Positions 1-64,000 of a stretch of 64,000 nucleotides of DNA are shown in pieces (the stretch's first letter is position 1; each line of letters opens with the position of its first letter). The translations under genes and the position numbers were made by a program. The stretch is from Halalkaliarchaeum sp. AArc-CO (GTDB lineage: Archaea; Halobacteriota; Halobacteria; Halobacteriales; Haloferacaceae): the NCBI RefSeq assembly GCF_024972735.1, contig NZ_CP087723.1, positions 930,001-994,000 of the forward strand, read 5' to 3'. The notes under the pieces were generated by a model. That model worked only from the letters and a program-made list of their open reading frames with translations, was not told the origin of the DNA and searched no databases.

Positions 1-948
1 GTCCTCGTCGTCGTTCTCGTGGCGCTCGTGGTGCGCCCGGGCGTGGTGTTTCTCTCGGTCAGATCCTGGCGCTTCACCCGCGAAGAGAAGCTGTTTCTCA
101 GTCTCGTCGGCCCTCGGGGGATCATTCCGGCGTCGGTCGCGACCGTGTTCGCGATCCAGCTACAGGACGCAGGACAAAGCGAGGTGGCCCAGGCGCTCGT
201 CGGGGTCGTCTTTCTCATCATTTTCGCTACTGTCGTGCTCCAGGCCGGGTTGGCACGACAGATCGCAGACAGGCTCGGCGTGATACCAATGAAAGTGATC
301 ATCGCAGGCGGCGGCCGGGTGGGTCGCACGCTCGCACGACAGCTCGAACAGCGCGGCGAAAACGTCGTCATCGTGGACGTCGACCGGGACGTCGTCCGGG
401 AGGTACGGGAACTGGGGTTTACCGCACACGAGGGTGACGCAACCGAATCCGATGTCCTCAGAGGCATGGGAATCGACGACGCGAAGATCGTCGTCGCCGC
501 AACGGGAGACGACAACGACAACCTGCTGGTGTCACAGCTCGCGCGGTCGAAGTTCGACGTCGATCGGGTGTACGCCAGGGTCAATCAGCCCGAGAACGTC
601 GACGCGTTCGACTCCCTCGACGTGACCGCGATCGACGCATCCCTGGCTACGGCGTGGTCGATCGACAACGAGATAGAGCGACCGGCAATGGCCCACTGGA
701 TGAACGAACTCGGAGAGGGCCACGACGTCGTCGAGATCGAGGTGACCGCAGAAGACCTCGCCGGCAAGACGATCCGTGAGGTGAACGAGGCGATCCCCTC
801 GGGCTGTATCGTCGCAGTTATCGGCAGGGGAGACGACACGCACGTTCCCGACGCCGACGAGGTGGTCGAGTACGGCGACCACGTGACGTTCCTCGGGGAC
901 GCCGAAGCCGTCCGGGAGGCGGCACGACGGTTCCACCCTCACTCCTGA
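1..948 (+). CDS. Na+/H+ antiporter fused to TrkA domains, 3' part
   Basis: The reading frame is open from base 1, so the 5' part of the gene lies outside the window. The visible protein of about 315 residues begins with the last membrane helices of a CPA1/NhaP-type cation/proton antiporter, including the LVGPRGIIPASVA segment typical of that family. It continues into a cytoplasmic TrkA-N Rossmann domain beginning MKVIIAGGGRVGR, with the glycine-rich nucleotide loop, and ends in a TrkA-C domain (about the last 85 residues). In such fusions the TrkA part is expected to sense NAD(H) or other nucleotides and gate the antiporter at the cell membrane. The exact ion (Na+, K+) cannot be told from this fragment. 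Confidence 0.88.
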   Translation, partial: VLVVVLVALVVRPGVVFLSVRSWRFTREEKLFLSLVGPRGIIPASVATVFAIQLQDAGQSEVAQALVGVVFLIIFATVVLQAGLARQIADRLGVIPMKVIIAGGGRVGRTLARQLEQRGENVVIVDVDRDVVREVRELGFTAHEGDATESDVLRGMGIDDAKIVVAATGDDNDNLLVSQLARSKFDVDRVYARVNQPENVDAFDSLDVTAIDASLATAWSIDNEIERPAMAHWMNELGEGHDVVEIEVTAEDLAGKTIREVNEAIPSGCIVAVIGRGDDTHVPDADEVVEYGDHVTFLGDAEAVREAARRFHPHS

Positions 949-963
949 AATAGTCTTTCGTCG

Positions 964-1401
964 TCACTGTGTCCGGTTTCCGCTCCCCAGCCGGCGGTGT
1001 TCGACTTTCAGACAGCGATCCTGAACGACGCGGACGCCGGCCTCCTCCGCGCGGCGTACCGCGTCGTCGTGCTGTATTCCGAGCTGGAGCCAAAGTATCC
1101 CCGCGTCGCCTCGTGTCTCGCGGCGCTCCAGTAGTTCCTCGACGATTCTCGGAACCTCATCGCTCGGGCGGAACACCTCGACCAGATCGACTTCTTCGGA
1201 CACCGCCGACAGCGAGTCGAACGTCGCCTCGCCGAGGATCTCGTCTGCGAACGGATTGACCGGAAAAATCCGATATCCCTGTGACTGGAGATATCGCGGT
1301 ACGTCGTGGGCGGCTTTCCCCGGCGTCGTCGAACAGCCGACGACGGCGATAGTGTCGACGGAAAGCAACTCCCGCAACTCGGCGTCTGTTTCGATCGGCA
1401 T
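964..1401 (-). CDS. CoA-binding (YccU-like) protein
   Basis: This 145-residue protein matches the CoA_binding_2 family, a single Rossmann-like domain. The N-terminal strand and loop (TIAVVGCSTTPGKAAHDVPRYL, read from residue 17) and the following FPVNPF segment are family hallmarks. The later ILWLQLGIQ and the Cys in VVQDRCLKVEH also fit. The length is normal for the family. The natural ligand and reaction are not established, and CoA binding is inferred from family membership. It is transcribed convergently with the antiporter gene and lies just downstream of the RecA-like ATPase gene on the same strand, with a gap of about 40 bp. Confidence 0.8.
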   Translation of the reverse strand: MPIETDAELRELLSVDTIAVVGCSTTPGKAAHDVPRYLQSQGYRIFPVNPFADEILGEATFDSLSAVSEEVDLVEVFRPSDEVPRIVEELLERRETRGDAGILWLQLGIQHDDAVRRAEEAGVRVVQDRCLKVEHRRLGSGNRTQ

Positions 1402-1442
1402 ACACTATCTGCAGTCCTGCAGGTTGAAAGTGTGCTCGTCGG

Positions 1443-2051
1443 TCATTCACCGAGCCGGATCGTCGGCTCGGCGTCCTCCGAGGTTTCGACGATCCCGTCG
1501 AACAACTGTGTGAGAGTGTTCCGTTCCCGGTCGTCGTGAGCCGTCGAGTCCATGCAAAACAGGCCGAGGCCGCCGACACTCTGGATCCGTCCGGTGAAGA
1601 CATGGAGGAAGCGGAACACCGTCTGGAGGTCCGAATACATCAAAAGTGTCGAAAGCGAGTGGAGCATGATGCGGTTCCGCTGGATCCCTCGGTCGTGGTA
1701 GAACGCCTGGAGGAACTCCGAGAGCTTGATGCCGATTCCGGTCATGTCGACCGGCGACGACGTGTACTTGATCCGGTCGTCGTCGCGCATGTCGCCGACA
1801 CCCTGCTGACGGGTGACACAGTCGACGACTGCGACGGGGCGTCCCTCGTACTCGGTTCGCTTCGCGTAATCACCGAGGACGCGGTCGGCACTGTCCTTCG
1901 TCGTCACCACGATCGCGCCGTCCCCCCGTTCGGTCCCGTCAGCGAGCAGATCAAGCGCGAGCGACCGCTTTCCGGTCAGCGACGGCCCCGTGATCAGGAG
2001 GTTCGTCCCTGGCTCGACCTGCGCGTCGAGGTGGGGGTCGAGCTCATACAT
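1443..2051 (-). CDS. RecA-superfamily ATPase-like protein (haloarchaeal)
   Basis: The 202-residue protein resembles the KaiC/RadA-like ATPase fold of a haloarchaea-specific family often placed next to signalling genes. A P-loop-like segment GPSLTGKRSLAL lies near residue 21. It departs from Walker A because Arg follows GK where Ser or Thr is usual, so ATP hydrolysis may be weak or absent. A hydrophobic LGLFCMDS segment near residue 165 could be the Walker B-like strand. The start at 2051 (MYELDPHLDAQ) is preferred over an upstream ATG at 2081, which only adds ten Arg-rich residues. The function is unknown, and a regulatory or signal-transduction role is a family-based guess. Confidence 0.65.
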   Translation of the reverse strand: MYELDPHLDAQVEPGTNLLITGPSLTGKRSLALDLLADGTERGDGAIVVTTKDSADRVLGDYAKRTEYEGRPVAVVDCVTRQQGVGDMRDDDRIKYTSSPVDMTGIGIKLSEFLQAFYHDRGIQRNRIMLHSLSTLLMYSDLQTVFRFLHVFTGRIQSVGGLGLFCMDSTAHDDRERNTLTQLFDGIVETSEDAEPTIRLGE

Positions 2052-2237
2052 ACGTACCCCTCGCCTCGCCAGTCCACACACCGCAAAACACAGTGAAACG
2101 ACGCGTTATCTGACCGAGAGACATCGACTACCTGTAGTTTGCCCGGAACTGGTATTATTCTTTTTGATTGTTCGATACGAGCTACCGGACGGTCGGATCG
2201 TGGAGCTGTCAGGTGGTGTTCAGTTTCGACTGCGGCC

Positions 2238-3485
2238 TCACGCGTACAGTGGATACTCTTTACAGAGTTCGTCGATGCGTTCGCCGACGTCGTAGATCAC
2301 GTCCTCGGAGTCGTGGTTGTCGATAATCCGGTAGATGAGACCACCGAGTTCTTCGACGACAGCCTCGTCGAATCCACGGGTCGTGATGCCCGGCGTGCCG
2401 GCACGCAGACCCGAGGGATCGAACGCCGACCGGGTTTCACCGGGGACGGTGTTCGCGTTGAGAATCACGTTCGCGGCAGCCAGCGAGTCCTCGGCGGTCC
2501 CGCCGGTAAGATCTGGATGGGAGTCCCGCAGGTCCACAAGCACCAGGTGATTGTCGGTGCCGCCGGAGACGAGCGACAGACCGTGCTCCGAGAGCGTCTC
2601 ACCGAGCGTCCGGGCGTTGTCGATCGTTTGCTGGATGTACTCGTCGAACTCGGGCTTCAGTGCTTCGCCGAACCCGACGGCCTTTCCGGCGATGTTGTGG
2701 GCGAGTGGGCCCCCCTGCCCCCCCGGGAACACTGCCTTGTCGATGTCTTCGGCGTGTTCGTCGTCGGTCATCACGATCCCGCCACGCCCGGCTCGGATCG
2801 TCTTGTGGGTCGACCCGGTTACGAAGTCCGCGACGCCGACCGGCGAGGAGTGCGCGCCGGCGGCGACCAGACCCGTGATGTGAGCGATATCGGCCAGGTG
2901 GTAAGAACCGACCGTGTCGGCGATCTCCTGGATGGTCTCCCACTCGACTTCACGGGGATACGCCGAGAAACCGGAGACGATGATGTCCGGATCGAACGCT
3001 TCGGCTTTCTCTTGCAGTTCCTCGTAGTCGAGATAGCCGGTGTCGGGGTCGACGTGGTAGTGCTCGACGTCGAATAGCTGTCCCGTGAAGTTCACGGGAT
3101 GGCCGTGACTCAGATGGCCGCCGTGGCTCAGCTCCAGCGAGAGGATCCGATCGCCGGGGTCGAGTGTTGCGAGATACACCGCCATGTTCGCCTGAGTCCC
3201 CGAGTGCGGCTGCACGTTGACGTGGTCGGCACCCCACAGTTCCTTGGCCCGGTCGATCGCGAGTTGTTCGATCTCGTCGACGTACTCGCAGCCGGCGTAG
3301 TATCGGCGGTCGGGGTATCCTTCCGCGTACTTGTTCGTAAGAAGGCTGCCCTGGGCCTCCATCACTGCGCGGCTCACGTAGTTCTCGCTCGCGATCAACG
3401 ACAGCGTCTCCTCCTGTCGGTCGACTTCGCCGGCCAGTGCGTCTGCCACTGCCGGATCCGCTTCGCGTACGTATTGGAACTCCAT
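2238..3485 (-). CDS. glyA: Serine hydroxymethyltransferase
   Basis: GlyA interconverts serine and glycine with transfer of a one-carbon unit to a folate-type carrier, using pyridoxal phosphate. The 415-residue product has the family signature IASENYVS near residue 31, NVQPHSGTQAN near residue 90, and the PLP lysine (K228) in GSTHKT. A longer frame opens at 3605, but the additional 40 residues do not look like SHMT. Haloarchaeal homologues begin close to MEFQYVREADPAV, so 3485 is chosen. A start at 3512 (MGVSLADRD) is possible. The gene is divergent from tbsP, with an AT-rich promoter near 3606-3630. Confidence 0.95.
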   Translation of the reverse strand: MEFQYVREADPAVADALAGEVDRQEETLSLIASENYVSRAVMEAQGSLLTNKYAEGYPDRRYYAGCEYVDEIEQLAIDRAKELWGADHVNVQPHSGTQANMAVYLATLDPGDRILSLELSHGGHLSHGHPVNFTGQLFDVEHYHVDPDTGYLDYEELQEKAEAFDPDIIVSGFSAYPREVEWETIQEIADTVGSYHLADIAHITGLVAAGAHSSPVGVADFVTGSTHKTIRAGRGGIVMTDDEHAEDIDKAVFPGGQGGPLAHNIAGKAVGFGEALKPEFDEYIQQTIDNARTLGETLSEHGLSLVSGGTDNHLVLVDLRDSHPDLTGGTAEDSLAAANVILNANTVPGETRSAFDPSGLRAGTPGITTRGFDEAVVEELGGLIYRIIDNHDSEDVIYDVGERIDELCKEYPLYA

Positions 3486-3605
3486 ATCCCGATCCGCGAG
3501 TGAAACACCCATAAACCTGTCCGTCTCCGCCGACGTTTCCGTCACCAGTGCACCTATTCCGGTTCGCCGCTCCCGCGCTGTTGTGGAATTCTCTAGCCAA
3601 AACAA

Positions 3606-3630
3606 TACAGTGATAATATATTAATAATAA
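3606..3630 (-). promoter_or_regulatory. Probable glyA promoter (TATA region)
   Basis: A run of almost pure A/T in otherwise GC-rich sequence contains ATAATATATTAATAATA on the plus strand. Read on the minus strand it offers several TATA boxes. A start of transcription about 25 nt downstream would leave a leader of roughly 75-100 nt before the GlyA start at 3485. It also argues that the longer frame beginning at 3605 is not translated. Base composition is the only evidence. Confidence 0.5.
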
Positions 3631-3730
3631 CTCCGCTCTCTGAGAAATTATCCGATCCCGAGATACGAGAAGATTCTGAAGAATTCGGCGGTTAGAGCCC
3701 CTCAAACGACTGTTTTACTCGAAAGATCCC

Positions 3731-3746
3731 CGTTAATATTAAATAG
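3731..3746 (+). promoter_or_regulatory. Probable tbsP promoter (TATA region)
   Basis: The AT-rich element GTTAATATTAAATAGA is centred about 36 nt before the ATG at 3774, the right place for a TATA box with a very short leader. It is one of two AT-rich promoter regions in the divergent glyA-tbsP intergenic space. Confidence 0.5.
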
Positions 3747-3773
3747 ATATCAGACGATTATCTCGGTAGACTG

Positions 3774-4592
3774 ATGACATCGAATTTACTCGAGGAGGAC
3801 GTCGAGAATATCCTCGGTGAGGCGCTGGACCAGGCTAGGGAAACGCTGTACGTTGTCGACCCGTCTCCCGCGGTCATCGAGGCCTTCGTCGCGGTCACAG
3901 CCGACACCGAAGAGGTCCCCACCGTTCGACTACTCGCCGACGAGGACGTACTGAAATACGTCATGGACGACTTTATCGTCGGATCGGCCGCCGCAGATCT
4001 CGTCGAGGAGGGAACACTCGAGATGCGCACGCTCGTCGAAGACGAGGACAACTCGCTTCTCGTTTCCGCGGAGGCAGTGATGGCCCTCGTCACCACCGGG
4101 GACAACGTGGGTGCTTTGGTCACCGAGGACCGGGATTTCGTCGACGCCGTCGTCGCCGCCTACGACGAAGTCTGGGCCGCCGCGGAACCGTACAACCTCC
4201 GAACGCCGGCGATCAGCCACGTGAGAGAGACGCTCGCCGCGGAGATCGGTGAGGCGACGCGAGACGACTTCGACGCCGTCCTCGGCGCACTCGAGACTGC
4301 TCGTGGCAACGGAGACGGGCTCGACGAGGTGACGATTTCGCTGATCGTGGCCGCGAAAAACGACGTGTTGCTGTACGACATCTCCAAGTGGGGCGAAGAC
4401 GTCGGCATCGCGTCGAAGGCGACGTTCTCGCGGACCAAAACCTACCTCGAGGACGTCGGCGCGATCGACACCGAGAAGGTTCCGATCGACGTTGGCCGTC
4501 CCCGTCTGCGCCTCAAACTCGGCGACGGCCGGCTCGTCGGTGTCGCTCCGGAGGAACTCGCGTCAGTCACGATGGAACTGCTCGCCGAATGA
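3774..4592 (+). CDS. tbsP: Transcriptional regulator TbsP (DUF5821 family)
   Basis: This 272-residue protein matches the haloarchaeal family known as TbsP, described in Haloferax volcanii as a suppressor of trmB that with TrmB controls gapII and so glycolysis/gluconeogenesis. The N-terminal two thirds (MTSNLLEEDVENILGEAL onwards) form an alpha/beta domain. The C-terminal part from about residue 195 reads as a winged helix (ISKWGEDVGIASKATFSRTK, then a wing with RPRLRLKLGDGR). A trmB gene lies 16 kb away in the same window, which fits a shared role in sugar-responsive control. DNA binding is inferred from the predicted fold; the name comes from family resemblance. Confidence 0.75.
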   Translation: MTSNLLEEDVENILGEALDQARETLYVVDPSPAVIEAFVAVTADTEEVPTVRLLADEDVLKYVMDDFIVGSAAADLVEEGTLEMRTLVEDEDNSLLVSAEAVMALVTTGDNVGALVTEDRDFVDAVVAAYDEVWAAAEPYNLRTPAISHVRETLAAEIGEATRDDFDAVLGALETARGNGDGLDEVTISLIVAAKNDVLLYDISKWGEDVGIASKATFSRTKTYLEDVGAIDTEKVPIDVGRPRLRLKLGDGRLVGVAPEELASVTMELLAE

Positions 4593-4662
4593 ACGCCCCA
4601 CCGACGTCCCCCCTCGATCCGAGCCCCGTGCCTCCTGTTCGCACGCGCTCGGTAGTTTGAAA

Positions 4663-4786
4663 GCGTTTTTAACCGAACCCGCTCAACGGAACTGTACAGC
4701 CTGTTCGGGGTTGATGATGTGCCGCGCCGTCAGGGACTCGACCGCCGGCGTGGTCACGCGAGCCCACGGGCAGGAGGGTAACAACC
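4663..4786 (+). promoter_or_regulatory. Promoter and long leader of the L7Ae operon
   Basis: A TATA-like GCGTTTTTAACC at 4663-4674 is followed by about 95 nt before the L7Ae start codon. This is unusual in a window where most first genes appear leaderless. The leader contains TTGATGATGT at 4711-4720, which resembles a box C element (consensus RTGATGA). L7Ae binds kink-turns built from such elements, so autoregulation is possible. No CTGA box D was found by eye, so the kink-turn is not demonstrated. Confidence 0.4.
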
Positions 4787-5149
4787 ATGCCAGTTTACGT
4801 CGACTACGAAACTCCGGCCGACCTCGCGGACCGAGCACTCGAGGCGCTCGAGATCGCCCGCGATACAGGGATCGTCAAGAAAGGAACCAACGAAACGACC
4901 AAAGCCGTCGAGCGCGGCAACGCCGACCTCGTCATCGTCGCCGAGGACGTTCAGCCCGAGGAGATCGTGATGCATCTCCCGGAGCTGGCCGACGAGAAGG
5001 GGATCGCTGTCGTCTTCGTCGAAACGCAAAACGACGTCGGGCGCGCGGCCGGCCTGGAGGTCGGCAGTGCGGCGGCGGCGATCGTCGACGCCGGCGAGGC
5101 GAGCGACGACGTCGAAGACATCGCCGAAAAGGTCGAGGAACTCCGGTAA
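4787..5149 (+). CDS. rpl7ae: 50S ribosomal protein L7Ae
   Basis: The 120-residue protein is archaeal L7Ae, a kink-turn RNA-binding protein that is part of the large ribosomal subunit, box C/D and H/ACA guide RNPs and RNase P. The signature [20 protein letters not shown] (residues 26-45) is the RNA-contacting region, and [17 protein letters not shown] is the following core. The length is standard. An upstream GAGGG in AGGAGGGTAACAACC precedes the ATG and can serve as a Shine-Dalgarno site. It is first in an operon with S28e, L24e and Ndk, an order conserved in archaea. Confidence 0.97.
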
Positions 5150-5155
5150 GCGACC

Positions 5156-5380
5156 ATGAGCGCAGAAGAGGGCACCGGCGACTCGACCTCCGCGGAGGTC
5201 ATCGAGGTCGTCGGCAAGACCGGGATGCACGGCGAGGCCATGCAGGTCAAGTGCCGCATCCAGGAAGGATCGAACAAGGGACGAATCATCACGCGGAACG
5301 TCCTGGGTCCCGTCCGGGAGGGCGACATCCTCCAGCTTCGGGAGACCCAGCGTGACGCCGATTCGATCGGAGGACAGTAA
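5156..5380 (+). CDS. rps28e: 30S ribosomal protein S28e
   Basis: The 74-residue product has the S28e OB-like fold with the typical [20 protein letters not shown] stretch and the conserved C-terminal [20 protein letters not shown]. It sits 6 bp after the L7Ae gene and its stop overlaps the L24e start (TAATGG), suggesting translational coupling. It is part of the small ribosomal subunit near the mRNA exit region. Confidence 0.97.
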
Positions 5381-5778
5381 TGGTCGAAAAGCGTACCTGC
5401 GATTACACCGGTGAGGAGATCGAGCCCGGTACGGGCACGATGTTCGTCAAGACGGACGGAACCGTGCTCCACTTCAAGGACTCCAAGGCCGAGAAGAACT
5501 ATCTCCTCGGCCGCGAGGCCCGCGACCTGGAGTGGACCGAGGCGGGACGCTCCGAACGCGCCTCGGCCGTAGAGCACGAGGAAGCTGAAGAGGTCGAAGA
5601 GGCAGAAGAGGCTGAAGAGTCTGAGGAAGCCGAAGAGGCTGAAGAGTCCGAGGAAGGCGGAGAAGCCGAAGAGGTCGAAGGGGCCGAAGAGGCGGAAGAG
5701 TCCGAGGAAGGCGAAGAAGCCGAAGAGGTCGAAGACGCGGAAGCTGAAGCAGACTCGGACGAGGAGGACGACGGATGA
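5380..5778 (+). CDS. rpl24e: 50S ribosomal protein L24e with Glu-rich tail
   Basis: The first 65 residues are canonical L24e, a zinc-ribbon-like ribosomal protein ([20 protein letters not shown]), although the usual archaeal four-Cys site is reduced here to a single Cys. Residues 67-132 form a repetitive acidic tail built from EEAEE/EEVEE/ESEE units, about half of the protein, while most archaeal L24e proteins end near 60-70 residues. The tail DNA is a GAAGAG/GAGGAA simple-repeat tract from about 5575 to 5770. The gene overlaps ndk by four bases (ATGA). Confidence 0.93.
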
Positions 5779-6248
5779 GCCACCACGACGAGCGCACGTT
5801 CGTGATGATCAAGCCCGACGGCGTCCAGCGCGGGCTAATCGGGGAGATCCTCTCCCGCTTCGAAGACCGCGGCCTGAAGGTCGTCGCCGGCAAGTTCCTG
5901 CAGCTCGACGAGGAACTCGCCAGCGAACACTACGCCGAGCACGAGGACAAGCCGTTCTACGACGATCTGGTTTCGTTCATCACGTCGGGTCCCGTCTTCG
6001 CGTTCGTGCTGCAGGGCGCGGACGCGACCCGACAGGTCCGTAGCATGGTCGGCACGACGGACCCGCTGGAAGCCGATCCCGGGACGATCCGCGGGGATTA
6101 CGGCCTCGATCTGGGTCGCAACGTCGTCCACGCCTCCGACCACGAGGACGAGGGGGCCAACGAACGCGAGATCGCGCTGTTCTTCGACGAAGGGGAGCTC
6201 GTCGACTACGAGCGGATCGACGAGACCTGGCTGTACGAGGACCACTGA
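5775..6248 (+). CDS. ndk: Nucleoside diphosphate kinase
   Basis: Ndk transfers the terminal phosphate of ATP to nucleoside diphosphates through a phospho-histidine. The 157-residue protein starts with the family strand [18 protein letters not shown] and contains the catalytic His in NVVHASD. It is fourth in the L7Ae operon with an ATGA overlap with the L24e stop, as in other haloarchaea. The length is usual for this group. Confidence 0.97.
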
Positions 6249-6331
6249 CCTCGGCAGCTGTCTCACCGGCTACTCTTTCCGAGCTCGTAGCGACAGTTCG
6301 GGTAGTATGGATAAGTGGCCGGGCTAATTGT

Positions 6332-6366
6332 TCAAGGGGTTTATCCATCGACTCAAGGGATTTATA
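6332..6366 (+). promoter_or_regulatory. Duplicated TATA/BRE element upstream of aconitase
   Basis: Two near-identical 13-mers, TCAAGGGGTTTAT (6332-6344) and TCAAGGGATTTAT (6353-6365), lie exactly 21 bp apart before the aconitase gene. Each joins a purine-rich BRE-like part to a TTTAT box. The second is 28-30 nt before the ATG at 6394, the expected spacing for a leaderless or nearly leaderless transcript. The first could be a second promoter or a factor-binding repeat on the same face of the helix. Confidence 0.55.
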
Positions 6367-6393
6367 CCGAAGGCGTCCCGACAATGAGACGAT

Positions 6394-8379
6394 ATGGGAC
6401 AGACAGTCACGGAGCAGATTCTCGCGGATCATCTCGTCGACGGCGAGCTCGAACCCGGCGAGGAGATCGGGATCGAGATCGATCAGGTGCTCACCCAGGA
6501 CACCACTGGCACGATGGTGTGGCTCCAGTTCGAGGCGCTGGAACTGGAGGAAGTCCAGACGGAGCTTGCAGCGCAGTACTGCGACCACCAGACCTACCAG
6601 TTCGACTTCAAGAACACCGACGACCACCGGTTCCTCCGATCGGCGTCGGGCAAGTACGGCGCCTACTTCTCCCGTCCGGGGAACGGAATCTGTCACCAGG
6701 TTCACAAGGAGAACTTCGCCGCGCCGGGCAAGACGCTGCTCGGCTCCGACTCGCACACGCCGACCCCGGGTGGACTGGGTCAGTTCGCGATCGGTGCCGG
6801 CGGGCTCGACATCTCGGTCGCGATGGGCGGGGGCCCCTACTACGTCGAGATGCCCGAGATCGTCAACATCCGTCTCGAGGGTGAACTCCCCGAGTGGGCG
6901 ACCGCCAAGGACGTGATCCTCCACCTGCTCGACGAGCTCTCCGTGAAAGGGGGCGTCGGCAAGGTACTGGAGTACACCGGCCCCGGGGTCGAATCGCTCA
7001 CGGTCCCCGAACGCACTACGATCACCAACATGGGAACAGAGCTCGGGGCGACGAGTTCGATCTTCCCCACTGACGAGGAGACAAGAGACTGGCTCTCGAG
7101 GATCGGCCGGGAGGAGGAATACGTCGAACTCACTCCCGACGATGACGCGGAGTACCACGACGAGGTCGTCGTGAACCTCTCGGAACTCGAGCCGCTGATC
7201 GCCGCCCCGAGCATGCCCGACAACGTGATTCCGGTTCGAGAGGCCGCCGGAACCGAGGTGGACCAGGTGATCGTCGGCTCGTGTACCAACGGCGCCTACG
7301 AGGACGTCCTCCCCGCGGCGAAGATGCTCGAGGGGCGGGAGGTCTCGAAGGGGACCGAAATGATCGTCGCCCCCGGATCGAAGCAGGCGTCGGAGATGCT
7401 CTCCCGGGAGGGATGGACCGCCGAGCTGATGGCCGCCGGCGTCAACTTCTCGGAGGCAACCTGTGGGGCGTGTATCGGGATCGGCCACGTTCCCGCCTCA
7501 GATTCGGTCTCGCTGCGGACGTTCAATCGGAACTTCGAGGGCCGGTCGGGGATCGAAGACGACGCGGTGTACCTGTGTTCCCCGGAGGTGGCGGCTGCGG
7601 CGGCGATCACCGGCGAAATCGTCGATCCGCGAGACCTCGCCGAGGAGCTCGGCGATCTGGAGGCACCCGGCTTCGAGATCGGGGACGGCTACTCCCCGGG
7701 GATGGGACAGGACGATCCGGACATCATCGCCCCCGAGGAAGCGATCGACGACGAACTCATCAAGGGGCCCAACATCGGCGAGGTCCCACTCAGGGACGAA
7801 CTGGAGTCGGAACTCGCCGGCGAGGCGCTGTTGAAGATGGGGGACAACATCACGACCGACCACATCATCCCCGCCACCTCCGACATCCTGATGTACCGGT
7901 CGAACATCCCGAAGCTGTCGGAGTTTACGCTCTCGCGGGTCGACGAAACGTTCGCCGATCGGGCGCTCGAGGCCGACGGCGGCTTCCTGGTGGCCGGCGA
8001 GAACTACGGGCAGGGTTCCTCCCGGGAGCACGCCGCGCTGTGTCCGATGTATCTCGGCGTGCAGGGCGTGTTCGCACGGAGCTTCGCCCGGATCCACAAG
8101 GCGAACCTGTTCAACTTCGGTCTCGTCCCGCTGACGATCGACGCTGAAACCTACGGGCGTCTCGACCAGGGTGACGACCTCGAAATCGTCGACGACGTCG
8201 GCAAGGGCGTCCGCTCCGGGAAGGAGACGTTCACCGTCCGCGTCAACGACGACTGGGAGTTTACTGCACAGCTGGACGCCTCCGAGCGGGAGCGGGAGAT
8301 CCTCGCGGCCGGCGGCAAGCTCTCGTGGACAAAACAGCACCACGAAAGCGGCTCCGGCGCCGCGCCGGCCGACGACTGA
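6394..8379 (+). CDS. acn: Aconitate hydratase
   Basis: Aconitase converts citrate to isocitrate in the TCA cycle with a [4Fe-4S] cluster. The 661-residue protein has the SDSHTPTPGGLGQFAIGAGG segment near residue 124 and three cluster-binding cysteines: one in GSCTNGAYED and two in CGACIGIGH. The C-terminal swivel domain carries NYGQGSSREHAAL, which binds substrate. The single-polypeptide layout resembles the shorter archaeal/mitochondrial aconitases. The gene is monocistronic by spacing, with a duplicated promoter-like element upstream. Its stop codon lies in the first copy of a 30-bp direct repeat. Confidence 0.95.
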   Translation: MGQTVTEQILADHLVDGELEPGEEIGIEIDQVLTQDTTGTMVWLQFEALELEEVQTELAAQYCDHQTYQFDFKNTDDHRFLRSASGKYGAYFSRPGNGICHQVHKENFAAPGKTLLGSDSHTPTPGGLGQFAIGAGGLDISVAMGGGPYYVEMPEIVNIRLEGELPEWATAKDVILHLLDELSVKGGVGKVLEYTGPGVESLTVPERTTITNMGTELGATSSIFPTDEETRDWLSRIGREEEYVELTPDDDAEYHDEVVVNLSELEPLIAAPSMPDNVIPVREAAGTEVDQVIVGSCTNGAYEDVLPAAKMLEGREVSKGTEMIVAPGSKQASEMLSREGWTAELMAAGVNFSEATCGACIGIGHVPASDSVSLRTFNRNFEGRSGIEDDAVYLCSPEVAAAAAITGEIVDPRDLAEELGDLEAPGFEIGDGYSPGMGQDDPDIIAPEEAIDDELIKGPNIGEVPLRDELESELAGEALLKMGDNITTDHIIPATSDILMYRSNIPKLSEFTLSRVDETFADRALEADGGFLVAGENYGQGSSREHAALCPMYLGVQGVFARSFARIHKANLFNFGLVPLTIDAETYGRLDQGDDLEIVDDVGKGVRSGKETFTVRVNDDWEFTAQLDASEREREILAAGGKLSWTKQHHESGSGAAPADD

Positions 8380-8431
8380 TCGCGGCGACGACCGACCGCA
8401 GCGACGACTGATCGCGGCGACGACCGACCGC
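8370..8431. repeat. 30-bp exact direct repeat across the aconitase stop
   Basis: Two perfect 30-bp copies, starting CGACGACTGATCGCGGCGAC, occupy 8370-8399 and 8402-8431 (period 32). The TGA stop codon of aconitase (8377-8379) lies in the first copy, and the second repeats the same tail and stop in noncoding DNA. It looks like a recent local duplication of the gene's 3' end and adjacent sequence. Confidence 0.9.
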
Positions 8432-8469
8432 GCCCACGACGCCTCGACCGATCACATCCGTTCGATCCC

Positions 8470-8847
8470 ATGACAGACGCACGAACCGTCGAAGCGAAAA
8501 CGCCCCACGGCTCCGTCGAGTACGACGTGGTCGCGTGTTCGAACTGCAGGACGGAGATCGTCCCGGAGGAGGCAGTCATCGTCGGCGTCGGCCGCGAGAC
8601 GTACACCTGTGACGGGTTGCCGATCTGTCGGACGCAACACGAGCGGCCGGCCGAGACGCGGGTCCTCTGTTCCTACTGTGCCGAGGAAGTACTCGACTAC
8701 GGCGGCGGCCCCGACGGCGTCGGCGACCGACTCGCCGAACTGGCCGCGGAAACGTCCCCCCTTTCGGTCGGCGTGTGGCTCGGCACCGCGGTCGGGATCG
8801 CCCTGGTCGTCACCGTCGCCATCCTTCGGCTGTTCGGGCTCCTTTGA
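8470..8847 (+). CDS. Zinc-ribbon protein with C-terminal membrane helix
   Basis: This 125-residue hypothetical protein has two Cys pairs, CSNC (near residue 23) and CSYC (near residue 68), with further Cys residues at CDGLPIC between them, suggesting zinc binding. A single hydrophobic helix at about residues 97-122 (VGVWLGTAVGIALVVTVAIL) would place it as a tail-anchored protein in the membrane. Many haloarchaea encode similar small proteins of unknown function. It follows the aconitase by 90 bp. Confidence 0.72.
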   Translation: MTDARTVEAKTPHGSVEYDVVACSNCRTEIVPEEAVIVGVGRETYTCDGLPICRTQHERPAETRVLCSYCAEEVLDYGGGPDGVGDRLAELAAETSPLSVGVWLGTAVGIALVVTVAILRLFGLL

Positions 8848-8922
8848 GCGGCGCGTCGACTCGCGCACCGGTCGGGCAGCACGAACGAGCGTCTTTTTAC
8901 TGGAGGGTCGTTATCTCTTTGC

Positions 8923-9510
8923 GTGACCACGGTTCCCGAACGCGAGACTGGCTCCATGTACGTTCGGCGGGCGACCCAGAGCGACCTGCTCTCAGTCTCG
9001 CGGATCGAACGGGCGGTGTTTTCCCAGCCGTGGACGTTTTCCGTATTCGAGCGCTTTCTCGGTGAGAAAGGGTTCATGGTCGCGGCCCGTCCGGAATCGG
9101 ACGACCGCGAGCGGCGACAAAACGACAGGGAATCTCCGCGTCGCATCGGCGACGACGGCGAGACAGTCCTCGGATACGTCGTCGCCGACGTCACGCCGAA
9201 CTTCGGGCGCGACATCGGTCACGTGAAGGACCTGGCGGTGCGGCCCGACGAACAGGGCGCTGGAGTCGGCCGCAGGCTCCTCGGCCGGGCGCTCGTGTCG
9301 CTGCTGATCCAGGGTGCGACCGTGGCCAAGCTCGAAGTGCGTCCCAGCAACGAGGCCGCGGTGTCGCTGTATCGGTCGGAAGGGTTCGAACCCGCACGTC
9401 GGGTGCCCCGATACTACGCCGACGGCGAGGACGCGCTCGTCATGCTTCTCGACCTCGAAAACTGGGGTGCGAGGGTCGAATTCACCGACGACGTCGGGCA
9501 CCTGAAGTGA
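8923..9510 (+). CDS. rimI: RimI-like N-acetyltransferase
   Basis: The protein is a GNAT acetyltransferase of the RimI/ARD1 type, which acetylates protein N-termini. The acetyl-CoA loop is seen in HVKDLAVRPDEQGAGVGRRL (near residue 105). The EVRPSNEAAVSLYRSEGF segment of the RimI group follows. A GTG at 8923 is the chosen start because a TATA-like TTTTTAC lies about 28 nt upstream, fitting a leaderless message. An ATG at 8956 (MYVRRATQ) is the alternative. An acidic/Arg-rich insertion near residues 55-80 is longer than in typical RimI. The product is 195 residues. Confidence 0.85.
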   Translation: MTTVPERETGSMYVRRATQSDLLSVSRIERAVFSQPWTFSVFERFLGEKGFMVAARPESDDRERRQNDRESPRRIGDDGETVLGYVVADVTPNFGRDIGHVKDLAVRPDEQGAGVGRRLLGRALVSLLIQGATVAKLEVRPSNEAAVSLYRSEGFEPARRVPRYYADGEDALVMLLDLENWGARVEFTDDVGHLK

Positions 9511-9544
9511 GAAGACTTACCACTCGACCGATCGTTTATCGGGT

Positions 9545-11341
9545 ATGAGTTCCCTCCCCGAGCGCGAGGAGATCGATCGCGAATACAAGTGGGCTCTCGA
9601 GTCGATTTACGAGGACGACGACGCCTGGGAGTCCGCCTTCGAGGGGGTGAGCGATCGCGTCGACGAGCTCGCCGCCTACGAGGGTGAACTGACTGACGAT
9701 CCTGGGACGCTTTTGGAATTTCTCGAACTCCGCGAGGAACTGATGCGGACGGTGGCAACCGTTGTAACGTACGCGAACCTCCGGAAAAGCGAGGACACCA
9801 GAAACCAGGAGTACCAGGCGCTCTCGGCGAAGGCCTCGGCGCTGCAGTCCGACGCGGCGGCGGCGACCTCGTACGTGGAGCCGGAACTGCAGACGCTTGC
9901 GGAAGAAGACGTGGAGGCGTTCATGGAGCGGGAACCCGAACTCCGCGAGTACGAGCACTTCTTCGACGACGTGCTCCGGATGAAACCGCACACCCGATCC
10001 CCCGAGATCGAGGAGCTGCTCGCCGAACTCGGCGAGGTCACCTCGGCGCCCTCGGAGATCTACTCGATGCTTTCGGACGCCGACATGACGTTCCCGACCG
10101 TCGAGGATCCGGACGGCGAGCAGGTCGAGATCTCGCAGGCCAACTTCGTCCGTCTCCAGAAGAACCCTCACCGACCGTTCAGACGGACCGTCCACGAGGA
10201 GTTTTACGACGAGTGGGAGACGGTCCGGAACGCGGTCGGCACTGCCCTGGAAAAGCAGCTGAAAAAGGACGTGAAGGTCGCCCGCGCCAGAAACTACGAC
10301 ACCGCCCGCGAGGCCGCCCTCGACGGGTCGAACGTTCCGACGGACGTGTACGACGCGCTGGTCGACACCGTCCGGGAGAACCTTGACGCCCTCCATCGAC
10401 ACTCCAATCTCAAACGCCGGGCGCTGGAGGTCGAGGAACTCCGTTCCTGGGACCTGTACATGTCGCTTACGGGCGAGGAAGGACCTGATGTCGAGTACGA
10501 ACAGGCCGCAGACTGGATCGTCGAAGCGGTCGAACCGCTGGGCGAGCCGTATCAACGCCGACTCCGCGAGGGGCTCGACTCCCGGTGGGTCGACGTCTAC
10601 GAGAACCGCGGGAAGCGCTCGGGGGCGTTCTCGTCGGGAGCGTACGACACTCAGCCGTTCATCCTGGTGAACTACCAGGACGACGTCCCCTCGATGTTCA
10701 CGCTCGCACACGAACTGGGCCACTCGATGCACTCGGAGCTCGCAAAGGAGAGCCAGCCGTGGCAGTACGCCGGTTACGACATCTTCGTCGCGGAGATTGC
10801 CTCGACGGTAAACGAGACGCTGCTTACGGACTATCTGCTTGCGAACGCACCGAGCGACGAACTCCGGGTCCACGTGCTCGATCAGTACCTCGAGCGGTTC
10901 CGGTCGACGCTGTTTAGACAGACGATGTTCGCGGACTTCGAACAGCGGATCCACGCTGCAGTCGAGGACGGGGACCCGCTCACGCCGGACGCGTTCGACC
11001 AGCTGTACGGGAAGCTAAAATCAGAGTTCTACGACCCCGCCGAGCTCGACGAGTGGATCCGCCGGGAGTGGATGCGGATCCCCCACTTCTACTACAACTT
11101 CTACGTGTTCCAGTATGCGACCGGTATCTCCGCGGCAGCGGCCGCCGTCGAACGGATCCGAAACGAGGGCGAACCGGCCGCGGAATCGTACCGGGAGATG
11201 CTCCGCAAGGGCGGCTCGGAGTATCCGATTTCGGTGGTCGAGACCGCCGGCATCGACATGACTTCGCCGGCGCCCGTCGAGTCGGCGATCGGTGTCTACC
11301 GGGAGTATCTCGACCGGGCCGAGGAACTGCTCGAGGTGTAG
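9545..11341 (+). CDS. pepF: Oligoendopeptidase F
   Basis: PepF is a cytoplasmic M3-family zinc metallopeptidase that cleaves short peptides. The 598-residue protein has the zinc motif HELGH in LAHELGHSMHSE, with the third ligand Glu expected shortly afterwards in EIASTVNETLL. The length agrees with bacterial and haloarchaeal PepF (about 600). A TTACC element about 25 nt before the ATG suggests its own promoter. It is followed by the EamA transporter. Confidence 0.94.
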   Translation: MSSLPEREEIDREYKWALESIYEDDDAWESAFEGVSDRVDELAAYEGELTDDPGTLLEFLELREELMRTVATVVTYANLRKSEDTRNQEYQALSAKASALQSDAAAATSYVEPELQTLAEEDVEAFMEREPELREYEHFFDDVLRMKPHTRSPEIEELLAELGEVTSAPSEIYSMLSDADMTFPTVEDPDGEQVEISQANFVRLQKNPHRPFRRTVHEEFYDEWETVRNAVGTALEKQLKKDVKVARARNYDTAREAALDGSNVPTDVYDALVDTVRENLDALHRHSNLKRRALEVEELRSWDLYMSLTGEEGPDVEYEQAADWIVEAVEPLGEPYQRRLREGLDSRWVDVYENRGKRSGAFSSGAYDTQPFILVNYQDDVPSMFTLAHELGHSMHSELAKESQPWQYAGYDIFVAEIASTVNETLLTDYLLANAPSDELRVHVLDQYLERFRSTLFRQTMFADFEQRIHAAVEDGDPLTPDAFDQLYGKLKSEFYDPAELDEWIRREWMRIPHFYYNFYVFQYATGISAAAAAVERIRNEGEPAAESYREMLRKGGSEYPISVVETAGIDMTSPAPVESAIGVYREYLDRAEELLEV

Positions 11342-11423
11342 CTGTCGTCGGCTCCGAGGAGAAGTTGCCGCCGGGAGCACCGGTTTCGAAACGGGTAAGC
11401 GATCCCCGCTGCCACGTGTTCCC

Positions 11424-12323
11424 GTGTCGAATCACGTGACTCGGCCGGCCGTCCCACCGATCGGGGGCCTGGGCGTCGCCATCGTCGCGATCAGCTTCGG
11501 TGCGATCCTCGTGCGCTGGAGCAATGCCCCGAGCGTGATCGCGGCCTTTTATCGGGTGCTGTTCACGACGCTTCCGCTCTTGCCTGTCGCGTTGATCCGA
11601 TATCGCGACGATTTCCGCCGGATCACGCGTCGTGATCTCGGATACGCGGTCGTCTCGGGGGCGGCGCTCGCGATCCACTTCGGCGCCTGGTTCGAGTCGC
11701 TCGACTGGACCAGCGTGGCGGCCAGCGTCACGCTGGTGCAGGCACAGCCGGTGTTCGTCGCGCTTGGGGCGTGGCTCCTGTTGCGCGAACGGGTCACTCG
11801 ACGGATGGTACTGGGCATCCTGGTTGCGGTCGCCGGAATGGTCGGACTGTCGCTCGGGGATCTGCTCGGGGGCGTTCTCGTCGGCCCGAACCCGCTTTAC
11901 GGCAACGCGCTCGCGCTCCTCGGGGCGGTGATGGCGGCCGTCTACGTCCTTGCCGGGCGGGACCTCCGCCAGCGGGTGGCGCTGGTTCCGTACGTCGTCG
12001 TCGTCTACTCCGTCTGTACTGTCGTCCTCTTCGGGTTCGTCGTCGTCGGTGGCCATCCGGTTTCGGGATACCCTGCCCGCGAGTGGGTGCTGTTTGCGGG
12101 GCTGGCGCTCGGGCCGGGGCTGTTCGGCCACACGGTCATAAACTGGGCGCTGGGGCACCTCGAGTCGAGTGTCGTCTCCGTCTCGCTCCTGGGGGAACCA
12201 GTCGGCGCCACGATCCTGGCGCTTTTGTTGCTCGCGGAGGTTCCGACCGCCGTGACGGTCGCCTCGGGAATCGTCGTTCTTTCCGGGATCTATCTCACTG
12301 CCTCCGACCGGCAGGCGGCGTGA
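11424..12323 (+). CDS. EamA/DMT-superfamily transporter
   Basis: The protein carries two repeated EamA domains and about ten hydrophobic helices, the pattern of drug/metabolite transporters, with the first domain at about residues 10-145 and the second at 155-295. The start is set at a GTG at 11424 (VSNHVTRPAVPP), giving 299 residues. An in-frame ATG at 11292 overlaps pepF and adds a Cys/Arg-rich, non-family segment, so it was rejected. The substrate is unknown. It is convergent with the PfkB kinase gene with only 2 bp between the stops. Confidence 0.85.
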   Translation: MSNHVTRPAVPPIGGLGVAIVAISFGAILVRWSNAPSVIAAFYRVLFTTLPLLPVALIRYRDDFRRITRRDLGYAVVSGAALAIHFGAWFESLDWTSVAASVTLVQAQPVFVALGAWLLLRERVTRRMVLGILVAVAGMVGLSLGDLLGGVLVGPNPLYGNALALLGAVMAAVYVLAGRDLRQRVALVPYVVVVYSVCTVVLFGFVVVGGHPVSGYPAREWVLFAGLALGPGLFGHTVINWALGHLESSVVSVSLLGEPVGATILALLLLAEVPTAVTVASGIVVLSGIYLTASDRQAA

Positions 12324-12325
12324 GG

Positions 12326-13294
12326 TCACCGATTTGCGTTCTCGACCAGCGACGCGATCCGGTCCCACGCGAGCTCCGTCCGGGCGGTCGCCTCCATCGC
12401 GGTCAAGGCGCCGCAGGCGTTCGCGACCGCGAGCACCTCCTCGAGAGGTGGGTCGTCGACATCGTCGGGGAAACCTTCCGAATCGGAGGGGCCGCGGTCA
12501 CGGCGGAACCGCCGCCGGAACGCCCGGGAACCGAGCCAGGCAGCGAGAAAGCCGGCGGCGAACGCGTCGCCGGCCCCGGTGGTGTCGACGGCGTCGATCT
12601 CGTAGCCGGAATGGGAGACGGTGCCGTCCGGTCCCGAGACCGACGCGCCGTCCCCTCCGCGTTTGATCACGAGCAGTCCGTCGTCGGGACCGTGCTCCCG
12701 GTAGTCGTCGGCCGAACGTTCCGCCTCCCGGCGGTTGCAAAACAGCACGTCGACGTACGGAAATGCCCGTTTGAAAGCCCGTTGTCCGATACGTCGGCCG
12801 GGATCGAAACTGACAGTCCCGCCGACGTCGCGAACCAGTGCCGCGAGTTCGACGGCGGTTTCGGGTCGCTGGCTCGTCAGATGGAGGTGATCCGCTGTTG
12901 CAACCACCCGGGGCGGGAGATCGCCGGCTGAAAACGCCTCGTTCGCGCCGTCGCTGGCGAACACCATCACCTCGCCGCAGTCGTCGACGACGAGGTACTT
13001 CACCGCGGTCGTTTCGCTCTTCGCGACGAGGACGTGACCGCACTCGACTCCCGAACGGTCCAGCTCCCGCAGGGCGAACGCTCCGGAGTCGTCGCCGCCC
13101 ACGCTGCCGAAGACCGTCGCGTCGGCTTCGAGCCCGGAGAGGCCGACGGCGACGTTTGCGGCGCTCCCTCCGCCCGACTGGATCAGCTTCCGTATCTGCA
13201 CCTCGCCGTCAGGCTCGGGCAGCCTGTCGACGTGCATCGTCACGTCCCAGTTGATGTGGCCCGCACAGATCACGTTCGGCTCGTGTTCGTTCAT
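12326..13294 (-). CDS. PfkB-family kinase, probable ribose-1-phosphate kinase
   Basis: This 322-residue PfkB-fold kinase has the GGGSAANVAVGLSGL loop near residue 41 and the ATP-side motif DTTGAGDAFAAGF with catalytic Asp243. It lies 10 bp after the ribose-1,5-bisphosphate isomerase gene on the same strand, so the two are probably co-transcribed. In Halopiger xanaduensis and other haloarchaea, an ATP-dependent ribose-1-phosphate kinase of this family acts just before R15P isomerase in nucleoside breakdown. That is the best assignment. Other PfkB substrates (nucleosides, fructose) cannot be excluded from sequence. Confidence 0.75.
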   Translation of the reverse strand: MNEHEPNVICAGHINWDVTMHVDRLPEPDGEVQIRKLIQSGGGSAANVAVGLSGLEADATVFGSVGGDDSGAFALRELDRSGVECGHVLVAKSETTAVKYLVVDDCGEVMVFASDGANEAFSAGDLPPRVVATADHLHLTSQRPETAVELAALVRDVGGTVSFDPGRRIGQRAFKRAFPYVDVLFCNRREAERSADDYREHGPDDGLLVIKRGGDGASVSGPDGTVSHSGYEIDAVDTTGAGDAFAAGFLAAWLGSRAFRRRFRRDRGPSDSEGFPDDVDDPPLEEVLAVANACGALTAMEATARTELAWDRIASLVENANR

Positions 13295-13304
13295 TCCTAC
13301 CCCG

Positions 13305-14288
13305 CTACGGCGTAGCGCTCTCGCCGGGTTCCGTCCACGGCTCGTCCGCCGACTCCCCGAACAGCTCCCGCATCAGCGTGACGATGCTCTCGGGTGGGAA
13401 CTGGCCACTCTCGGTGACGATAGCGTCGACGTACCGGGGGGGCGTGACGTCGAAGGCGGGATTTTCCACCTCGATGTCGCCGATCTCCGCCCGAGTTTCC
13501 TCGTCCACGACCTCCTGTTCGTCTCGTGTCTCGATCTCGACGGTGTGTCCCGTCAGCGTCTCCGGGTGGAGCTTGATCGTCTGGGCGGCGACCACGATCG
13601 GCGTTCCCAGTTCGCGGGCGCTGACGGCCAGCCCGGAGGTGCCGATCTTGTTTATCACGCTGCCGTCGGCGGCGATCGAGTCGGCTCCCACCAGTACGTG
13701 GTCGGCCTCCGGGAGATACCGGTGGGCCGCGGAATCGACGATCAGCGTCACGGGAACGCCGAGTTCGCGGAGCCGACTGGCGGTGATGTGGCCCTGATTC
13801 CGCGGGCGGGTTTCCTTTACGTACGCCTCGAGCTGTTTGCCCTTGTCGACCGCGGCCTCGACACACGAGAGGACGTCAGTCGAGTGGCAGTGGGTCATCA
13901 CGACGTCGCCGTCGCGGAGCCGGTTTGCGCCGACTTCGCCGAGCTTGTCCTGTGCGCGGTCGAGTCGGTCGCCGAACTCTCGGGCGGCATCGACCACGTT
14001 CCGCCGCAGCGTGTCGACGTCGTCGACGCCGTCGCCGTCCATTCGACGGAGTACGTATCGGAGCGCGTTGGGCAACGACACCGCGGTCGGACGCGTCTCG
14101 TGGAGCCTTCGGGCGGCCGCCCGGAGCTCCCGCCTGAACGCCTCCGGATCGCTCGCGGTGCTCGCCTCCGCCTGGGCGGCAAGTGCGTCTGCCGCCGCCG
14201 CAGCGATCGTTGCCGCCCCGCGAATCTCCATCGCGGCGATGGCATCGGCGGTCGACTCTACCGCCTCGCCCAGCGTTGGCGTGGTCAT
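13305..14288 (-). CDS. Ribose-1,5-bisphosphate isomerase
   Basis: The enzyme turns ribose-1,5-bisphosphate into ribulose-1,5-bisphosphate in archaeal AMP/nucleoside degradation. It belongs to the eIF2B-like family. Cys134 (in MTHCHSTDVL) and Asp203 (in LVGADSIAADG) align with the catalytic Cys133 and Asp202 of the Thermococcus enzyme, and GTSGLAV follows. The start is placed at 14288 (MTTPTLGEAVE) because a longer frame from 14387 adds residues unlike the family. The length of 327 is typical. The gene is the first of a probable operon with the PfkB kinase. Confidence 0.93.
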   Translation of the reverse strand: MTTPTLGEAVESTADAIAAMEIRGAATIAAAAADALAAQAEASTASDPEAFRRELRAAARRLHETRPTAVSLPNALRYVLRRMDGDGVDDVDTLRRNVVDAAREFGDRLDRAQDKLGEVGANRLRDGDVVMTHCHSTDVLSCVEAAVDKGKQLEAYVKETRPRNQGHITASRLRELGVPVTLIVDSAAHRYLPEADHVLVGADSIAADGSVINKIGTSGLAVSARELGTPIVVAAQTIKLHPETLTGHTVEIETRDEQEVVDEETRAEIGDIEVENPAFDVTPPRYVDAIVTESGQFPPESIVTLMRELFGESADEPWTEPGESATP

Positions 14289-14526
14289 GGCTCCCTGTGG
14301 GTGCCCCGAACAAAAGGGCGTTCCGGCCGTGTCGGCTGCCGAGGCCCGGACAGTTCTTCCTGAGCTCCGGCTTCGTCCGAGAAACATTTATGCGGTATGA
14401 GGTAACAACCCAGACCGTCGTGTCCCTCCGTACAGTGGTCCTCGCCGCCCGTACAGCCCTCCCCGCCGCCCGCAAACTGCTCGGTCGGCGTGCTCGTCCG
14501 ACGCTTCGCTTCGCCGTGATCCAACC

Positions 14527-15534
14527 ATGAACCGCGCGTGGTGGCTCGCTCGCCGCCTGGCGTTCTCGCTGTTTGCGCTGTGGATCGTCGTGTCGGTGAC
14601 GTTCGCCCTCGTTGCGTTCACCGGTGATCCCGGCGAGGCGTCCGTCGAGTTCAGCGTCGCGGCCGAACTCGCGGACAGCGGTGCCAGCGCAGAAGAGATC
14701 GAACGGGAGGCCGACCTGGCAGTGCAGGCGTACCGCGAGGCGAGGAACCTCGACCAGCCGGCCCACGAGCGATACGTAAACTGGCTTGCAAGCGTCGCGA
14801 GGCTGGATCTTGGAACCTCCTACAGCCATCCGACGCCGGTGACGACGCTGATCGGCGAACGGTTGACGATCACGCTCGGGTACGTGCTCCCGGGCATGGC
14901 GATCGCGCTCGTCGGCGGGGTCGCCGTCGGTACCTACTCCGCGATCGGAACGAACCCCGTTCTCTCGCGGGTGGCGACCGGATTCACCTACACCGTGTTC
15001 GGCGTCCCGAACTTCTGGATCGCCGCCGTGGCGATCATGGTCGGGATGTACCAGTTCGGGTGGCTGTTCCTGATCGGCTACGACCTCGAACAGCGCGTGC
15101 TATCGACGCACAATCTCAAGCGACTGGTGCTGCCGGCGGTCCTGCTCGGCACGGGATTGATCGCCGAGCAGGCCAGATACGTCCGCTCGGCCGTGCTGTC
15201 GCGGGAAGGGGAGCTGTTCGTCACGCAGGTTAAAGCAAAGGGGATGGGTCCGCTCCACGTGGTTCGACACCTCCTTCGGATCTCGCTGGTCCCGCTCGTC
15301 TCGCTGTTTTTCGCGAACCTTCTCGGCGTACTCGTCGTGAACGTCTTCGTGATCGAGTTCGTTTTCGAACTCCCCGGGTTCGGCACGCTCTGCTACGAGG
15401 CGATCATGAACCGCAACCTGCCGGTAATCATCGGGATGACGCTGTTCGTCGCGGGAGTCGGAATCGTCGGGAACTTCCTCCAGGACGTCGCGTACATGGT
15501 GTTCGATCCGCGGATCGAACTCGACGGGAGCTAG
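14527..15534 (+). CDS. ABC transporter permease, DppB type
   Basis: The 335-residue membrane protein has six predicted helices, and the DppB/OppB-type core is seen in GERLTITLGYVLPGMAIALV and in the EAA-loop region VRSAVLSREGELFVTQVKAKGM, with a further FVFELPGFGTL near the end. It should act as one half of a peptide- or nickel-type importer channel. The partner DppC-type gene lies on the opposite strand and the two 3' ends overlap by 4 bp, which is not the usual operon. No binding protein or ATPase gene is next to them, so the substrate is unclear. A 240-bp noncoding stretch precedes it. Confidence 0.85.
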   Translation: MNRAWWLARRLAFSLFALWIVVSVTFALVAFTGDPGEASVEFSVAAELADSGASAEEIEREADLAVQAYREARNLDQPAHERYVNWLASVARLDLGTSYSHPTPVTTLIGERLTITLGYVLPGMAIALVGGVAVGTYSAIGTNPVLSRVATGFTYTVFGVPNFWIAAVAIMVGMYQFGWLFLIGYDLEQRVLSTHNLKRLVLPAVLLGTGLIAEQARYVRSAVLSREGELFVTQVKAKGMGPLHVVRHLLRISLVPLVSLFFANLLGVLVVNVFVIEFVFELPGFGTLCYEAIMNRNLPVIIGMTLFVAGVGIVGNFLQDVAYMVFDPRIELDGS

Positions 15535-16844
15535 CGACGGTCGGCGTCGGTCTCCGCTTCGCTCGCGTCACGCGCATCGTTTTCGGGTTCAGAACGTCCA
15601 GCCGTGGGGTCGAGCGCGTCGCGGAAGAAATCGCCGAGCACGATGATCGACAGCACCGTCACCGCGAGGAACGCGATCGGGATCGTCGAGATCCACCACG
15701 TGTGGACGAACTGGTGTTGGTGACGCAGCCCCATCGTCGCCGTGTGGCCCCACGACGGGACGCCGATGTCGTTTAAAAGCATAAACGAGATCGCCGCCTC
15801 GATCAGCAGGATCCGGGGTATCGCCTGCGTCGCAGAGACCGCGAGGCTGTCGGACACGTTCGGAACCACGTGCCGCCGGAGCACCCGAAAGCGCCCGGCA
15901 CCCTGGCCCAGCGCAGCTGCGACGTACGCCTCCGTTCGAATCTGGAGCACCTCGCTGCGGACGATCCGGGCGATGCCGCCCCAGCTCAACAGGCCGAACA
16001 CGAGAACGAGCAGGAACAGGCTCCGACCGTAGACGTAGATCAACACGACGTACACGAGGAAGGCGGGGACGGTACCCTGGACGTCGACGTACCGCATCAA
16101 CACGGCGTCGGTCCGTCCGCCCGTGTAGCCGGCGATCACGCCGACGGCGAGCGCCAGCGGGACGGCGATCATCCCCACGACGAACGCGACCCGCAGGCTC
16201 ACGCCGGCACCGAGCACGACGAGTTCGATCAGCCCGTTTCCGTGGGCGTCGGTACCCAGCGGATACTGGACGCTCCCGTGGCACCGCCCGGCCGCCTCGG
16301 CGCCGAGACACTGTACCGGAACGTGCTCCGGGACCGAAAAGAAGACGGGCGGCTGGTATCCGTGATCGAGCCCTTCAGAGATCGTGTTCCCCAACAGGGT
16401 TCCGACGAGGCCGGCGACAAAAAACGCCAGCAGATACAGCGCGGCCGCGAGCCTGAGCGGCTCGGCCCGGAGGAGACGGACGTAGCGGGCGGCGCGTTGC
16501 CGGTCCCGAATCAGCGGAACCACGAGGAGCCAGCCGAACCCCGAAAGCGACAGGAGAAACAGCCAGTCTACCGGCGTCGGATTCCAGCCGAACGCCAGCG
16601 GTTCGTTCCCCTCGAGAACGGCGTAGTCGTAGGCAGTGCCGAGGGCGACGGCCAGCCCGGTGAGAACGAGCCCGACCAGCCGGAAGGTGTCACGTCGCTT
16701 CCCTGTGCGCCTGACACTGTAGTCGGGGACCGCCGGTGAGCTGTCCGCGGCGGACCCGTGGTGGACGCCGAAGCCGGGCACTGCGTCGGTGTCGGAACCG
16801 GAGGACGGACCGTACCCGTCGCCGGGGTCAGTGTCGGAGGGCAT
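15531..16844 (-). CDS. ABC transporter permease, DppC type
   Basis: The product is a DppC-like inner-membrane permease. The binding-protein-dependent core is at about residues 205-410, including the EAA-type segment VRSEVLQIRTEAYVAAALGQG. The first 50 or so residues are Ser/Asp/Pro-rich and likely disordered, and two or more extra helices precede the core. The start chosen is 16844 (MPSDTDPGDGYGPS), giving 437 residues; an ATG at 16892 is also possible. It ends with an acidic tail. It probably pairs with the convergent DppB protein at 14527-15534. Confidence 0.82.
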   Translation of the reverse strand: MPSDTDPGDGYGPSSGSDTDAVPGFGVHHGSAADSSPAVPDYSVRRTGKRRDTFRLVGLVLTGLAVALGTAYDYAVLEGNEPLAFGWNPTPVDWLFLLSLSGFGWLLVVPLIRDRQRAARYVRLLRAEPLRLAAALYLLAFFVAGLVGTLLGNTISEGLDHGYQPPVFFSVPEHVPVQCLGAEAAGRCHGSVQYPLGTDAHGNGLIELVVLGAGVSLRVAFVVGMIAVPLALAVGVIAGYTGGRTDAVLMRYVDVQGTVPAFLVYVVLIYVYGRSLFLLVLVFGLLSWGGIARIVRSEVLQIRTEAYVAAALGQGAGRFRVLRRHVVPNVSDSLAVSATQAIPRILLIEAAISFMLLNDIGVPSWGHTATMGLRHQHQFVHTWWISTIPIAFLAVTVLSIIVLGDFFRDALDPTAGRSEPENDARDASEAETDADRR

Positions 16845-16956
16845 ACCTCGTGGGAAGGCACTGCGCGGGGGCGGTGTGCTACTCCGAGTCAATCACCCAC
16901 ACACAAAGAACCTTTCGACGGTTCGACCGGCGCTGGGATCCCGTCAGCTCTCGTGT

Positions 16957-17559
16957 TCACGACGGGTCCGGCCCGGCTGGAACTACCCGCAACACCCACA
17001 GCGTCTCGAACGGGTACGACTCCTCCCGGACGGCTTCGGCGTCGAATCCCGCGTCGGCCGCGATCGATTCGACCGCTTCCCGATCGGTGAGGCTGCTCAC
17101 GAGCAGGAGCACACACCCACCGGGTGCGAGCACGCGTCCGACCCGTTCGAGGAACGGTTCCACGAGACGGCGGCCGGTTTCCCCGCCCGAGAGTGCGGCC
17201 TCCATCCAGTCGTCCCACTCGTTGTCCGGGTCGGTGGGGAGGTACGGGGGATTGAACGCGACTACGTCGAAGCTGTCGTCCCGGAACGGGGAGACGAGAT
17301 CTGCCCGTACCACCTCCAGCCCGCGGTCGTGCGCCTGCCTGCAGGCGTGGGGATTGACGTCGGCGGCGATCACCCGGGCCTCGCGGATCTCGCGGACCTG
17401 GGCTGCGACCCAGCCGGAGCCGGTTCCGACCTCGAGCACTGTGTCACTGGGTTCGACCGCCTCGACCGTGGCCGACGCCAGCAGCGCCGAGTCCTCCGCC
17501 GGCTGGTAGACGTCGGTTTCGAGCCCGCGGCGCTGTGCGAGGTCGTCGGGTCCGGCCAC
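16957..17559 (-). CDS. HemK2/Mtq2-type protein methyltransferase
   Basis: The 200-residue SAM-dependent methyltransferase has the SAM loop VLEVGTGSGWVAAQV near residue 41 and the glutamine-binding motif NPPYLPT near residue 104. In archaea and eukaryotes this family methylates the Gln of the GGQ motif in release factor aRF1/eRF1, usually with a Trm112 partner. It ends the L21e-Rpo4-DUF655-KsgA run, an arrangement conserved in haloarchaea, with a gap of 3 bp to ksgA. A role in translation termination is inferred from family and context. Confidence 0.85.
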   Translation of the reverse strand: MAGPDDLAQRRGLETDVYQPAEDSALLASATVEAVEPSDTVLEVGTGSGWVAAQVREIREARVIAADVNPHACRQAHDRGLEVVRADLVSPFRDDSFDVVAFNPPYLPTDPDNEWDDWMEAALSGGETGRRLVEPFLERVGRVLAPGGCVLLLVSSLTDREAVESIAADAGFDAEAVREESYPFETLWVLRVVPAGPDPS

Positions 17560-17562
17560 GTG

Positions 17563-18444
17563 TTACTCCCCGGGATCGGGCTCGAACCCGTGTTCGGCGG
17601 CGACCGCGGCCAGCTCCGCGAACTCCGCCGGGGACAGCTCTCCCGGCCGCTTCGAGAGGGTCGCCTCGTCGACCGCGCTGACGACCGCAGCTGGATCGTC
17701 CAGTCCGGAGATGTGGGCGGTGTTGCGGATCGCGTTCCGGACGGTTTTCCGACGCTGGGTGAAAAGCGCTTTCACGAACCGGAGAAAGAACGCCTCGTCG
17801 TCGACGGTGTAGGACGGGTCGCGAGGAACCGCGCGGACGATCGCGCTTTCGACCGCCGGTTGTGGGTCGAACGCCTCCGGCGGCACGACTTCGAGGAGTT
17901 CGACGTCGGCGTAATGCTGTGCGCTCACCGAGAGCCGCCCGTAGTCACTCGTGTTCGGTTCGGCGACCATCCGTTCGGCGAACTCCCGCTGGAACGTCAA
18001 TACCAGCGGTCGTTTTGCCGGGAGCAGCCGGAACGCGAGTTCGCTCGAGACGCCGTACGGCAGGTTCGAGACGCAGGCGGTAAACGCCGGGAGCTCACAC
18101 TCCAGGGCGTCCGCTTCGACGACGGCAAGTGTTCCGTCGGCGATCTCCGCGTCGAACTCCTCCCGGAGAAACGCGGCGAACGTCGGATCCCGTTCGATCA
18201 CGGTCACTCGGCCCCCGGGCGGTGCGGCCGCGAGCAGACGGTCGGTCAACGCGCCGGCACCGCCGCCGATCTCGAGGACGTGGCTCCGGTCGGCCGACTC
18301 CGGGAGGTACGTCGGGATCCTGTCGAGCACGCGGTCGTCCACCAGGAAGTGCTGGTCTCGGTCCGGGCTCCCTCTGACTCCGGCACGTCGTACGAGGGCG
18401 TCCGGATCCCGTGACCCGCCCCCGGCTCCGCTCCCGCCGGTCAT
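17563..18444 (-). CDS. rsmA: 16S rRNA dimethyltransferase KsgA/RsmA
   Basis: KsgA dimethylates two adjacent adenosines near the 3' end of 16S rRNA during small-subunit maturation. The 293-residue protein starts with a Gly/Ser-rich segment, then HFLVDDRVLDRI, the SAM motif VLEIGGGAGALTDRLL near residue 57, and the catalytic NLPYGVSSE motif near residue 128. The C-terminal helical domain (LFTQRRKTVRN) is present. Its ATG overlaps the DUF655 stop in TCAT/ATGA form, so translation of the two is likely coupled. Confidence 0.95.
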   Translation of the reverse strand: MTGGSGAGGGSRDPDALVRRAGVRGSPDRDQHFLVDDRVLDRIPTYLPESADRSHVLEIGGGAGALTDRLLAAAPPGGRVTVIERDPTFAAFLREEFDAEIADGTLAVVEADALECELPAFTACVSNLPYGVSSELAFRLLPAKRPLVLTFQREFAERMVAEPNTSDYGRLSVSAQHYADVELLEVVPPEAFDPQPAVESAIVRAVPRDPSYTVDDEAFFLRFVKALFTQRRKTVRNAIRNTAHISGLDDPAAVVSAVDEATLSKRPGELSPAEFAELAAVAAEHGFEPDPGE

Positions 18445-19052
18445 TCGCTCCCGCCGTCCTCCCGGCGGACGAACGTCTTGTATTTGAGATCCTCCTCGCG
18501 CAGCTCCTCGATGATCCGCTCGACGACGACTTCCTTCGGACTGTGGAGCCCGCTGACCCGCTCTGTGATCTCCTCGAAGCTCTCGAAGGGACCGCGTTTT
18601 CGCTCGTCGAGGATCGTGTTCCTGATCTTCTTTCCAACTCCCGGAAGGAGGTTCAGCTGGTGGAGCCGAAGGGTGATCGGCTGGGCGTCGTTGTAGAAAT
18701 CGACGAACCGACGCTCGTCGCGGTCGATCATCTCCTCGACGGCGTACTCGAGTTCGGACGTCGCGCTGCTCGAGAGGTCGCCGTAGTCGATCTTTCGGAT
18801 CCGCGAGATCCGCTCGTCCTGTTCGGGTTCGATCCGGATGCGATCGGTGATGTTCAGATCCGGATCCTCGGTAAGCGTAAACTCGAACAGCCGGAATCGG
18901 TCCTCGCCGATCGCCTGGGCCACCGGCGACTTCTCGAACTGTGGACGGGAGTCGTCCGGATGTCCGTGCGGGAAGTAGTCGAGCACGACCGCGTAGATCT
19001 CCTCCGCCTCGTCGGGCGAAGAGTCGAGAGAGTCTGAGTCCGTCTCTTCCAT
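18441..19052 (-). CDS. DUF655 family protein
   Basis: The 203-residue protein matches DUF655, an archaeal family with an N-terminal S1/OB-like region (AVVLDYFPHGHPDD near residue 22) and a C-terminal helix-hairpin-helix-like LHQLNLLPGVGKKIRNTIL near residue 130. RNA binding is inferred. Conserved linkage with rsmA, rpo4 and L21e suggests a role in ribosome assembly or translation. The first 17 residues are acidic and variable. Four-base overlap with rsmA. Confidence 0.88.
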   Translation of the reverse strand: MEETDSDSLDSSPDEAEEIYAVVLDYFPHGHPDDSRPQFEKSPVAQAIGEDRFRLFEFTLTEDPDLNITDRIRIEPEQDERISRIRKIDYGDLSSSATSELEYAVEEMIDRDERRFVDFYNDAQPITLRLHQLNLLPGVGKKIRNTILDERKRGPFESFEEITERVSGLHSPKEVVVERIIEELREEDLKYKTFVRREDGGSE

Positions 19053-19136
19053 ACCGTCCGATAGGACAACGGGATACTTAAAAAATCGCCCGAGAAGACC
19101 GACGACAGCCCACGTCCGCCAGTCCGGTCGACGCGA

Positions 19137-19493
19137 TCACGCGTATTTTGCGATCAGGTTGAGAATCTCGTCGAGTTCGTCGCCGTCGAGGCTGTACCGT
19201 TCCTGGGCGAACACCGCGCGAAGTTCCGTCCGGTCCTCCGGAAGGAGGTCAACGATCTTGATCGCGGTCTTCTCGTCGACTTTCTCCAGTTGCTGGAGCT
19301 CCTCGACGAGTTCGCGGGCCTCTTCGGGGTCCAGGAACGCGTACCGGTTGACGTGTTCGAGCGCGCGCGCCAACTCGTATCGCATCTCCCGGTCCTCTTC
19401 CAGTGCGCGCTCGGACTCCACCTGCGAGAGGTACTCTTTCGCCTCCGCGACCGTGAGATACTCCTCGTCGAGCTTCTCCTTGAATATCGTCAT
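19137..19493 (-). CDS. rpo4: RNA polymerase subunit Rpo4 (RpoF)
   Basis: The 118-residue protein is the archaeal Rpb4 homologue, which pairs with Rpo7 to form the stalk of RNA polymerase. The helical N-terminus (MTIFKEKLDEEYLTVAEAKE) and the HRDC-like C-terminal region with VDEKTAIKIVDLLPED are typical. It starts one base after the L21e stop, giving the widely conserved archaeal L21e-Rpo4 pair. Confidence 0.95.
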   Translation of the reverse strand: MTIFKEKLDEEYLTVAEAKEYLSQVESERALEEDREMRYELARALEHVNRYAFLDPEEARELVEELQQLEKVDEKTAIKIVDLLPEDRTELRAVFAQERYSLDGDELDEILNLIAKYA

Positions 19494-19494
19494 A

Positions 19495-19788
19495 CTACCC
19501 CTGCTGGGCGCGGAGGTGAGCCGGATGTGCGAGGACTGTTTTTTCCTTCCCGCCGTCGGTGATCGACACCTTGTAGGCGGATCCCTGTGTTCCGACCACT
19601 TCGCCGGTGTGGCCGCTGAACCGCGGGTGGAACCGTCCCTTCGGGACGCTCGGATCGATACGGAGGTGGACCATCTGGCCCTCCTCGTACTCCTGGATCG
19701 CCCGCTGAGGCGGTGATTGCCCCCGATCCCGGGGGTGGTTGGCGAGCTTTTTCCGCGTTCCCTTCATGGGCCCATTCGAACTCGGCAT
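19495..19788 (-). CDS. rpl21e: 50S ribosomal protein L21e
   Basis: The 97-residue product has the L21e signature [20 protein letters not shown] and the SH3-like core [20 protein letters not shown]. It leads the minus-strand L21e-Rpo4-DUF655-KsgA-HemK2 cluster. The alternative internal ATG (MKGTRKKLA) would shorten it by seven residues. An AT-rich ATTATAAATG region just upstream, at about 19815-19825, is suitable for its promoter. Confidence 0.95.
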
Positions 19789-19903
19789 AATCGTACGACC
19801 CTTTACTTCGGGTTCGATTATAAATGGTGCGTTCCCGATCCGCGGACGTGTTGCCCTACCACGCGCCAGAACGACTATATTTCATCCCGCTGAACTGTAA
19901 CCC

Positions 19904-20644
19904 ATGTTTGGCATGTTCCGTCGGGAAGCGGACGTACGGATCACACACGACCGACAGCCGAGCCGGACGCTCCTGGGCGGGTTCTCGACGCTCGGTCTTG
20001 CGGGCTTGACGGCGGCAGACTATCTCGTCGATCACCTCGAACTCGAGGAGACCGGTCACGTGCGGGTCGAGGGGTTGCCGTCGATCACGCCGTTCGAGAA
20101 CGGCCGTCCCAGACATCCGATTCGGCTGTTCTCCCGCCCGGATGTCGACGTGACTGTCCTGGTCAGCGAACTGTTCGTCCCGCCGTACCTCGGCGAGCCG
20201 TTCGCCACTGAAATACTCGACTGGACCGAATCGCACGGCACAGAGGAGATCGCGATCCTCAGTGGGATTCCGATCGCGCACGGTCCCGAGGATCACCGGA
20301 CGTTCTTCATTGCGACCGACGACTACCGGAACCGTCGACTCGAAGGGAGTGACGTCCCCTCGATGGGGGCCGGGTTCCTCGATGGTGCCCACGCGGCGTT
20401 GATCGAGCAGGCGATCGACTCGCCGCTGGGCGTCGGCGTCTTCGTCACACCGGTCCATCCCCAGTCCGTCGACGTCGAAGCCGCACTCAGGCTCGTCGAG
20501 ACCATCGAAGACATCTACGGTCTCGGTGTGGATTCGGAACCACTCAAACAGTTCGCGGAGGAGGTCAGACAGTACTACACCGAACTGGCCGACCGGATCG
20601 AGCGCCAGGAGGTCGAGATGCCCGACGATCGTATGTACATGTGA
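19904..20644 (+). CDS. PAC2-family proteasome assembly chaperone-like protein
   Basis: The 246-residue protein belongs to the PAC2 (formerly DUF75) family, whose archaeal members such as PbaA/PbaB-like proteins relate to proteasome assembly chaperones. Features are the [10 protein letters not shown]-like N-terminus ([20 protein letters not shown]), [10 protein letters not shown] near residue 118 and a C-terminal helical tail ending MPDDRMYM. Actual chaperone activity in haloarchaea is not shown here. It is divergent from the L21e cluster and 110 bp upstream of trmB. Confidence 0.82.
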
Positions 20645-20706
20645 CGGGCGGCCCTCTCCGATCGCTGTCGACGGGTTCGTGTGTACTGGATTTCGAAAAC
20701 CGGTGT

Positions 20707-20722
20707 TACTCGAATACCAGTA
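20707..20722. promoter_or_regulatory. TrmB-like operator before trmB
   Basis: TACTCGAATACCAGTA reads TACT-N7-CAGTA and has TACT/AGTA inverted ends. The published Halobacterium TrmB motif is TACT-N(7-8)-GAGTA, so this site differs at one position. It lies 33-48 nt before the trmB ATG, over the probable promoter region (AAACTCTTTACGG follows), which suggests autoregulation. Confidence 0.5.
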
Positions 20723-20754
20723 AACTCTTTACGGACGGCTCCGAGGCTACGGAC

Positions 20755-21810
20755 ATGACGGACGACCTCCGGAGTACCCTCGAACGGTTCGGCGAGCGGT
20801 TCAACCTCGGCGAGTACGAGATCGAGGCCTACCTAACCGTTCTCGAGCGCGGGGAGCTTACAGCCAGCGAGATCGCCGACAGAACCGACATTCCACAGCC
20901 GCGCGTGTACGACACGGTTCGGAGTCTCTCCGACCGTGGTCTGGTCGAACTGCGCGAGTCCCGCCCGATGAAGATCGTTGCGGTGGACCCGGAGGACGCC
21001 TTCGGGGATCTGGAGGCATCGTTCGGCGAGCTCGTTGCCGAGCTGGAGGCCAGATACACGGCACCCGCACGGGAGACGGAAGCGGTCTCCCTTGTCAAAT
21101 CGCGTTCGACGATCCTCCGGTATCTCGAAGAAGTGATCGCCGACGCCGATTACGAGCTCGCCCTGTCGCTCACCCCGGAGCTGTTGCGTCGGTTCCACGA
21201 CGAGCTCGCGGAGAAAATCGACGACGGCGTGAGCGTGGAACTGCTCGTGACGCCGGCGTCGCGCGCGCCAGATCCGCGGGAGTACGACTACTTCGAGGTT
21301 GCGACGATCGCACGGGCGCGACGGGGGATCACGACGCCGATCCTCGCGGTCGCCGACGGGGAGCATTCGGTGTACGCCACTCAGGACGCGCTGCGGGACG
21401 ATCGCGACCGGTACGGCGTCATCTTCAACCGATCCGCGCTCGGGTTCCTCGTGTCTGGCTTTTTCGGAACCGTGCTGTGGACGACTGCAGAGACCCTCGC
21501 GGCGGACGGCAAGGAGCGACCGTTCCCGCGACATTACGCTTCGATCAGGCGTGCCGTAAAAGACATGCGCGAACTCGGCGGGGAGTTCTACGCGGCCATC
21601 GAGGGCCGGGACGTCGAAACGGGCGACAACGTCCACGTCGAGGGTGAGGTCGTCGACGTCGCCTTCGAGGAAAGCGAGGAGGTGGCGTCGTTCGTCGTCG
21701 AAACCGAGGCTGGTGATCGCGTCCGGATCGGCGGCCTCGTGGCCGCTCTCGAGGAGGTCGAAGCCCAGGAGATCCTCCTCGACAGGGATACGGTGCCGTC
21801 GCTGGGCTGA
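20755..21810 (+). CDS. trmB: Sugar-sensing transcriptional regulator TrmB
   Basis: TrmB regulators bind sugars through a C-terminal domain and DNA through an N-terminal winged helix. The 351-residue protein has the wHTH at about residues 20-75 ([20 protein letters not shown]) and a PLD-like/sugar-binding region afterwards, with the TrmB C-terminal effector domain in the second half. Haloarchaeal TrmB controls gluconeogenesis and glycolysis genes. The start at 20755 ([12 protein letters not shown]) is preferred over an upstream ATG at 20641, which would extend into the region with the operator. It stands 1 kb before a sugar ABC operon, an association also seen in Haloferax. Confidence 0.9.
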
Positions 21811-21919
21811 TACTGATTATTCTCGGTCGTTACCGGACGATCGGCCATCGGATGGACCGATCGACCGGTAAATCACTACAATAACCATTATGGTTTCCTC
21901 CGTTCTCGCGGTGCCCCTG

Positions 21920-22717
21920 TTACGGGTCCGGTTCGTCGAACTCGAACAGGACGACCTCGCAGGATTCACACGCGAGCACCTCGCGCTCCGGGCGTCGAGC
22001 GCCCCCGGGACCGCCACAGCAGCGCCTGACCGTCGTTTCCGCCACGGTTCCCCCGCAGTCGGGACACTGTTTCAAGAACAGACGTAGCGGTCGTGCCGCC
22101 GCCGTCCGTACTTCGGGGTCGATTCCCCGGTCCGCCAGCGCTTCGACGGCTGCAGTCTCCGCGATGGCGACCGGCCGCGACAGCCAGACGTCCCGCCCCC
22201 CGGCAAGCAGGATCCGATCGCCGTGACGTTCGGCGGAGACGTCACCGCGTGCAGCCGCCGCGGCGCGGTCGAGGAACTCGCGTTCGTCGGCGTCGGCCAG
22301 TTCCGACATCCGTTCGGTCCAGTCTTCCTCGAACGACTCCGAGAGCGAGAGGTCCTCGTCGCCTTCGAGAATGCAGACCTCCAGGAGCTCGCCGAGAACC
22401 GCTTCCGGGTCCGGGCCGACGTCGTCTGCAGTCAACGAGTCAGACACTGGGCCGTCCCCGGGGCCGTGGTTTGGCCCGACGTCGATCGGCAGATGGTCCA
22501 CCAGTTTCGGCGCGAACTTTGGGGTGTACGGAACTACGTAGCCGCGGAGGTACACGAGTAACAGTCCGCCCAGAAGCACTGGAAGTGCTGCCGGCAGCCA
22601 CAGGAGTGCCGCGAGAACCGAAGCGGCCCCGACGACGACCGTGTTCACCGCGGTGCAGGGCCAACAGCGACTGTCTCCGGTGTACTCAGGCCTGCGAACC
22701 CGTTCGAGTACCGACAT
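21920..22717 (-). CDS. Membrane protein with C-terminal zinc finger
   Basis: This hypothetical protein of 265 residues has two hydrophobic helices near residues 22-62 (LAALLWLPAALPVLLGGLLL) and a long cytoplasmic part ending in a zinc-finger-like array: CPDC, CCGG and CESC. A frame continues back to 22966, but the start at 22717 (MSVLERVRRPEYTG) fits best, because the upstream part lacks family character and would cover the promoter of the ABC gene. It is divergent from the sugar-binding protein gene. Similar proteins occur beside trmB in other haloarchaea. Function unknown. Confidence 0.7.
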   Translation of the reverse strand: MSVLERVRRPEYTGDSRCWPCTAVNTVVVGAASVLAALLWLPAALPVLLGGLLLVYLRGYVVPYTPKFAPKLVDHLPIDVGPNHGPGDGPVSDSLTADDVGPDPEAVLGELLEVCILEGDEDLSLSESFEEDWTERMSELADADEREFLDRAAAAARGDVSAERHGDRILLAGGRDVWLSRPVAIAETAAVEALADRGIDPEVRTAAARPLRLFLKQCPDCGGTVAETTVRRCCGGPGGARRPEREVLACESCEVVLFEFDEPDP

Positions 22718-22850
22718 GGTTGCAGGACGGTTACCGCCGGGCGTACAAAAGACTCCACGGTGCAGTCCCGAAATCGAGTGGACGCCCTCCCTGATCACCG
22801 AACAATATCTCTGAAACAGAACAACAACAGGTGTAGTAACATGTCCCAAA

Positions 22851-22860
22851 TCTATATACG
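22851..22860 (+). promoter_or_regulatory. Probable promoter of the sugar ABC operon
   Basis: TCTATATACG, with the TATA core at 22853-22858, lies about 32 nt before the ATG at 22888, as expected for a nearly leaderless archaeal message. The upstream CCCAAA could be the BRE. No TrmB-type site was found in this intergenic stretch. Confidence 0.55.
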
Positions 22861-22887
22861 CCTGGTGTCCATACCGACGAAACTGTA

Positions 22888-24342
22888 ATGGTCGATACTG
22901 ACCCCCAACGCGATTCGAAACGGAGTGGCGTCTCCCGGCGGCGGTTCGTGCAAGCGGCTGGAGCATCGGGCGTGATGGTCGGCGTCGCGGGCTGTCTCGG
23001 CGACGACGACGATGGCCCGATCGAAATTACGATGGACGGTGAGTGGGTGGAGATCGAGGACGAGGTGATCCAGTCACTGTACGACGCCGGTCTGGACGAA
23101 GGGATCGAGGTCGAAATCCTGCCGGGTGACTTCGAGACGGGCGAACGGCGCGCCGACTTCACGTCGGCGCTGGACGCAGGTCGTGGGAGCCCGGACATCT
23201 TCATGATGGACTCCGGGTGGACGATCCCGTTTATTGTTCGCGAACAGATAGTCAATCTGGAGGAGGAACTGTCGGCGGACGTCCTGAATACGGTCCAGAA
23301 CGACTACCTCGATGCAGCAGTCGACACGGCGAGCCACCCGGAGACGGGTGACCTCTACGGGGTGCCGCTGTTCCCGGATTACCCGATGATGCACTACCGG
23401 AAGGATCTCGTCGAGGAAGCGGGATACGATCCGGAGGGAGAAAACTGGGCGACAGAGCCCATGTCCTGGCAGGAGTTCGCCGAGATGGCGGCCGACGTCT
23501 GGGAGTATCACGGCGGCGAAGACGAGTTCGATTACGCGTTCACGACGCAGGGTGACAACTACGAGGGGACCTCCTGCTGTACGTTCAACGAACTGATGAC
23601 GTCGATGGGTGGGGCGTACTTCGGGGACCACGAGAACCTGTTCGGCCCTGTCGGCGAACGTCCGATCACCGTGAACGAGGAGCCGGTCCACGACGCGCTC
23701 CGGATGATGCGGTCGTTCATGTACGGTCCCGACGCCGACAACGCACATCCGGACTTCCCGAAGATCTCGACGTCGGACCTCGTCGAGTTCACCGAAGAGC
23801 CGTCGCGGGAACCGTTCACGGGCGGCAACGCGATCTTCCACCGGAACTGGCCGTACGTCATCCCGATCAACGCCGAGGACGCTGCCTTCGACTTCGAGGA
23901 CCACGCGGCGATGCCGCTTCCATACGGCGTCGAGGCGGGGCAGGGGAACTACGCCGGGACGGGCGGTACGGCCCACGCGCTGGGTGGCTGGCATCTCACG
24001 GTCAACCCGAACACGTCACAGCTCGAGGAGGCGATCCAGGTCGTGGAGGCGTTCGTCAGCGAGGACGTCATGCTGAGCAACTTCGAGCTCGGCGGGTACA
24101 TCCCGCCGAGCCCCGACGTCATCGAACAGGCGGATCCCGACGCTGTGGGCCCGATGGGGCGGTTCCTCGACACGCTGGCCGTCGTCGGCGAAAACACCGT
24201 TCCGCGACCCGTGACGGCAGTCTGGCCCGAGCAGTCGCCACTCATCTCCTCGGAGATCCACGACGCGTACCTCGGCGACAAGACGCCGGAGGAAGCGATG
24301 GCCGAACTCGAGGATCAACTCGAGACGACCGAGGAAGCCTAA
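22888..24342 (+). CDS. Sugar ABC transporter substrate-binding lipoprotein
   Basis: The 484-residue protein is a family 1 extracellular solute-binding protein. The Tat signal SRRRF at residues 16-20 and the lipobox ending in Cys36 (VAGCLGDDDD) indicate export folded and attachment to the outer face of the membrane by lipidation, as is normal in haloarchaea. The acidic GDDDDGP linker follows. It is first in an operon with two permeases and an ATPase. Sugars are the expected substrates, from similarity and from the flanking TrmB and sugar oxidoreductases. The particular sugar is not known. Confidence 0.9.
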   Translation: MVDTDPQRDSKRSGVSRRRFVQAAGASGVMVGVAGCLGDDDDGPIEITMDGEWVEIEDEVIQSLYDAGLDEGIEVEILPGDFETGERRADFTSALDAGRGSPDIFMMDSGWTIPFIVREQIVNLEEELSADVLNTVQNDYLDAAVDTASHPETGDLYGVPLFPDYPMMHYRKDLVEEAGYDPEGENWATEPMSWQEFAEMAADVWEYHGGEDEFDYAFTTQGDNYEGTSCCTFNELMTSMGGAYFGDHENLFGPVGERPITVNEEPVHDALRMMRSFMYGPDADNAHPDFPKISTSDLVEFTEEPSREPFTGGNAIFHRNWPYVIPINAEDAAFDFEDHAAMPLPYGVEAGQGNYAGTGGTAHALGGWHLTVNPNTSQLEEAIQVVEAFVSEDVMLSNFELGGYIPPSPDVIEQADPDAVGPMGRFLDTLAVVGENTVPRPVTAVWPEQSPLISSEIHDAYLGDKTPEEAMAELEDQLETTEEA

Positions 24343-24357
24343 CGAGGGCCGAGCCGG

Positions 24358-25368
24358 ATGTCTCCCGATTCACAGACCGAACGCGGATCCGGCCGTCTCC
24401 TCTCCCGTCCGCTCGACTGGCTCGAAACCCGCAGCGAAGAGGTGTACGCCTACATTCTGTTGCTTCCGTCGTTTCTCCTTTTGGGCGTGATCGCGTTCTA
24501 TCCGCTCGTGGAGACGTTCCGGTTCTCGCTGCTGGCAGACGAGGTCGCTGCTGCGGATCCGTTCGGCGAATTCGTCGGCCTCGACAACTACGTCGCGCTG
24601 CTGTCGGGCGAGGCCCGGATTCCGCGACAGTTCATCGACATCGTGTTCACCGGTCAGTTCCCGTTCGTCGAACTCGGCACGCCGTTTCTCCGGCAGGCGA
24701 TCATGGTGACGCTCGCGTTCGCGATCATCAGCGTGCTGTTCGAGACGCTGATCGGCTTCGGTCAGGCGCTCGTGATCGACCAGGACTTCTACGGCCGCCG
24801 GTGGGTGCGCGTCGCCATCATCATCCCGTGGGCGATCCCGATCGTCATCCAGGCGATGATCTTCTTTTTGATCTTCAATCCGACGATCGGCTTCGGCACC
24901 GACTTCATGCAGTGGCTCGGCGTTTTCGGGGACAATCCGCTCGCCAGTAGCCGCGACTCGTTTATCATCGTGCTCGTGGCGGACATCTGGAAGACGGCGG
25001 CGTTCATGGCGCTTCTCATCCTCGCAGGGCTTCAAAGCATCGACCGGGGTCTCTACGACGTCGCAAAGGTATCGGGCGCCTCCCCGTGGCAGCGGTTCAA
25101 GTTCATTACGTTGCCGCTGGTGATGCCGGCACTTCTGGTCGCGATGCTGTTCCGGACGATGGACGCGATGCGCATCTACGGACTGATCGACGCGACGGCC
25201 GGCTGTCAGACGGTACCGTCGTTGACCTGTCTGGTCATCATTTCACTGCAGGAGACCCGTCGGTGGGCGACCGCCTCCGCGGTCGCGTTCCTGACGGCGG
25301 TGGTCATCGGGCTGCTGGTGATCGTCTACCTGTGGGGACTTCGTGACACCGACGGAGGGATATCATGA
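24358..25368 (+). CDS. Sugar ABC transporter permease, MalF/UgpA type
   Basis: The 336-residue permease has six predicted helices, starting with YILLLPSFLLLGVIAFYPLV near residue 31. The cytoplasmic EAA loop is seen in QSIDRGLYDVAKVSGASPWQ near residue 222, which binds the ATPase. It follows the binding-protein gene by 15 bp and overlaps the next permease by four bases, so it is part of one operon. Confidence 0.92.
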   Translation: MSPDSQTERGSGRLLSRPLDWLETRSEEVYAYILLLPSFLLLGVIAFYPLVETFRFSLLADEVAAADPFGEFVGLDNYVALLSGEARIPRQFIDIVFTGQFPFVELGTPFLRQAIMVTLAFAIISVLFETLIGFGQALVIDQDFYGRRWVRVAIIIPWAIPIVIQAMIFFLIFNPTIGFGTDFMQWLGVFGDNPLASSRDSFIIVLVADIWKTAAFMALLILAGLQSIDRGLYDVAKVSGASPWQRFKFITLPLVMPALLVAMLFRTMDAMRIYGLIDATAGCQTVPSLTCLVIISLQETRRWATASAVAFLTAVVIGLLVIVYLWGLRDTDGGIS

Positions 25369-26402
25369 GCGACGACGAACATCCAGACCTCGCTGCACAG
25401 CAACGTCCCGAAGAGCCGGAGCTCGACCGGGGAGTCGTCGAGGCGTGGGCGGCACGGATGATCTCGAATCCGGATCGCGCCTACCGTGCAGCCTTCTACA
25501 CCGCGACGATCGTCTTCCTGGTCACCACGCTTTTCCCCTTCTATTGGCTGTTCGTGCTGGCGGTCACACCGCGCGCACAGCTGGGCGACACCGGGGTTTT
25601 GACGCCCGGCGGAACACCGCGGGCGGACATCGAACTTCCCTTGATCGACGCGACCCTGGCGGTTCCGGTCGGACTCCCGGCCGACTTCAACGTCCTGGCG
25701 TTCGTCGAAATATTCCAGCGGCTTCCGTTCCACCGGTACGTCTTCAACAGCTTCCTGATCGCCGTTCTGGCGACCGTGATCGTGCTGTTCGTCGGGAGTC
25801 TGGCCGGCTACGTGTTCGGCCGGCTCCGGTTCCGGGGGAAGAACCCGCTTTTGTTGCTGGTGCTCGTCACCTCGTTCTTTCCGCCGGCGGCGTTCTTCGT
25901 CCCGCTCAACCGGCTGTTCAACCGGAACATCGACGTTCTCCGGCCAGTCATGGCAGACGGATCGCTGTACAACACGCCATACGCGATTTTTGTCCCGCTG
26001 TCGGCGATTTTCCTCCCGTTGTCGATCTTCATCCTGATGACGTTCTACTCGCAGATCCCCGACGGGCTCGAGGACGCCGCACGCGTCGAGGGGACGACCC
26101 GGCTGGGTGCGCTCTTTCGGGTCATCGTCCCGCTTTCGGCCCCGGGAGTCGCAACCGCCGGCGTGTTGACGTTCATCGCCGTCTACAACGAGTACTTCTT
26201 CTCCTCGTTGATGACGGACGGTCGCCACGAGAACTGGGCGCCGATGCTCGAGGGGATCCTCCGGTTCCAGGGCGAGTTCGAGGTGCTGTTCAACCTCATG
26301 GCCGCCGCGAGTATCGTCGCCGTGTTACCGGTGGCGATACTGGTGATCGTCGCACAGGAAAAGATCGTCAGCGGACTGACCGCGGGGGCGGTCAAGGAGT
26401 AA
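25365..26402 (+). CDS. Sugar ABC transporter permease, MalG/UgpE type
   Basis: The 345-residue partner permease has a cytoplasmic N-terminus and helices beginning with FYTATIVFLVTTLFPFYWLF near residue 45. The EAA loop is seen in IPDGLEDAARVEGTTRLGAL near residue 229. It has a large extracytoplasmic loop in the first third (GDTGVLTPGGTP). ATGA overlap with the preceding permease and 3 bp to the ATPase gene show tight coupling. Confidence 0.92.
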   Translation: MSDDEHPDLAAQQRPEEPELDRGVVEAWAARMISNPDRAYRAAFYTATIVFLVTTLFPFYWLFVLAVTPRAQLGDTGVLTPGGTPRADIELPLIDATLAVPVGLPADFNVLAFVEIFQRLPFHRYVFNSFLIAVLATVIVLFVGSLAGYVFGRLRFRGKNPLLLLVLVTSFFPPAAFFVPLNRLFNRNIDVLRPVMADGSLYNTPYAIFVPLSAIFLPLSIFILMTFYSQIPDGLEDAARVEGTTRLGALFRVIVPLSAPGVATAGVLTFIAVYNEYFFSSLMTDGRHENWAPMLEGILRFQGEFEVLFNLMAAASIVAVLPVAILVIVAQEKIVSGLTAGAVKE

Positions 26403-26405
26403 CCT

Positions 26406-27533
26406 ATGGGATCAGTCAAACTCGAGAACATCACGAAACGGTACGAGGACGTAACGGCGGTCGAAGACATGAACCTGGAGGTCGAACACGGCGAGTTTCT
26501 CACGCTGGTCGGCCCCTCCGGCTGCGGGAAGTCGACGACGATGGAAACGATCGCCGGGCTCACGCTCCCCACTGAAGGCAGCGTTTACATCGGCGACCGC
26601 GAGGTCACCGACCTCCCGCCGAAGGACCGGGGGATCTCGATGGTCTTCCAGAACATCGCGCTGTTTCCCCACATGGACGTGTACGACAACATCTCGTTTG
26701 GCCTCCGGCTCCGGAAGTACGACCAGGAGGAGGTCGACCGGCGCGTCGAGGAGGCGGCCGACATCGTTCAGCTGGAGGGGATGATGGACCGGATGCCCCA
26801 GGAAATGTCCGGTGGCCAGCGCCAGCGCGTGGCGATCGCCCGCGCCATCGTGCGCGAACCCGACGTGTTCTTGATGGACGAGCCGCTCGCGAACCTCGAC
26901 GCCGAACTTCGGGTCCACATGCGCACCCAGCTCCAGCGGCTCCACCGCAAGCTGGATACGACGATCATCTACGTCACGCACGACCAGGCGCAGGCGATGA
27001 CGATGTCCGATCGCATCGCGGTCATCAACGCCGGCAAACTCCAGCAGGTCGCCCCGCCGCTCGAGTGTTACAACGAGCCGAAGAACCTCTTCGTCGCCGG
27101 CTTCATCGGCTCGCCGTCGATGAACTTCATCGAAGGCGAGATCGGCACCGACGGGTTCGGTTCAGAATACGTTTCGGTTCCGATGGATCCCGACACACAG
27201 GGCGTCCAATCGGGCCAGAACGTGACGCTCGGGGTTCGCCCCGAGGACGTCTATCTCGCCCGGGGTCGAGAGAAGGCGACGGCGCCGACGGACACGATGC
27301 ACGCCGTGGTCGACGTTCTCGAACCGATGGGCGACGAGCTGTTCGTGTATCTGCTGTTCGACCGCGAGGTCGAAGCGAGCGCGGAGGGGCGCGGGAAGGG
27401 ACAGCTGCTCGTTAGCCTCCCTCCAGACACCGACATCACGGAGGGCGAGGACGTCGAGATCGTTGCCGACCGGAGCAAAATCCACGTCTTCGACACCGGA
27501 AGCGGCGAGGCGATCACCCACGGACTGACGTAG
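26406..27533 (+). CDS. Sugar ABC transporter ATP-binding protein (MalK/UgpC-like)
   Basis: The 375-residue ATPase carries Walker A GPSGCGKST at residues 36-44, the signature motif SGGQRQR at about 135-141, and Walker B VFLMDEP at 154-160, with the H-loop in YVTHDQAQAM. A C-terminal OB/TOBE domain (about 235-375) is typical of sugar importers of the CUT1 group. It completes the operon started at 22888 and energises the two permeases. Confidence 0.95.
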   Translation: MGSVKLENITKRYEDVTAVEDMNLEVEHGEFLTLVGPSGCGKSTTMETIAGLTLPTEGSVYIGDREVTDLPPKDRGISMVFQNIALFPHMDVYDNISFGLRLRKYDQEEVDRRVEEAADIVQLEGMMDRMPQEMSGGQRQRVAIARAIVREPDVFLMDEPLANLDAELRVHMRTQLQRLHRKLDTTIIYVTHDQAQAMTMSDRIAVINAGKLQQVAPPLECYNEPKNLFVAGFIGSPSMNFIEGEIGTDGFGSEYVSVPMDPDTQGVQSGQNVTLGVRPEDVYLARGREKATAPTDTMHAVVDVLEPMGDELFVYLLFDREVEASAEGRGKGQLLVSLPPDTDITEGEDVEIVADRSKIHVFDTGSGEAITHGLT

Positions 27534-27548
27534 TCCGACGGCCGACGT

Positions 27549-27932
27549 TCAGACGAATCGTTCTGCGACTGTCCCGAGGAGAGGGAGTTTGAACCGTTCA
27601 CCCCGGCCGGCTTTCACCATCAAAAGCAGCCAGAGGACGAACGCGGCGAGCCCCAGCGCCGAGGACACGAGCGTGACGGCAGCGGACACCCCTGCCTCGA
27701 GCGCCGACACGGTTCCCAGGAGTGCGCCGAGCAGTTCGAACAGGAGGACGAGTGCGAATACGCTCCCGAACGCAACGACGCTCTGTGCGGCGTGAAACCG
27801 GACGTACTCGTCGTCGGTCACTAGATAGAAGACGAGCCCGGTGAGGAACGTGACCGAGTAGGCGAGCGCACCCGCCAGGTTCCGGTCCAGTCCGAGCACT
27901 GTCGACCTGGCCGGATCGGGATGGTCGCTCAT
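27549..27932 (-). CDS. DUF4870-type small membrane protein
   Basis: The 127-residue protein has three hydrophobic helices (GALAYSVTFLTGLVFYLV, then FGSVFALVLLFELLGALLG and LAAFVLWLLLMVKAG) and the FHAAQSV motif of the DUF4870/Tic20-like family. The function is unknown. It is convergent with the ABC ATPase gene (15 bp gap) and divergent from the first Gfo/Idh gene. Confidence 0.75.
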   Translation of the reverse strand: MSDHPDPARSTVLGLDRNLAGALAYSVTFLTGLVFYLVTDDEYVRFHAAQSVVAFGSVFALVLLFELLGALLGTVSALEAGVSAAVTLVSSALGLAAFVLWLLLMVKAGRGERFKLPLLGTVAERFV

Positions 27933-28052
27933 GAAACGGCTCGTTCGGGACGTTCCTCTCCGAACAAATAATTACTCCGTTCGGTTTCCCGTGTTCTCAC
28001 ATCCGCCCGCCCGAACGTGATATTTAACAACCGACGTAGTTAATCGACGTTC

Positions 28053-29114
28053 ATGAGCCTCGAAGACGTTCGCGTCGGCGTCGTGGGTCTGGGCGGCATC
28101 GGTACACATCACGCCGAACGCCTCCGGGAATCTGACGCACAGCTGGTCGGCGGCATGGACATCGACGCGGACGCACGCACCGAATTCGCACAGCGGTTCG
28201 ACGTCCCGACGGACGGCGACGTCGACGAACTCCTCGAACGCGTCGACGCCGTCCTCGTCACCACGCCCAACAGGTTCCACGAGGAGTACGCGGTCCGGGC
28301 TCTCGAGATGGGGACGGATGTCCTGCTAGAGAAGCCACTTGCACATACCCTCGAAAGCGCAGAACGGATCGCCGACGCTGCCGCCGAGGCGGACGGTTTC
28401 TGTATGGTCGGGTTTCACAATCGGTTTGCGGGCTCGACGGAGGTGTTCAAACACTACCAGCGTGAAGGACGGTTCGGCGACCTCACGCACGTCGAGGCGA
28501 ACTTCCTGCGGCGGCGCGGCATCCCCGGACGTGGGTCGTGGTTCACCGATCTGGACGTCGCCGGCGGCGGCGCACTCGTCGACGTCGGCGTCCACGCGCT
28601 CGATCTCGCCTTGCACCTGCTGGATGACCCGACAGTCGTGGAGGTGTCCGGCCAGACACGTGCGGAATTCGGTACCAGCGACGAGTACGCGTTCGTCGAG
28701 ATGTGGGGCGAGGACTGCGGCCCGGGCGGGTTCGACGTCGAAGACTCGGCGACGGCGTTTCTCCGGACTGCAGACGGGGCGACGATCTCGCTGGAGGTCG
28801 CCTGGGCGGCGAATCGTCCCGACACCAGAGAGATGTTCGTCCGCGGCATCGACGCCGGCGCGTCGTTCGACCTCGGGAGCGACGAGCTGACGATGTACGA
28901 GGCCGATCCCGGCGGCGGCAACCACTTGGCGGACACGGAAATTACGACCCAGTCGCGGGACGCGTACGCGGCAGAACAACGGGCGTTTCTCGAGGCGGTC
29001 GCGGCCGGGGAGCCGCCGGCCCGAAACACCGTCGAAGAGGGGCTCCAGGTACAGCGAATCGTCGACGCGATCTATCGGTCGGCCGAAGCGGGACGGAGCG
29101 TCCGACTCGACTGA
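28053..29114 (+). CDS. Gfo/Idh/MocA-family oxidoreductase (first copy)
   Basis: The 353-residue protein has the N-terminal Rossmann fold with GVVGLGGIGTHHAERL near residue 9, the family EKPLAHT motif near residue 93, and a C-terminal Gfo/Idh domain that shapes the sugar pocket (GGGALVDVGVHALDLALHLL near residue 170). These enzymes oxidise or reduce sugars and inositols with NAD(P). A TATA-like GATATTTAAC lies about 28 nt before the ATG, so it has its own promoter. It heads a sugar group of dehydrogenase, isomerase and second dehydrogenase after the ABC operon. Confidence 0.9.
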   Translation: MSLEDVRVGVVGLGGIGTHHAERLRESDAQLVGGMDIDADARTEFAQRFDVPTDGDVDELLERVDAVLVTTPNRFHEEYAVRALEMGTDVLLEKPLAHTLESAERIADAAAEADGFCMVGFHNRFAGSTEVFKHYQREGRFGDLTHVEANFLRRRGIPGRGSWFTDLDVAGGGALVDVGVHALDLALHLLDDPTVVEVSGQTRAEFGTSDEYAFVEMWGEDCGPGGFDVEDSATAFLRTADGATISLEVAWAANRPDTREMFVRGIDAGASFDLGSDELTMYEADPGGGNHLADTEITTQSRDAYAAEQRAFLEAVAAGEPPARNTVEEGLQVQRIVDAIYRSAEAGRSVRLD

Positions 29115-29206
29115 AAAGCGGCGTGCCCGGTGCGACACTGCGTTCAGGTGCCCACTGGAGCGAGCCGGACTGAAGATTTATTCGTCACGTAGTACACCAT
29201 TATGAC

Positions 29207-30178
29207 ATGGAAATCGGCGTACTCACCGTTCCGCTCGGGAACAGATCGAGAGACGAGGCGTTCGCGGCGCTTGCGGAGCTCGGCGTCGACGCCGTCGAAC
29301 TGGGCGTCGGCGGCTGGCCCGGGGAGGATCACGTGGATCGAAAGGCGACCCTCGAGGACGAAGCGGCTCAATCCAGGCTCCAGGACCAACTGGCGGAGCA
29401 CGACCTGCGGATCTCCGCGCTCGCGACGCACAACAATCCGTTGCACCCCGACGAGGACCGCGCGCGGGCGGCCGACACCGAACTGCGCGAAGCGATCCGG
29501 CTCGCCGACCACCTCGGAGTGGGAACCGTCACCTGCTTTTCGGGACTGCCCGCGGGCGGACCGAACGACGAGGTGCCAAACTGGGTGACTGCGCCGTGGC
29601 CGACCGAGCACACGGAGGCGCACGACTACCAGTGGAACGAGGTCGCGATCCCGTACTGGCAGGACCTGGCAGCGTTCGCCGACGAACACGGGGTCGATCT
29701 CGCGATCGAGATGCACCCGAACATGCTGGTGTATGAACCCCGTGGGATGCTCCGACTCCGCGAGGAGACGAACGAACGGGTGGGTGCGAACTTCGACCCC
29801 TCGCATCTCTACTGGCAGGGGATCGACGTCACCGAGGCGATCCGCCTGCTGGGGGAGGCGGACGCGATCCACCACGTCCACGCCAAGGACACCCGGGTGT
29901 ACGAGGCGAACGCCCGGGAGAAGGGCGTCCTCGACACTGCCGACTACACCGACGAAGTGAACCGGTCGTGGCTGTTCCGATCGATCGGCTACGGCCACGG
30001 GGAGGAACACTGGAAGGACGTCGTCTCCACGCTCCGGATGGTCGGCTACGAGGGCGCACTGTCGATCGAACACGAGGACTCGCTGACGTCCTCGATGGAG
30101 GGACTCGAAAAGGCCGTCGACGTCCTCGAACGCGCGGTCTTCGACACCACGCCCGGGGAGGCCTACTGGGCGGAGTGA
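29207..30178 (+). CDS. Sugar phosphate isomerase/epimerase (AP endonuclease 2-like TIM barrel)
   Basis: The 323-residue protein is a xylose-isomerase-like TIM barrel. Metal ligands are suggested by IEMHPNM near residue 166, NFDPSHLYW near residue 186, HHVHAKD near residue 223 and the C-terminal LSIEHED. Such enzymes isomerise or epimerise keto-sugars. It is preceded by a GATTTATT element 28-30 nt before the ATG, and its stop overlaps the ribosome site of the next gene. Its place between two Gfo/Idh enzymes indicates a catabolic role for one imported sugar or polyol. Confidence 0.85.
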   Translation: MEIGVLTVPLGNRSRDEAFAALAELGVDAVELGVGGWPGEDHVDRKATLEDEAAQSRLQDQLAEHDLRISALATHNNPLHPDEDRARAADTELREAIRLADHLGVGTVTCFSGLPAGGPNDEVPNWVTAPWPTEHTEAHDYQWNEVAIPYWQDLAAFADEHGVDLAIEMHPNMLVYEPRGMLRLREETNERVGANFDPSHLYWQGIDVTEAIRLLGEADAIHHVHAKDTRVYEANAREKGVLDTADYTDEVNRSWLFRSIGYGHGEEHWKDVVSTLRMVGYEGALSIEHEDSLTSSMEGLEKAVDVLERAVFDTTPGEAYWAE

Positions 30179-30184
30179 GGTGAT
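30177..30184 (+). promoter_or_regulatory. Strong Shine-Dalgarno for second Gfo/Idh gene
   Basis: GAGGTGAT is a perfect complement to the 3' end of archaeal 16S rRNA and lies 4 nt before the GTG at 30189. It overlaps the TGA of the isomerase gene and decides the start at 30189 over the in-frame GTG at 30180, which lies within the site itself. Confidence 0.8.
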
Positions 30185-30188
30185 TCAC

Positions 30189-31316
30189 GTGACTGACACA
30201 CTTACCGTCGGAATGCTGGGGTACCGGTTCATGGGCAAGGCCCACTCGAATGCGCTCGCACGCCTGCCGATGTTCTTCCCGGACGCGCCGGACGTGCGCC
30301 GGGACGTACTGATCGGACGCGACGAGGAAACGCTCGCCGATGCAGCAGACCGGTTCGGGTTCGATCGGACCGCGACCGACTGGCGTGCGGTCGTGGACGA
30401 GGTGGACGTCCTCTACAATCTGGGGCCGAACCACCTCCACCCGGAGCCGTCGATCGCAGCGCTCGAGGCCGATACCCACGTGCTGTGTGAGAAACCGCTC
30501 GCGCCCACGCTCGCGGCGGCAGAACGGATGCGAAACGCTGCCGAAGACAGCGAGGCTGTCGCCGGCGCCGCCTTCAACTACCGGTTCCTGCCGGCGATCC
30601 AGTACGCGAAGGGGCTCATCGAGGACGGCGAACTCGGGGAGATCCACCACGTCAGGGGGAGCTACCTGCAGGACTGGCTGGTCGATCCGGAGGCGCCGTG
30701 GGTGTGGCGGCTGGACGAGGAGCTCGCGGGTTCGGGCGTGCTCGGCGATCTGGGGGCACACACGATCGATCTGGCGAGGTTCCTGGTGGGTGAGGTCACC
30801 GGCGAAATCGAACGGATCTCGGGCCACCTACAGACGTTCGTCGACGAGCGCCCGATGCCCGGCGAGGACGGAACGCGGCCGGTGACGGTCGACGACGCCT
30901 ACTCCGCACAGGCGGCGTTCGAGAACGGGGCGGTCGGGACATTCGAGGCCTCACGGTTCGCCACCGGACACAAAAACGACCACTCGATCGCGATCCACGG
31001 TTCGGCGGGGAGCCTCCGGTTCTCCCTGGAGCGGCTGAACGAACTCGAGGTGATGCGCGAGGGGAACCGCGGCTACGAGACGATCCTCGTCACCGACGAG
31101 ACGGATCCGTACGTCGACCGGTGGTGGCCCCCGGGACACGTGATCGGCTGGGAACACACGTTCGTCCACGAAAACTACGAGTTCCTCTCGTCGGTCGCCG
31201 ACGGCGAGGCGTTCTCGCCGTCGTTTTCGGAGGCATATCGGGTCCAGCAGGTGCTTGCGGCGATCCAGGAAAGCGACGACCGCGGTGAATGGGTCGCAAT
31301 CGAGGATGTGGAGTGA
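30189..31316 (+). CDS. Gfo/Idh/MocA-family oxidoreductase (second copy)
   Basis: The 375-residue protein has the Rossmann start LTVGMLGYRFMGKAHSNAL, the NHLHPEPSIAAL step and the EKPLAPT motif typical of the family, followed by the C-terminal domain. It is a divergent paralogue of the oxidoreductase at 28053. The GTG start at 30189 is chosen because a strong Shine-Dalgarno site precedes it. It is translationally linked with the isomerase gene upstream. The substrate is unknown; two dehydrogenases and one isomerase suggest oxidation, rearrangement and re-reduction of a sugar. Confidence 0.9.
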   Translation: MTDTLTVGMLGYRFMGKAHSNALARLPMFFPDAPDVRRDVLIGRDEETLADAADRFGFDRTATDWRAVVDEVDVLYNLGPNHLHPEPSIAALEADTHVLCEKPLAPTLAAAERMRNAAEDSEAVAGAAFNYRFLPAIQYAKGLIEDGELGEIHHVRGSYLQDWLVDPEAPWVWRLDEELAGSGVLGDLGAHTIDLARFLVGEVTGEIERISGHLQTFVDERPMPGEDGTRPVTVDDAYSAQAAFENGAVGTFEASRFATGHKNDHSIAIHGSAGSLRFSLERLNELEVMREGNRGYETILVTDETDPYVDRWWPPGHVIGWEHTFVHENYEFLSSVADGEAFSPSFSEAYRVQQVLAAIQESDDRGEWVAIEDVE

Positions 31317-31343
31317 TCGTCCCGCTTCCGTGCCCGTCGAGTC

Positions 31344-31796
31344 TCAGGGACACCGCTCGTCGATGATTCGCTCGACGATGGCAGTACTAGAGAGGATCTC
31401 TCCATCGTAGTCGGGTTCGCGCCGGGTGGCACGCTCCACCCGACAGTCGAACCCCCGGTCGCGCAGGGCTTTTCGGATGGAGTTGGCGTCGTGGTGCTGG
31501 TCGTAGCCCAGCACGATGACGTCGGGGTCGATCCGTTCGATCGGGACGAAGATGTCCTCGGGGTGGCCGAGATGTGCCTCGTCGACGACCGAGAGGGCGG
31601 CGACGACGTCGCGACGCTGCCGGTCCGGGAGCACAGGGGGATCCTTGTGGGTGACGTTCTCTCGACGGGCGACGATGACGTGCAGTTCGTCGCCGTACGT
31701 CGCGGCGTCCTCGAGGTAGTGGACGTGACCGGGATGCAGGAGGTCGAAGGTTCCCTGCGCGACGACCCGGTCGACGGAACCGTTCTCGCCGCTCAT
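31344..31796 (-). CDS. ribL: FAD synthase (RibL), archaeal cytidylyltransferase type
   Basis: RibL adenylylates FMN to FAD in archaea. The 150-residue protein has the nucleotidyltransferase motif [10 protein letters not shown] at residues 15-24 and the C-terminal [10 protein letters not shown], equivalent to the ISSTxI motif. Archaeal RibL relates to glycerol-3-phosphate cytidylyltransferases, so substrate assignment relies on family knowledge. Its ATG overlaps the stop of the JAMM protease gene by four bases. Confidence 0.85.
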
Positions 31797-32287
31797 TTGT
31801 ACTCCTCGTTTCGGAGCTCGGCGTCGATCTCCTCCTGGGTGAAATCGAAGAACTGCTCTTCGGGGAGTTTGACGTCGAGCACGTCGAGCTTCGTCCGTTC
31901 GCCCTCGTTGTCGAACGCCCGCCAGTCGCTCCAGCCGTACGGGGCGCCGACGATGATGTGGACCTGGCCCTGGCCGAACGTCATGAGGTCCTCGTCGCTC
32001 GGGCGGAGCACGCCGTTCGGATGCGAGTGGACCGAGCCGACGCTCCGGATGTCGTTCGGCTTCATGTTGGTCTTCACGGTCGCGCTCATCGGGTTCGAAA
32101 CCGTGCCCGGAATGACGAGCACGTCGGTGATCACCTGCCCGTCACGGTCGAGGTCGAACTTGCGGGCGTCCTCCGCGCGGAGGAAACCCATGTACTCGTT
32201 GGGATGTGTCTCCTCGGAGGCCTCGAGGATGAACTCCATCGTCTCCCGGGCGATCCCGAGGAGCTCGCGCGACCGGAACAGGCGCAT
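31793..32287 (-). CDS. JAMM/MPN+ metalloprotease-like protein
   Basis: The 164-residue protein has a complete JAMM zinc motif [14 protein letters not shown] at residues 87-100 (His87, His89, Ser97, Asp100) and a candidate catalytic Glu31 in NEYMGFL. In haloarchaea, JAMM proteins such as HvJAMM1 remove ubiquitin-like SAMP proteins from targets, and others have no known role. An acidic C-terminal extension follows. It is co-transcribed with ribL (4-bp overlap) and divergent from the DHH gene. Confidence 0.85.
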
Positions 32288-32406
32288 GTACGGCCTTCGG
32301 AGTCGTTGCCTCCTAAGGATTCCGGACGCGTTCCGTCCCGCGCCGGCGCGTCCGGCCGGAGGGACGGATAATAACGCTTACCTCTGTCACCGCCATATCG
32401 CGGGAC

Positions 32407-34311
32407 ATGACAGACGAAATCGCCGGGGATTCCGGCGAGCGGGACGATTCGAGTTCCGCACCGACTGTGTTCGATCTCTCTCCGGACTGCACGCTCGAGG
32501 ACGTATCGGAGGGTTCCTACTACCACGCCGTCGTCAACGGCGTCGTCGACTACGGTGTATTCGTCGACGTCTCCGACGTCGTTTCGGGCCTGATCCACGA
32601 GTCGAACCTCGAGGAACGCTACGCCGTCGGCGACCGGTTGATCGTCGAACTCGAGGAGGTACGCGAGAACGGCGACGTCGCCTTCGACGTCGTCCATCCG
32701 GACGACTATCGTACCGAAGCCGTCGAGCACGAGCCGGAGATCACCGACGTCGGGACGCTCTCGCCCGGCGCCGAGGTGACGATCGAAGGACTCGTCGTCC
32801 AGATCAAACAGACCGACGGGCCGACGATCTTCCACGTCAACGACGGCACAGGGATCGTTCCCTGTGCGGCCTTCGAGGAGGCGGGCGTGCGGGCGTCCCC
32901 CGAGATCTCACTCGAGGATCCGGTTCGGATCGCCGGCTCCGTCGAGAACCACCAGGGAAGCCGGCAGGTCGAGGTCGATGACCTGTCCGGGCTGGCCGAC
33001 GAACGCGCTCGAACGGTGGCGGAAACCGTCGAGGAGCGGATCGACGAACGCGCCGAACCGATCGACGTCGAGCCGCTGGTCGAGTGGGGGGCGTTCGAGC
33101 CGATCCGCGAGGACCTCCGGGAGCTCGCGCGCCTGCTCCGACGGACGGTTCTCGAAGGACGGCCGATCCGGGTCCGTCACCACGCGGACGGCGACGGGAT
33201 GTGCGCGGCGATCCCGGTGCAGTACGCACTCGAGGAGCTGATCCGGACGGTCCACGGCGACCCCGACGCGCCGAGACATCTGTTCAAGCGGCTGCCGAGC
33301 AAGGCGCCGTTCTACGAGATGGAGGACGTCACCCGCGATCTCAACTTCGCACTCGAGGGGCGCGCCCGCCACGGACAGAAGCTGCCCCTGCTTTTGATGC
33401 TCGACAACGGCTCCACCGAGGAGGACGTCCCTGCCTACGAAAACCTGGCTCACTACGACATCCCCATAGCGGTCGTCGACCACCACCACCCGGACCCGGA
33501 CGCGGTCGAGCCGCTGCTCGACGCCCACGTGAACCCGTATCTCCACGGGGAGGATTACCGGATCACGACCGGAATGATGTGTGTCGAACTCGCGCGGATG
33601 CTCGCGGCTGACCTCGGTGACGAGCTGGAACACGTCCCCGCGATTGCCGGGATTTCCGACCGGTCGCAAGCGGAGGTCATGGACGAGTACATCGCCCTCG
33701 CCGGGGAGGCCGGATACGACCGGGATGATCTCGTCGACATCAGCGAGGCGCTGGATTACGCCGCCCACCTGCTGCGGTACAGTGACGGCGAAACGCTCGT
33801 CAACGACGCGCTCAACGTCGGCTGCGACGACGACGAACGGCACCGCGAGCTCGTGGCGTTCCTCGCGAGCCGATCCCGGCGGGACGTCGACAAACAGCTC
33901 GCGGCGCTGGAACCACACGTGGAACACGAGCGGCTCGCCTCCGGCGCGCACCTCTATCGCGTCGACCTCGACAACTTCGCCCACCGGTTCACCTATCCTG
34001 CGCCGGGGAAGACGACAGGCAACCTCCACGATCGGAAGGTGACCGAAACCGGCGAGCCGGTAATCACGATCGGCTACGGCCCGGACTTCGCGGTGCTCCG
34101 GTCGGACGGCGTCCGGCTCGACATCCCCCAGATGGTGACCGAACTGAACGAGGAGCTCCCTGGAAGCGGCGTCTCCGGCGGCGGTCACCTCGTCGTCGGC
34201 TCGATCAAGTTCGTGAAGGGTCGGCGATCGGAAGTGATCGACGCCCTGGTCGAGAAGATGGCTGACGCGGAACTCGACGAGGCGCTCTCGTCGGCGGCGA
34301 CCCCGGAGTAA
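32407..34311 (+). CDS. DHH-family phosphoesterase with S1 and OB domains (RecJ-like)
   Basis: The 634-residue protein starts with an acidic segment, then an S1-type RNA-binding domain (YYHAVVNGVVDYGVFVDVSD near residue 38) and an OB-fold nucleic acid domain near residues 118-195. The DHH catalytic core follows, with HHADGDG near residue 259 and VDHHHPDPDA near residue 358, and a DHHA1-type ending GGGHLVVG near residue 590. Such archaeal RecJ/GAN-related enzymes process DNA or RNA, and some associate with GINS in the replisome. Here GINS is encoded elsewhere (53181). Nuclease activity is inferred. Confidence 0.88.
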   Translation: MTDEIAGDSGERDDSSSAPTVFDLSPDCTLEDVSEGSYYHAVVNGVVDYGVFVDVSDVVSGLIHESNLEERYAVGDRLIVELEEVRENGDVAFDVVHPDDYRTEAVEHEPEITDVGTLSPGAEVTIEGLVVQIKQTDGPTIFHVNDGTGIVPCAAFEEAGVRASPEISLEDPVRIAGSVENHQGSRQVEVDDLSGLADERARTVAETVEERIDERAEPIDVEPLVEWGAFEPIREDLRELARLLRRTVLEGRPIRVRHHADGDGMCAAIPVQYALEELIRTVHGDPDAPRHLFKRLPSKAPFYEMEDVTRDLNFALEGRARHGQKLPLLLMLDNGSTEEDVPAYENLAHYDIPIAVVDHHHPDPDAVEPLLDAHVNPYLHGEDYRITTGMMCVELARMLAADLGDELEHVPAIAGISDRSQAEVMDEYIALAGEAGYDRDDLVDISEALDYAAHLLRYSDGETLVNDALNVGCDDDERHRELVAFLASRSRRDVDKQLAALEPHVEHERLASGAHLYRVDLDNFAHRFTYPAPGKTTGNLHDRKVTETGEPVITIGYGPDFAVLRSDGVRLDIPQMVTELNEELPGSGVSGGGHLVVGSIKFVKGRRSEVIDALVEKMADAELDEALSSAATPE

Positions 34312-34346
34312 GCGGAGTCGGCTCCGACAGGGCGACTGCTTTTCGA

Positions 34347-36041
34347 TCAGGCGAAGCGAACTCGGCGCCTGGCGACCTCACCCCCCACGAGTGTAACGGC
34401 CGCAAATCCGCCCAGCAACCCGACCGGCGTCCGGAAGCTCCCGCCGTGCCAGTCGGCGGCGAGGACTCGCCAGTAAAACTCCGCGATCGCCGGGTTCTCC
34501 ACCGCGAGCAGGAGCTCACGGTTCCGCGATCCGGCGTGCTCGTTCCAGTTGAGCGAGCCGACCACGGCGGTGTCGTCGATCACGGCCCCTTTGGCGTGGA
34601 CCCTGTCGAACCGCCCCCGGGGCTCGACGATCCGGGCGTCGAGTTCCCCCTCGCCGACGTCGAGCCCGCGCAGCTCCTCGACGAGCGCCTCGTTTTCCTC
34701 CCGGTCGTACCACGCACCTGAAAGCTGCAGCCTGACTGTTACACCCCGCTCGGCCGCGCCGATCGCCGCCTCCAGAAGCCTGTAGCCGGTACCGCCCGTC
34801 CGTGGAACCACGACCGCCACCCGTTCGTCGGCGCCGTCGATCATGGCCTCCAGTTCGGACTCGGCGTTGTCGGGCGCGAGCATGAGCCTGACGGTCGCCT
34901 CGTCGAACTCCGCAGTCGGAAACCGCTCCGGGTAGCTCTCGTTTGCACTGGTGCCCTCGCGAACGGTCGCGCCGGCCCGGTACTCCGTCCAGGGGACGGC
35001 GTCACGCCAGCCGGAGTCGTGTTCGAACACCTCCGCCACGGAGGCGGCGACGTTCCTATCGTCCACCCGGACCCCCCACCCTCGGTTCGACGCGCCGCCA
35101 GTCCCGGAGGGTTTCCAGTTCTCCGTGAGCGCCACCACCGTGTCGTCGGCGACGGCGTACTTCGCGTGGTGGTACGTGTATCGCGTGTACTCACCGTCGA
35201 GCACCCGGACGTCGATCCCCTGTCGGTCCAGGAACCGGAGCACTGCGGCCTGCGTCTCCGTGGCGCCGCCGACAGGGCTCCCCTCGAGGAGCACTCGCAC
35301 GGTCACCCCACGCTCGGCTGCTGCGGCCAGCGCGTCCGCCAGCCGCCAGGATTCCAGCGTGTAGGCGGCGAGGTACACTCTGTCGTCGGCCTCGCGGATC
35401 GGCGCCACGGGCTCGCCCGGGGCGTCGGGCAGGACGAACGCACGGCCCGAAACGTTCTCGAAATTCTCCGGCTTCCGGGGACGGAACCCGTCCGCACGCC
35501 AGCCGCCGTCGGCGTCCGGCTCCCGAACCAGCTCGCCGTCCTCGCGGAGCCACCGGGCGCCGACCGGTGCGCGTCCGTACGAGATTTCGTCTTTCGTGGT
35601 GCCGTTTTCTGAGAGGCGCAGCGTCTCGCCGTCGTCGGCCAGCCTGAGCCGCCCCTCGAGACCGTACACGGGTACTTCGGCGAACTCGGCCGCGATCTCC
35701 GGCTCCGTCGAGACGGCGAACCGTCCCGTCCGGTCGGGTATCTCGACGGTCGTCGTTCCGTCGGTCAGCGTCCAGTTCCCGTCGGTCGGCACCTCGAGGA
35801 CCACGTACTCCCCAGGGTCGCCGTCCGCGTGCGGGTTGGGGTACGCTTCGAGGATCCGAGCGTCCGCTTTAGTGGCGTCGGAACTACGATTTTCGACCGT
35901 CCCAGTTCCGTTCGACGTGCCGGACGCCGCAGGAACTGTGCCCAGGAGTGCGACGACGAGGAGCCCGACTGCGAGAAGCGCGACGACCGTCCCCGGACGG
36001 AGTCCGTCTGACGGAAGCGAAGCGCCGTTCCGATACGCCAT
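34347..36041 (-). CDS. Secreted or membrane-anchored phospholipase D-like protein
   Basis: The 564-residue protein begins with a signal-anchor helix (VVALLAVGLLVVALLGTVPAA, residues 18-38), has a lamin-tail-like segment at about 55-160, and two PLD domains with HxK motifs: YHHAKYAV and RVHAKGAVID. Near the C-terminus a second hydrophobic helix (PVGLLGGFAAVTLVGGEVA) precedes a basic RRRVRF end, giving an outside domain tethered at both ends. The first motif lacks a clear HxK(x)4D; the second has the Asp. The start at 36041 (MAYRNGASLPSDG) is preferred over 36227, whose addition overlaps the pcm promoter. Phosphodiester cleavage of lipid or DNA is possible. Confidence 0.82.
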   Translation of the reverse strand: MAYRNGASLPSDGLRPGTVVALLAVGLLVVALLGTVPAASGTSNGTGTVENRSSDATKADARILEAYPNPHADGDPGEYVVLEVPTDGNWTLTDGTTTVEIPDRTGRFAVSTEPEIAAEFAEVPVYGLEGRLRLADDGETLRLSENGTTKDEISYGRAPVGARWLREDGELVREPDADGGWRADGFRPRKPENFENVSGRAFVLPDAPGEPVAPIREADDRVYLAAYTLESWRLADALAAAAERGVTVRVLLEGSPVGGATETQAAVLRFLDRQGIDVRVLDGEYTRYTYHHAKYAVADDTVVALTENWKPSGTGGASNRGWGVRVDDRNVAASVAEVFEHDSGWRDAVPWTEYRAGATVREGTSANESYPERFPTAEFDEATVRLMLAPDNAESELEAMIDGADERVAVVVPRTGGTGYRLLEAAIGAAERGVTVRLQLSGAWYDREENEALVEELRGLDVGEGELDARIVEPRGRFDRVHAKGAVIDDTAVVGSLNWNEHAGSRNRELLLAVENPAIAEFYWRVLAADWHGGSFRTPVGLLGGFAAVTLVGGEVARRRVRFA

Positions 36042-36123
36042 AACGGTGCTGGCTCGGTATCGCAGATAAGTGGCGGGAGGCAGTCGACACAAGCGCTTAT
36101 TTTCCAGCACCCGTGTACCGACT

Positions 36124-36750
36124 GTGGAGTTCGAATCGGCACGGAAACGGATGGTCGAGGCGATCGATCCCGAACTCGAGACGACGGCTGACGCTCTCCG
36201 TGTGGTCCCCCGCCACGCATTCGTCACCGAGCGGTGGCGTCATCTCGCGTACGCGGATCGGCCGCTACCCATCGGCGGCGGCGCGACGATCAGCGCGCCG
36301 GGGATTGTCGCGGAGATGTGCGATCACCTCGCGCTCGCTTCGGGGGATCGGACGCTGGAGGTCGGCACCGGATGCGGCTACCACGCCGCGGTGACTGCCG
36401 AGATCGTCGGCGCCGAAAACGTCTACACGGTCGAGATCGACGCCGAACTCGCCGACGCGGCGCGCGAACGGCTCACGGAGCTGGGATACGGCGCTGTGTC
36501 GATCCGCGTCGGGGACGGCCGCGAGGGCTGGCCCGAACACGCACCCTACGACAAAGCGTATCTGACCTGTGCCGACCGGACGTTCCCCGACGCGGTCGTC
36601 GAGCAGGTCCGCACGGAGGGGCTCCTGCTCGCACCGATCGGCCTGGCCGATCAGCGGCTCGTGCTGGCAACGAAGCTTCAGGACGGCTCGCTCGATCGTC
36701 TCGACTGTGGGCCGGTTCAGTTCGTCACCATGCAGGGGCCGGACGTTTGA
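36124..36750 (+). CDS. pcm: Protein-L-isoaspartate O-methyltransferase
   Basis: Pcm repairs isoaspartyl residues in aged proteins by SAM-dependent methylation. The 208-residue protein has the SAM loop LEVGTGCGYHAAV near residue 80, the upstream GGGATISAPGIVAEM segment and a hydrophobic end. The GTG start at 36124 (MEFESARKRM) is supported by a TATA-like CTTATTTT about 30 nt upstream; an in-frame ATG at 36070 would overlap the promoter and is rejected. It is divergent from the PLD gene. Confidence 0.85.
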   Translation: MEFESARKRMVEAIDPELETTADALRVVPRHAFVTERWRHLAYADRPLPIGGGATISAPGIVAEMCDHLALASGDRTLEVGTGCGYHAAVTAEIVGAENVYTVEIDAELADAARERLTELGYGAVSIRVGDGREGWPEHAPYDKAYLTCADRTFPDAVVEQVRTEGLLLAPIGLADQRLVLATKLQDGSLDRLDCGPVQFVTMQGPDV

Positions 36751-36775
36751 TTACCTCAGCCGCCGAACTGTCGGT

Positions 36776-37189
36776 ATGGTGATCCTGGTTCCGATCGACG
36801 ACTCCGATCCGTCTCGGGAGGCGCTGGAACTCGCGTATACGGATCATCCGGACGCGGCGTTTCTGGTGTTGCACGTGCTGGACCCCCAGCGGAGCGTCCT
36901 CGCCGGTGGGCTCGGCAACATCGACGCGGCGATCGAGGGCCACCAGGAGGACGCGGAGGCGCTGCTTGCGGACGCACAGCGGCTGGGAGAAGAACGCGGT
37001 TTCGACGTCGAGACCGAACTCGCATTCGGGCGTCCGGCCCGGGTGATCGTCGAGTACGCGGGTCTCGAGGAGGTCGAACAGGTCGTCATCGGCAGTCACG
37101 GCCGGACCGGAGCCGCGCGGGTGCTGCTGGGAAGTGTCGCAGAAACGGTGGTTCGTCGGTCGCCAGTCCCGGTGACGGTCGCGAGGTGA
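36776..37189 (+). CDS. Universal stress protein (UspA family)
   Basis: The 137-residue protein has a single Usp alpha/beta domain (MVILVPIDDSDPSREALELA) with the ATP-binding G-x2-G-x9-G-(S/T) motif in GSHGRTGAARVLLGSVAE. It follows pcm by 25 bp. A longer upstream frame (36569) shadows pcm and is not used. The role is stress-related, but not specific. Confidence 0.9.
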   Translation: MVILVPIDDSDPSREALELAYTDHPDAAFLVLHVLDPQRSVLAGGLGNIDAAIEGHQEDAEALLADAQRLGEERGFDVETELAFGRPARVIVEYAGLEEVEQVVIGSHGRTGAARVLLGSVAETVVRRSPVPVTVAR

Positions 37190-37240
37190 GCCGACGATCG
37201 TCGGTTATCGTTGTCGACGAGCGGCTCTCAGAAACGCGGC

Positions 37241-38605
37241 TCAGGCAGTCGGTTCGGGTTCCTCGCCGAGCGTCGCCTGCGCCTTTTCGGCCTCCGTCTG
37301 GAGGAGGAACGAGCGCTCGTCGTCGTATTCGGCGGCGATCTCCAGCGCCTCGCGGGTGCCGATCTGTCTGAGTGCCCACGCGGCGGCGGCCCGGGTGGTG
37401 TCGTCGTCGTCAGTTTCGAGCGTCTCCGACAGCGGCTGAATCGCCCGGGTGTCGCCGATGAAGCCGAGCGCACGCGCAGCCACCGGGCGCACGTCTGCCT
37501 CCCCCGCCGCCAGGTGGTTCGCGATCGGCTGGACGGCTTCCGGGGAGCCGATCTCCCCCAGCGCCTTCAGGGTGACCTTCTGTAGCTTCGCGTCGTTGTC
37601 GGGATCCACGTACTCCACCAGCGTGTCGACGGCCTTCTCGGCGCGCATCTTCCCGAGGATCCGGATCGCGTCGTGGTTCCGCCGGTTCGCGAGCCCGAGC
37701 ATCTCCTCGATGGCCTCGTCGGTGGCGGCGATCCGGCCCATCCGTTCGAGCGCCTCCAGGCAGTGTTCCTCCATGAAATCCGACTGGAGGGAGTTCAACG
37801 CGAGCAGCACCATGTCGACGTTGCCGCGCTGTTCGTGTTCCTTGAGCGCCGACCACTCCACGGGATAGTCCTTGTAGTGGCCGAGCACGTCGTAGTACCC
37901 TTCGGCTGCGAGCTGATCTCTGGTCTCGAGGTCGCTCCACTCTTCGGCGTCCTCGAGCCCCGCCTCCAGCTCTTCGACGGCTTCGAGTAGCGACGCGATG
38001 GTCTCGGCGTCGTCGTCGGCGTCGAGTTCGGCGTCTTCGACCGCCTCCTCGACGGACTGGAGCGCGGCCGCGAGCGCCCCGTCGGAGTTCTCGCCGGCGT
38101 CCGACTCTCCGTCGCCGTCGATCGCGAACGAGGCGTCGAGCGTCCCGCCGACCACCTCGAGGAACGCCGACACGGCGGCCTCGACCTCGGGGACGCCGTC
38201 TTCCGTCCACCGAGTTCCGGTGAGGGTCGACCGGGCGCCGGAGACCGCGTCGACGACGTCCTCGCCGTACGGCCCGCGAGCGTCCTCGATCCCATCTCGG
38301 AGGTCGCCGATCCGGTCTTCGAGTTCCTCGACCGGGGACGGTCCGTCGTCTTCGTCGTCTTCCTCGCCCCCCTCTTCCTCTTCTTCTTCCGGGAGTTCGA
38401 CGCCCTCGAGGTCGCTTTCGACTCCGTCGAGGTCCGCCTCGACGTCGTCGAGGTCGGCTTCCGTCTCCGCGTCCTCGAGCGCCGCTTGGACGGCGTCGAG
38501 CAGCTCGCGGAGTTCCCCGATGAGTTCCGGTTCCTCCTGGGTCTCGCCCGCGTCGGTTTCCTCCGCCGCGTCGGCGTCCTCGCCCGCGTCGGCGTCTTCG
38601 CTCAT
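37241..38605 (-). CDS. HEAT-repeat protein with acidic N-terminal region
   Basis: The 454-residue protein has an N-terminal half rich in Asp, Glu and Ala (residues 1-220) with several coiled-coil stretches, and a C-terminal half with about five PBS-lyase/HEAT repeats (for example VQPIANHLAAGEADVRPVAA and IQPLSETLETDDDD) for protein-protein contacts. The start at 38605 (MSEDADAGEDAD) is chosen over 38632. The sequence contains an unusually long Glu run (ELPEEEEEEGGEEDDEDDG). Function unknown; a scaffold is likely. Confidence 0.75.
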   Translation of the reverse strand: MSEDADAGEDADAAEETDAGETQEEPELIGELRELLDAVQAALEDAETEADLDDVEADLDGVESDLEGVELPEEEEEEGGEEDDEDDGPSPVEELEDRIGDLRDGIEDARGPYGEDVVDAVSGARSTLTGTRWTEDGVPEVEAAVSAFLEVVGGTLDASFAIDGDGESDAGENSDGALAAALQSVEEAVEDAELDADDDAETIASLLEAVEELEAGLEDAEEWSDLETRDQLAAEGYYDVLGHYKDYPVEWSALKEHEQRGNVDMVLLALNSLQSDFMEEHCLEALERMGRIAATDEAIEEMLGLANRRNHDAIRILGKMRAEKAVDTLVEYVDPDNDAKLQKVTLKALGEIGSPEAVQPIANHLAAGEADVRPVAARALGFIGDTRAIQPLSETLETDDDDTTRAAAAWALRQIGTREALEIAAEYDDERSFLLQTEAEKAQATLGEEPEPTA

Positions 38606-38687
38606 ATAACGGGAAATCTGCGTGACATCCATAAGGGCGTTTCGCTTGCCGGTGACCGCGGTCGGTGGCGGCCCGTCCTGCGGAGTT

Positions 38688-39689
38688 TCAGGTTCCCTCG
38701 GCGCTGTCCTCGGCGTTCGCCGCCGCGCGGGGGATCGTCACGTCAGCGAGTTCGGATTCGATGGCTTCCCGACGGCGCTCGAACTCGCCGGGGAGAACGA
38801 GACGGCCGCCGAGATCCTCGAGCGGTTCGTCGCTGTCGTATCCGGGGCCGTTCGTGGCGAGTTCGAACAGGATGCCCCCGAATTCCCGGAAGTACACCGA
38901 CCGGAACCAGTGGCGGTCGATCTGTGCGGTCGGCCGGAGTCCCGCCGACTGGACGGTCGCACGCATCGCCTCCTGATCCTCGTCGGTCGGGGTCTGGAAC
39001 GCGACGTGGTGAACGGTGCCGTGTCCTGGACGCCCGCTCTCGACCGTCGAAAGTACGTCGACGTACTTGCCGACGGGCCCGGTCGCGGCGAATCGGGTCC
39101 GCTCGTCTCCGGGCGTGTCGCCCTGTGCCTGTTCGGTGCCGGCCGCTTCGAACCCCATCGTCTCGAGCAGTTCTTCCGTCGGCTCCGGATCTGCGAGCCA
39201 CAGCGTCACCGAGTGGAACCCTCGGATCGCGGCTTCCTCGGGGACGAACTCGGTCCACGGAACGGTGGGATCGTCCGACGGAATCTCGACTGCGATTAGC
39301 TCGACCGGCAGTCCGTCCGGATCCCTAAACGGGAGGACGGTCTCGCCGAAGCGTTCGAGCCGGTCGTCGTACGCGACGTCGTACCGATCGAATCGATCCT
39401 CCCAGTAGTCGAGGCTCCCTTCGGGAACCCGGAAGGCGGTCCGGGCGATCTGTCCCGAGCCGACCTTCCCCTGCGAGAGGTTCTCCCACGGGAAAAACGT
39501 CATGCTCGTCCCGGGGGTGCCCTCGGTGTCGGCGAAAAAGAAGTGGTAGGTGCTGGGGTCGTCCTGGTTGATCGAGCGTTTGACGAGCCGGAGCCCGAGC
39601 GTCTCGACCCAGAAGTCGAGGTTCCGCTGTGGATCGCCGGCGATACAGGTGACGTGATGGATTCCGGGGGTCGGCGTCGGATCAGTCAT
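38688..39689 (-). CDS. VOC-family ring-cleaving dioxygenase-like protein
   Basis: The 333-residue protein contains two vicinal-oxygen-chelate (glyoxalase/extradiol dioxygenase) modules. Ligand candidates are His in GIHHVTCIA, His in RGFHSVTLWL, His in GTVHHVAFQT and Glu in GILFELATNG. The architecture resembles the MhqO/MhqA group that acts on hydroquinones. The start at 39689 (MTDPTPTPGIHH) is preferred over 39719. The substrate in archaea is not known. Confidence 0.8.
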   Translation of the reverse strand: MTDPTPTPGIHHVTCIAGDPQRNLDFWVETLGLRLVKRSINQDDPSTYHFFFADTEGTPGTSMTFFPWENLSQGKVGSGQIARTAFRVPEGSLDYWEDRFDRYDVAYDDRLERFGETVLPFRDPDGLPVELIAVEIPSDDPTVPWTEFVPEEAAIRGFHSVTLWLADPEPTEELLETMGFEAAGTEQAQGDTPGDERTRFAATGPVGKYVDVLSTVESGRPGHGTVHHVAFQTPTDEDQEAMRATVQSAGLRPTAQIDRHWFRSVYFREFGGILFELATNGPGYDSDEPLEDLGGRLVLPGEFERRREAIESELADVTIPRAAANAEDSAEGT

Positions 39690-39737
39690 GGAGACGGTTA
39701 CGTGTCGGAGGGACTTCAATCCGCGCCGACAGTGGTG

Positions 39738-39971
39738 TTATATCGTCTCGGCGGGGCTCTGGGTCGCGTCGGCCACGGCGGGTGTCCCGTCGTCCCGCTG
39801 TCCATCCTGGGTCGCCATCGCCGCTTCTGCTTGCGAGTCCCGCGAGCCCTCGTTCTCACAGGAGCGACACACCCACGTGTCCCCCTCCGTGTGCATCATC
39901 GGACCACACTCGATGCAGAGTACGGCATTTCGACAAACGTTGAAATGGGGATTTATTATCGTCGAACTCAT
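39738..39971 (-). CDS. RPA12/RPB9-like zinc-ribbon protein, N-terminus possibly frameshifted
   Basis: The core CIECGPMMHTEGDTWVCRSC matches small haloarchaeal RNA-polymerase-subunit-M-like zinc ribbons, which usually begin within a few residues of the first Cys. Here no normal start lies just before it in frame: the nearest in-frame ATG upstream is 39971 (MSSTIINPHF), giving 77 residues. An out-of-frame ATG at 39928 lies at the ideal distance from a TATA-like element (39950-39958), hinting at a one-base shift. The tail is rich in Ala, Gln and Thr. The function in transcription is uncertain. Confidence 0.55.
   Translation of the reverse strand: MSSTIINPHFNVCRNAVLCIECGPMMHTEGDTWVCRSCENEGSRDSQAEAAMATQDGQRDDGTPAVADATQSPAETI
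39950..39960. promoter_or_regulatory. Shared AT element between two divergent small genes
   Basis: GATTTATTATC reads as TTTATTAT on the plus strand and ATAATAAAT on the minus strand. On the plus strand it lies 28 nt before the ATG at 39983 of the HTH gene. On the minus strand it lies about 28 nt before the out-of-frame ATG at 39928. One AT-rich element may act as TATA box for both directions. Confidence 0.45.
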
Positions 39972-39982
39972 TTCGTCGAACG

Positions 39983-40201
39983 ATGATGCAGACCTCGCGG
40001 CCGACAAAGCGGGTTCCAACGGAGCTACAGTCGCCACAGGCGAAACTAGTGTATCTGTACCTGTCGACCCACGGGAGTGCGACGATCACCGAACTCCAGG
40101 AGAGCCTCGGGATGAAGAAACTCTCGCTGTACGGCATCCTGAAGACGCTCAGGGAGGAGGGGCTCGTCGGGCAGCGGACGGACGAGTACGTCCTCACCTG
40201 A
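39983..40201 (+). CDS. Small winged-helix DNA-binding protein
   Basis: The 72-residue protein is almost wholly a winged helix: PQAKLVYLYLSTHGSATITE, then LQESLGMKKLSLYGILKTLR as the recognition part and a short wing (GLVGQRTDEYVLT). This is a TrmB/MarR-like HTH. A TTTATTAT box 28 nt before the ATG suggests a leaderless message. The target is unknown. Confidence 0.78.
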   Translation: MMQTSRPTKRVPTELQSPQAKLVYLYLSTHGSATITELQESLGMKKLSLYGILKTLREEGLVGQRTDEYVLT

Positions 40202-40239
40202 TGTTCTGTCGGACCGAGAACTGACCGAGACCACCGCAG

Positions 40240-40395
40240 CTATCGGCGCTTCGAACGAGCTTTCCTGACGGTAGCGCCCTCGCGTACCACGTCTTCACAC
40301 TTCGGACAGGCTCGCGGATCCTCCACGTCGTTTGGAGTGAACACGCGTGCGTACGACCGGGTGACGAACGAGCCACAGTTTTGGCACTCGGGCAT
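40240..40395 (-). CDS. DUF7563-like two-CxxC zinc-finger microprotein
   Basis: A 51-residue frame, below common ORF-length cutoffs, encodes MPECQNCGSFV near its start, then RACPKCEDVVREG, and a basic end RKARSKRR. The two CxxC pairs (CQNC and CPKC) form one zinc site. It resembles the DUF7563 haloarchaeal microproteins. On the minus strand an AATTATTACG element lies about 25 nt before the ATG, as expected for a leaderless gene. Likely a nucleic-acid or protein-binding small protein; function unknown. Confidence 0.72.
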   Translation of the reverse strand: MPECQNCGSFVTRSYARVFTPNDVEDPRACPKCEDVVREGATVRKARSKRR

Positions 40396-40455
40396 ATGTA
40401 GACGTATTCGAATTTACGTAATAATTCTTTGTGCCAGAGAGGTTCCTTCCGGCAG

Positions 40456-41748
40456 TCACGCGGCGTCGGCTGCACCGGCCGTCGGGTTCTCCTCTCGGCC
40501 GACGGGTCGTCCCAGCGCGTACATCGTGTTGTGGCCGGTCACTTCGACCTCGAACACGTCACCAGGTTCGACGCCACGTTCGTCGGCTCGCTGGACGATG
40601 ATCTGGCGGTAGGCGCTGTCGCGGCACTTCACCGAGTCGCCGGTGCCCGGCCGCACCGCGAGGACGGTCCGCCTGGTGCCGACCATCGACTCGTACGCCT
40701 CGCCGACGACGCGCCGCTTCAGTTCGGACATCTCCTTCGACCGCTCCTTTTTGATCGTCCCGCCCAACCCCTTCATCTCGGCGGCGTCGGTGCCGGGACG
40801 CTTCGAAAACCGGGTGACGTTGATCTTCTCTGGACGCACCTCACGGAGCAGTTCCATCGACTGTTCGTGGTCGGCGTCGGTTTCCGTCGGGAAGCCGACG
40901 ATGAAGTCCGTCGAGAGCGTCCACTCGTCGAGACGATCGTCGAACGTCTCCACGATCTCCCGGAAGTACTTCGTGCGGTGCTGTCGCCGCATCTCCTCCA
41001 GCACCTCGTCGCTGCCCGACTGCACCGGCAGGTGGATGAAGTCGTACAGCTTCCGGTTGCGCGCGAAGACGTCGACGAGTTCCTCGGCGATTCCGTGGAC
41101 ACCGCCCGGGTTCGCCATGCCCAGTCGGACGCGGAACTCGCCGTCGATCGCACAGATCCGATCGAGCAGCTCCGGCAGCTTCCGCTCGCCGGTGTCCCAG
41201 CCGTAGACGCCGGTGTCCTGGCCGGTGACCCGGATCTCCTTCGCGCCGGCGTGGACGAGTGCCCGCGCCTTCCTGACGTTCTCCTCGACCGGCGGGGAGT
41301 CGATCCGACCGGTCGCGAACTTCGTGATACAGTACGAGCAGTTGCTCATACAGCCCCGGGCGATCGGGAGGATCCCGACGACTCCGTCGAGTACCGGCTC
41401 GGTGTCGGGCGTCGTCGTCGGACACTCCCCGTTGAGGATCGCCGACGGCACCTCGTCCCAGTGGAGAATCTCCGCGTCGATTCCGGCCTCGCGGAACTGC
41501 TCGCCCTGTGCGAGGGCCATGCAGCCGGTTACGACCAGGTCGGCGGTACCGTCTGCGAGTTCTTCGGCCCGCCGGAGCATGTTCCGTTCGGTCTTCTCGA
41601 CGACGGTACAGGTGTTGAGGATGGCGACGTCGGCCTCGTCCGGGCCGTCGGCTGGCCGGTGGCCGCCGTCGCGGAGCGCCCGCTCGATGCGGCGGCTCTC
41701 CCCGCGGTTGGACGTACAGCCGTACGTCTCGATGTGATACGTCGCCAT
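40456..41748 (-). CDS. tRNA t6A37 methylthiotransferase (MtaB/CDKAL1-like)
   Basis: This radical SAM enzyme adds a methylthio group to t6A37 of tRNA. The 430-residue protein has the UPF0004 domain with cluster cysteines at positions 11, 47 and 76, the radical SAM motif CMSNCSYC (Cys133, 137 and 140), and a TRAM domain at the C-terminus (from about residue 370). The start at 41748 (MATYHIETYGC) matches the family; a longer frame from 41844 is not supported. An archaeal/eukaryotic CDKAL1 type is favoured over RimO or MiaB. Confidence 0.9.
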   Translation of the reverse strand: MATYHIETYGCTSNRGESRRIERALRDGGHRPADGPDEADVAILNTCTVVEKTERNMLRRAEELADGTADLVVTGCMALAQGEQFREAGIDAEILHWDEVPSAILNGECPTTTPDTEPVLDGVVGILPIARGCMSNCSYCITKFATGRIDSPPVEENVRKARALVHAGAKEIRVTGQDTGVYGWDTGERKLPELLDRICAIDGEFRVRLGMANPGGVHGIAEELVDVFARNRKLYDFIHLPVQSGSDEVLEEMRRQHRTKYFREIVETFDDRLDEWTLSTDFIVGFPTETDADHEQSMELLREVRPEKINVTRFSKRPGTDAAEMKGLGGTIKKERSKEMSELKRRVVGEAYESMVGTRRTVLAVRPGTGDSVKCRDSAYRQIIVQRADERGVEPGDVFEVEVTGHNTMYALGRPVGREENPTAGAADAA

Positions 41749-41844
41749 CGGAGTACCTCCTGTTGGTGGCGGACGAGCAAAAGTTCGGCGGATCAGCGTG
41801 AATGAACTGCGAGACAGAACGAGGGCGAAACCACAACGATCCAA

Positions 41845-44202
41845 CTACTCTTCGGGTTTGGTGTCCAAAGCGGCTTCGGCATCGACTTCGAAATCCGAAT
41901 CGGCTTCGGATTCGGGGCCGGAATCCGAATCGAATTTCCGTCCGAACAGCCGTTCCCTGAGCGACCGGCGCCGGGGACGCTCACAGAGCAACACCGAGCA
42001 GTCGACCTCGTCGACGATGCTGTACACCAGCGATCCGCGGAGAAGCCGCGAGAGCAGCCCCCGTTCGGTCGCCCCGATGATCACCATCGTGGCCTCCTCG
42101 GAGTGGCGTCCGATCGCGCTCTCGATGTCGCCACCCGTGTCGACGCTCAGTTCCGCACCTCCGAGACCGTTTTTCTGCGCCCATTCACCGAGGAACTGTG
42201 CGCCGGCCGCGCGTTCCTCCTCGTCGTCGACGACGTACAGGAGTTCGACGGTCGCGTCGCGTCCTTCCTTGAGTGTGCGGGCCACCTCCGCCGAGAGATC
42301 GGAATCGCTCCCGCCGGCGGTCGGGACGAGCACGTGACTCGGGTCGAATCCGGTGTCCTGCAGTACGAGGAAGTCACACGGTAAGTTCCGGGTGAGCTCG
42401 TCCAGCCCGCGCTCGACGCGACCCGACGACCAGAACGGCTGATCGGCCCATCCCATCACGACCAGGTCGGCCTCGCCGGTCTCCGCTGCATCGAAGATTT
42501 CTTCGAAGGACTTGTGTGAGATGACGGTCCTGGTTTCGATGTCGACTCCGAAGGTCTCGGCTTCGTCGGTCGCGTCCGAAAGCAGGCGCTCGGATTCGGC
42601 GTCGAGCTGTTCGATCCGCTCTGCACCGGCCGAAAGCGGCACCTGATCGGGGACGGTGACGATGTGGACTGCCTCGACGACGCCGCCGCGTGCCTTCGCC
42701 ATCACGGCGGCGAGTTCGAGCAGATCGTTTGCGGTCCGCGGGTTCGCGAGCGGCACCATCACCCGGTAGTTCGCCTGTTCGGGTTCGACTTTCGAGGCTG
42801 CCGACACCGCCGCTTCCGGAAGCTCTTCGGAGCGTTCGCTGATGTACTGGCCCAGGTAGCCCTGGTGTTCGGTGTGTTTCCGCGCGTAGATGAAGTACCA
42901 CGCGACAGCCGCTAGAACGAACCCAATCGAGAGGGCGATCTCGAGGCCGTCCATGAATCCGATCAGTCCGAGCGACAACACAGCACCCAGGATCGGGGTG
43001 ACCGGATACAGCGGAACCGTAAAGTCCGGATCGTACTCCGGAACGTCGGCCTCGCGGAACACGATCAGGGCGGTGTTCATCAACGCGTAGACGATCAGGT
43101 GAAGCACCGACGCCGCCTTCGCAAGGATCTCGAGATCCCGCCCGAGCAGTGCGATGAAGATGATGATCATGCTTCCCGTAAGCAGGATCGAACGGTACGG
43201 CGTCGAATAGCTAGGGTGGATCTCGTTGAGCCAGTCGGTGACGATCTTTTCTCTGCCCATCGCGAAGTTGATCCGGGCCGACGAGAGGATCGACGCGTTC
43301 GCCGAGGAGGCGGTCGCGAGCAGCGCGCCGAGCGTCATGACGGTCGCAGCTGCCCCCGCGACCCCCGAGATCGGTCCGATCGATTCGGGAAACGCCACCA
43401 GTGCCGCCTGTGCGACGGGCGCTTCGACACTCAGCTCCGGCCAGGGCACGACCCCGAGCATCACGGTAACGAGGATTGCGTACACGACGGTGACGAACGC
43501 GACACTACCGATCACTGCGATCGGGAGGTTCCGTCCGGGGTTTTTCATCTCTTCGGCGACTGTCGCGATCTTCGCATACCCCAGGAACGAGACGAAGACG
43601 ATCGCCGTCGCTGGCAGCAGTTCCCCGTAGCCCAGCGGAACGAGCCCGCCGTCGCCAGTCAGAACCGCCCAGTCGAACGAGAGCCATCCCGCGACCGCAA
43701 AGATACCGAGTATGGCTAGAAGCGTCAGAACGATGATCGTCTGGACGCCGCCGGTCTCCTTCGCTCCGATGTAGTTCACACCGACGAAGACGATCCCCGC
43801 CAGCAGCGCCCCGACCTGGATCTCGTTTAAAAACAGGATGGACGGTAGCGTCAGCAGTTCGGCGAGATACTGTCCGAACCCGATCGCATAAAAGGCGGAG
43901 GCGAACGCGAGCCCCATCCAGTCGCCGAGCCCGGCGATCGAGCCGAACATCGGTCCGAGCGCGCGGTTGACGTAGTAATATCCCCCGCCGGCTTTCGGCA
44001 TCGCAGTCCCCAGCTCCGAAACCGACAGGGCGTTGATCATCGCGATGATCCCCCCGATGACGAACGAGACGACGACCAGCGGCCCCGCTTCCTGTGCCGC
44101 AAGTCCCGGGAGCACGAAGATTCCGGCGCCGATCATCGTGCCGATCCCGATCATCAGCGCCGACAGGAGGCCGAGGTCCTTTGCGAGTTCTTCGTCAGCC
44201 AC
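41845..44202 (-). CDS. APC-family amino acid permease fused to two UspA domains (copy 1)
   Basis: The 785-residue protein has about 12 membrane helices (residues 10-430) of the amino acid-polyamine-organocation family, with the N-terminal MIGIGTMIGAGIFVLPGLAA substrate-binding loop. Two cytoplasmic UspA domains follow (about 465-610 and 615-745) before an acidic tail. The second Usp domain carries IIGATERGLLSRLLRGSLV, a nucleotide-binding-like loop. Such fusions (cationic amino acid transporter-like) are frequent in haloarchaea and suggest regulation of uptake by ATP or stress. A similar protein is encoded next to it at 44478. Confidence 0.9.
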   Translation of the reverse strand: MADEELAKDLGLLSALMIGIGTMIGAGIFVLPGLAAQEAGPLVVVSFVIGGIIAMINALSVSELGTAMPKAGGGYYYVNRALGPMFGSIAGLGDWMGLAFASAFYAIGFGQYLAELLTLPSILFLNEIQVGALLAGIVFVGVNYIGAKETGGVQTIIVLTLLAILGIFAVAGWLSFDWAVLTGDGGLVPLGYGELLPATAIVFVSFLGYAKIATVAEEMKNPGRNLPIAVIGSVAFVTVVYAILVTVMLGVVPWPELSVEAPVAQAALVAFPESIGPISGVAGAAATVMTLGALLATASSANASILSSARINFAMGREKIVTDWLNEIHPSYSTPYRSILLTGSMIIIFIALLGRDLEILAKAASVLHLIVYALMNTALIVFREADVPEYDPDFTVPLYPVTPILGAVLSLGLIGFMDGLEIALSIGFVLAAVAWYFIYARKHTEHQGYLGQYISERSEELPEAAVSAASKVEPEQANYRVMVPLANPRTANDLLELAAVMAKARGGVVEAVHIVTVPDQVPLSAGAERIEQLDAESERLLSDATDEAETFGVDIETRTVISHKSFEEIFDAAETGEADLVVMGWADQPFWSSGRVERGLDELTRNLPCDFLVLQDTGFDPSHVLVPTAGGSDSDLSAEVARTLKEGRDATVELLYVVDDEEERAAGAQFLGEWAQKNGLGGAELSVDTGGDIESAIGRHSEEATMVIIGATERGLLSRLLRGSLVYSIVDEVDCSVLLCERPRRRSLRERLFGRKFDSDSGPESEADSDFEVDAEAALDTKPEE

Positions 44203-44477
44203 GCTCTTTCACCTCGATTGTACCGCCCCAAAAGTTCGGTTCAGCGCGCCGATCGTCGATCAATCCTCTGGTTCGTTCGTACATAGTTCGATCTGTGTTC
44301 GTTCGAGCGATCCCGGTCGGGGCCAGGCAGAAACTGTCCGTTTGAATCATCTCACGGATGGTCCGCAGCTTCGGAAATTGTCCGAAATGTTCCCCCTACG
44401 GCTTCTGTCACGTCTATGCCCATAGAGGGAACTGGGATAAAAGCAGTTCGACAGCGTTCCGATGCTGTTCGGTTGAC

Positions 44478-46712
44478 TCATTGACGGTTCCCTTCCCTGA
44501 ACAGCAACCGCTCGACGATCGGTTCGAGGAACGTCGCCCGCCGGGATCGGCTCGAGTGGACCATAACGACCGGCTGGTCGAGACGGGTGGCGATCCGGTC
44601 GGATTCCAGCGTGAACACCAGGTCCGGGAGTAGCTTGTGAGTCTTCGTCGACAGCATCACCAGGTCAGCGGTTTCGACCTCGGCGAGCAACTGTTGCCGT
44701 GCGTCTTCCCCCTCGATGATGGTGCCTTCGACTGGCGAGCTACAGAGCTCGTTCAGCTCCTCGTGATAGGCACGGATCGATTCGAGCACCTGTTCGGAGG
44801 CGTCCACACCGGCTGGGAACACGAACCGGAGACGTCCACCCGTCTGCTGGGCGATCGCGTCAGCAAGTTCGACCTTGAGGGGGTCGTTGAACGGGCTCCG
44901 GTCGGTGACGATCGCGATGTCGTCTATCTTTTCGAGCTTCCCGAGCTGGACGAAGGCCACGTCACAAGGCGCCCGCTCCATGATCCAGTCGGCGTCTCGA
45001 CCGAACAGCGTCCGGAGGCGGCTCACGGGGTCGGCCCGCGTGAGGATCAGATCGACCCCCTCCCGCTCAGCGAAATTCACGATGGCGTGTTTCGTATCGT
45101 GGCTTACGATCTCGCCGACTTCGACGGGAACGTCCAGCCCTCGGGCGAGTTCGTCGGTTCGCTGTTCGAACTCGATGTCTTCGCCGGACTGATCGACGGC
45201 CTGGTCGAGCGGATACTGGTCTGGAACCTCGTCGAATCTGACAACACGGATGCGGCTGTTTCGGCTCCGGGCGATGGGCGCGGCGATCTCGAGCAGCCTG
45301 TTTTCTTCCAGCCTGCTTACGTCCCGACGGAGTGCGATCAGGATCTCGTCACCTTTCGGTTCGGCGATCTTTCGCTCGGTCTCTGCGACGTACTGCCTTC
45401 CGGCCTCCCGCCGAACTGCGTCGACGGCGATCCCTTCGCGGTCGACCTCCCCACGGACGTAGTAGAGATACCACAGGCCGCCGAACACGGTGATCCCGAC
45501 GGCCCCGACCAGCGGGAGGACGTCCATCTGGGTGATGATGAACGCGGCCGAGACGACCCCGAAGAGCTGAATCCACGGATATCCCGGCGACACGAAATCC
45601 GGATCGTACCAGTCCAGATCCCGCTCTCGGAACGCGATCAGGGCGGCGTTTACCAGCCCGTACACCAGGATCTGAAACGCGCTGGCCATCTTCGCGATCT
45701 CCTGGACCGGTAGCGAGACGATGATGAAAAGCATCACGCCGCCGGTGACGAGGATCGCGACGTGTGGGGTCTGATAGCCCGAATGGATCCGCGAAAACAC
45801 GTCCGGGATCAGGTCGTCCCGGCTCAACGCAAGCGGATACCGCGAGGCGGTGAGGATCCCGGCGTTCGCGGTCGACACCAGTGCCAGGATTGCCGCCAGG
45901 ACGATCGCGATGACGCCGAGTGTGCCGAACAGCGGATCCACTGCGACCACCATCGGAATGTTCGTCCCCCGAAGCGTTTCGGCGTCGACGATTCCGACGA
46001 GAACGAAGACGATAAGCACGTACAACAGTGTCGTGATCGCAAGCGAAATCAACAGTCCCAGCGGCAGGTTTCGACCGGGGTTTTCGATCTCCTCGGCGAC
46101 GCTAGCGACCTTGGTCACGCCAGCATACGAGACGATCACCAGCGCGATGGCGTTGACGACGCCGCCCCCGCCGGCGGTGAAGAACGGATCGTAGCTTGCG
46201 CCGTCGACCTGGAGGATCGACACGGAGATGAACACCGCCAGGATCGCGACCATCACCACGACCATCCACGACTGGAGCTGTCCCGTTTGCTTTACGCCGA
46301 GCAGGTTGATCCCGATAAGTACGGTCGCGAGAACGACGGCCGTCGCGGTGAGATTGGGCAGCGCAAAGACGACGTCGAGATAGTACATGCCCCCGACGAG
46401 CGCGAGCGCCCCCTTGAAAAGGAGCGTGAGCCACGTCCCGAGTCCGGCGATCGTTCCCACGCCGGGACCCATCCCCCGTTCGATGAACACGTAATCGCCG
46501 CCCGCCTCGGGCATGGCGGTTCCGAGCTCGGAGATCGAAAGCGCGGCAGGAATCACGAGGATTCCGGCCACCAGAAACGCGAGGATCACGGCCGGCCCCG
46601 CCTCCGCCATCGCGAGCCCGGGGAGGATGAATATCCCGCTGCCGATCATCGCTCCCATCGAAACGGCGATGACGGCAACGAGACCCAGATCCCGCTCGAG
46701 ATCTTTCGTCAT
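44478..46712 (-). CDS. APC-family amino acid permease fused to UspA domains (copy 2)
   Basis: The 744-residue paralogue begins VAVIAVSMGAMIGSGIFILP and shares the APC fold (12 helices, residues 10-430). The Usp-like region follows in two parts (about 460-600 and 605-740), but the Usp glycine motifs are weaker than in copy 1 (the first region lacks a clear G-x2-G), so nucleotide binding may be lost. It ends in a basic segment (HSSRSRRATFLEPIVERLL). The upstream intergenic DNA is very AT-rich with a repeated TTGAGTA element. It is probably transcribed from that promoter; a 275-bp spacer separates it from copy 1. Confidence 0.9.
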   Translation of the reverse strand: MTKDLERDLGLVAVIAVSMGAMIGSGIFILPGLAMAEAGPAVILAFLVAGILVIPAALSISELGTAMPEAGGDYVFIERGMGPGVGTIAGLGTWLTLLFKGALALVGGMYYLDVVFALPNLTATAVVLATVLIGINLLGVKQTGQLQSWMVVVMVAILAVFISVSILQVDGASYDPFFTAGGGGVVNAIALVIVSYAGVTKVASVAEEIENPGRNLPLGLLISLAITTLLYVLIVFVLVGIVDAETLRGTNIPMVVAVDPLFGTLGVIAIVLAAILALVSTANAGILTASRYPLALSRDDLIPDVFSRIHSGYQTPHVAILVTGGVMLFIIVSLPVQEIAKMASAFQILVYGLVNAALIAFRERDLDWYDPDFVSPGYPWIQLFGVVSAAFIITQMDVLPLVGAVGITVFGGLWYLYYVRGEVDREGIAVDAVRREAGRQYVAETERKIAEPKGDEILIALRRDVSRLEENRLLEIAAPIARSRNSRIRVVRFDEVPDQYPLDQAVDQSGEDIEFEQRTDELARGLDVPVEVGEIVSHDTKHAIVNFAEREGVDLILTRADPVSRLRTLFGRDADWIMERAPCDVAFVQLGKLEKIDDIAIVTDRSPFNDPLKVELADAIAQQTGGRLRFVFPAGVDASEQVLESIRAYHEELNELCSSPVEGTIIEGEDARQQLLAEVETADLVMLSTKTHKLLPDLVFTLESDRIATRLDQPVVMVHSSRSRRATFLEPIVERLLFREGNRQ

Positions 46713-46764
46713 GTGCGTGTTTCTCTTGACTTCCGTGACTTGTGCTTTTGCATTTCTCTGTTTA

Positions 46765-46825
46765 TTACTGGATTAATTATTATTTATAGTGTGGGAGTTG
46801 AGTACTCGTCAAGAATATTTGAGTA
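46765..46825 (-). promoter_or_regulatory. AT-rich promoter and TTGAGTA direct repeat
   Basis: On the minus strand, CTATAAATAATAATTAATC (46771-46789) supplies TATA boxes for the APC-UspA gene starting at 46712. Just upstream, two exact TTGAGTA copies on the plus strand at 46798-46804 and 46819-46825 lie 21 bp apart (two helical turns). The first is part of the 8-bp palindrome GAGTACTC (46800-46807). The layout suggests an operator for a dimeric regulator. Confidence 0.5.
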
Positions 46826-46869
46826 AAATCTCAAGCTGTTTCAAACCACGACTCCGGGAGAGGGCGTGT

Positions 46870-47103
46870 TCAGGAGTGCTCTTCGAGGAGCCGTTCGGCG
46901 TGGTCTCTCGACTGCGCGACGGTCCACCTGACCTGCCGAGCGTCGCCATAAGCGAGCTCCTCTTTCAGGTCGTTCCGGAGTACGCCGACTGCCATTCCCA
47001 GGCTGTTTCCGCTCCCGTCACCCAGTTCGTACACGCCGTATCGATCCGGTGCACTCGCGACGGTACGTTTGTCGAGTTCGCGCCAGCGTTTTTTGAGGCT
47101 CAT
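46870..47103 (-). CDS. DUF7508-like small protein
   Basis: The 77-residue protein (MSLKKRWRELDKRTVASAPD onwards) contains YGVYELGDGSGNS, which resembles the first strand of GIY-YIG domains, and a helical C-terminal part. Similar short haloarchaeal proteins are of unknown function. It follows the DUF5796 gene on the same strand by 23 bp. Confidence 0.65.
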   Translation of the reverse strand: MSLKKRWRELDKRTVASAPDRYGVYELGDGSGNSLGMAVGVLRNDLKEELAYGDARQVRWTVAQSRDHAERLLEEHS

Positions 47104-47126
47104 CGTTTTCGAGACTCGTCGTCAAA

Positions 47127-47573
47127 TCACTCGTCACTGTCGGGGGGAGCGACGAGCTCGTAACTGTCTTCGGTCCACTCGTCCTCGACGAAGACGAACA
47201 CGCGCCCCCGTGCGACCGCGGGATCGGCCTCGATTTCGGTCCGTTCCCGGGTCTGTCTGGCGGTCACGCCGGGAAACAGTTCCTCTGTTTCACCCGAATC
47301 GAGGACGATCCGTCCGACCCCCGAATCCCTGAGAATTTCCTCGTCCGTCTTACGGTCGTTCACGTACAGCATGACGCCCTCGGTTTCGGCGGGATCCGTC
47401 ACGAGTACGTGGATCTGTTTGGTCGAAACCGCGGTGAGCGTTCCCTCGACGCGTTCGGGGACGCCGCGATACAGCGTGGTCCGTCCGTCGATGTACTCGA
47501 CGACGACCCCTTCCTCGCGCAGCTCGATCCCGACGGTGTCCGGCGGAACGTCGGTTCTTCCTGGCCCACTCAT
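47127..47573 (-). CDS. DUF5796-family haloarchaeal protein
   Basis: The 148-residue protein begins MSGPGRTDVPPDTVGIELRE and is predicted as all-beta with conserved YIDGRTTLYRGVPERV and HVLVTDPAETEGVMLYVNDR stretches. The start at 47573 is chosen over a frame reaching back to 47885, which would overlap the shikimate kinase gene on the other strand. No enzyme motif is visible; function unknown. Confidence 0.75.
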   Translation of the reverse strand: MSGPGRTDVPPDTVGIELREEGVVVEYIDGRTTLYRGVPERVEGTLTAVSTKQIHVLVTDPAETEGVMLYVNDRKTDEEILRDSGVGRIVLDSGETEELFPGVTARQTRERTEIEADPAVARGRVFVFVEDEWTEDSYELVAPPDSDE

Positions 47574-47718
47574 AAGTAGAGTTGTTACCGCCGTGTTGAA
47601 GTACTCCGCGGTCTCTCCACTCCCGTCGGCGTCATCGATCCGGGGTGCCGTTTGCATCGTCGCTTCGCAGTCTCGCCGCGACCGCCAACCATTTGCCCCC
47701 GCTCGTTCCCCTTCCTGT

Positions 47719-48579
47719 ATGGAGGGACGGGCCGCGGCGCCGGGGGCAGGAACCGTACTCAACGCGCTCGCAACCGGCGTCGGATCGGCGTTTGCGATCG
47801 ACCTGGAGACGCGCGCGACCGTCGAGCTCGATCCTGCCGCCGCCGCCGTGACCGGAGAGATCGCCGAGATGCCGGACGCTGACACGACGCTGATCGAGCG
47901 GTGCGTCGAACTCGTCGCCGAGGAGTTCGGCGACGGCGAGGGCGGTCACGTCCGAACCGAAAGCGACGTCCCGCTTGCAGCCGGTCTCAAAAGCTCGAGT
48001 GCCGCCGCCAACGCGACGGTGCTCGCGACACTTTCCGCGCTCGGCCGGGCCGACGGCGTCGCCAGGATCGACGCCTGTCGACTCGGTGTCCGAGCCGCAC
48101 GCGAGGCCGGCGTCACCGTCACCGGGGCGTTCGACGACGCGTCCGCGAGCATGCTCGGCGGCGTCACGCTCACCGACAACGACACCGACGAACTCCTCGT
48201 TCGGGAGGAGCGCGACTGGGACGTTCTGATCTGGACGCCTCCCGAGCGAGCCTACAGCGCCGACGCCGACGTCGACCGCTGCGGACAGGTCGCGCCGATG
48301 GCGGAACTCGTCGCCGAACTGGCCAGGGACGGACGGTTCGGCGAGGCGATGACCGTAAACGGGCTGGCGTTTTCGGCGGCGCTGGGGTTCCCGACCGATC
48401 CGGCGGTAGAGGCGATGCAGCTGGCCGAGGGCGTCTCGCTTTCCGGCACCGGACCGAGCGTCGTCGCAGTCGGCGAGTTCCGGGATCTGCAGACGCTCCG
48501 GGAGCGCTGGCAGGACCGCCCGGGGGAGACCCGACTGACGACCTCCCGATCGGACGGGGCACGAATCACGACGGAGTAA
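47719..48579 (+). CDS. aroK: Shikimate kinase, archaeal GHMP type
   Basis: The enzyme phosphorylates shikimate in aromatic amino acid synthesis. Archaea use this GHMP-fold form unrelated to bacterial AroK. The 286-residue protein has the GHMP ATP loop PLAAGLKSSSAAANAT near residue 80 and the C-terminal SGTGPSVVAVG motif. The start is at 47719 (MEGRAAAPGAGTV); an upstream frame from 47371 is a shadow of DUF5796. It is followed by chorismate mutase 10 bp later, forming a pathway pair. Confidence 0.92.
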   Translation: MEGRAAAPGAGTVLNALATGVGSAFAIDLETRATVELDPAAAAVTGEIAEMPDADTTLIERCVELVAEEFGDGEGGHVRTESDVPLAAGLKSSSAAANATVLATLSALGRADGVARIDACRLGVRAAREAGVTVTGAFDDASASMLGGVTLTDNDTDELLVREERDWDVLIWTPPERAYSADADVDRCGQVAPMAELVAELARDGRFGEAMTVNGLAFSAALGFPTDPAVEAMQLAEGVSLSGTGPSVVAVGEFRDLQTLRERWQDRPGETRLTTSRSDGARITTE

Positions 48580-48589
48580 CAGATCGACG

Positions 48590-48925
48590 ATGACTGGGAC
48601 CACACAACCGAACCGAAACGAGGAATCGGACGACGAGCGCGCGAACGTTCCCGAGGAGATGTCCCTCGAGGAGCTGCGTGCGGAGATCGAGTCGATCGAT
48701 CGGGAGATCGTCGAACTGATCGCCAGGCGGACCTACGTCGCCGACACCATCGCACAGGTGAAAGAGGAACGCGGGCTGCCCACCACCGACGAGTCTCAGG
48801 AAAGCCGGGTGATGGAACGCGCCGGGGAGAACGCCGAACGGTTCGAGGTGGACTCGAACCTCGTGAAGGCGATCTTCCGGCTGCTGATCGAACTGAACAA
48901 AGTGGAACAACGGGAAAATCGGTAG
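48590..48925 (+). CDS. Chorismate mutase (AroQ type)
   Basis: The 111-residue protein has the AroQ helical fold: SLEELRAEIESIDREIVELI, then ARRTYVADTIAQVKEERGLP with the active-site Arg and Lys, and FRLLIELNKVEQ. It converts chorismate to prephenate in phenylalanine/tyrosine synthesis. The first 22 residues are a haloarchaeal acidic extension. It is in an operon with aroK. Confidence 0.9.
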   Translation: MTGTTQPNRNEESDDERANVPEEMSLEELRAEIESIDREIVELIARRTYVADTIAQVKEERGLPTTDESQESRVMERAGENAERFEVDSNLVKAIFRLLIELNKVEQRENR

Positions 48926-48954
48926 GACACGAGGAAGGATCGTCGAGCCAGTCG

Positions 48955-49749
48955 TCAGTCGGCTGTTCCGTTCTCGAACCACTTCACTACCGCCTCGCGA
49001 ACTCGGGAGAGCACCTCCGGATCGTCGCTCGGGCGTCCGACGCTCACAGCGTCGGCGCCGTAGCCGAGGTACTCGCGGACGGTTTCCCGATCGCGCACCC
49101 CGTTGTTGGCGACGACGACGGGTCGCCTTCCGACGGTCGCGTCGGTGCCCGCCTCCAGTGTGTCCACGACCGCTCCGACGACGGGTTCCGAGTCCATCGC
49201 GTCCACGTGAACGACGTCGACTCCCGCCGCAGCAACCTGCCGAGCGGTTTCCGGCAGGTCGACCCCGTCGACTTCCGTTCTGACTTTCACCGAAACCGTC
49301 GCTCCCGTTTCGGCCGCCACAGAGACGTACTCGCAGAGCCGATCGGTATTCCGCAGGAGACTCTCTCCACAGCCGATCGCACACATTTCCTCCTGGCGAC
49401 AGTGGGCGTTGACCTCGAGGATCGCGCCGGCGGAGGCACACGCGACCGCCGCCTCCTGGATCGGCTCGACTGCCGACGAACGGACGTTGATTCCGGCGCG
49501 GATCGGGACGTCCTCTAGCGCCTCGAGCTGTGTCCTTATAAATTCGATCGGGTCGTCCGGCAGGAACTCCTCGCGATCTCGCTTTCGCATCCCTCTGGCC
49601 GCGTCCCGGCTTCTGGAATCCAGGGCGATCCCCCCGAGGAACGCACAGCCGACGTACGGTGCGGCGGCTTTCGCCCACTCGGCGTCGGACTGGCCGCTCA
49701 AACTGGCGGCGGCGACGGCCGGAGAAAACGGTACTGACGGACGAGTCAC
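48955..49749 (-). CDS. tRNA-dihydrouridine synthase-like flavoprotein
   Basis: The 264-residue TIM-barrel protein resembles Dus/dihydroorotate-dehydrogenase-like enzymes. The segment [20 protein letters not shown] near residue 113 carries the candidate catalytic Cys and further cysteines. FMN-phosphate-binding parts are [10 protein letters not shown] and [12 protein letters not shown]. It is shorter than typical Dus (about 310), lacking the C-terminal RNA-binding helix domain, so tRNA may not be the substrate. Four-base overlap with cofD is a conserved haloarchaeal pairing. Confidence 0.7.
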
Positions 49750-50744
49750 ACTTCGCTCACCCGCTCCAGGGCCGTCGCCACCGCCTGCATCACGCGCTCT
49801 GCGTCGTCGGCGTCGTCGATGGTCACGTCCGTGTGGACGGTCGGACGGTCGAGCGCTGTTCCGTCGTCGTCGTCGAGGACGAACGCGTCGGCGAACGGAT
49901 ACGCCTCGGCTACGCCGGCGGTCGACGGCTCGTACCCCACCGCCGTCATCAGTTCCGCCGCCGGCCCCGAGAACACCTCCCGCTCGACGAACGGGGAGAC
50001 GACGACGACGGGCGTCGCGTGCAGCGCCTCCCGGACCCCTGTCAACGCGAGTATGGGACCGACGCTCGTCACCGGATTCGACGGCCCCACGACGATCGGC
50101 TTTTCGAGCGCAGTCCGTACTTCTGGACTCGGGGTCGCCTCCGCGGATCCACGGAACTCGACGTCCTCCACGGTGGGTTCGCCCCGGTTGGCGACCCAGA
50201 ACTCCTGGAAATGCATTTCTCCCTCCTCGGTGTGGACGATCGAGGCGACTGGGTCATCGGACATCGGCAGGAGATCGACGTCCAGTTCGAACGCCTCCGC
50301 AAGCAGACGAGTCACCTCGGTGAGTCGGTACCCCTCGTCCAGCAGGCTGGTGCGCGTGAGATGGACCGCCCGGTCCCTGTCGCCGATTTCCATGAACTCT
50401 GCGACGCCGGAGAACCGCCGCCAGCGTGCGATCTCCCGTCCGTCTGTCTGTAGCTCGTCGGGAAGGTATCGAGGGCCGATTTCCAGTCCCGCGGTCTCGG
50501 CGAGTCGGTGTAGCTCGGCGTGGGTCGTCGTCGTATCGTTTGCGATCCCCCACCAGGTTTCGCGATCGAGCACGCCGCCGCCACGGAACAACACAGTGTC
50601 GATGTCCGGACAGACGAGCAGACCGCCGAGTTCGACGTCGTCCCCGGTGTTGCCGACGACGGTGACGTTCGACGGTTCGAGCAGTCGAACCGCGCCGTCG
50701 AGCAGCTTGGGGGTGCCGGTCCCGCCAGCGAGAAACGTAACCAT
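49746..50744 (-). CDS. cofD: 2-phospho-L-lactate transferase (CofD)
   Basis: CofD links the lactyl-phosphate-guanosine donor to the deazaflavin Fo, forming F420-0. The 332-residue protein begins with the family start [17 protein letters not shown] and has [19 protein letters not shown] near residue 32 and [14 protein letters not shown] near residue 222. It indicates F420 synthesis in this organism. It is followed by the Dus-like gene with an ATGA overlap. Confidence 0.93.
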
Positions 50745-50820
50745 ACGCGTTCATCGATGGGCACCACTTTGTACCCTGCGTAACGACACGCGGGAGCGCC
50801 GGAGCGTTGGCGCGACGGCG

Positions 50821-50887
50821 ATGGACTCGGTGACTGGCGATGGACTCGGTGACTGGCGATGGACTCGGTGACTGGCGATGGACTGGC
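50821..50887. repeat. 19-bp tandem repeat (three copies plus a partial)
   Basis: The unit ATGGACTCGGTGACTGGCG occurs exactly three times at 50821-50839, 50840-50858 and 50859-50877, with a fourth partial copy at 50878-50887 that leads straight into a TATA-like TTTTTAC. The unit is not a multiple of three, so it is not coding. It lies between divergent cofD and the small membrane protein gene, next to the latter's promoter. Confidence 0.9.
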
Positions 50888-50917
50888 TTTTTACGTTCGC
50901 GGGCAGTTCCGTCGGGT

Positions 50918-51121
50918 ATGGCTCTCGACGAACTCGCAACGAACTGGTTGCTCGCGCTCATCGCCGCCCTCCTGGCCGTCCTCGTTCTCGACGCCACGGG
51001 ACAGAGCTTCGTGGAACCGCTGGCGCCGATTGCTAACGTGCTCGCGCTCGTGACGTTCCTCGCGTTCGTCCTCGCAACGGGCGCGTTCCTCGTGTACACC
51101 GCTTCGTTCAAAAACGAGTGA
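50918..51121 (+). CDS. Small membrane protein (two helices)
   Basis: The 67-residue protein has two hydrophobic helices (WLLALIAALLAVLVLDATG and ANVLALVTFLAFVLATGAFLV). The start at 50918 follows a TATA-like TTTTTAC by about 26 nt; upstream in-frame starts inside the 19-bp repeats are not favoured. No family function known. Confidence 0.68.
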   Translation: MALDELATNWLLALIAALLAVLVLDATGQSFVEPLAPIANVLALVTFLAFVLATGAFLVYTASFKNE

Positions 51122-51275
51122 AAAACGAGTTGGCTGTCGGTTTTCTCCAACAACCCGTCCCTCACCCCCACCCCGGCCGCTTCGACGGATCTTTTATGTA
51201 CTCGCTCCGAAAGCCGGATTGCAACCCACAACTATTTATGTCGAGATTGCCTCACTCCGCCTGGAGTCACTTGCA

Positions 51276-51470
51276 ATGGCGAAAGGCACTGTGGCGTTTT
51301 TCAACGACACTGGCGGTTACGGTTTCATCGAGACTGACGACGCGGACGAGGACGTCTTCTTCCACATGGAAGACGTCGGCGGTCCGGATCTCGAGGAAGG
51401 ACAGGAAGTCGAGTTCGACATCGAGCAGGCCGAGAAGGGCCCGCGCGCGAAGAACCTTCAGCGGCTGTAA
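51276..51470 (+). CDS. cspA: Cold-shock protein (CspA family)
   Basis: The 64-residue protein starts MAKGTVAFFNDTGGYGFIET, containing the first RNA-binding motif of the cold-shock domain, and a second motif in EDVFFHMEDV. It binds single-stranded RNA or DNA. A TATA-like CTATTTATG at 51232-51240 suggests transcription start about 15 nt before the ATG. Haloarchaea have several such genes. Confidence 0.93.
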   Translation: MAKGTVAFFNDTGGYGFIETDDADEDVFFHMEDVGGPDLEEGQEVEFDIEQAEKGPRAKNLQRL

Positions 51471-51636
51471 CTCCGGTGGAGTCGGCCAACCGTACGGATA
51501 GTTCGGCCTCCGGATCGTCTTCAGCGGTTCCGGTGGTTCGAAGGAACCACATATTTTCGACCCGCGCAGCGTCGAGTACAGGGGGTCCGGGGCAAAACTG
51601 CGTGGATACAGTGCTGTTCGTGTGGCCAGCGGGACG

Positions 51637-51972
51637 CTACCGTCGCTCGCCGAGCGGGAACTCGTCCTGTTCGGTCGGTCTCTTCTTTCGGTCGGCCTTC
51701 CTCCCGGTGCCCTCTGTCGTGAGTCGGGTTCGGTCCGCGATCGAGCCCCTGTCGAGCCGGGAGAGCAGGTAGCCGTCGACGCCCGACCCGTCTCGCGGAT
51801 GGGCCGACTGAACCCACACGAGTTCCCCGCCGGCCTGGGTGAGCTCTTCGGCCCACCGTTCGGCAGCCTTCCGCGTCGCAAACGACCACCGGGTGCCGTC
51901 GCGGTTGACTGCACGTCCCGCGGCGGCGTTCCGCTTGCGTGCCGACGGCTTGATTTCGAGCACGTACGCCAC
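51637..51972 (-). CDS. Hypothetical haloarchaeal protein
   Basis: The 111-residue protein begins MAYVLEIKPSARKRNAAAGR, with RWSFATRKAAERWAEEL suggesting a helical core and a basic tail (GRKADRKKRPTEQDEF). The N-terminal part resembles small haloarchaeal proteins of about 70 residues. No catalytic motif is visible and the function is unknown. A neutral base composition and good codon pattern favour a real gene. Confidence 0.55.
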   Translation of the reverse strand: MAYVLEIKPSARKRNAAAGRAVNRDGTRWSFATRKAAERWAEELTQAGGELVWVQSAHPRDGSGVDGYLLSRLDRGSIADRTRLTTEGTGRKADRKKRPTEQDEFPLGERR

Positions 51973-52163
51973 GTCCGGTGTTCGGCCGTGGGTCCCCTTA
52001 AATCATCGATTCTCGCGGAGCTGGAACGACCCGAAGCGTTAACTACTAACACGCAAAATCTGAAATCGACCCACTAACAACGGGGGTGGCACCCCCGTCT
52101 CCCTTTTTACTGCGCCGCCAGACAGCAACGCTTAAAAGGAATAAAGACGAGTTAACATATGGC

Positions 52164-52469
52164 ATGATAGACAGACTGGAGAAAGAAGTCGATATGCTGG
52201 AACGGCACCTGCAAGTGCTCCGAATGGTCATCGAAAACGAGCCGATCGGGATCGTGAAGATGTCGAACGAGACCGGCTATCCCCACCACAAGGTCCGGTA
52301 CTCCCTGCGTGTCCTCGAGGAAGAAAACCTCATCGAACCGTCGAGCCAGGGTGCGATCACGACCGACCGGACTCAGGAGTTCGTCGACGAACTCGACGGA
52401 AAGATCGACGAGATCGTCGACAAGCTCGGCGAGATGCGGATCGAGGACGTTCCGGAAGTAGAGGGTTGA
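52164..52469 (+). CDS. Winged-helix protein with coiled N-terminus
   Basis: The 101-residue protein has MIDRLEKEVDMLERHLQVLR as an N-terminal coiled helix, then IVKMSNETGYPHHKVRYSLR (HTH with recognition helix) and VLEEENLIEPSSQ as the wing. A C-terminal helix follows. The start at 52164 is favoured over 52086 because a CTTAAAAG box lies about 30 nt upstream. A small regulator is likely; its target is unknown. Confidence 0.75.
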   Translation: MIDRLEKEVDMLERHLQVLRMVIENEPIGIVKMSNETGYPHHKVRYSLRVLEEENLIEPSSQGAITTDRTQEFVDELDGKIDEIVDKLGEMRIEDVPEVEG

Positions 52470-52526
52470 CCTCGACGCCGTGAATCCGGCTGCAGGGCGT
52501 TCCAGCGCGGCGGTCGCTTGCTGCCT

Positions 52527-53132
52527 CTAGCAGTCGCTTTGTCCTTCGCTTTTCCCGTTTTCGAACGCCCACTCGTGGCGCCCCGACTCCGGCGGTGTCA
52601 CGCCGGGTAACTTCCGCAGTCCATCGCGCCCGACGGCCTCCCAGAACCCCTCGGGACTGGCGTAGGACACCTCTTCGGGGTCGACTAACTGGAGGAAGTC
52701 ACTCCGGCTGGCGGTTTCCCGTTCCCTGAGGAACGCGTACAGCTCGGCGACGGTTTCCCGTCGACTTCGGCGTAGTTCTCCGTCACCGGGGATTTCGAGA
52801 TCGTCCAGCGCGGTGGCTACCGTTTCCGCCCGGTGAGACGCTTCGAGGGCTGTGCCGTCGGTTTCGTCGGTAGCAGGATCGTTCCGGTCGGTCAATTCAC
52901 CGTCGTCCGGACTGGCCGATTCACCGTCGTCCGGACTGGCCGATTCACCGTCGTCCGGGCCCGCGTGTTGGGCGTAAAACCGCTGTAACGCCTGTTCCCA
53001 CGTTTCGGTACGTGCCGGTTCGGACCCGTGTTCCGTTTCGACGCCGACGGAGCCACACTCCCTGCAGACCCACGACGACTCGCCGCCGAGGCGGTAGACG
53101 GTGAGCCCACCGCCACACCGAGGACACTCCAT
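52527..53132 (-). CDS. Zinc-finger protein with repetitive linker
   Basis: The 201-residue protein begins MECPRCGGGLTVYRLGGESS and continues WVCRECGSVGVETEH, making a four-Cys zinc ribbon. A linker with PDDGESAS repeats (about residues 59-80) then leads to a C-terminal helical domain (ELYAFLRERETASRSDFLQL). It is downstream of the GINS gene (48-bp gap) on the same strand, which could imply a replication-linked role, though this is not shown. Confidence 0.72.
   Translation of the reverse strand: MECPRCGGGLTVYRLGGESSWVCRECGSVGVETEHGSEPARTETWEQALQRFYAQHAGPDDGESASPDDGESASPDDGELTDRNDPATDETDGTALEASHRAETVATALDDLEIPGDGELRRSRRETVAELYAFLRERETASRSDFLQLVDPEEVSYASPEGFWEAVGRDGLRKLPGVTPPESGRHEWAFENGKSEGQSDC
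52897..52959 (-). repeat. 24-bp in-frame repeat in zinc-finger gene
   Basis: The unit TCACCGTCGTCCGGACTGGC plus CGAT (24 bp) is repeated exactly at 52897-52920 and 52921-52944 and partly at 52945-52959. Because 24 is a multiple of three, it encodes repeated PDDGESAS in the protein linker. Confidence 0.88.
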
Positions 53133-53180
53133 GAATGGGTCTACACCCCCGGCGGATATAGGAATTGGTGCCCGACAGTC

Positions 53181-54188
53181 TCAATCAAGCCGCTCTGCGG
53201 CTCCCTGCTCGAGCAACGGTCCGGCGTTCGTCTCCGGGAGCGTGACGACGTCCTCCCGCTCGAGGTCGTACTCCCGGTCGTCGATCCCGAGGATCGATCC
53301 GACGTCGTCGGTTATGCGCACGGTCGTCCGGTCGGTTCCTGTCGACTGCCCGGCGTCGGATCCTCCGGAGCTACCGTTCGTGCGTTCTTCGGCTACGGTT
53401 GCACCGTCCGTTCGTAGTGTCGACGGGTCTTCCTCGGTTGTATCGGACTCGACGGTCGCGGAGTCGCGTTCACAGCCGGCCATCTCGGCCTCGTCCGGGA
53501 GTTGTCGGACGTCCGTCCCGGCCGGCGTTTCGCCGTTCCCACTCGGACCGTCACCGCCCATCGCGTCCGCGAGCAGATCGCTTTCCCCCTCGTCCGGTTC
53601 GCTTTTCGCCGCGTCCGGTTCACCCGGTCTCTCCGACACCGTTGCGGGTTCGGACGCTGGGTTCCTTTCCGGTTGTGATCCGGGCGCTTTCGGCTCGGTG
53701 ACCTCCGGTTCGACAACTGCCGAGTCGGCAGTCTCCGATTCGACTGCACCAGGTTCCGCCCCCGGGCTGGCGTCGTCCCCACCGAGTTGTTCGGGGTCGG
53801 TAACGCCCGACAGCGCGTCCAGCACTGTCGCCTTGTTCCGTTCGATTCGATCGACGAGGTCATCGAACAGGCGGCGTTCGTCCTCCGTCATCCCCTCCTC
53901 CTCGACGGCCATGTCTGCGGCCGCAAACGACGCGAGCTTGACTACCTTTCCGACCCGGCGTTCGTAGATCGCCTCTGCGACCTCCTCTGCGGTTTCGATC
54001 TCGTCGGAGAGCCGCCTGACGCCGTCGTCGGAGAACGGGTGGTCCACTCGCTGGGCGCGTCTGTCACGCTGTGCACGCAGGTCCGCGATGTACGTCGCCA
54101 CGTCGGCGTAAAAGGAGTTCCGCAGATGCTGGAGGCTGTCCTTCCGGCGTTCTTTCGCCTGTACCGTCCGGAGTTCGTCCAGGTCCAT
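53181..54188 (-). CDS. DNA replication factor GINS (archaeal Gins51-like)
   Basis: The GINS complex ties the MCM helicase to primase and polymerase. The 335-residue protein has a helical GINS A-domain (MDLDELRTVQAKERRKDSLQ to about residue 130) and a small B-domain at the C-terminus (VRITDDVGSILGIDDREYDL). Between them is a long Glu/Ser/Pro-rich, probably disordered linker of about 150 residues, much longer than in non-halophilic GINS. It lies 66 bp after priS on the same strand, a conserved archaeal pair. Confidence 0.82.
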   Translation of the reverse strand: MDLDELRTVQAKERRKDSLQHLRNSFYADVATYIADLRAQRDRRAQRVDHPFSDDGVRRLSDEIETAEEVAEAIYERRVGKVVKLASFAAADMAVEEEGMTEDERRLFDDLVDRIERNKATVLDALSGVTDPEQLGGDDASPGAEPGAVESETADSAVVEPEVTEPKAPGSQPERNPASEPATVSERPGEPDAAKSEPDEGESDLLADAMGGDGPSGNGETPAGTDVRQLPDEAEMAGCERDSATVESDTTEEDPSTLRTDGATVAEERTNGSSGGSDAGQSTGTDRTTVRITDDVGSILGIDDREYDLEREDVVTLPETNAGPLLEQGAAERLD

Positions 54189-54254
54189 GTGTCGTTTCCG
54201 TTCCCCCCCGCGTCGCGTTCGTGTCCGCCGCGTCGTATGACAGCTGGCTCCCTG

Positions 54255-55427
54255 CTACTGCTCTGTCGCCTTTTCGGCATCTCCCCCAGCCATCAGGAAG
54301 ACGCCAACTGCTTCCGGAACGTAACTCTCGCCTGCGGGGATGTTATACGTTTCGCCGCCGAGTTCGACGACCGACTCCGCCTCGAGACGGATCGATATCT
54401 CCCGTCCCCTGAACCTGTCGGCGACCGCGTCGACGAGCGGATCGAACGACGCGAGTGCCTCCCGCGGGATCGGTGTCACGCGGAATCCCGTACCCCCGTG
54501 GAGGCTTCCCGGCAGCCGGATCAACCGTCGAGTGTCCGTCGTCACCGGCTCGTCTATCGGGGCTCCCTGTGCTGCCCGCTCGCGGGCGACGAGCGCCTCG
54601 ACCAGTCGCCGGATCCCGGGACCGCCCGCCTCCAGGTTCCCCTCCTGGACTGCGTCAGGATTGCGCTGGAACGCGCCGAGGACGGTTTTCGCGCGCCCTT
54701 CGCCGATCCCATCCAGCTGTTGGAGCCGTTCTAGTGCCTCCGCTTGTTCGGCTGCCGTGAGCTCGTCTGCGAACTCGACGAGTGCCCGGTGGACCCGACG
54801 CCCCCAGCCGCCGCCGGTCGCGAGCACGCGCTGGTTCGTCCCCTCGACGGAGACGCGACGGATCAGGTCGTCGGCTTCCAGGTCGATCCCGCGGACGAAG
54901 TCGACGATCTCCCGTCGGGCGTCGCTTTCGAGCCCCCGAACGCTTTCGTCCCGGACGTGGACGTGATAGCCACGGCCGCCCGAGAAGACGACCGTCACGT
55001 CCTCGAAGGCGAATTCGTCTTCGAGAAACGACAGCAGCCGTTCGAGTGCGCCCTTGCACGCCTCGAGCATTTCCGCGTACGACGTCTCCTCGGCATCGAC
55101 CCCCGGGAGGTGATCGGCGTCGAGATCGAACACGAGATCGGCGTTCCGCCACGCTTTCTTCCCCATCGTCGACGCACCAGGATCGTCGTACCGCGCCGCA
55201 GAGAAGTAGGCGTGACGGGGTGCCGTCCGCGCGAGCGCGTCGGTAAACGCGGCCCCCTGGGTCAGATCGAGCCACGACTGGTGGCGGACCATCGTCGTGC
55301 CGCCGCCCGCAGTCCACGGGATGTACCCCCACTCCCGTTCGTTCGCGTCCGGCGGCGGGGACACGTCGGCGCTGCGGTAGTAGTCGCGAAACCGGCCCCG
55401 CAGATACTCCCGGGTGCGCTCCTCCAT
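54255..55427 (-). CDS. priS: DNA primase small subunit PriS
   Basis: PriS is the catalytic subunit of the archaeal-eukaryotic primase. The 390-residue protein has the metal-binding motif VFDLDADHL near residue 98, the [10 protein letters not shown] motif near residue 149, and a FRVTPIPRE region towards the C-terminus. The start at 55427 ([13 protein letters not shown]) matches the family; a frame from 55499 overlaps the Rubisco promoter. It is divergent from Rubisco and followed by GINS. Confidence 0.92.
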
Positions 55428-55501
55428 CGGTTCCGAACTAGGAAAGGCGCGGGTAAAGTCGTTACCTTCCGGGTGCCCCGAAGGACCGATTCCGCACACG
55501 A

Positions 55502-55508
55502 TTTATAC
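55502..55508 (+). promoter_or_regulatory. Rubisco promoter TATA box
   Basis: TTTATAC at 55502-55508 lies 26-31 nt before the ATG at 55533, the typical place for a leaderless haloarchaeal transcript. The site is in the 105-bp space between divergent priS and rbcL. Confidence 0.6.
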
Positions 55509-55532
55509 GAGTTCGGTCCGAACACCGAGGAC

Positions 55533-56804
55533 ATGGTCGGAATTACCTACGAGGATTTCCTCGACACGTCGTACGAACCGGCCGAAGACGAACTCGTCTG
55601 TCGGTTCCGGATCCGGCCGGCAGCCGATATGACTGTCGAAGACGCCGCCTCTCGGGTGGCAAGCGAATCCTCGAACGGGACGTGGGCGGAGCTACAGGTC
55701 GACGGGGAGGTCCGTGACCTGTCGGCGACTGCCTTCGCGATCGACGACGATACTGCCCCCGGGGCTGACGCCACGGAGATCTCCGTCGCGTACCCGGACG
55801 CGCTGTTCGAACCCGGCAACATGGCCCAGGTGCTGTCCTGCATCGCGGGCAACATCATGGGAATGAAGGCGGTCGACCGCATTCGCCTCGTCGACTGCAC
55901 GTGGCCGGACCCGCTTGCGACGTCGTTTCCCGGTCCGCTGTACGGTTCGTCGGTCCGCGAGGAGTTCTTCGATGCCGGGGACAGACCCATTCTGGCGACC
56001 GTTCCCAAACCCAAGGTCGGCCTCACGACCGAACAACACGTCCAGGTCGGCTACGACGCCTGGACCGGCGGGCTCGATCTGCTCAAGGACGACGAGAACC
56101 TCACCGACCAGTCGTTCAACCCGTTCCAGGAACGGCTCACGGAGTCGTTTGCGGCCCGCGATCGGGCCCAGGAGGAGACCGGCGAGCCGAAGTCGTACCT
56201 CATAAACGTCACCGCGGACGCGAACACGATGCTCGACCGCGTCGACGACGTCGCCGCCGCGGGTGGGGAGTACGTGATGGTCGACGTGATCACCACCGGA
56301 TGGGCGGCCGTCCAGGCCGTCCGAGAGCGGTGTGAACGACACGGGATGGCGATTCACGCCCACCGCGCGATGCACGCGGCGTTCGATCGACTCCCCGAAC
56401 ACGGCGTCTCGATGCGTGTCCTCGCACAGATCGCCAGGCTGTGTGGCGTCGATCAGATCCACACCGGGACTGCCGATCTCGGTAAACTCGAAAACGAGGA
56501 CACCTACGGGATCAACGACTGGCTCGCGGGCGATCTCCACGGCCTCGAGGACGTGTTGCCGACAGCGTCTGGCGGCCTCCACCCCGGACTGGTGCCCGAA
56601 CTCCTCGATCGCCTCGGTACGAACCTCTGTATCCAGGTCGGCGGCGGCGTGCACGGCCACCCCGACGGCACTCACGCGGGGGCGAAGGCGTTCCGCGCGG
56701 CCGTCGGTGCTACCGTCGACGGCGTGTCACTCGAGGAGCGCGCACGCGATCATCCCGAACTCGAGACCGCAATCGAGATGTGGGGAACCGAGACGCCGCG
56801 ATAA
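55533..56804 (+). CDS. rbcL: Form III Rubisco large chain
   Basis: Form III Rubisco carboxylates ribulose-1,5-bisphosphate to two 3-phosphoglycerates, in archaea mostly for nucleotide ribose use. Key residues are present: KPK at 159-161, carbamylated Lys185 with Asp187 and Glu188 (LLKDDENL), Glu45, Asn107, His275/His277 (HAHRAMH), His310, Lys318, Ser346 (TASGG) and the GGG phosphate site near 370. The 423-residue length fits. A TATA box 26 nt upstream favours this start over the long in-frame opening back to 54744. With R15P isomerase and a PfkB kinase elsewhere in the window, a Rubisco-based pentose bisphosphate route is likely. Confidence 0.95.
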   Translation: MVGITYEDFLDTSYEPAEDELVCRFRIRPAADMTVEDAASRVASESSNGTWAELQVDGEVRDLSATAFAIDDDTAPGADATEISVAYPDALFEPGNMAQVLSCIAGNIMGMKAVDRIRLVDCTWPDPLATSFPGPLYGSSVREEFFDAGDRPILATVPKPKVGLTTEQHVQVGYDAWTGGLDLLKDDENLTDQSFNPFQERLTESFAARDRAQEETGEPKSYLINVTADANTMLDRVDDVAAAGGEYVMVDVITTGWAAVQAVRERCERHGMAIHAHRAMHAAFDRLPEHGVSMRVLAQIARLCGVDQIHTGTADLGKLENEDTYGINDWLAGDLHGLEDVLPTASGGLHPGLVPELLDRLGTNLCIQVGGGVHGHPDGTHAGAKAFRAAVGATVDGVSLEERARDHPELETAIEMWGTETPR

Positions 56805-56885
56805 CGATCAGTCGATCAATCGGGTCCGCGCCCACTCGTCTTCCCCTGCCGCCGTTTAACTGGGTGGGGGATCTACTGTCCAGTC

Positions 56886-58127
56886 ATGGCGACAATCAAG
56901 GACAGCGTCCACGATCACATCGAGGTGACTGGCCCTCCCGAGGCGCTGCTGGACACGCCCGCGGTCCAACGTCTCCGGCGGATCCGGCAGCTCGGGACCG
57001 CCCAGTTCGTCTACCCCTCCGCGAACCACACGCGGTTCGAACATTCCCTCGGCGTCTATCACCTCGCCTCCCGGGCGGCAGAGCGGCTCGACCTTCCCGA
57101 ACGCGACGTCGCCCACGTCGAGGCCGCTGCACTGCTTCACGACGTCGGCCACGGCCCGTTCAGTCACAACATCGAGGCGCTCACTCACCGACGCACGGGG
57201 AAGTACCACGACGAGGTGGAGGAACTGATCGCCTCGGGGCGGGTCGGTGAAACCCTCCGGGAACACGACCTCGATCCGGAACGGGTCGCCCAGCTGATCC
57301 GCGGGGAGGGGACGTACGGGCAGCTCGTCTCCGGGGAACTGGACGTCGATCGCATGGACTATCTCGTCAGGGACGCCCACCACACCGGCGTGCCGTACGG
57401 GACGATCGACCACGAGCGGTTGACGCGGGAGCTCACGTTCGTCGACGGCGAACTGGTCCTCGACGAGGGGAACGTTCAGACTGCGGAGTCACTCCTGCTG
57501 GCACGGGCGCTGATGAACCCGACCGTGTACAAACACCACGTCGCGCGCATCTCCAAAGCGATGCTCCGTCGGGCGTCCGAACGCCTGCTGGACTCCGAAA
57601 GCGGTGCCGCCGTCGACGTCGACGCCGAACGGCTGCGGCGCATGGACGATCACGATCTGATCGTGGCGCTGCGTTCGACGCCGGAGACGGAGCGGTTCAG
57701 TCGCCGGTTCGACGCGCGCCGACTCCTCAAGCGGTCCGTGTGGGCCGAATGGTCGGACGTCCCCGAGTGGATTCTCGACGCCGATCACCGCGAGATCCGG
57801 CGGATCGAACGACAGATCGCCGAGGAGGCCGACGTCGACTCGACGGACGTGATCGTGGACGTTCCGTCGGAGCCGTCGATTACCGAGTCCTCTTCTCGAG
57901 TTCTCGTCAACGGCGAGATGCGGCGACTCGACGGGCAGTCGCCGCTGGTGTCGGCGCTCCGGACCGCACAGAAAGGGCAGTGGCGTCTCGGCGTCTACAC
58001 CCGGGAGGAACTGACTGATCGCGTGGGTCGAATCGCCGCCGAGAAGCTCGACATCGACGCCGAGGGTGGGCTCGTCACCGACGTTCGGACGAAGGTGTAT
58101 CACACCCTCGACGAGTTCGAACGATAA
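56886..58127 (+). CDS. HD-domain phosphohydrolase
   Basis: The 413-residue protein starts MATIKDSVHDHIEVTGPPEA and has the HD metal set FEHSLGV (His53), LLHDVGHGPF (His85, Asp86) and a later Asp in DVDRMDYLVRD. It resembles dNTP triphosphohydrolase-like and SAMHD1-like archaeal proteins, with a C-terminal domain of about 150 residues. A nucleotide substrate is likely but not shown. It lies 82 bp after Rubisco on the same strand, which fits nucleotide turnover. Confidence 0.85.
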   Translation: MATIKDSVHDHIEVTGPPEALLDTPAVQRLRRIRQLGTAQFVYPSANHTRFEHSLGVYHLASRAAERLDLPERDVAHVEAAALLHDVGHGPFSHNIEALTHRRTGKYHDEVEELIASGRVGETLREHDLDPERVAQLIRGEGTYGQLVSGELDVDRMDYLVRDAHHTGVPYGTIDHERLTRELTFVDGELVLDEGNVQTAESLLLARALMNPTVYKHHVARISKAMLRRASERLLDSESGAAVDVDAERLRRMDDHDLIVALRSTPETERFSRRFDARRLLKRSVWAEWSDVPEWILDADHREIRRIERQIAEEADVDSTDVIVDVPSEPSITESSSRVLVNGEMRRLDGQSPLVSALRTAQKGQWRLGVYTREELTDRVGRIAAEKLDIDAEGGLVTDVRTKVYHTLDEFER

Positions 58128-58195
58128 ACCTCGTGAACCTCTCGGCTCCGTTCTCTCCGTGAGATTCAAGCGGTCGGGTAGCAAACCCGGCGGCA

Positions 58196-59272
58196 ATGAC
58201 GACAGCACACGCCGACGGGCCGGATGACCTCGAGCGCCGTTCGGAGTTCGAGGGGGCCACCACTATCGAGGGAACGATCCTCGCGGGTCGAGAGTTCCAC
58301 CCGGTCGAGGGACGGGTCGTGTTCGAGGACGGACGAATAACTGCAGTCGAGGAGGCGTCCGTCGACAGCGACGCGATCGTACTCCCGGCGTTCGTCAACG
58401 CCCACACCCACATCGGCGACTCGATCGCGAAGGAGGCCGGCGAGGGGCTCTCGCTCGAGGAACTGGTTGCGCCGCCGGACGGGCTGAAACACCAGTTGCT
58501 CGAAGCAGCCGACCGCGAGTCGATGGTCGAAGCGATGCGGCGGTCGCTCCGTTACATGGCGTCGACGGGGACTGGGGCGTTCCTCGAGTTCCGCGAGGGG
58601 GGACTCGAGGGCGTCGAACTCATCCGTGACGCGCTCGAGGAATCGCCGATCGAACCGGTGATTCTCGGCCGGGAAACCGTCGCGGCGATGCGGGAAAGCG
58701 ACGGGTTCGGCGCGTCCGGTGCTCGGGATGGGGAGTTCTCCAGCGTCCGCGAGGCGACTCGGGAGGCGGGAAAACTGTTCGGTATTCACGCCGGTGAGCG
58801 CGACTCCGACGACATCAACCCGGCGCTGGATCTCGACCCATCGTTCCTCGTTCACATGACGCACGTCCGGGAGCTCCACCTCGACCGCCTCGAAGACAGG
58901 GCGATACCGGTCGTAGTCTGTCCGCGGTCGAACCTGGTGACGAACGTCGGCGTGCCGCCGATCCGCGAACTCGTCGAGCGAACCACGGTGGCGCTTGGAA
59001 CGGACAACGTGATGCTCAACTCCCCGTCGATGTTCCGGGAGATGGAGTTCGCGTCGAAGCTTTCGGACGTTCCTGCGGCGACGGTACTCCGGATGGCGAC
59101 GATCAACGGCGCGGAGACGGCTGGGCTGAACTGCGGACTGATCGAAGCGGGTCGCGACGCCCGGCTGCTCGTCCTCGACGGTGGAAGCAACAACCTCGAG
59201 GGTGTTACTGACGTCCGGCGCGCCGTCGTCCGGCGCGCGGGACACGGCGACGTCTCGCGTGTGATTCTGTAG
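58196..59272 (+). CDS. Amidohydrolase-family protein (deaminase-like)
   Basis: The 358-residue metal-dependent hydrolase has the first metal motif NAHTHIGD (His70, His72), a His in FGIHAGE near residue 197, a second His near VHMTHVRE, and the metal-binding Asp in LGTDNVM near residue 276. The fold is the cytosine/adenosine deaminase branch of amidohydrolases. The substrate could be a nucleobase or related amine. It follows the HD gene by 68 bp on the same strand, next to Rubisco, giving a possible nucleotide-degradation set. Confidence 0.82.
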   Translation: MTTAHADGPDDLERRSEFEGATTIEGTILAGREFHPVEGRVVFEDGRITAVEEASVDSDAIVLPAFVNAHTHIGDSIAKEAGEGLSLEELVAPPDGLKHQLLEAADRESMVEAMRRSLRYMASTGTGAFLEFREGGLEGVELIRDALEESPIEPVILGRETVAAMRESDGFGASGARDGEFSSVREATREAGKLFGIHAGERDSDDINPALDLDPSFLVHMTHVRELHLDRLEDRAIPVVVCPRSNLVTNVGVPPIRELVERTTVALGTDNVMLNSPSMFREMEFASKLSDVPAATVLRMATINGAETAGLNCGLIEAGRDARLLVLDGGSNNLEGVTDVRRAVVRRAGHGDVSRVIL

Positions 59273-59325
59273 CAACGGTCACAGAACTGTCGCCGGGCTG
59301 TCCCGGGGCCGCCGTCCGGAACGGG

Positions 59326-60264
59326 TCACACCGAGGTGGATCGTTCCGTGACCGTCCGGACGGCGAGCTGTTTGCCCCGTTCGACGCGCTGGAGGAGACG
59401 CCCGAGCGTCCCCAACACCGGGTATTCGCCGCCGCCGGTGCCGTCCCCGTAGAGATACCTACAGAACACGTGTGGCTCTTCGGACGAGTGTGTCGACGGG
59501 TCGAGCCGAGCCTGTTGGCGATCCAGCTCCTCGTCGAGATCCGTTTCGATCGCCCGGAGCCGGTTCCAGGCGCTTTCACCCTCGTGGAAGCCGTCGGACG
59601 TCTCCAGGTCCGATTCGACGGATTCGAGGCGACGTTCGATCGGTTCGATCGCGCGGTACGCCTCGTCGATCCGTTCTGTCTCGTCTTCGAGCTGGGCAAG
59701 CAGCGTCTCCCGGCGCTTTGCGGCCCGGCGGGCCTCCGAAACCAGCGCGCTTTGCAGCCCGGGCGTGAGCTGATCGCCTGCAGCGACCGCGGTGGCCACG
59801 TCACTTCCGAGCTCCGCGGCCATGTTCTCCGCGAGCGATTCGCCGTACTCCTCCTCGTAATGCTCCATGGACATCACAGTCTGCTCGTAGGCGGTTTCGA
59901 CGGCGCCGATCCCCCCGCTGTTTCCACCCGCCCCGCTGGAGACTACCCGAACCGCGGCAGCCCCCGAAAGGGTTCCGGCTTCCCCGCCATCGGAGCTCAC
60001 TCCGGGCTGGATCCCCTCGACTCGATCGGCGAACGCTTCGAACGCGTTCCGCTCGCGGACGACGTGTTTCCGTTCCTCGACGATCGATTCGGCTGCTTTC
60101 CGGAGGAGGGTAACAGAGACGAAGACGGCGAGTCCGACGGCGATCGCAGCGAAGGCCACCGCGGGCTCCCCGAGCGCCTCGACGAGGCCGCACTCCCAGC
60201 CAGTACATCCCGTCTCCAAGGCAGTTCTGTCGAGCTGCCACTGCTGTCCCCCGGCTGTGCTCAT
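59326..60264 (-). CDS. Membrane-anchored coiled-coil protein (DUF7260-like)
   Basis: The 312-residue protein has one transmembrane helix near residues 35-55 (AVAFAAIAVGLAVFVSVTLL) and then long coiled-coil stretches (ERKHVVRERNAFEAFADRVE and IEPIERRLESVESDLETSDG). The family is haloarchaea-specific and of unknown function. The C-terminal part is helical and basic. It ends 53 bp from the amidohydrolase stop (convergent). Confidence 0.72.
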   Translation of the reverse strand: MSTAGGQQWQLDRTALETGCTGWECGLVEALGEPAVAFAAIAVGLAVFVSVTLLRKAAESIVEERKHVVRERNAFEAFADRVEGIQPGVSSDGGEAGTLSGAAAVRVVSSGAGGNSGGIGAVETAYEQTVMSMEHYEEEYGESLAENMAAELGSDVATAVAAGDQLTPGLQSALVSEARRAAKRRETLLAQLEDETERIDEAYRAIEPIERRLESVESDLETSDGFHEGESAWNRLRAIETDLDEELDRQQARLDPSTHSSEEPHVFCRYLYGDGTGGGEYPVLGTLGRLLQRVERGKQLAVRTVTERSTSV

Positions 60265-60420
60265 ATGCTATATTTTGCCAGGGTGTGCTTAGATGTTACG
60301 CCCCGGGGGTAGAAACTGCGACAACTCCCGACCACGCTCCGGTCCTCAAAAACTTACTCGCTACCGAGCGAAACTGCAAAGGCATTTCTCCCCAGATCAC
60401 CAGTAACCGGGACTGAACGC

Positions 60421-61716
60421 ATGACCAACCAGTTCTCACATGGCGGGGGACGACCATCGGCGTGGTGCCGGTCACAGGCCGCCGGCCTCGAACGTGTAGA
60501 CCGAACGCTCGCGCCGATCATCTATCCTGCGCCGTCGGATCCGTTCGACGGCTGGCACATCTGGGACACGTGGCCGGTACGGAACCGGGACGGAACGATC
60601 GCCGATATCGACGGGTATCGTGTGATCGTCTCGCTGACGACGGCGGACACGCTGTTGCCCGGGAAGCGGCACGACGTTGCCGAACTGCACTACTTTTACT
60701 CCTCGGATGGACGACGCTGGACGCACGGCGGTCCGGTGTTCGATGGGGGAGCGTTCGGCTCCCGCCAGTGGGCAGGTTCGACACTGTACGACGACGGCGA
60801 CCTCTACGTGTTTTATACGGCAACCGGCTCTCGTGGAGAGTCCGAACTCACCTACACCCAGCGTATCGCGGGAGCAGTGGGGGGTCGCGTGACTGTTGTC
60901 CCCGACGGGGATGAAGTCACGATCGACGGCGACTGGCGACACGAGGTGTTGCTCGAACCCGACGGGACGTTTTACGAACGGGAAGATCAGTCGCGGGGGA
61001 TGATCTACACCTTCAGGGATCCCTGGTTCTTCGAGAATCCAGAAACCGGGGAGACGACACTGCTGTTCGAGGCCAACACGCCCGTTCCGCCGGAAAGTGG
61101 GCGCTGTGGCGGCGATCCCGTCCAGCAGGAGTTCAACGGGAGCGTGGGGATGGCGATCTCGGAGTCCGGTGACCCGATGGACTGGGAGTTACGTGAACCG
61201 CTCGTGGACGCCGTCTGTGTGAACCAGGAACTCGAACGCCCCCACGTTGCGTACCGAAACGGGAGCTACTACCTGTTCGTCTCGAGTCACAAACACACGT
61301 TCGCCCCCGGAATCGAGGGATTTGACGGGCTGTACGGCTTCGTCGGCGACGATCTCCGTGGCCCGTACTGCCCCCTCAACGGTCACGGTCTGGTCGCGAC
61401 GAACCCGGCGAACGCGCCGTTTCAGGCGTACTCCTGGATCGCGTATCTCCACCGCGAGGAACTGCTGGTCGCCAGCTTCTTCAACTACTACGACTACGTC
61501 GGCGAATCGCTGGACGGGATCGCTGAGCTTCCCGAGTCCGAACAGCTGCGTCGGTTCGGAGGCACGCTCGCGCCGACGCTTCGGATCCAGCTCGACGGCG
61601 ACCGAACCCGGATCCTCGGAACGCTCGATCACGGCCATCTCCCGCTACCCTCGGAATCGCTTCCTGAACTGCGATCGTTCGAGGGGAGAACCTCGCGGTT
61701 CGTTGACGCCTACTGA
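60421..61716 (+). CDS. GH68 levansucrase/inulosucrase-like enzyme
   Basis: GH68 enzymes split sucrose and transfer fructose to water or to growing levan/inulin chains. The 431-residue protein has the nucleophile Asp49 in WDTWP, the transition-state Asp200 in FRDP and the acid/base Glu272 in ELERPH, with Glu270 corresponding to the second Glu of the motif. It lacks a Tat or Sec signal: the N-terminus MTNQFSHGGGRPSAWCRSQA has no hydrophobic core, so it may act inside the cell or the true start may differ. It is convergent with a GH32 gene (31 bp apart). Confidence 0.9.
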   Translation: MTNQFSHGGGRPSAWCRSQAAGLERVDRTLAPIIYPAPSDPFDGWHIWDTWPVRNRDGTIADIDGYRVIVSLTTADTLLPGKRHDVAELHYFYSSDGRRWTHGGPVFDGGAFGSRQWAGSTLYDDGDLYVFYTATGSRGESELTYTQRIAGAVGGRVTVVPDGDEVTIDGDWRHEVLLEPDGTFYEREDQSRGMIYTFRDPWFFENPETGETTLLFEANTPVPPESGRCGGDPVQQEFNGSVGMAISESGDPMDWELREPLVDAVCVNQELERPHVAYRNGSYYLFVSSHKHTFAPGIEGFDGLYGFVGDDLRGPYCPLNGHGLVATNPANAPFQAYSWIAYLHREELLVASFFNYYDYVGESLDGIAELPESEQLRRFGGTLAPTLRIQLDGDRTRILGTLDHGHLPLPSESLPELRSFEGRTSRFVDAY

Positions 61717-61747
61717 GGTTTCCGGTCGATCGGACCGTTTACGGGGG

Positions 61748-63940
61748 TCATTTGCCGTCAGGTGACGGTACACTGGCTTTTTTCGGTTCCGTCCCCCGAG
61801 AGAAGTTCGCGACGTCCGGCCACGCGCTGCCCATTGCCCAGATCGTCGCGTCGACGCTACCGTCACCGTCGACCGCGTAGGCGGCGACGCCGGTGCTGTC
61901 GTGGCGCGTCGGATAGATCCGACTCGTGAGCGCCCGGCGTTCGCCGGCGAACAACTCGACGACCGAGCCGTCGACGAACACGCGAACGTCCAGCGGTGAC
62001 TCGAGGTCGTCGACGGCGACCGACTGCGGCGCTCTGTTCGCCCCTGGATCGAGACTCGAATGTTTCCGGTCGATCGTTACCGACTCGCTGTCGTACCGAA
62101 TTCTCGTCTGCTCGGCACCGTCGGGGGTCGCACAGACGAGGAATCCGACCTCGGATGCATCGCCGACCTCGAGGGTCGCCTCGATCTCGATCGACCGGCC
62201 TGCCGCGTCCAACCGGCGCGTCTCGTCGTCCAGGTCGACGCGACCCCGGCACAGCCGGCGCTCCCGAAGTTCGGAAAACTCACGAATCGGACGCTGGTGG
62301 AGGCGATTCCTCTCTACGGACAGTTCCCGTGGAACCGACAGCGTTCCCGCCCAGCCGGCATCCCACTGACGGCTGATGCCTCTGGCTTCCGGGATCCAGC
62401 CGAACGTAACCGTCCGATCGCCATCGTGCAGCGATTGGGGCGCGTAGAAGTCGCCTGGATCGAGCGTCCCGCGCCGGCTTTCGCGGAACTGACCGGCGTC
62501 GGCGTCGAACTCTCCGAGGAAGTACAGTACCGTCTCGTAGTTGGAGACGTGGAGGAGGTGACTGTCGTCCAACTCGAGCAGTTCTGGACACTCCCACACC
62601 GTTCCGGGCGTCTCCCAGTCCCCCACCAGCACGGGCCCCAGGTACTCCCAGTTCCGCAGGTCCGACGATTTATACAGGATGACGGTTCCGCCGACGTCCT
62701 CCAGGCCTGCGCCGATCAGCTGATACCAGTACCCGTCGGCCTGCCAGATCGCGTGATCGCGGAACTCGGCGTGCCAGTGTTCTGTCGAGAGCAGATCCAG
62801 TTCCGACGGTGGCTGTTCGATAACTGGGTTGTCGTCGTCAGGAACCCACGTGGAGAGCTCGCCGTCGGCTGCAGTCGCCAGACACGGGAGCTGCCACCGG
62901 TCGCGCCCGCCCGTGTATACGATCCGGGCGGTTCCGTCGTCGTCGACCGCACATCCCGACCAGCAGCCGTCCCGGTCGGGTCCCGACGGGGTGGGGGACA
63001 GCGCCACAGATCTGTCCTCCCAGTGGAGGAGGTCGTCGCTCACCGCGTGTCCCCAGTGAATCGTATCGTGGTGGGGACCACCGGGATTGTACTGATAGAA
63101 GACGTGGTATCGATCGTTCCACCGAATACAGCCGTTCGGATCGTTGAGCCAGTTTGCGGGCGGGCAGACGTGGTAGTGTGGCCGGTGTGGATCGTCGTCC
63201 AGTTCGCGCCGATGGTCGAGGAGACCGGCCGCGTCGACGGGCCGACCGGCGGTCAGGTCGAACGTCGCGTCCCCGGCCAGGAACTGAAGTCCGTTCTTCA
63301 CGATCCGTTCGCGGCTCGCCTCCGTGTCCTCCGCGTCCGCGCCCGAAAACGCCATTCCCTGCCCGATTCCGACGACTGTCCCCTCGCCGACGCGCCACTG
63401 CAGGCCCCCAAGCTCACTCGGCACGTCCGTCTCGCCGCGGACGGTGCCGGCCAGCACGTCCGCCCGTTCGGGGAGGACGTTCTCGTATCGCGCGTACGGT
63501 GCGGGATCGCCGGCCGGCTGGGTGTGATGTCGAAGCCCGGTCAATCCCGCGAGGATCGGATGGTCCGCATACACTGACTTCCAGAGGACTCCCGTCGGTT
63601 CCTCTACTGGTTCCGTGCCCGTCGCGTCCGGCGGGACGGGGTCGATTCCGAGCGCTGAAACCTGTGCGACCGCACGGGAGGTCAAAAGGAGGCCGCCGCC
63701 GTCTTCCAGAAACGACTGGAACGCCGGGGCACAGTCTGCAATCTCTCGGGGGGTCGCGATCGGTTCGTTGGCGTGCCACCAGATCACGTCGAGTCCCGCG
63801 AGTCTGTCACCATCGGAAACGGCGTCGAGTTCTATCCGTTCCGTGTCGAATTCGGTTCGACACCACGTGAGAGCCGCCCGTTCCTCCGTGTCGAGTTCGC
63901 CGACAGCAAGGAAACCGACGGCCGCATCGGAGGTGTCCAT
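61748..63940 (-). CDS. GH32 fructan/sucrose hydrolase with extra N-terminal domain
   Basis: GH32 enzymes release fructose from sucrose or fructans. The 730-residue protein has the nucleophile Asp267 in WLNDPNG, the transition-state Asp395 in FRDH (the usual FRDP has His instead of Pro) and the acid/base Glu450 in WECPEL. The five-blade propeller spans about 250-545 and a beta-sandwich 560-715. Residues 1-230 form an additional alpha/beta domain with a ThuA/glutamine-amidotransferase-like look (GLDVIWWHANEPIATP, FLEDGGGLLLTSRA). No signal peptide is present. A TTAAC element about 25 nt upstream suggests leaderless expression. Confidence 0.9.
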   Translation of the reverse strand: MDTSDAAVGFLAVGELDTEERAALTWCRTEFDTERIELDAVSDGDRLAGLDVIWWHANEPIATPREIADCAPAFQSFLEDGGGLLLTSRAVAQVSALGIDPVPPDATGTEPVEEPTGVLWKSVYADHPILAGLTGLRHHTQPAGDPAPYARYENVLPERADVLAGTVRGETDVPSELGGLQWRVGEGTVVGIGQGMAFSGADAEDTEASRERIVKNGLQFLAGDATFDLTAGRPVDAAGLLDHRRELDDDPHRPHYHVCPPANWLNDPNGCIRWNDRYHVFYQYNPGGPHHDTIHWGHAVSDDLLHWEDRSVALSPTPSGPDRDGCWSGCAVDDDGTARIVYTGGRDRWQLPCLATAADGELSTWVPDDDNPVIEQPPSELDLLSTEHWHAEFRDHAIWQADGYWYQLIGAGLEDVGGTVILYKSSDLRNWEYLGPVLVGDWETPGTVWECPELLELDDSHLLHVSNYETVLYFLGEFDADAGQFRESRRGTLDPGDFYAPQSLHDGDRTVTFGWIPEARGISRQWDAGWAGTLSVPRELSVERNRLHQRPIREFSELRERRLCRGRVDLDDETRRLDAAGRSIEIEATLEVGDASEVGFLVCATPDGAEQTRIRYDSESVTIDRKHSSLDPGANRAPQSVAVDDLESPLDVRVFVDGSVVELFAGERRALTSRIYPTRHDSTGVAAYAVDGDGSVDATIWAMGSAWPDVANFSRGTEPKKASVPSPDGK

Positions 63941-64000
63941 CAGATCACGACAGGCACACCGGAGAGTTAAGTGATGCGGGAACAGATCGGCCTAGCGGTC

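Follow-up and report, generated by a model that had tools for sequence, protein, structure and literature searches.

A ribose-1-phosphate kinase/R15P isomerase gene pair and a form III Rubisco that very probably belong to a Rubisco-type pentose bisphosphate pathway in a haloarchaeon

The pentose bisphosphate pathway was originally described in Thermococcus kodakarensis, and throughout halophiles an ATP-dependent ribose-1-phosphate (R1P) kinase stands in place of the Thermococcales ADP enzyme (Sato et al. 2022, PMC9700705). In that study Rubisco was present in 25 of 44 isomerase-bearing halophiles, 14 of these 25 also having an NMP phosphorylase, and Rubisco and RuBP phosphatase were complementary over 63 species, with no overlap reported. 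A kinase-isomerase pair together with Rubisco is already a documented haloarchaeal arrangement (PMC9700705), and because kinase and isomerase are common to both published pathways, the Rubisco-type and the non-carboxylating one, their pairing with Rubisco does not in itself amount to two modules.

We analysed a stretch of 64,000 nucleotides (the window), positions 930001-994000 of a 3.01 Mb contig (C2) in a 3.18 Mb haloarchaeal genome (G000; 99.91% complete, 2.42% contamination). On its minus strand lie an R15P isomerase gene (13305-14288; 327 aa), first of the pair with its ATG at 14288, and, downstream of it, a PfkB kinase gene (12326-13294; 322 aa), and the 10 bp that the preliminary description had placed between the two open reading frames were borne out. 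The isomerase frame is also open up to an ATG at 14387, and the start at 14288 fits the family. On the other side, the kinase meets a convergent EamA transporter gene (11292-12323, plus strand), the two stop codons lying two bases apart. The isomerase, which would convert R15P to RuBP, scores 468.9 bits against TIGR00511 (cut-off 314.1) and has the eIF2B/MtnA fold. A phmmer comparison aligned it over its full length with the archaeal R15P isomerase of PDB 5yfj (E 1e-92), with the MTHCHS and GADSI motifs, and the C and D of the active-site motifs, retained.

The kinase carries a GAGD motif (DTTGAGDAFAAGF) and scores 148 bits against Pfam PfkB and 402 bits against the R1P kinase model NF053626 (cut-off 330). 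Since this kinase family also occurs in genomes that have no R15P isomerase (of 174 genomes, 141 score above the cut-off of the kinase model and 116 above that of the isomerase model), the substrate is not proven by the family name alone. We therefore weighed whether the protein could be a general ribokinase or nucleoside kinase that adjoins the isomerase without sharing its pathway, a reading in keeping with its closest solved structures, which are MJ0406 and ribokinase/fructokinase-type enzymes. Against this stand its score of only 98 bits with the ribokinase model (cut-off 299.65), the recurrence of the kinase-isomerase pair across the class Halobacteria, and the characterised homologue Halxa_1682, likewise an operon partner, which was assayed as an R1P kinase (PMC9700705); a general kinase is accordingly very unlikely. 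The earlier assignment of the two genes as an ATP-R1P kinase/R15P isomerase pair is supported by both model scores, and the kinase's predicted ATP-dependent R1P kinase activity is supported by its likeness to Halxa_1682.

The only Rubisco-family gene of the whole genome also lies in the window, on the plus strand at 55533-56804 (423 aa); its open reading frame is mechanically listed from 54744, and the first homologous methionine (ATG) is at 55533. It matches the form III large subunit model TIGR03326 at 612.6 bits (cut-off 497.45), and this score, like those of the kinase and isomerase, exceeds chance by far. Its closest named relatives, from Halomarina, Halohasta and Haladaptatus, are 76-78% identical. 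Alignment to PDB 2cwx and 6hun bore out the claim of intact catalytic residues: K159, K161, K185, D187, E188, H277, R278, H310 and K318 are retained, as are the KDDEN carbamylation motif, HAHRAMH, the loop-6 lysine and the phosphate-binding glycines, and nine haloarchaeal Rubiscos show no variation at the activation and active-site positions. We take these residues to have the usual catalytic roles, K185 being presumably the carbamylated lysine. The alignment supports a form III Rubisco that looks functional, encoded on the same chromosome as the pair and predicted to turn RuBP and CO2 into two 3-phosphoglycerates. Two genes downstream of Rubisco (58196-59272, plus strand) is an amidohydrolase of the Amidohydro_1/adenosine deaminase group, a possible, putative link to nucleosides or bases.

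The preliminary description had paired the kinase-isomerase operon with this Rubisco, and all three genes were confirmed; they do not share an operon, as some 41 kb separate Rubisco and the isomerase. Isomerase, kinase and Rubisco genes fall within a few kb of one another in 11 of 59 Rubisco genomes (G041, G054, G058, G059, G075, G086, G114, G117, G156, G159 and G168; for example G086:C1 99564-102641 and G054:C12 110936-114030), and in Haloferax-type genomes Rubisco is often less than 10 kb from the isomerase and an NMP phosphorylase. The 41 kb of the window resemble the 42-66 kb found in three genomes of the same family (G098, G061, G017). The presence of Rubisco and the pair in one window is consistent with loose linkage and not with an operon.

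Enzymes that could feed the pair were sought in the rest of the genome, as the preliminary description had proposed, and both kinds were found. An NMP (AMP) phosphorylase gene, about 0.9 Mb from the pair at C2:1837899-1839335, scores 609.2 bits against TIGR03327 (cut-off 535). A uridine/guanosine-type nucleoside phosphorylase (C2:1067758-1068420) is 71% identical to a Halobacterium counterpart (G035) that sits near kinase and isomerase genes, and a second nucleoside phosphorylase, 40% identical, is encoded on the same contig. With Rubisco 41 kb and the NMP phosphorylase 0.9 Mb away, these genes do not form a single operon. The nucleoside phosphorylases would release ribose-1-phosphate, which the PfkB kinase would phosphorylate with ATP to R15P, and the NMP phosphorylase may produce R15P directly from AMP, CMP and UMP. 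R15P would then be isomerised to RuBP and carboxylated by the form III Rubisco, yielding two molecules of 3-phosphoglycerate for central metabolism. The genes themselves, their families, the gene order and the intact catalytic residues are as observed above; each activity, and the direction of flux, would follow those of characterised relatives. Taken together, these data suggest that the three enzymes of the window very probably act in a Rubisco-type pentose bisphosphate pathway that breaks down nucleosides and NMPs; the Rubisco-free branch is absent.

It had also been posited that the cell carries both modules and could route ribose either to 3-phosphoglycerate or to DHAP plus glycolaldehyde, the latter via RuBP phosphatase and Ru1P aldolase. 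This proposal fails for the present genome. Nowhere in its 99.91% complete sequence did a protein match the RuBP 5-phosphatase model NF053830 at E<=1e-40, the best HAD protein scoring 33.5 bits where the model requires 330. The search for a Ru1P aldolase returned one class II aldolase gene (C2:385618-386235; 5598-6239 of locus L135) that passes the NCBI model NF053831 at 339.1 bits (cut-off 300), but it is paired with mtnA: the next gene downstream on the same strand encodes MtnA (L135 4429-5520; TIGR00512 354.8 bits, cut-off 279). When 41 aldolases were placed in a tree, the 33 from genomes with the phosphatase all grouped together (support 100/99) and the G000 aldolase, on a long branch, fell outside that group; the G173 sequence had been left out by a motif filter. 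The NF053831 match was considered as support for a second route and rejected on gene context and tree position.

That RuBP is split here between Rubisco, giving 3-phosphoglycerate, and RuBP phosphatase plus Ru1P aldolase, giving DHAP and glycolaldehyde, is consequently most improbable: the aldolase score favours it, but the phosphatase is missing, the aldolase belongs with MtnA and outside the phosphatase-linked clade, and 53 of 53 genomes with RuBP phosphatase also have an aldolase. Since the second route lacks its committing enzyme in this genome, routing between the two sets of products is not supported, and the dual-route idea, striking as it is, is not applicable here. We give equally little credence to a variant in which the MtnA-linked aldolase also cleaves Ru1P made by an unrecognised RuBP phosphatase, so that Rubisco and a DHAP-forming branch would share RuBP.

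The aldolase probably serves instead in a DHAP shunt, apart from the pathway of the window, in which MTA phosphorylase, MtnA and a class II aldolase salvage 5'-methylthioadenosine and 5'-deoxyadenosine; this shunt is an established pathway (PMC10986504, PMC6079011). An MTA phosphorylase gene is also present (C2:750473; TIGR01694 285.6 bits, cut-off 274.85), which makes a shunt for 5'-deoxynucleosides the likelier role, and the same aldolase-MtnA pair occurs in four further genomes (G001, G007, G110, G173), all without RuBP phosphatase. On the other side, the 41-aldolase tree did not recover the MtnA-linked aldolases as a single clade. This alternative bears only on the aldolase's role and does not conflict with the Rubisco-type pathway. 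NF053831 captures MtnA-paired aldolases in phosphatase-lacking genomes (L135 in G000; L140, L141, L142 and L143), and its cut-off therefore appears to let through a further group linked to MtnA, so that annotation based on the model can wrongly suggest a non-carboxylating pathway.

The two RuBP-consuming routes were then compared across 174 Halobacteria genomes, counting matches above curated cut-offs. R1P kinase was found in 141, R15P isomerase in 116, form III Rubisco in 59, RuBP phosphatase in 53 and NMP phosphorylase in 30. The isomerase accompanies Rubisco in 58 of 59 genomes, and both the isomerase and an NF053831 aldolase accompany the phosphatase in 53 of 53. Among the 116 isomerase-positive genomes, 55 have Rubisco only, 50 phosphatase only, 3 both (expected 26.5) and 8 neither (Fisher p=3e-20, a value that overstates independence as the genomes are related, although the pattern spans several families). 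Rubisco and RuBP phosphatase therefore nearly exclude each other in isomerase-positive haloarchaea. NMP phosphorylase tracks Rubisco in the same set, with 26 genomes having both and 3 having it without Rubisco (p=8e-7). This comparison extends the complementarity reported by Sato et al. and adds exceptions to it; that the two enzymes are almost perfectly alternative routes for RuBP across haloarchaea is useful beyond the window.

Several genomes fell outside this division. Four of one genus (g29: G024, G147, G162, G172; loci L136-L139 and L234-L237) have R15P isomerase and R1P kinase with neither Rubisco nor RuBP phosphatase, and an NF053831-type aldolase alone. Gene-by-gene reading beside the isomerase in these four and in G140 and G068, all picked as lacking both enzymes, revealed no clear candidate for another RuBP-consuming enzyme. 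In G140 (genus g41; also in G079 and G145), an R15P isomerase-like gene (L238 7051-7998) occurs without R1P kinase, Rubisco or RuBP phosphatase and adjoins deoxyribose-phosphate aldolase-like and MTA/purine phosphorylase-like genes; it may have another substrate. Rubisco-like proteins scoring 227-298 bits against the form III cut-off of 497 were found at G026:C1:2952657-2953901, G106:C1:1790409-1791614 and G173:C1:1982983-1984200, and are probably form IV.

All three isomerase-positive genomes with both Rubisco and RuBP phosphatase belong to one genus (g23), Halobacterium. RuBP phosphatase is present in 13 of 13 Halobacterium genomes, four of which (G012, G023, G127, G175) also have a form III Rubisco, and in all four it lies 32-40 kb away from the phosphatase gene; loci with the phosphatase-aldolase pair are L144, L145 and L146, and those with Rubisco L046, L054 and L047. 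This overlap is absent from the report of Sato et al. (PMC9700705). Judged from gene content, the dual-route idea appears sound for some Halobacterium species, which would be a real case of it, and the genomes that keep both enzymes are where competition between the branches can be tested. Rubisco fragments beside RuBP phosphatase in two genomes (G025:C59:88761-89087, covering 126 model positions, and G107:C1:242290-242481, covering 64) suggest possible remnants of Rubisco loss in Halobacterium, with assembly gaps as the alternative.

Compared with known systems, the DHAP shunt (PMC10986504, PMC6079011) shares MTA phosphorylase, MtnA and a class II aldolase adjoining MtnA with this genome; the difference is that these genes lie outside the window, and their haloarchaeal role here is putative. 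The non-carboxylating pentose bisphosphate pathway (PMC9700705) shares the nucleoside phosphorylase, ATP-R1P kinase and R15P isomerase, but is described for genomes with no Rubisco and with a Ru1P aldolase in an operon with the phosphatase, whereas here Rubisco is present at 55533-56804, RuBP phosphatase is lacking and the aldolase lies outside the phosphatase-linked clade. The Thermococcales pathway differs in its ADP-dependent R1P kinase, the kinase here being of the ATP type. Closest is the haloarchaeal pentose bisphosphate pathway with NMP phosphorylase and Rubisco (PMC9700705, Fig. 5a), all of whose enzymes are encoded in the genome: NMP phosphorylase, ATP-type R1P kinase, R15P isomerase, form III Rubisco and nucleoside phosphorylases. 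The only difference is gene placement, with Rubisco 41 kb off and the NMP phosphorylase elsewhere on the chromosome, and the comparison assigns G000 securely to a class of haloarchaeal nucleoside breakdown that has already been described.
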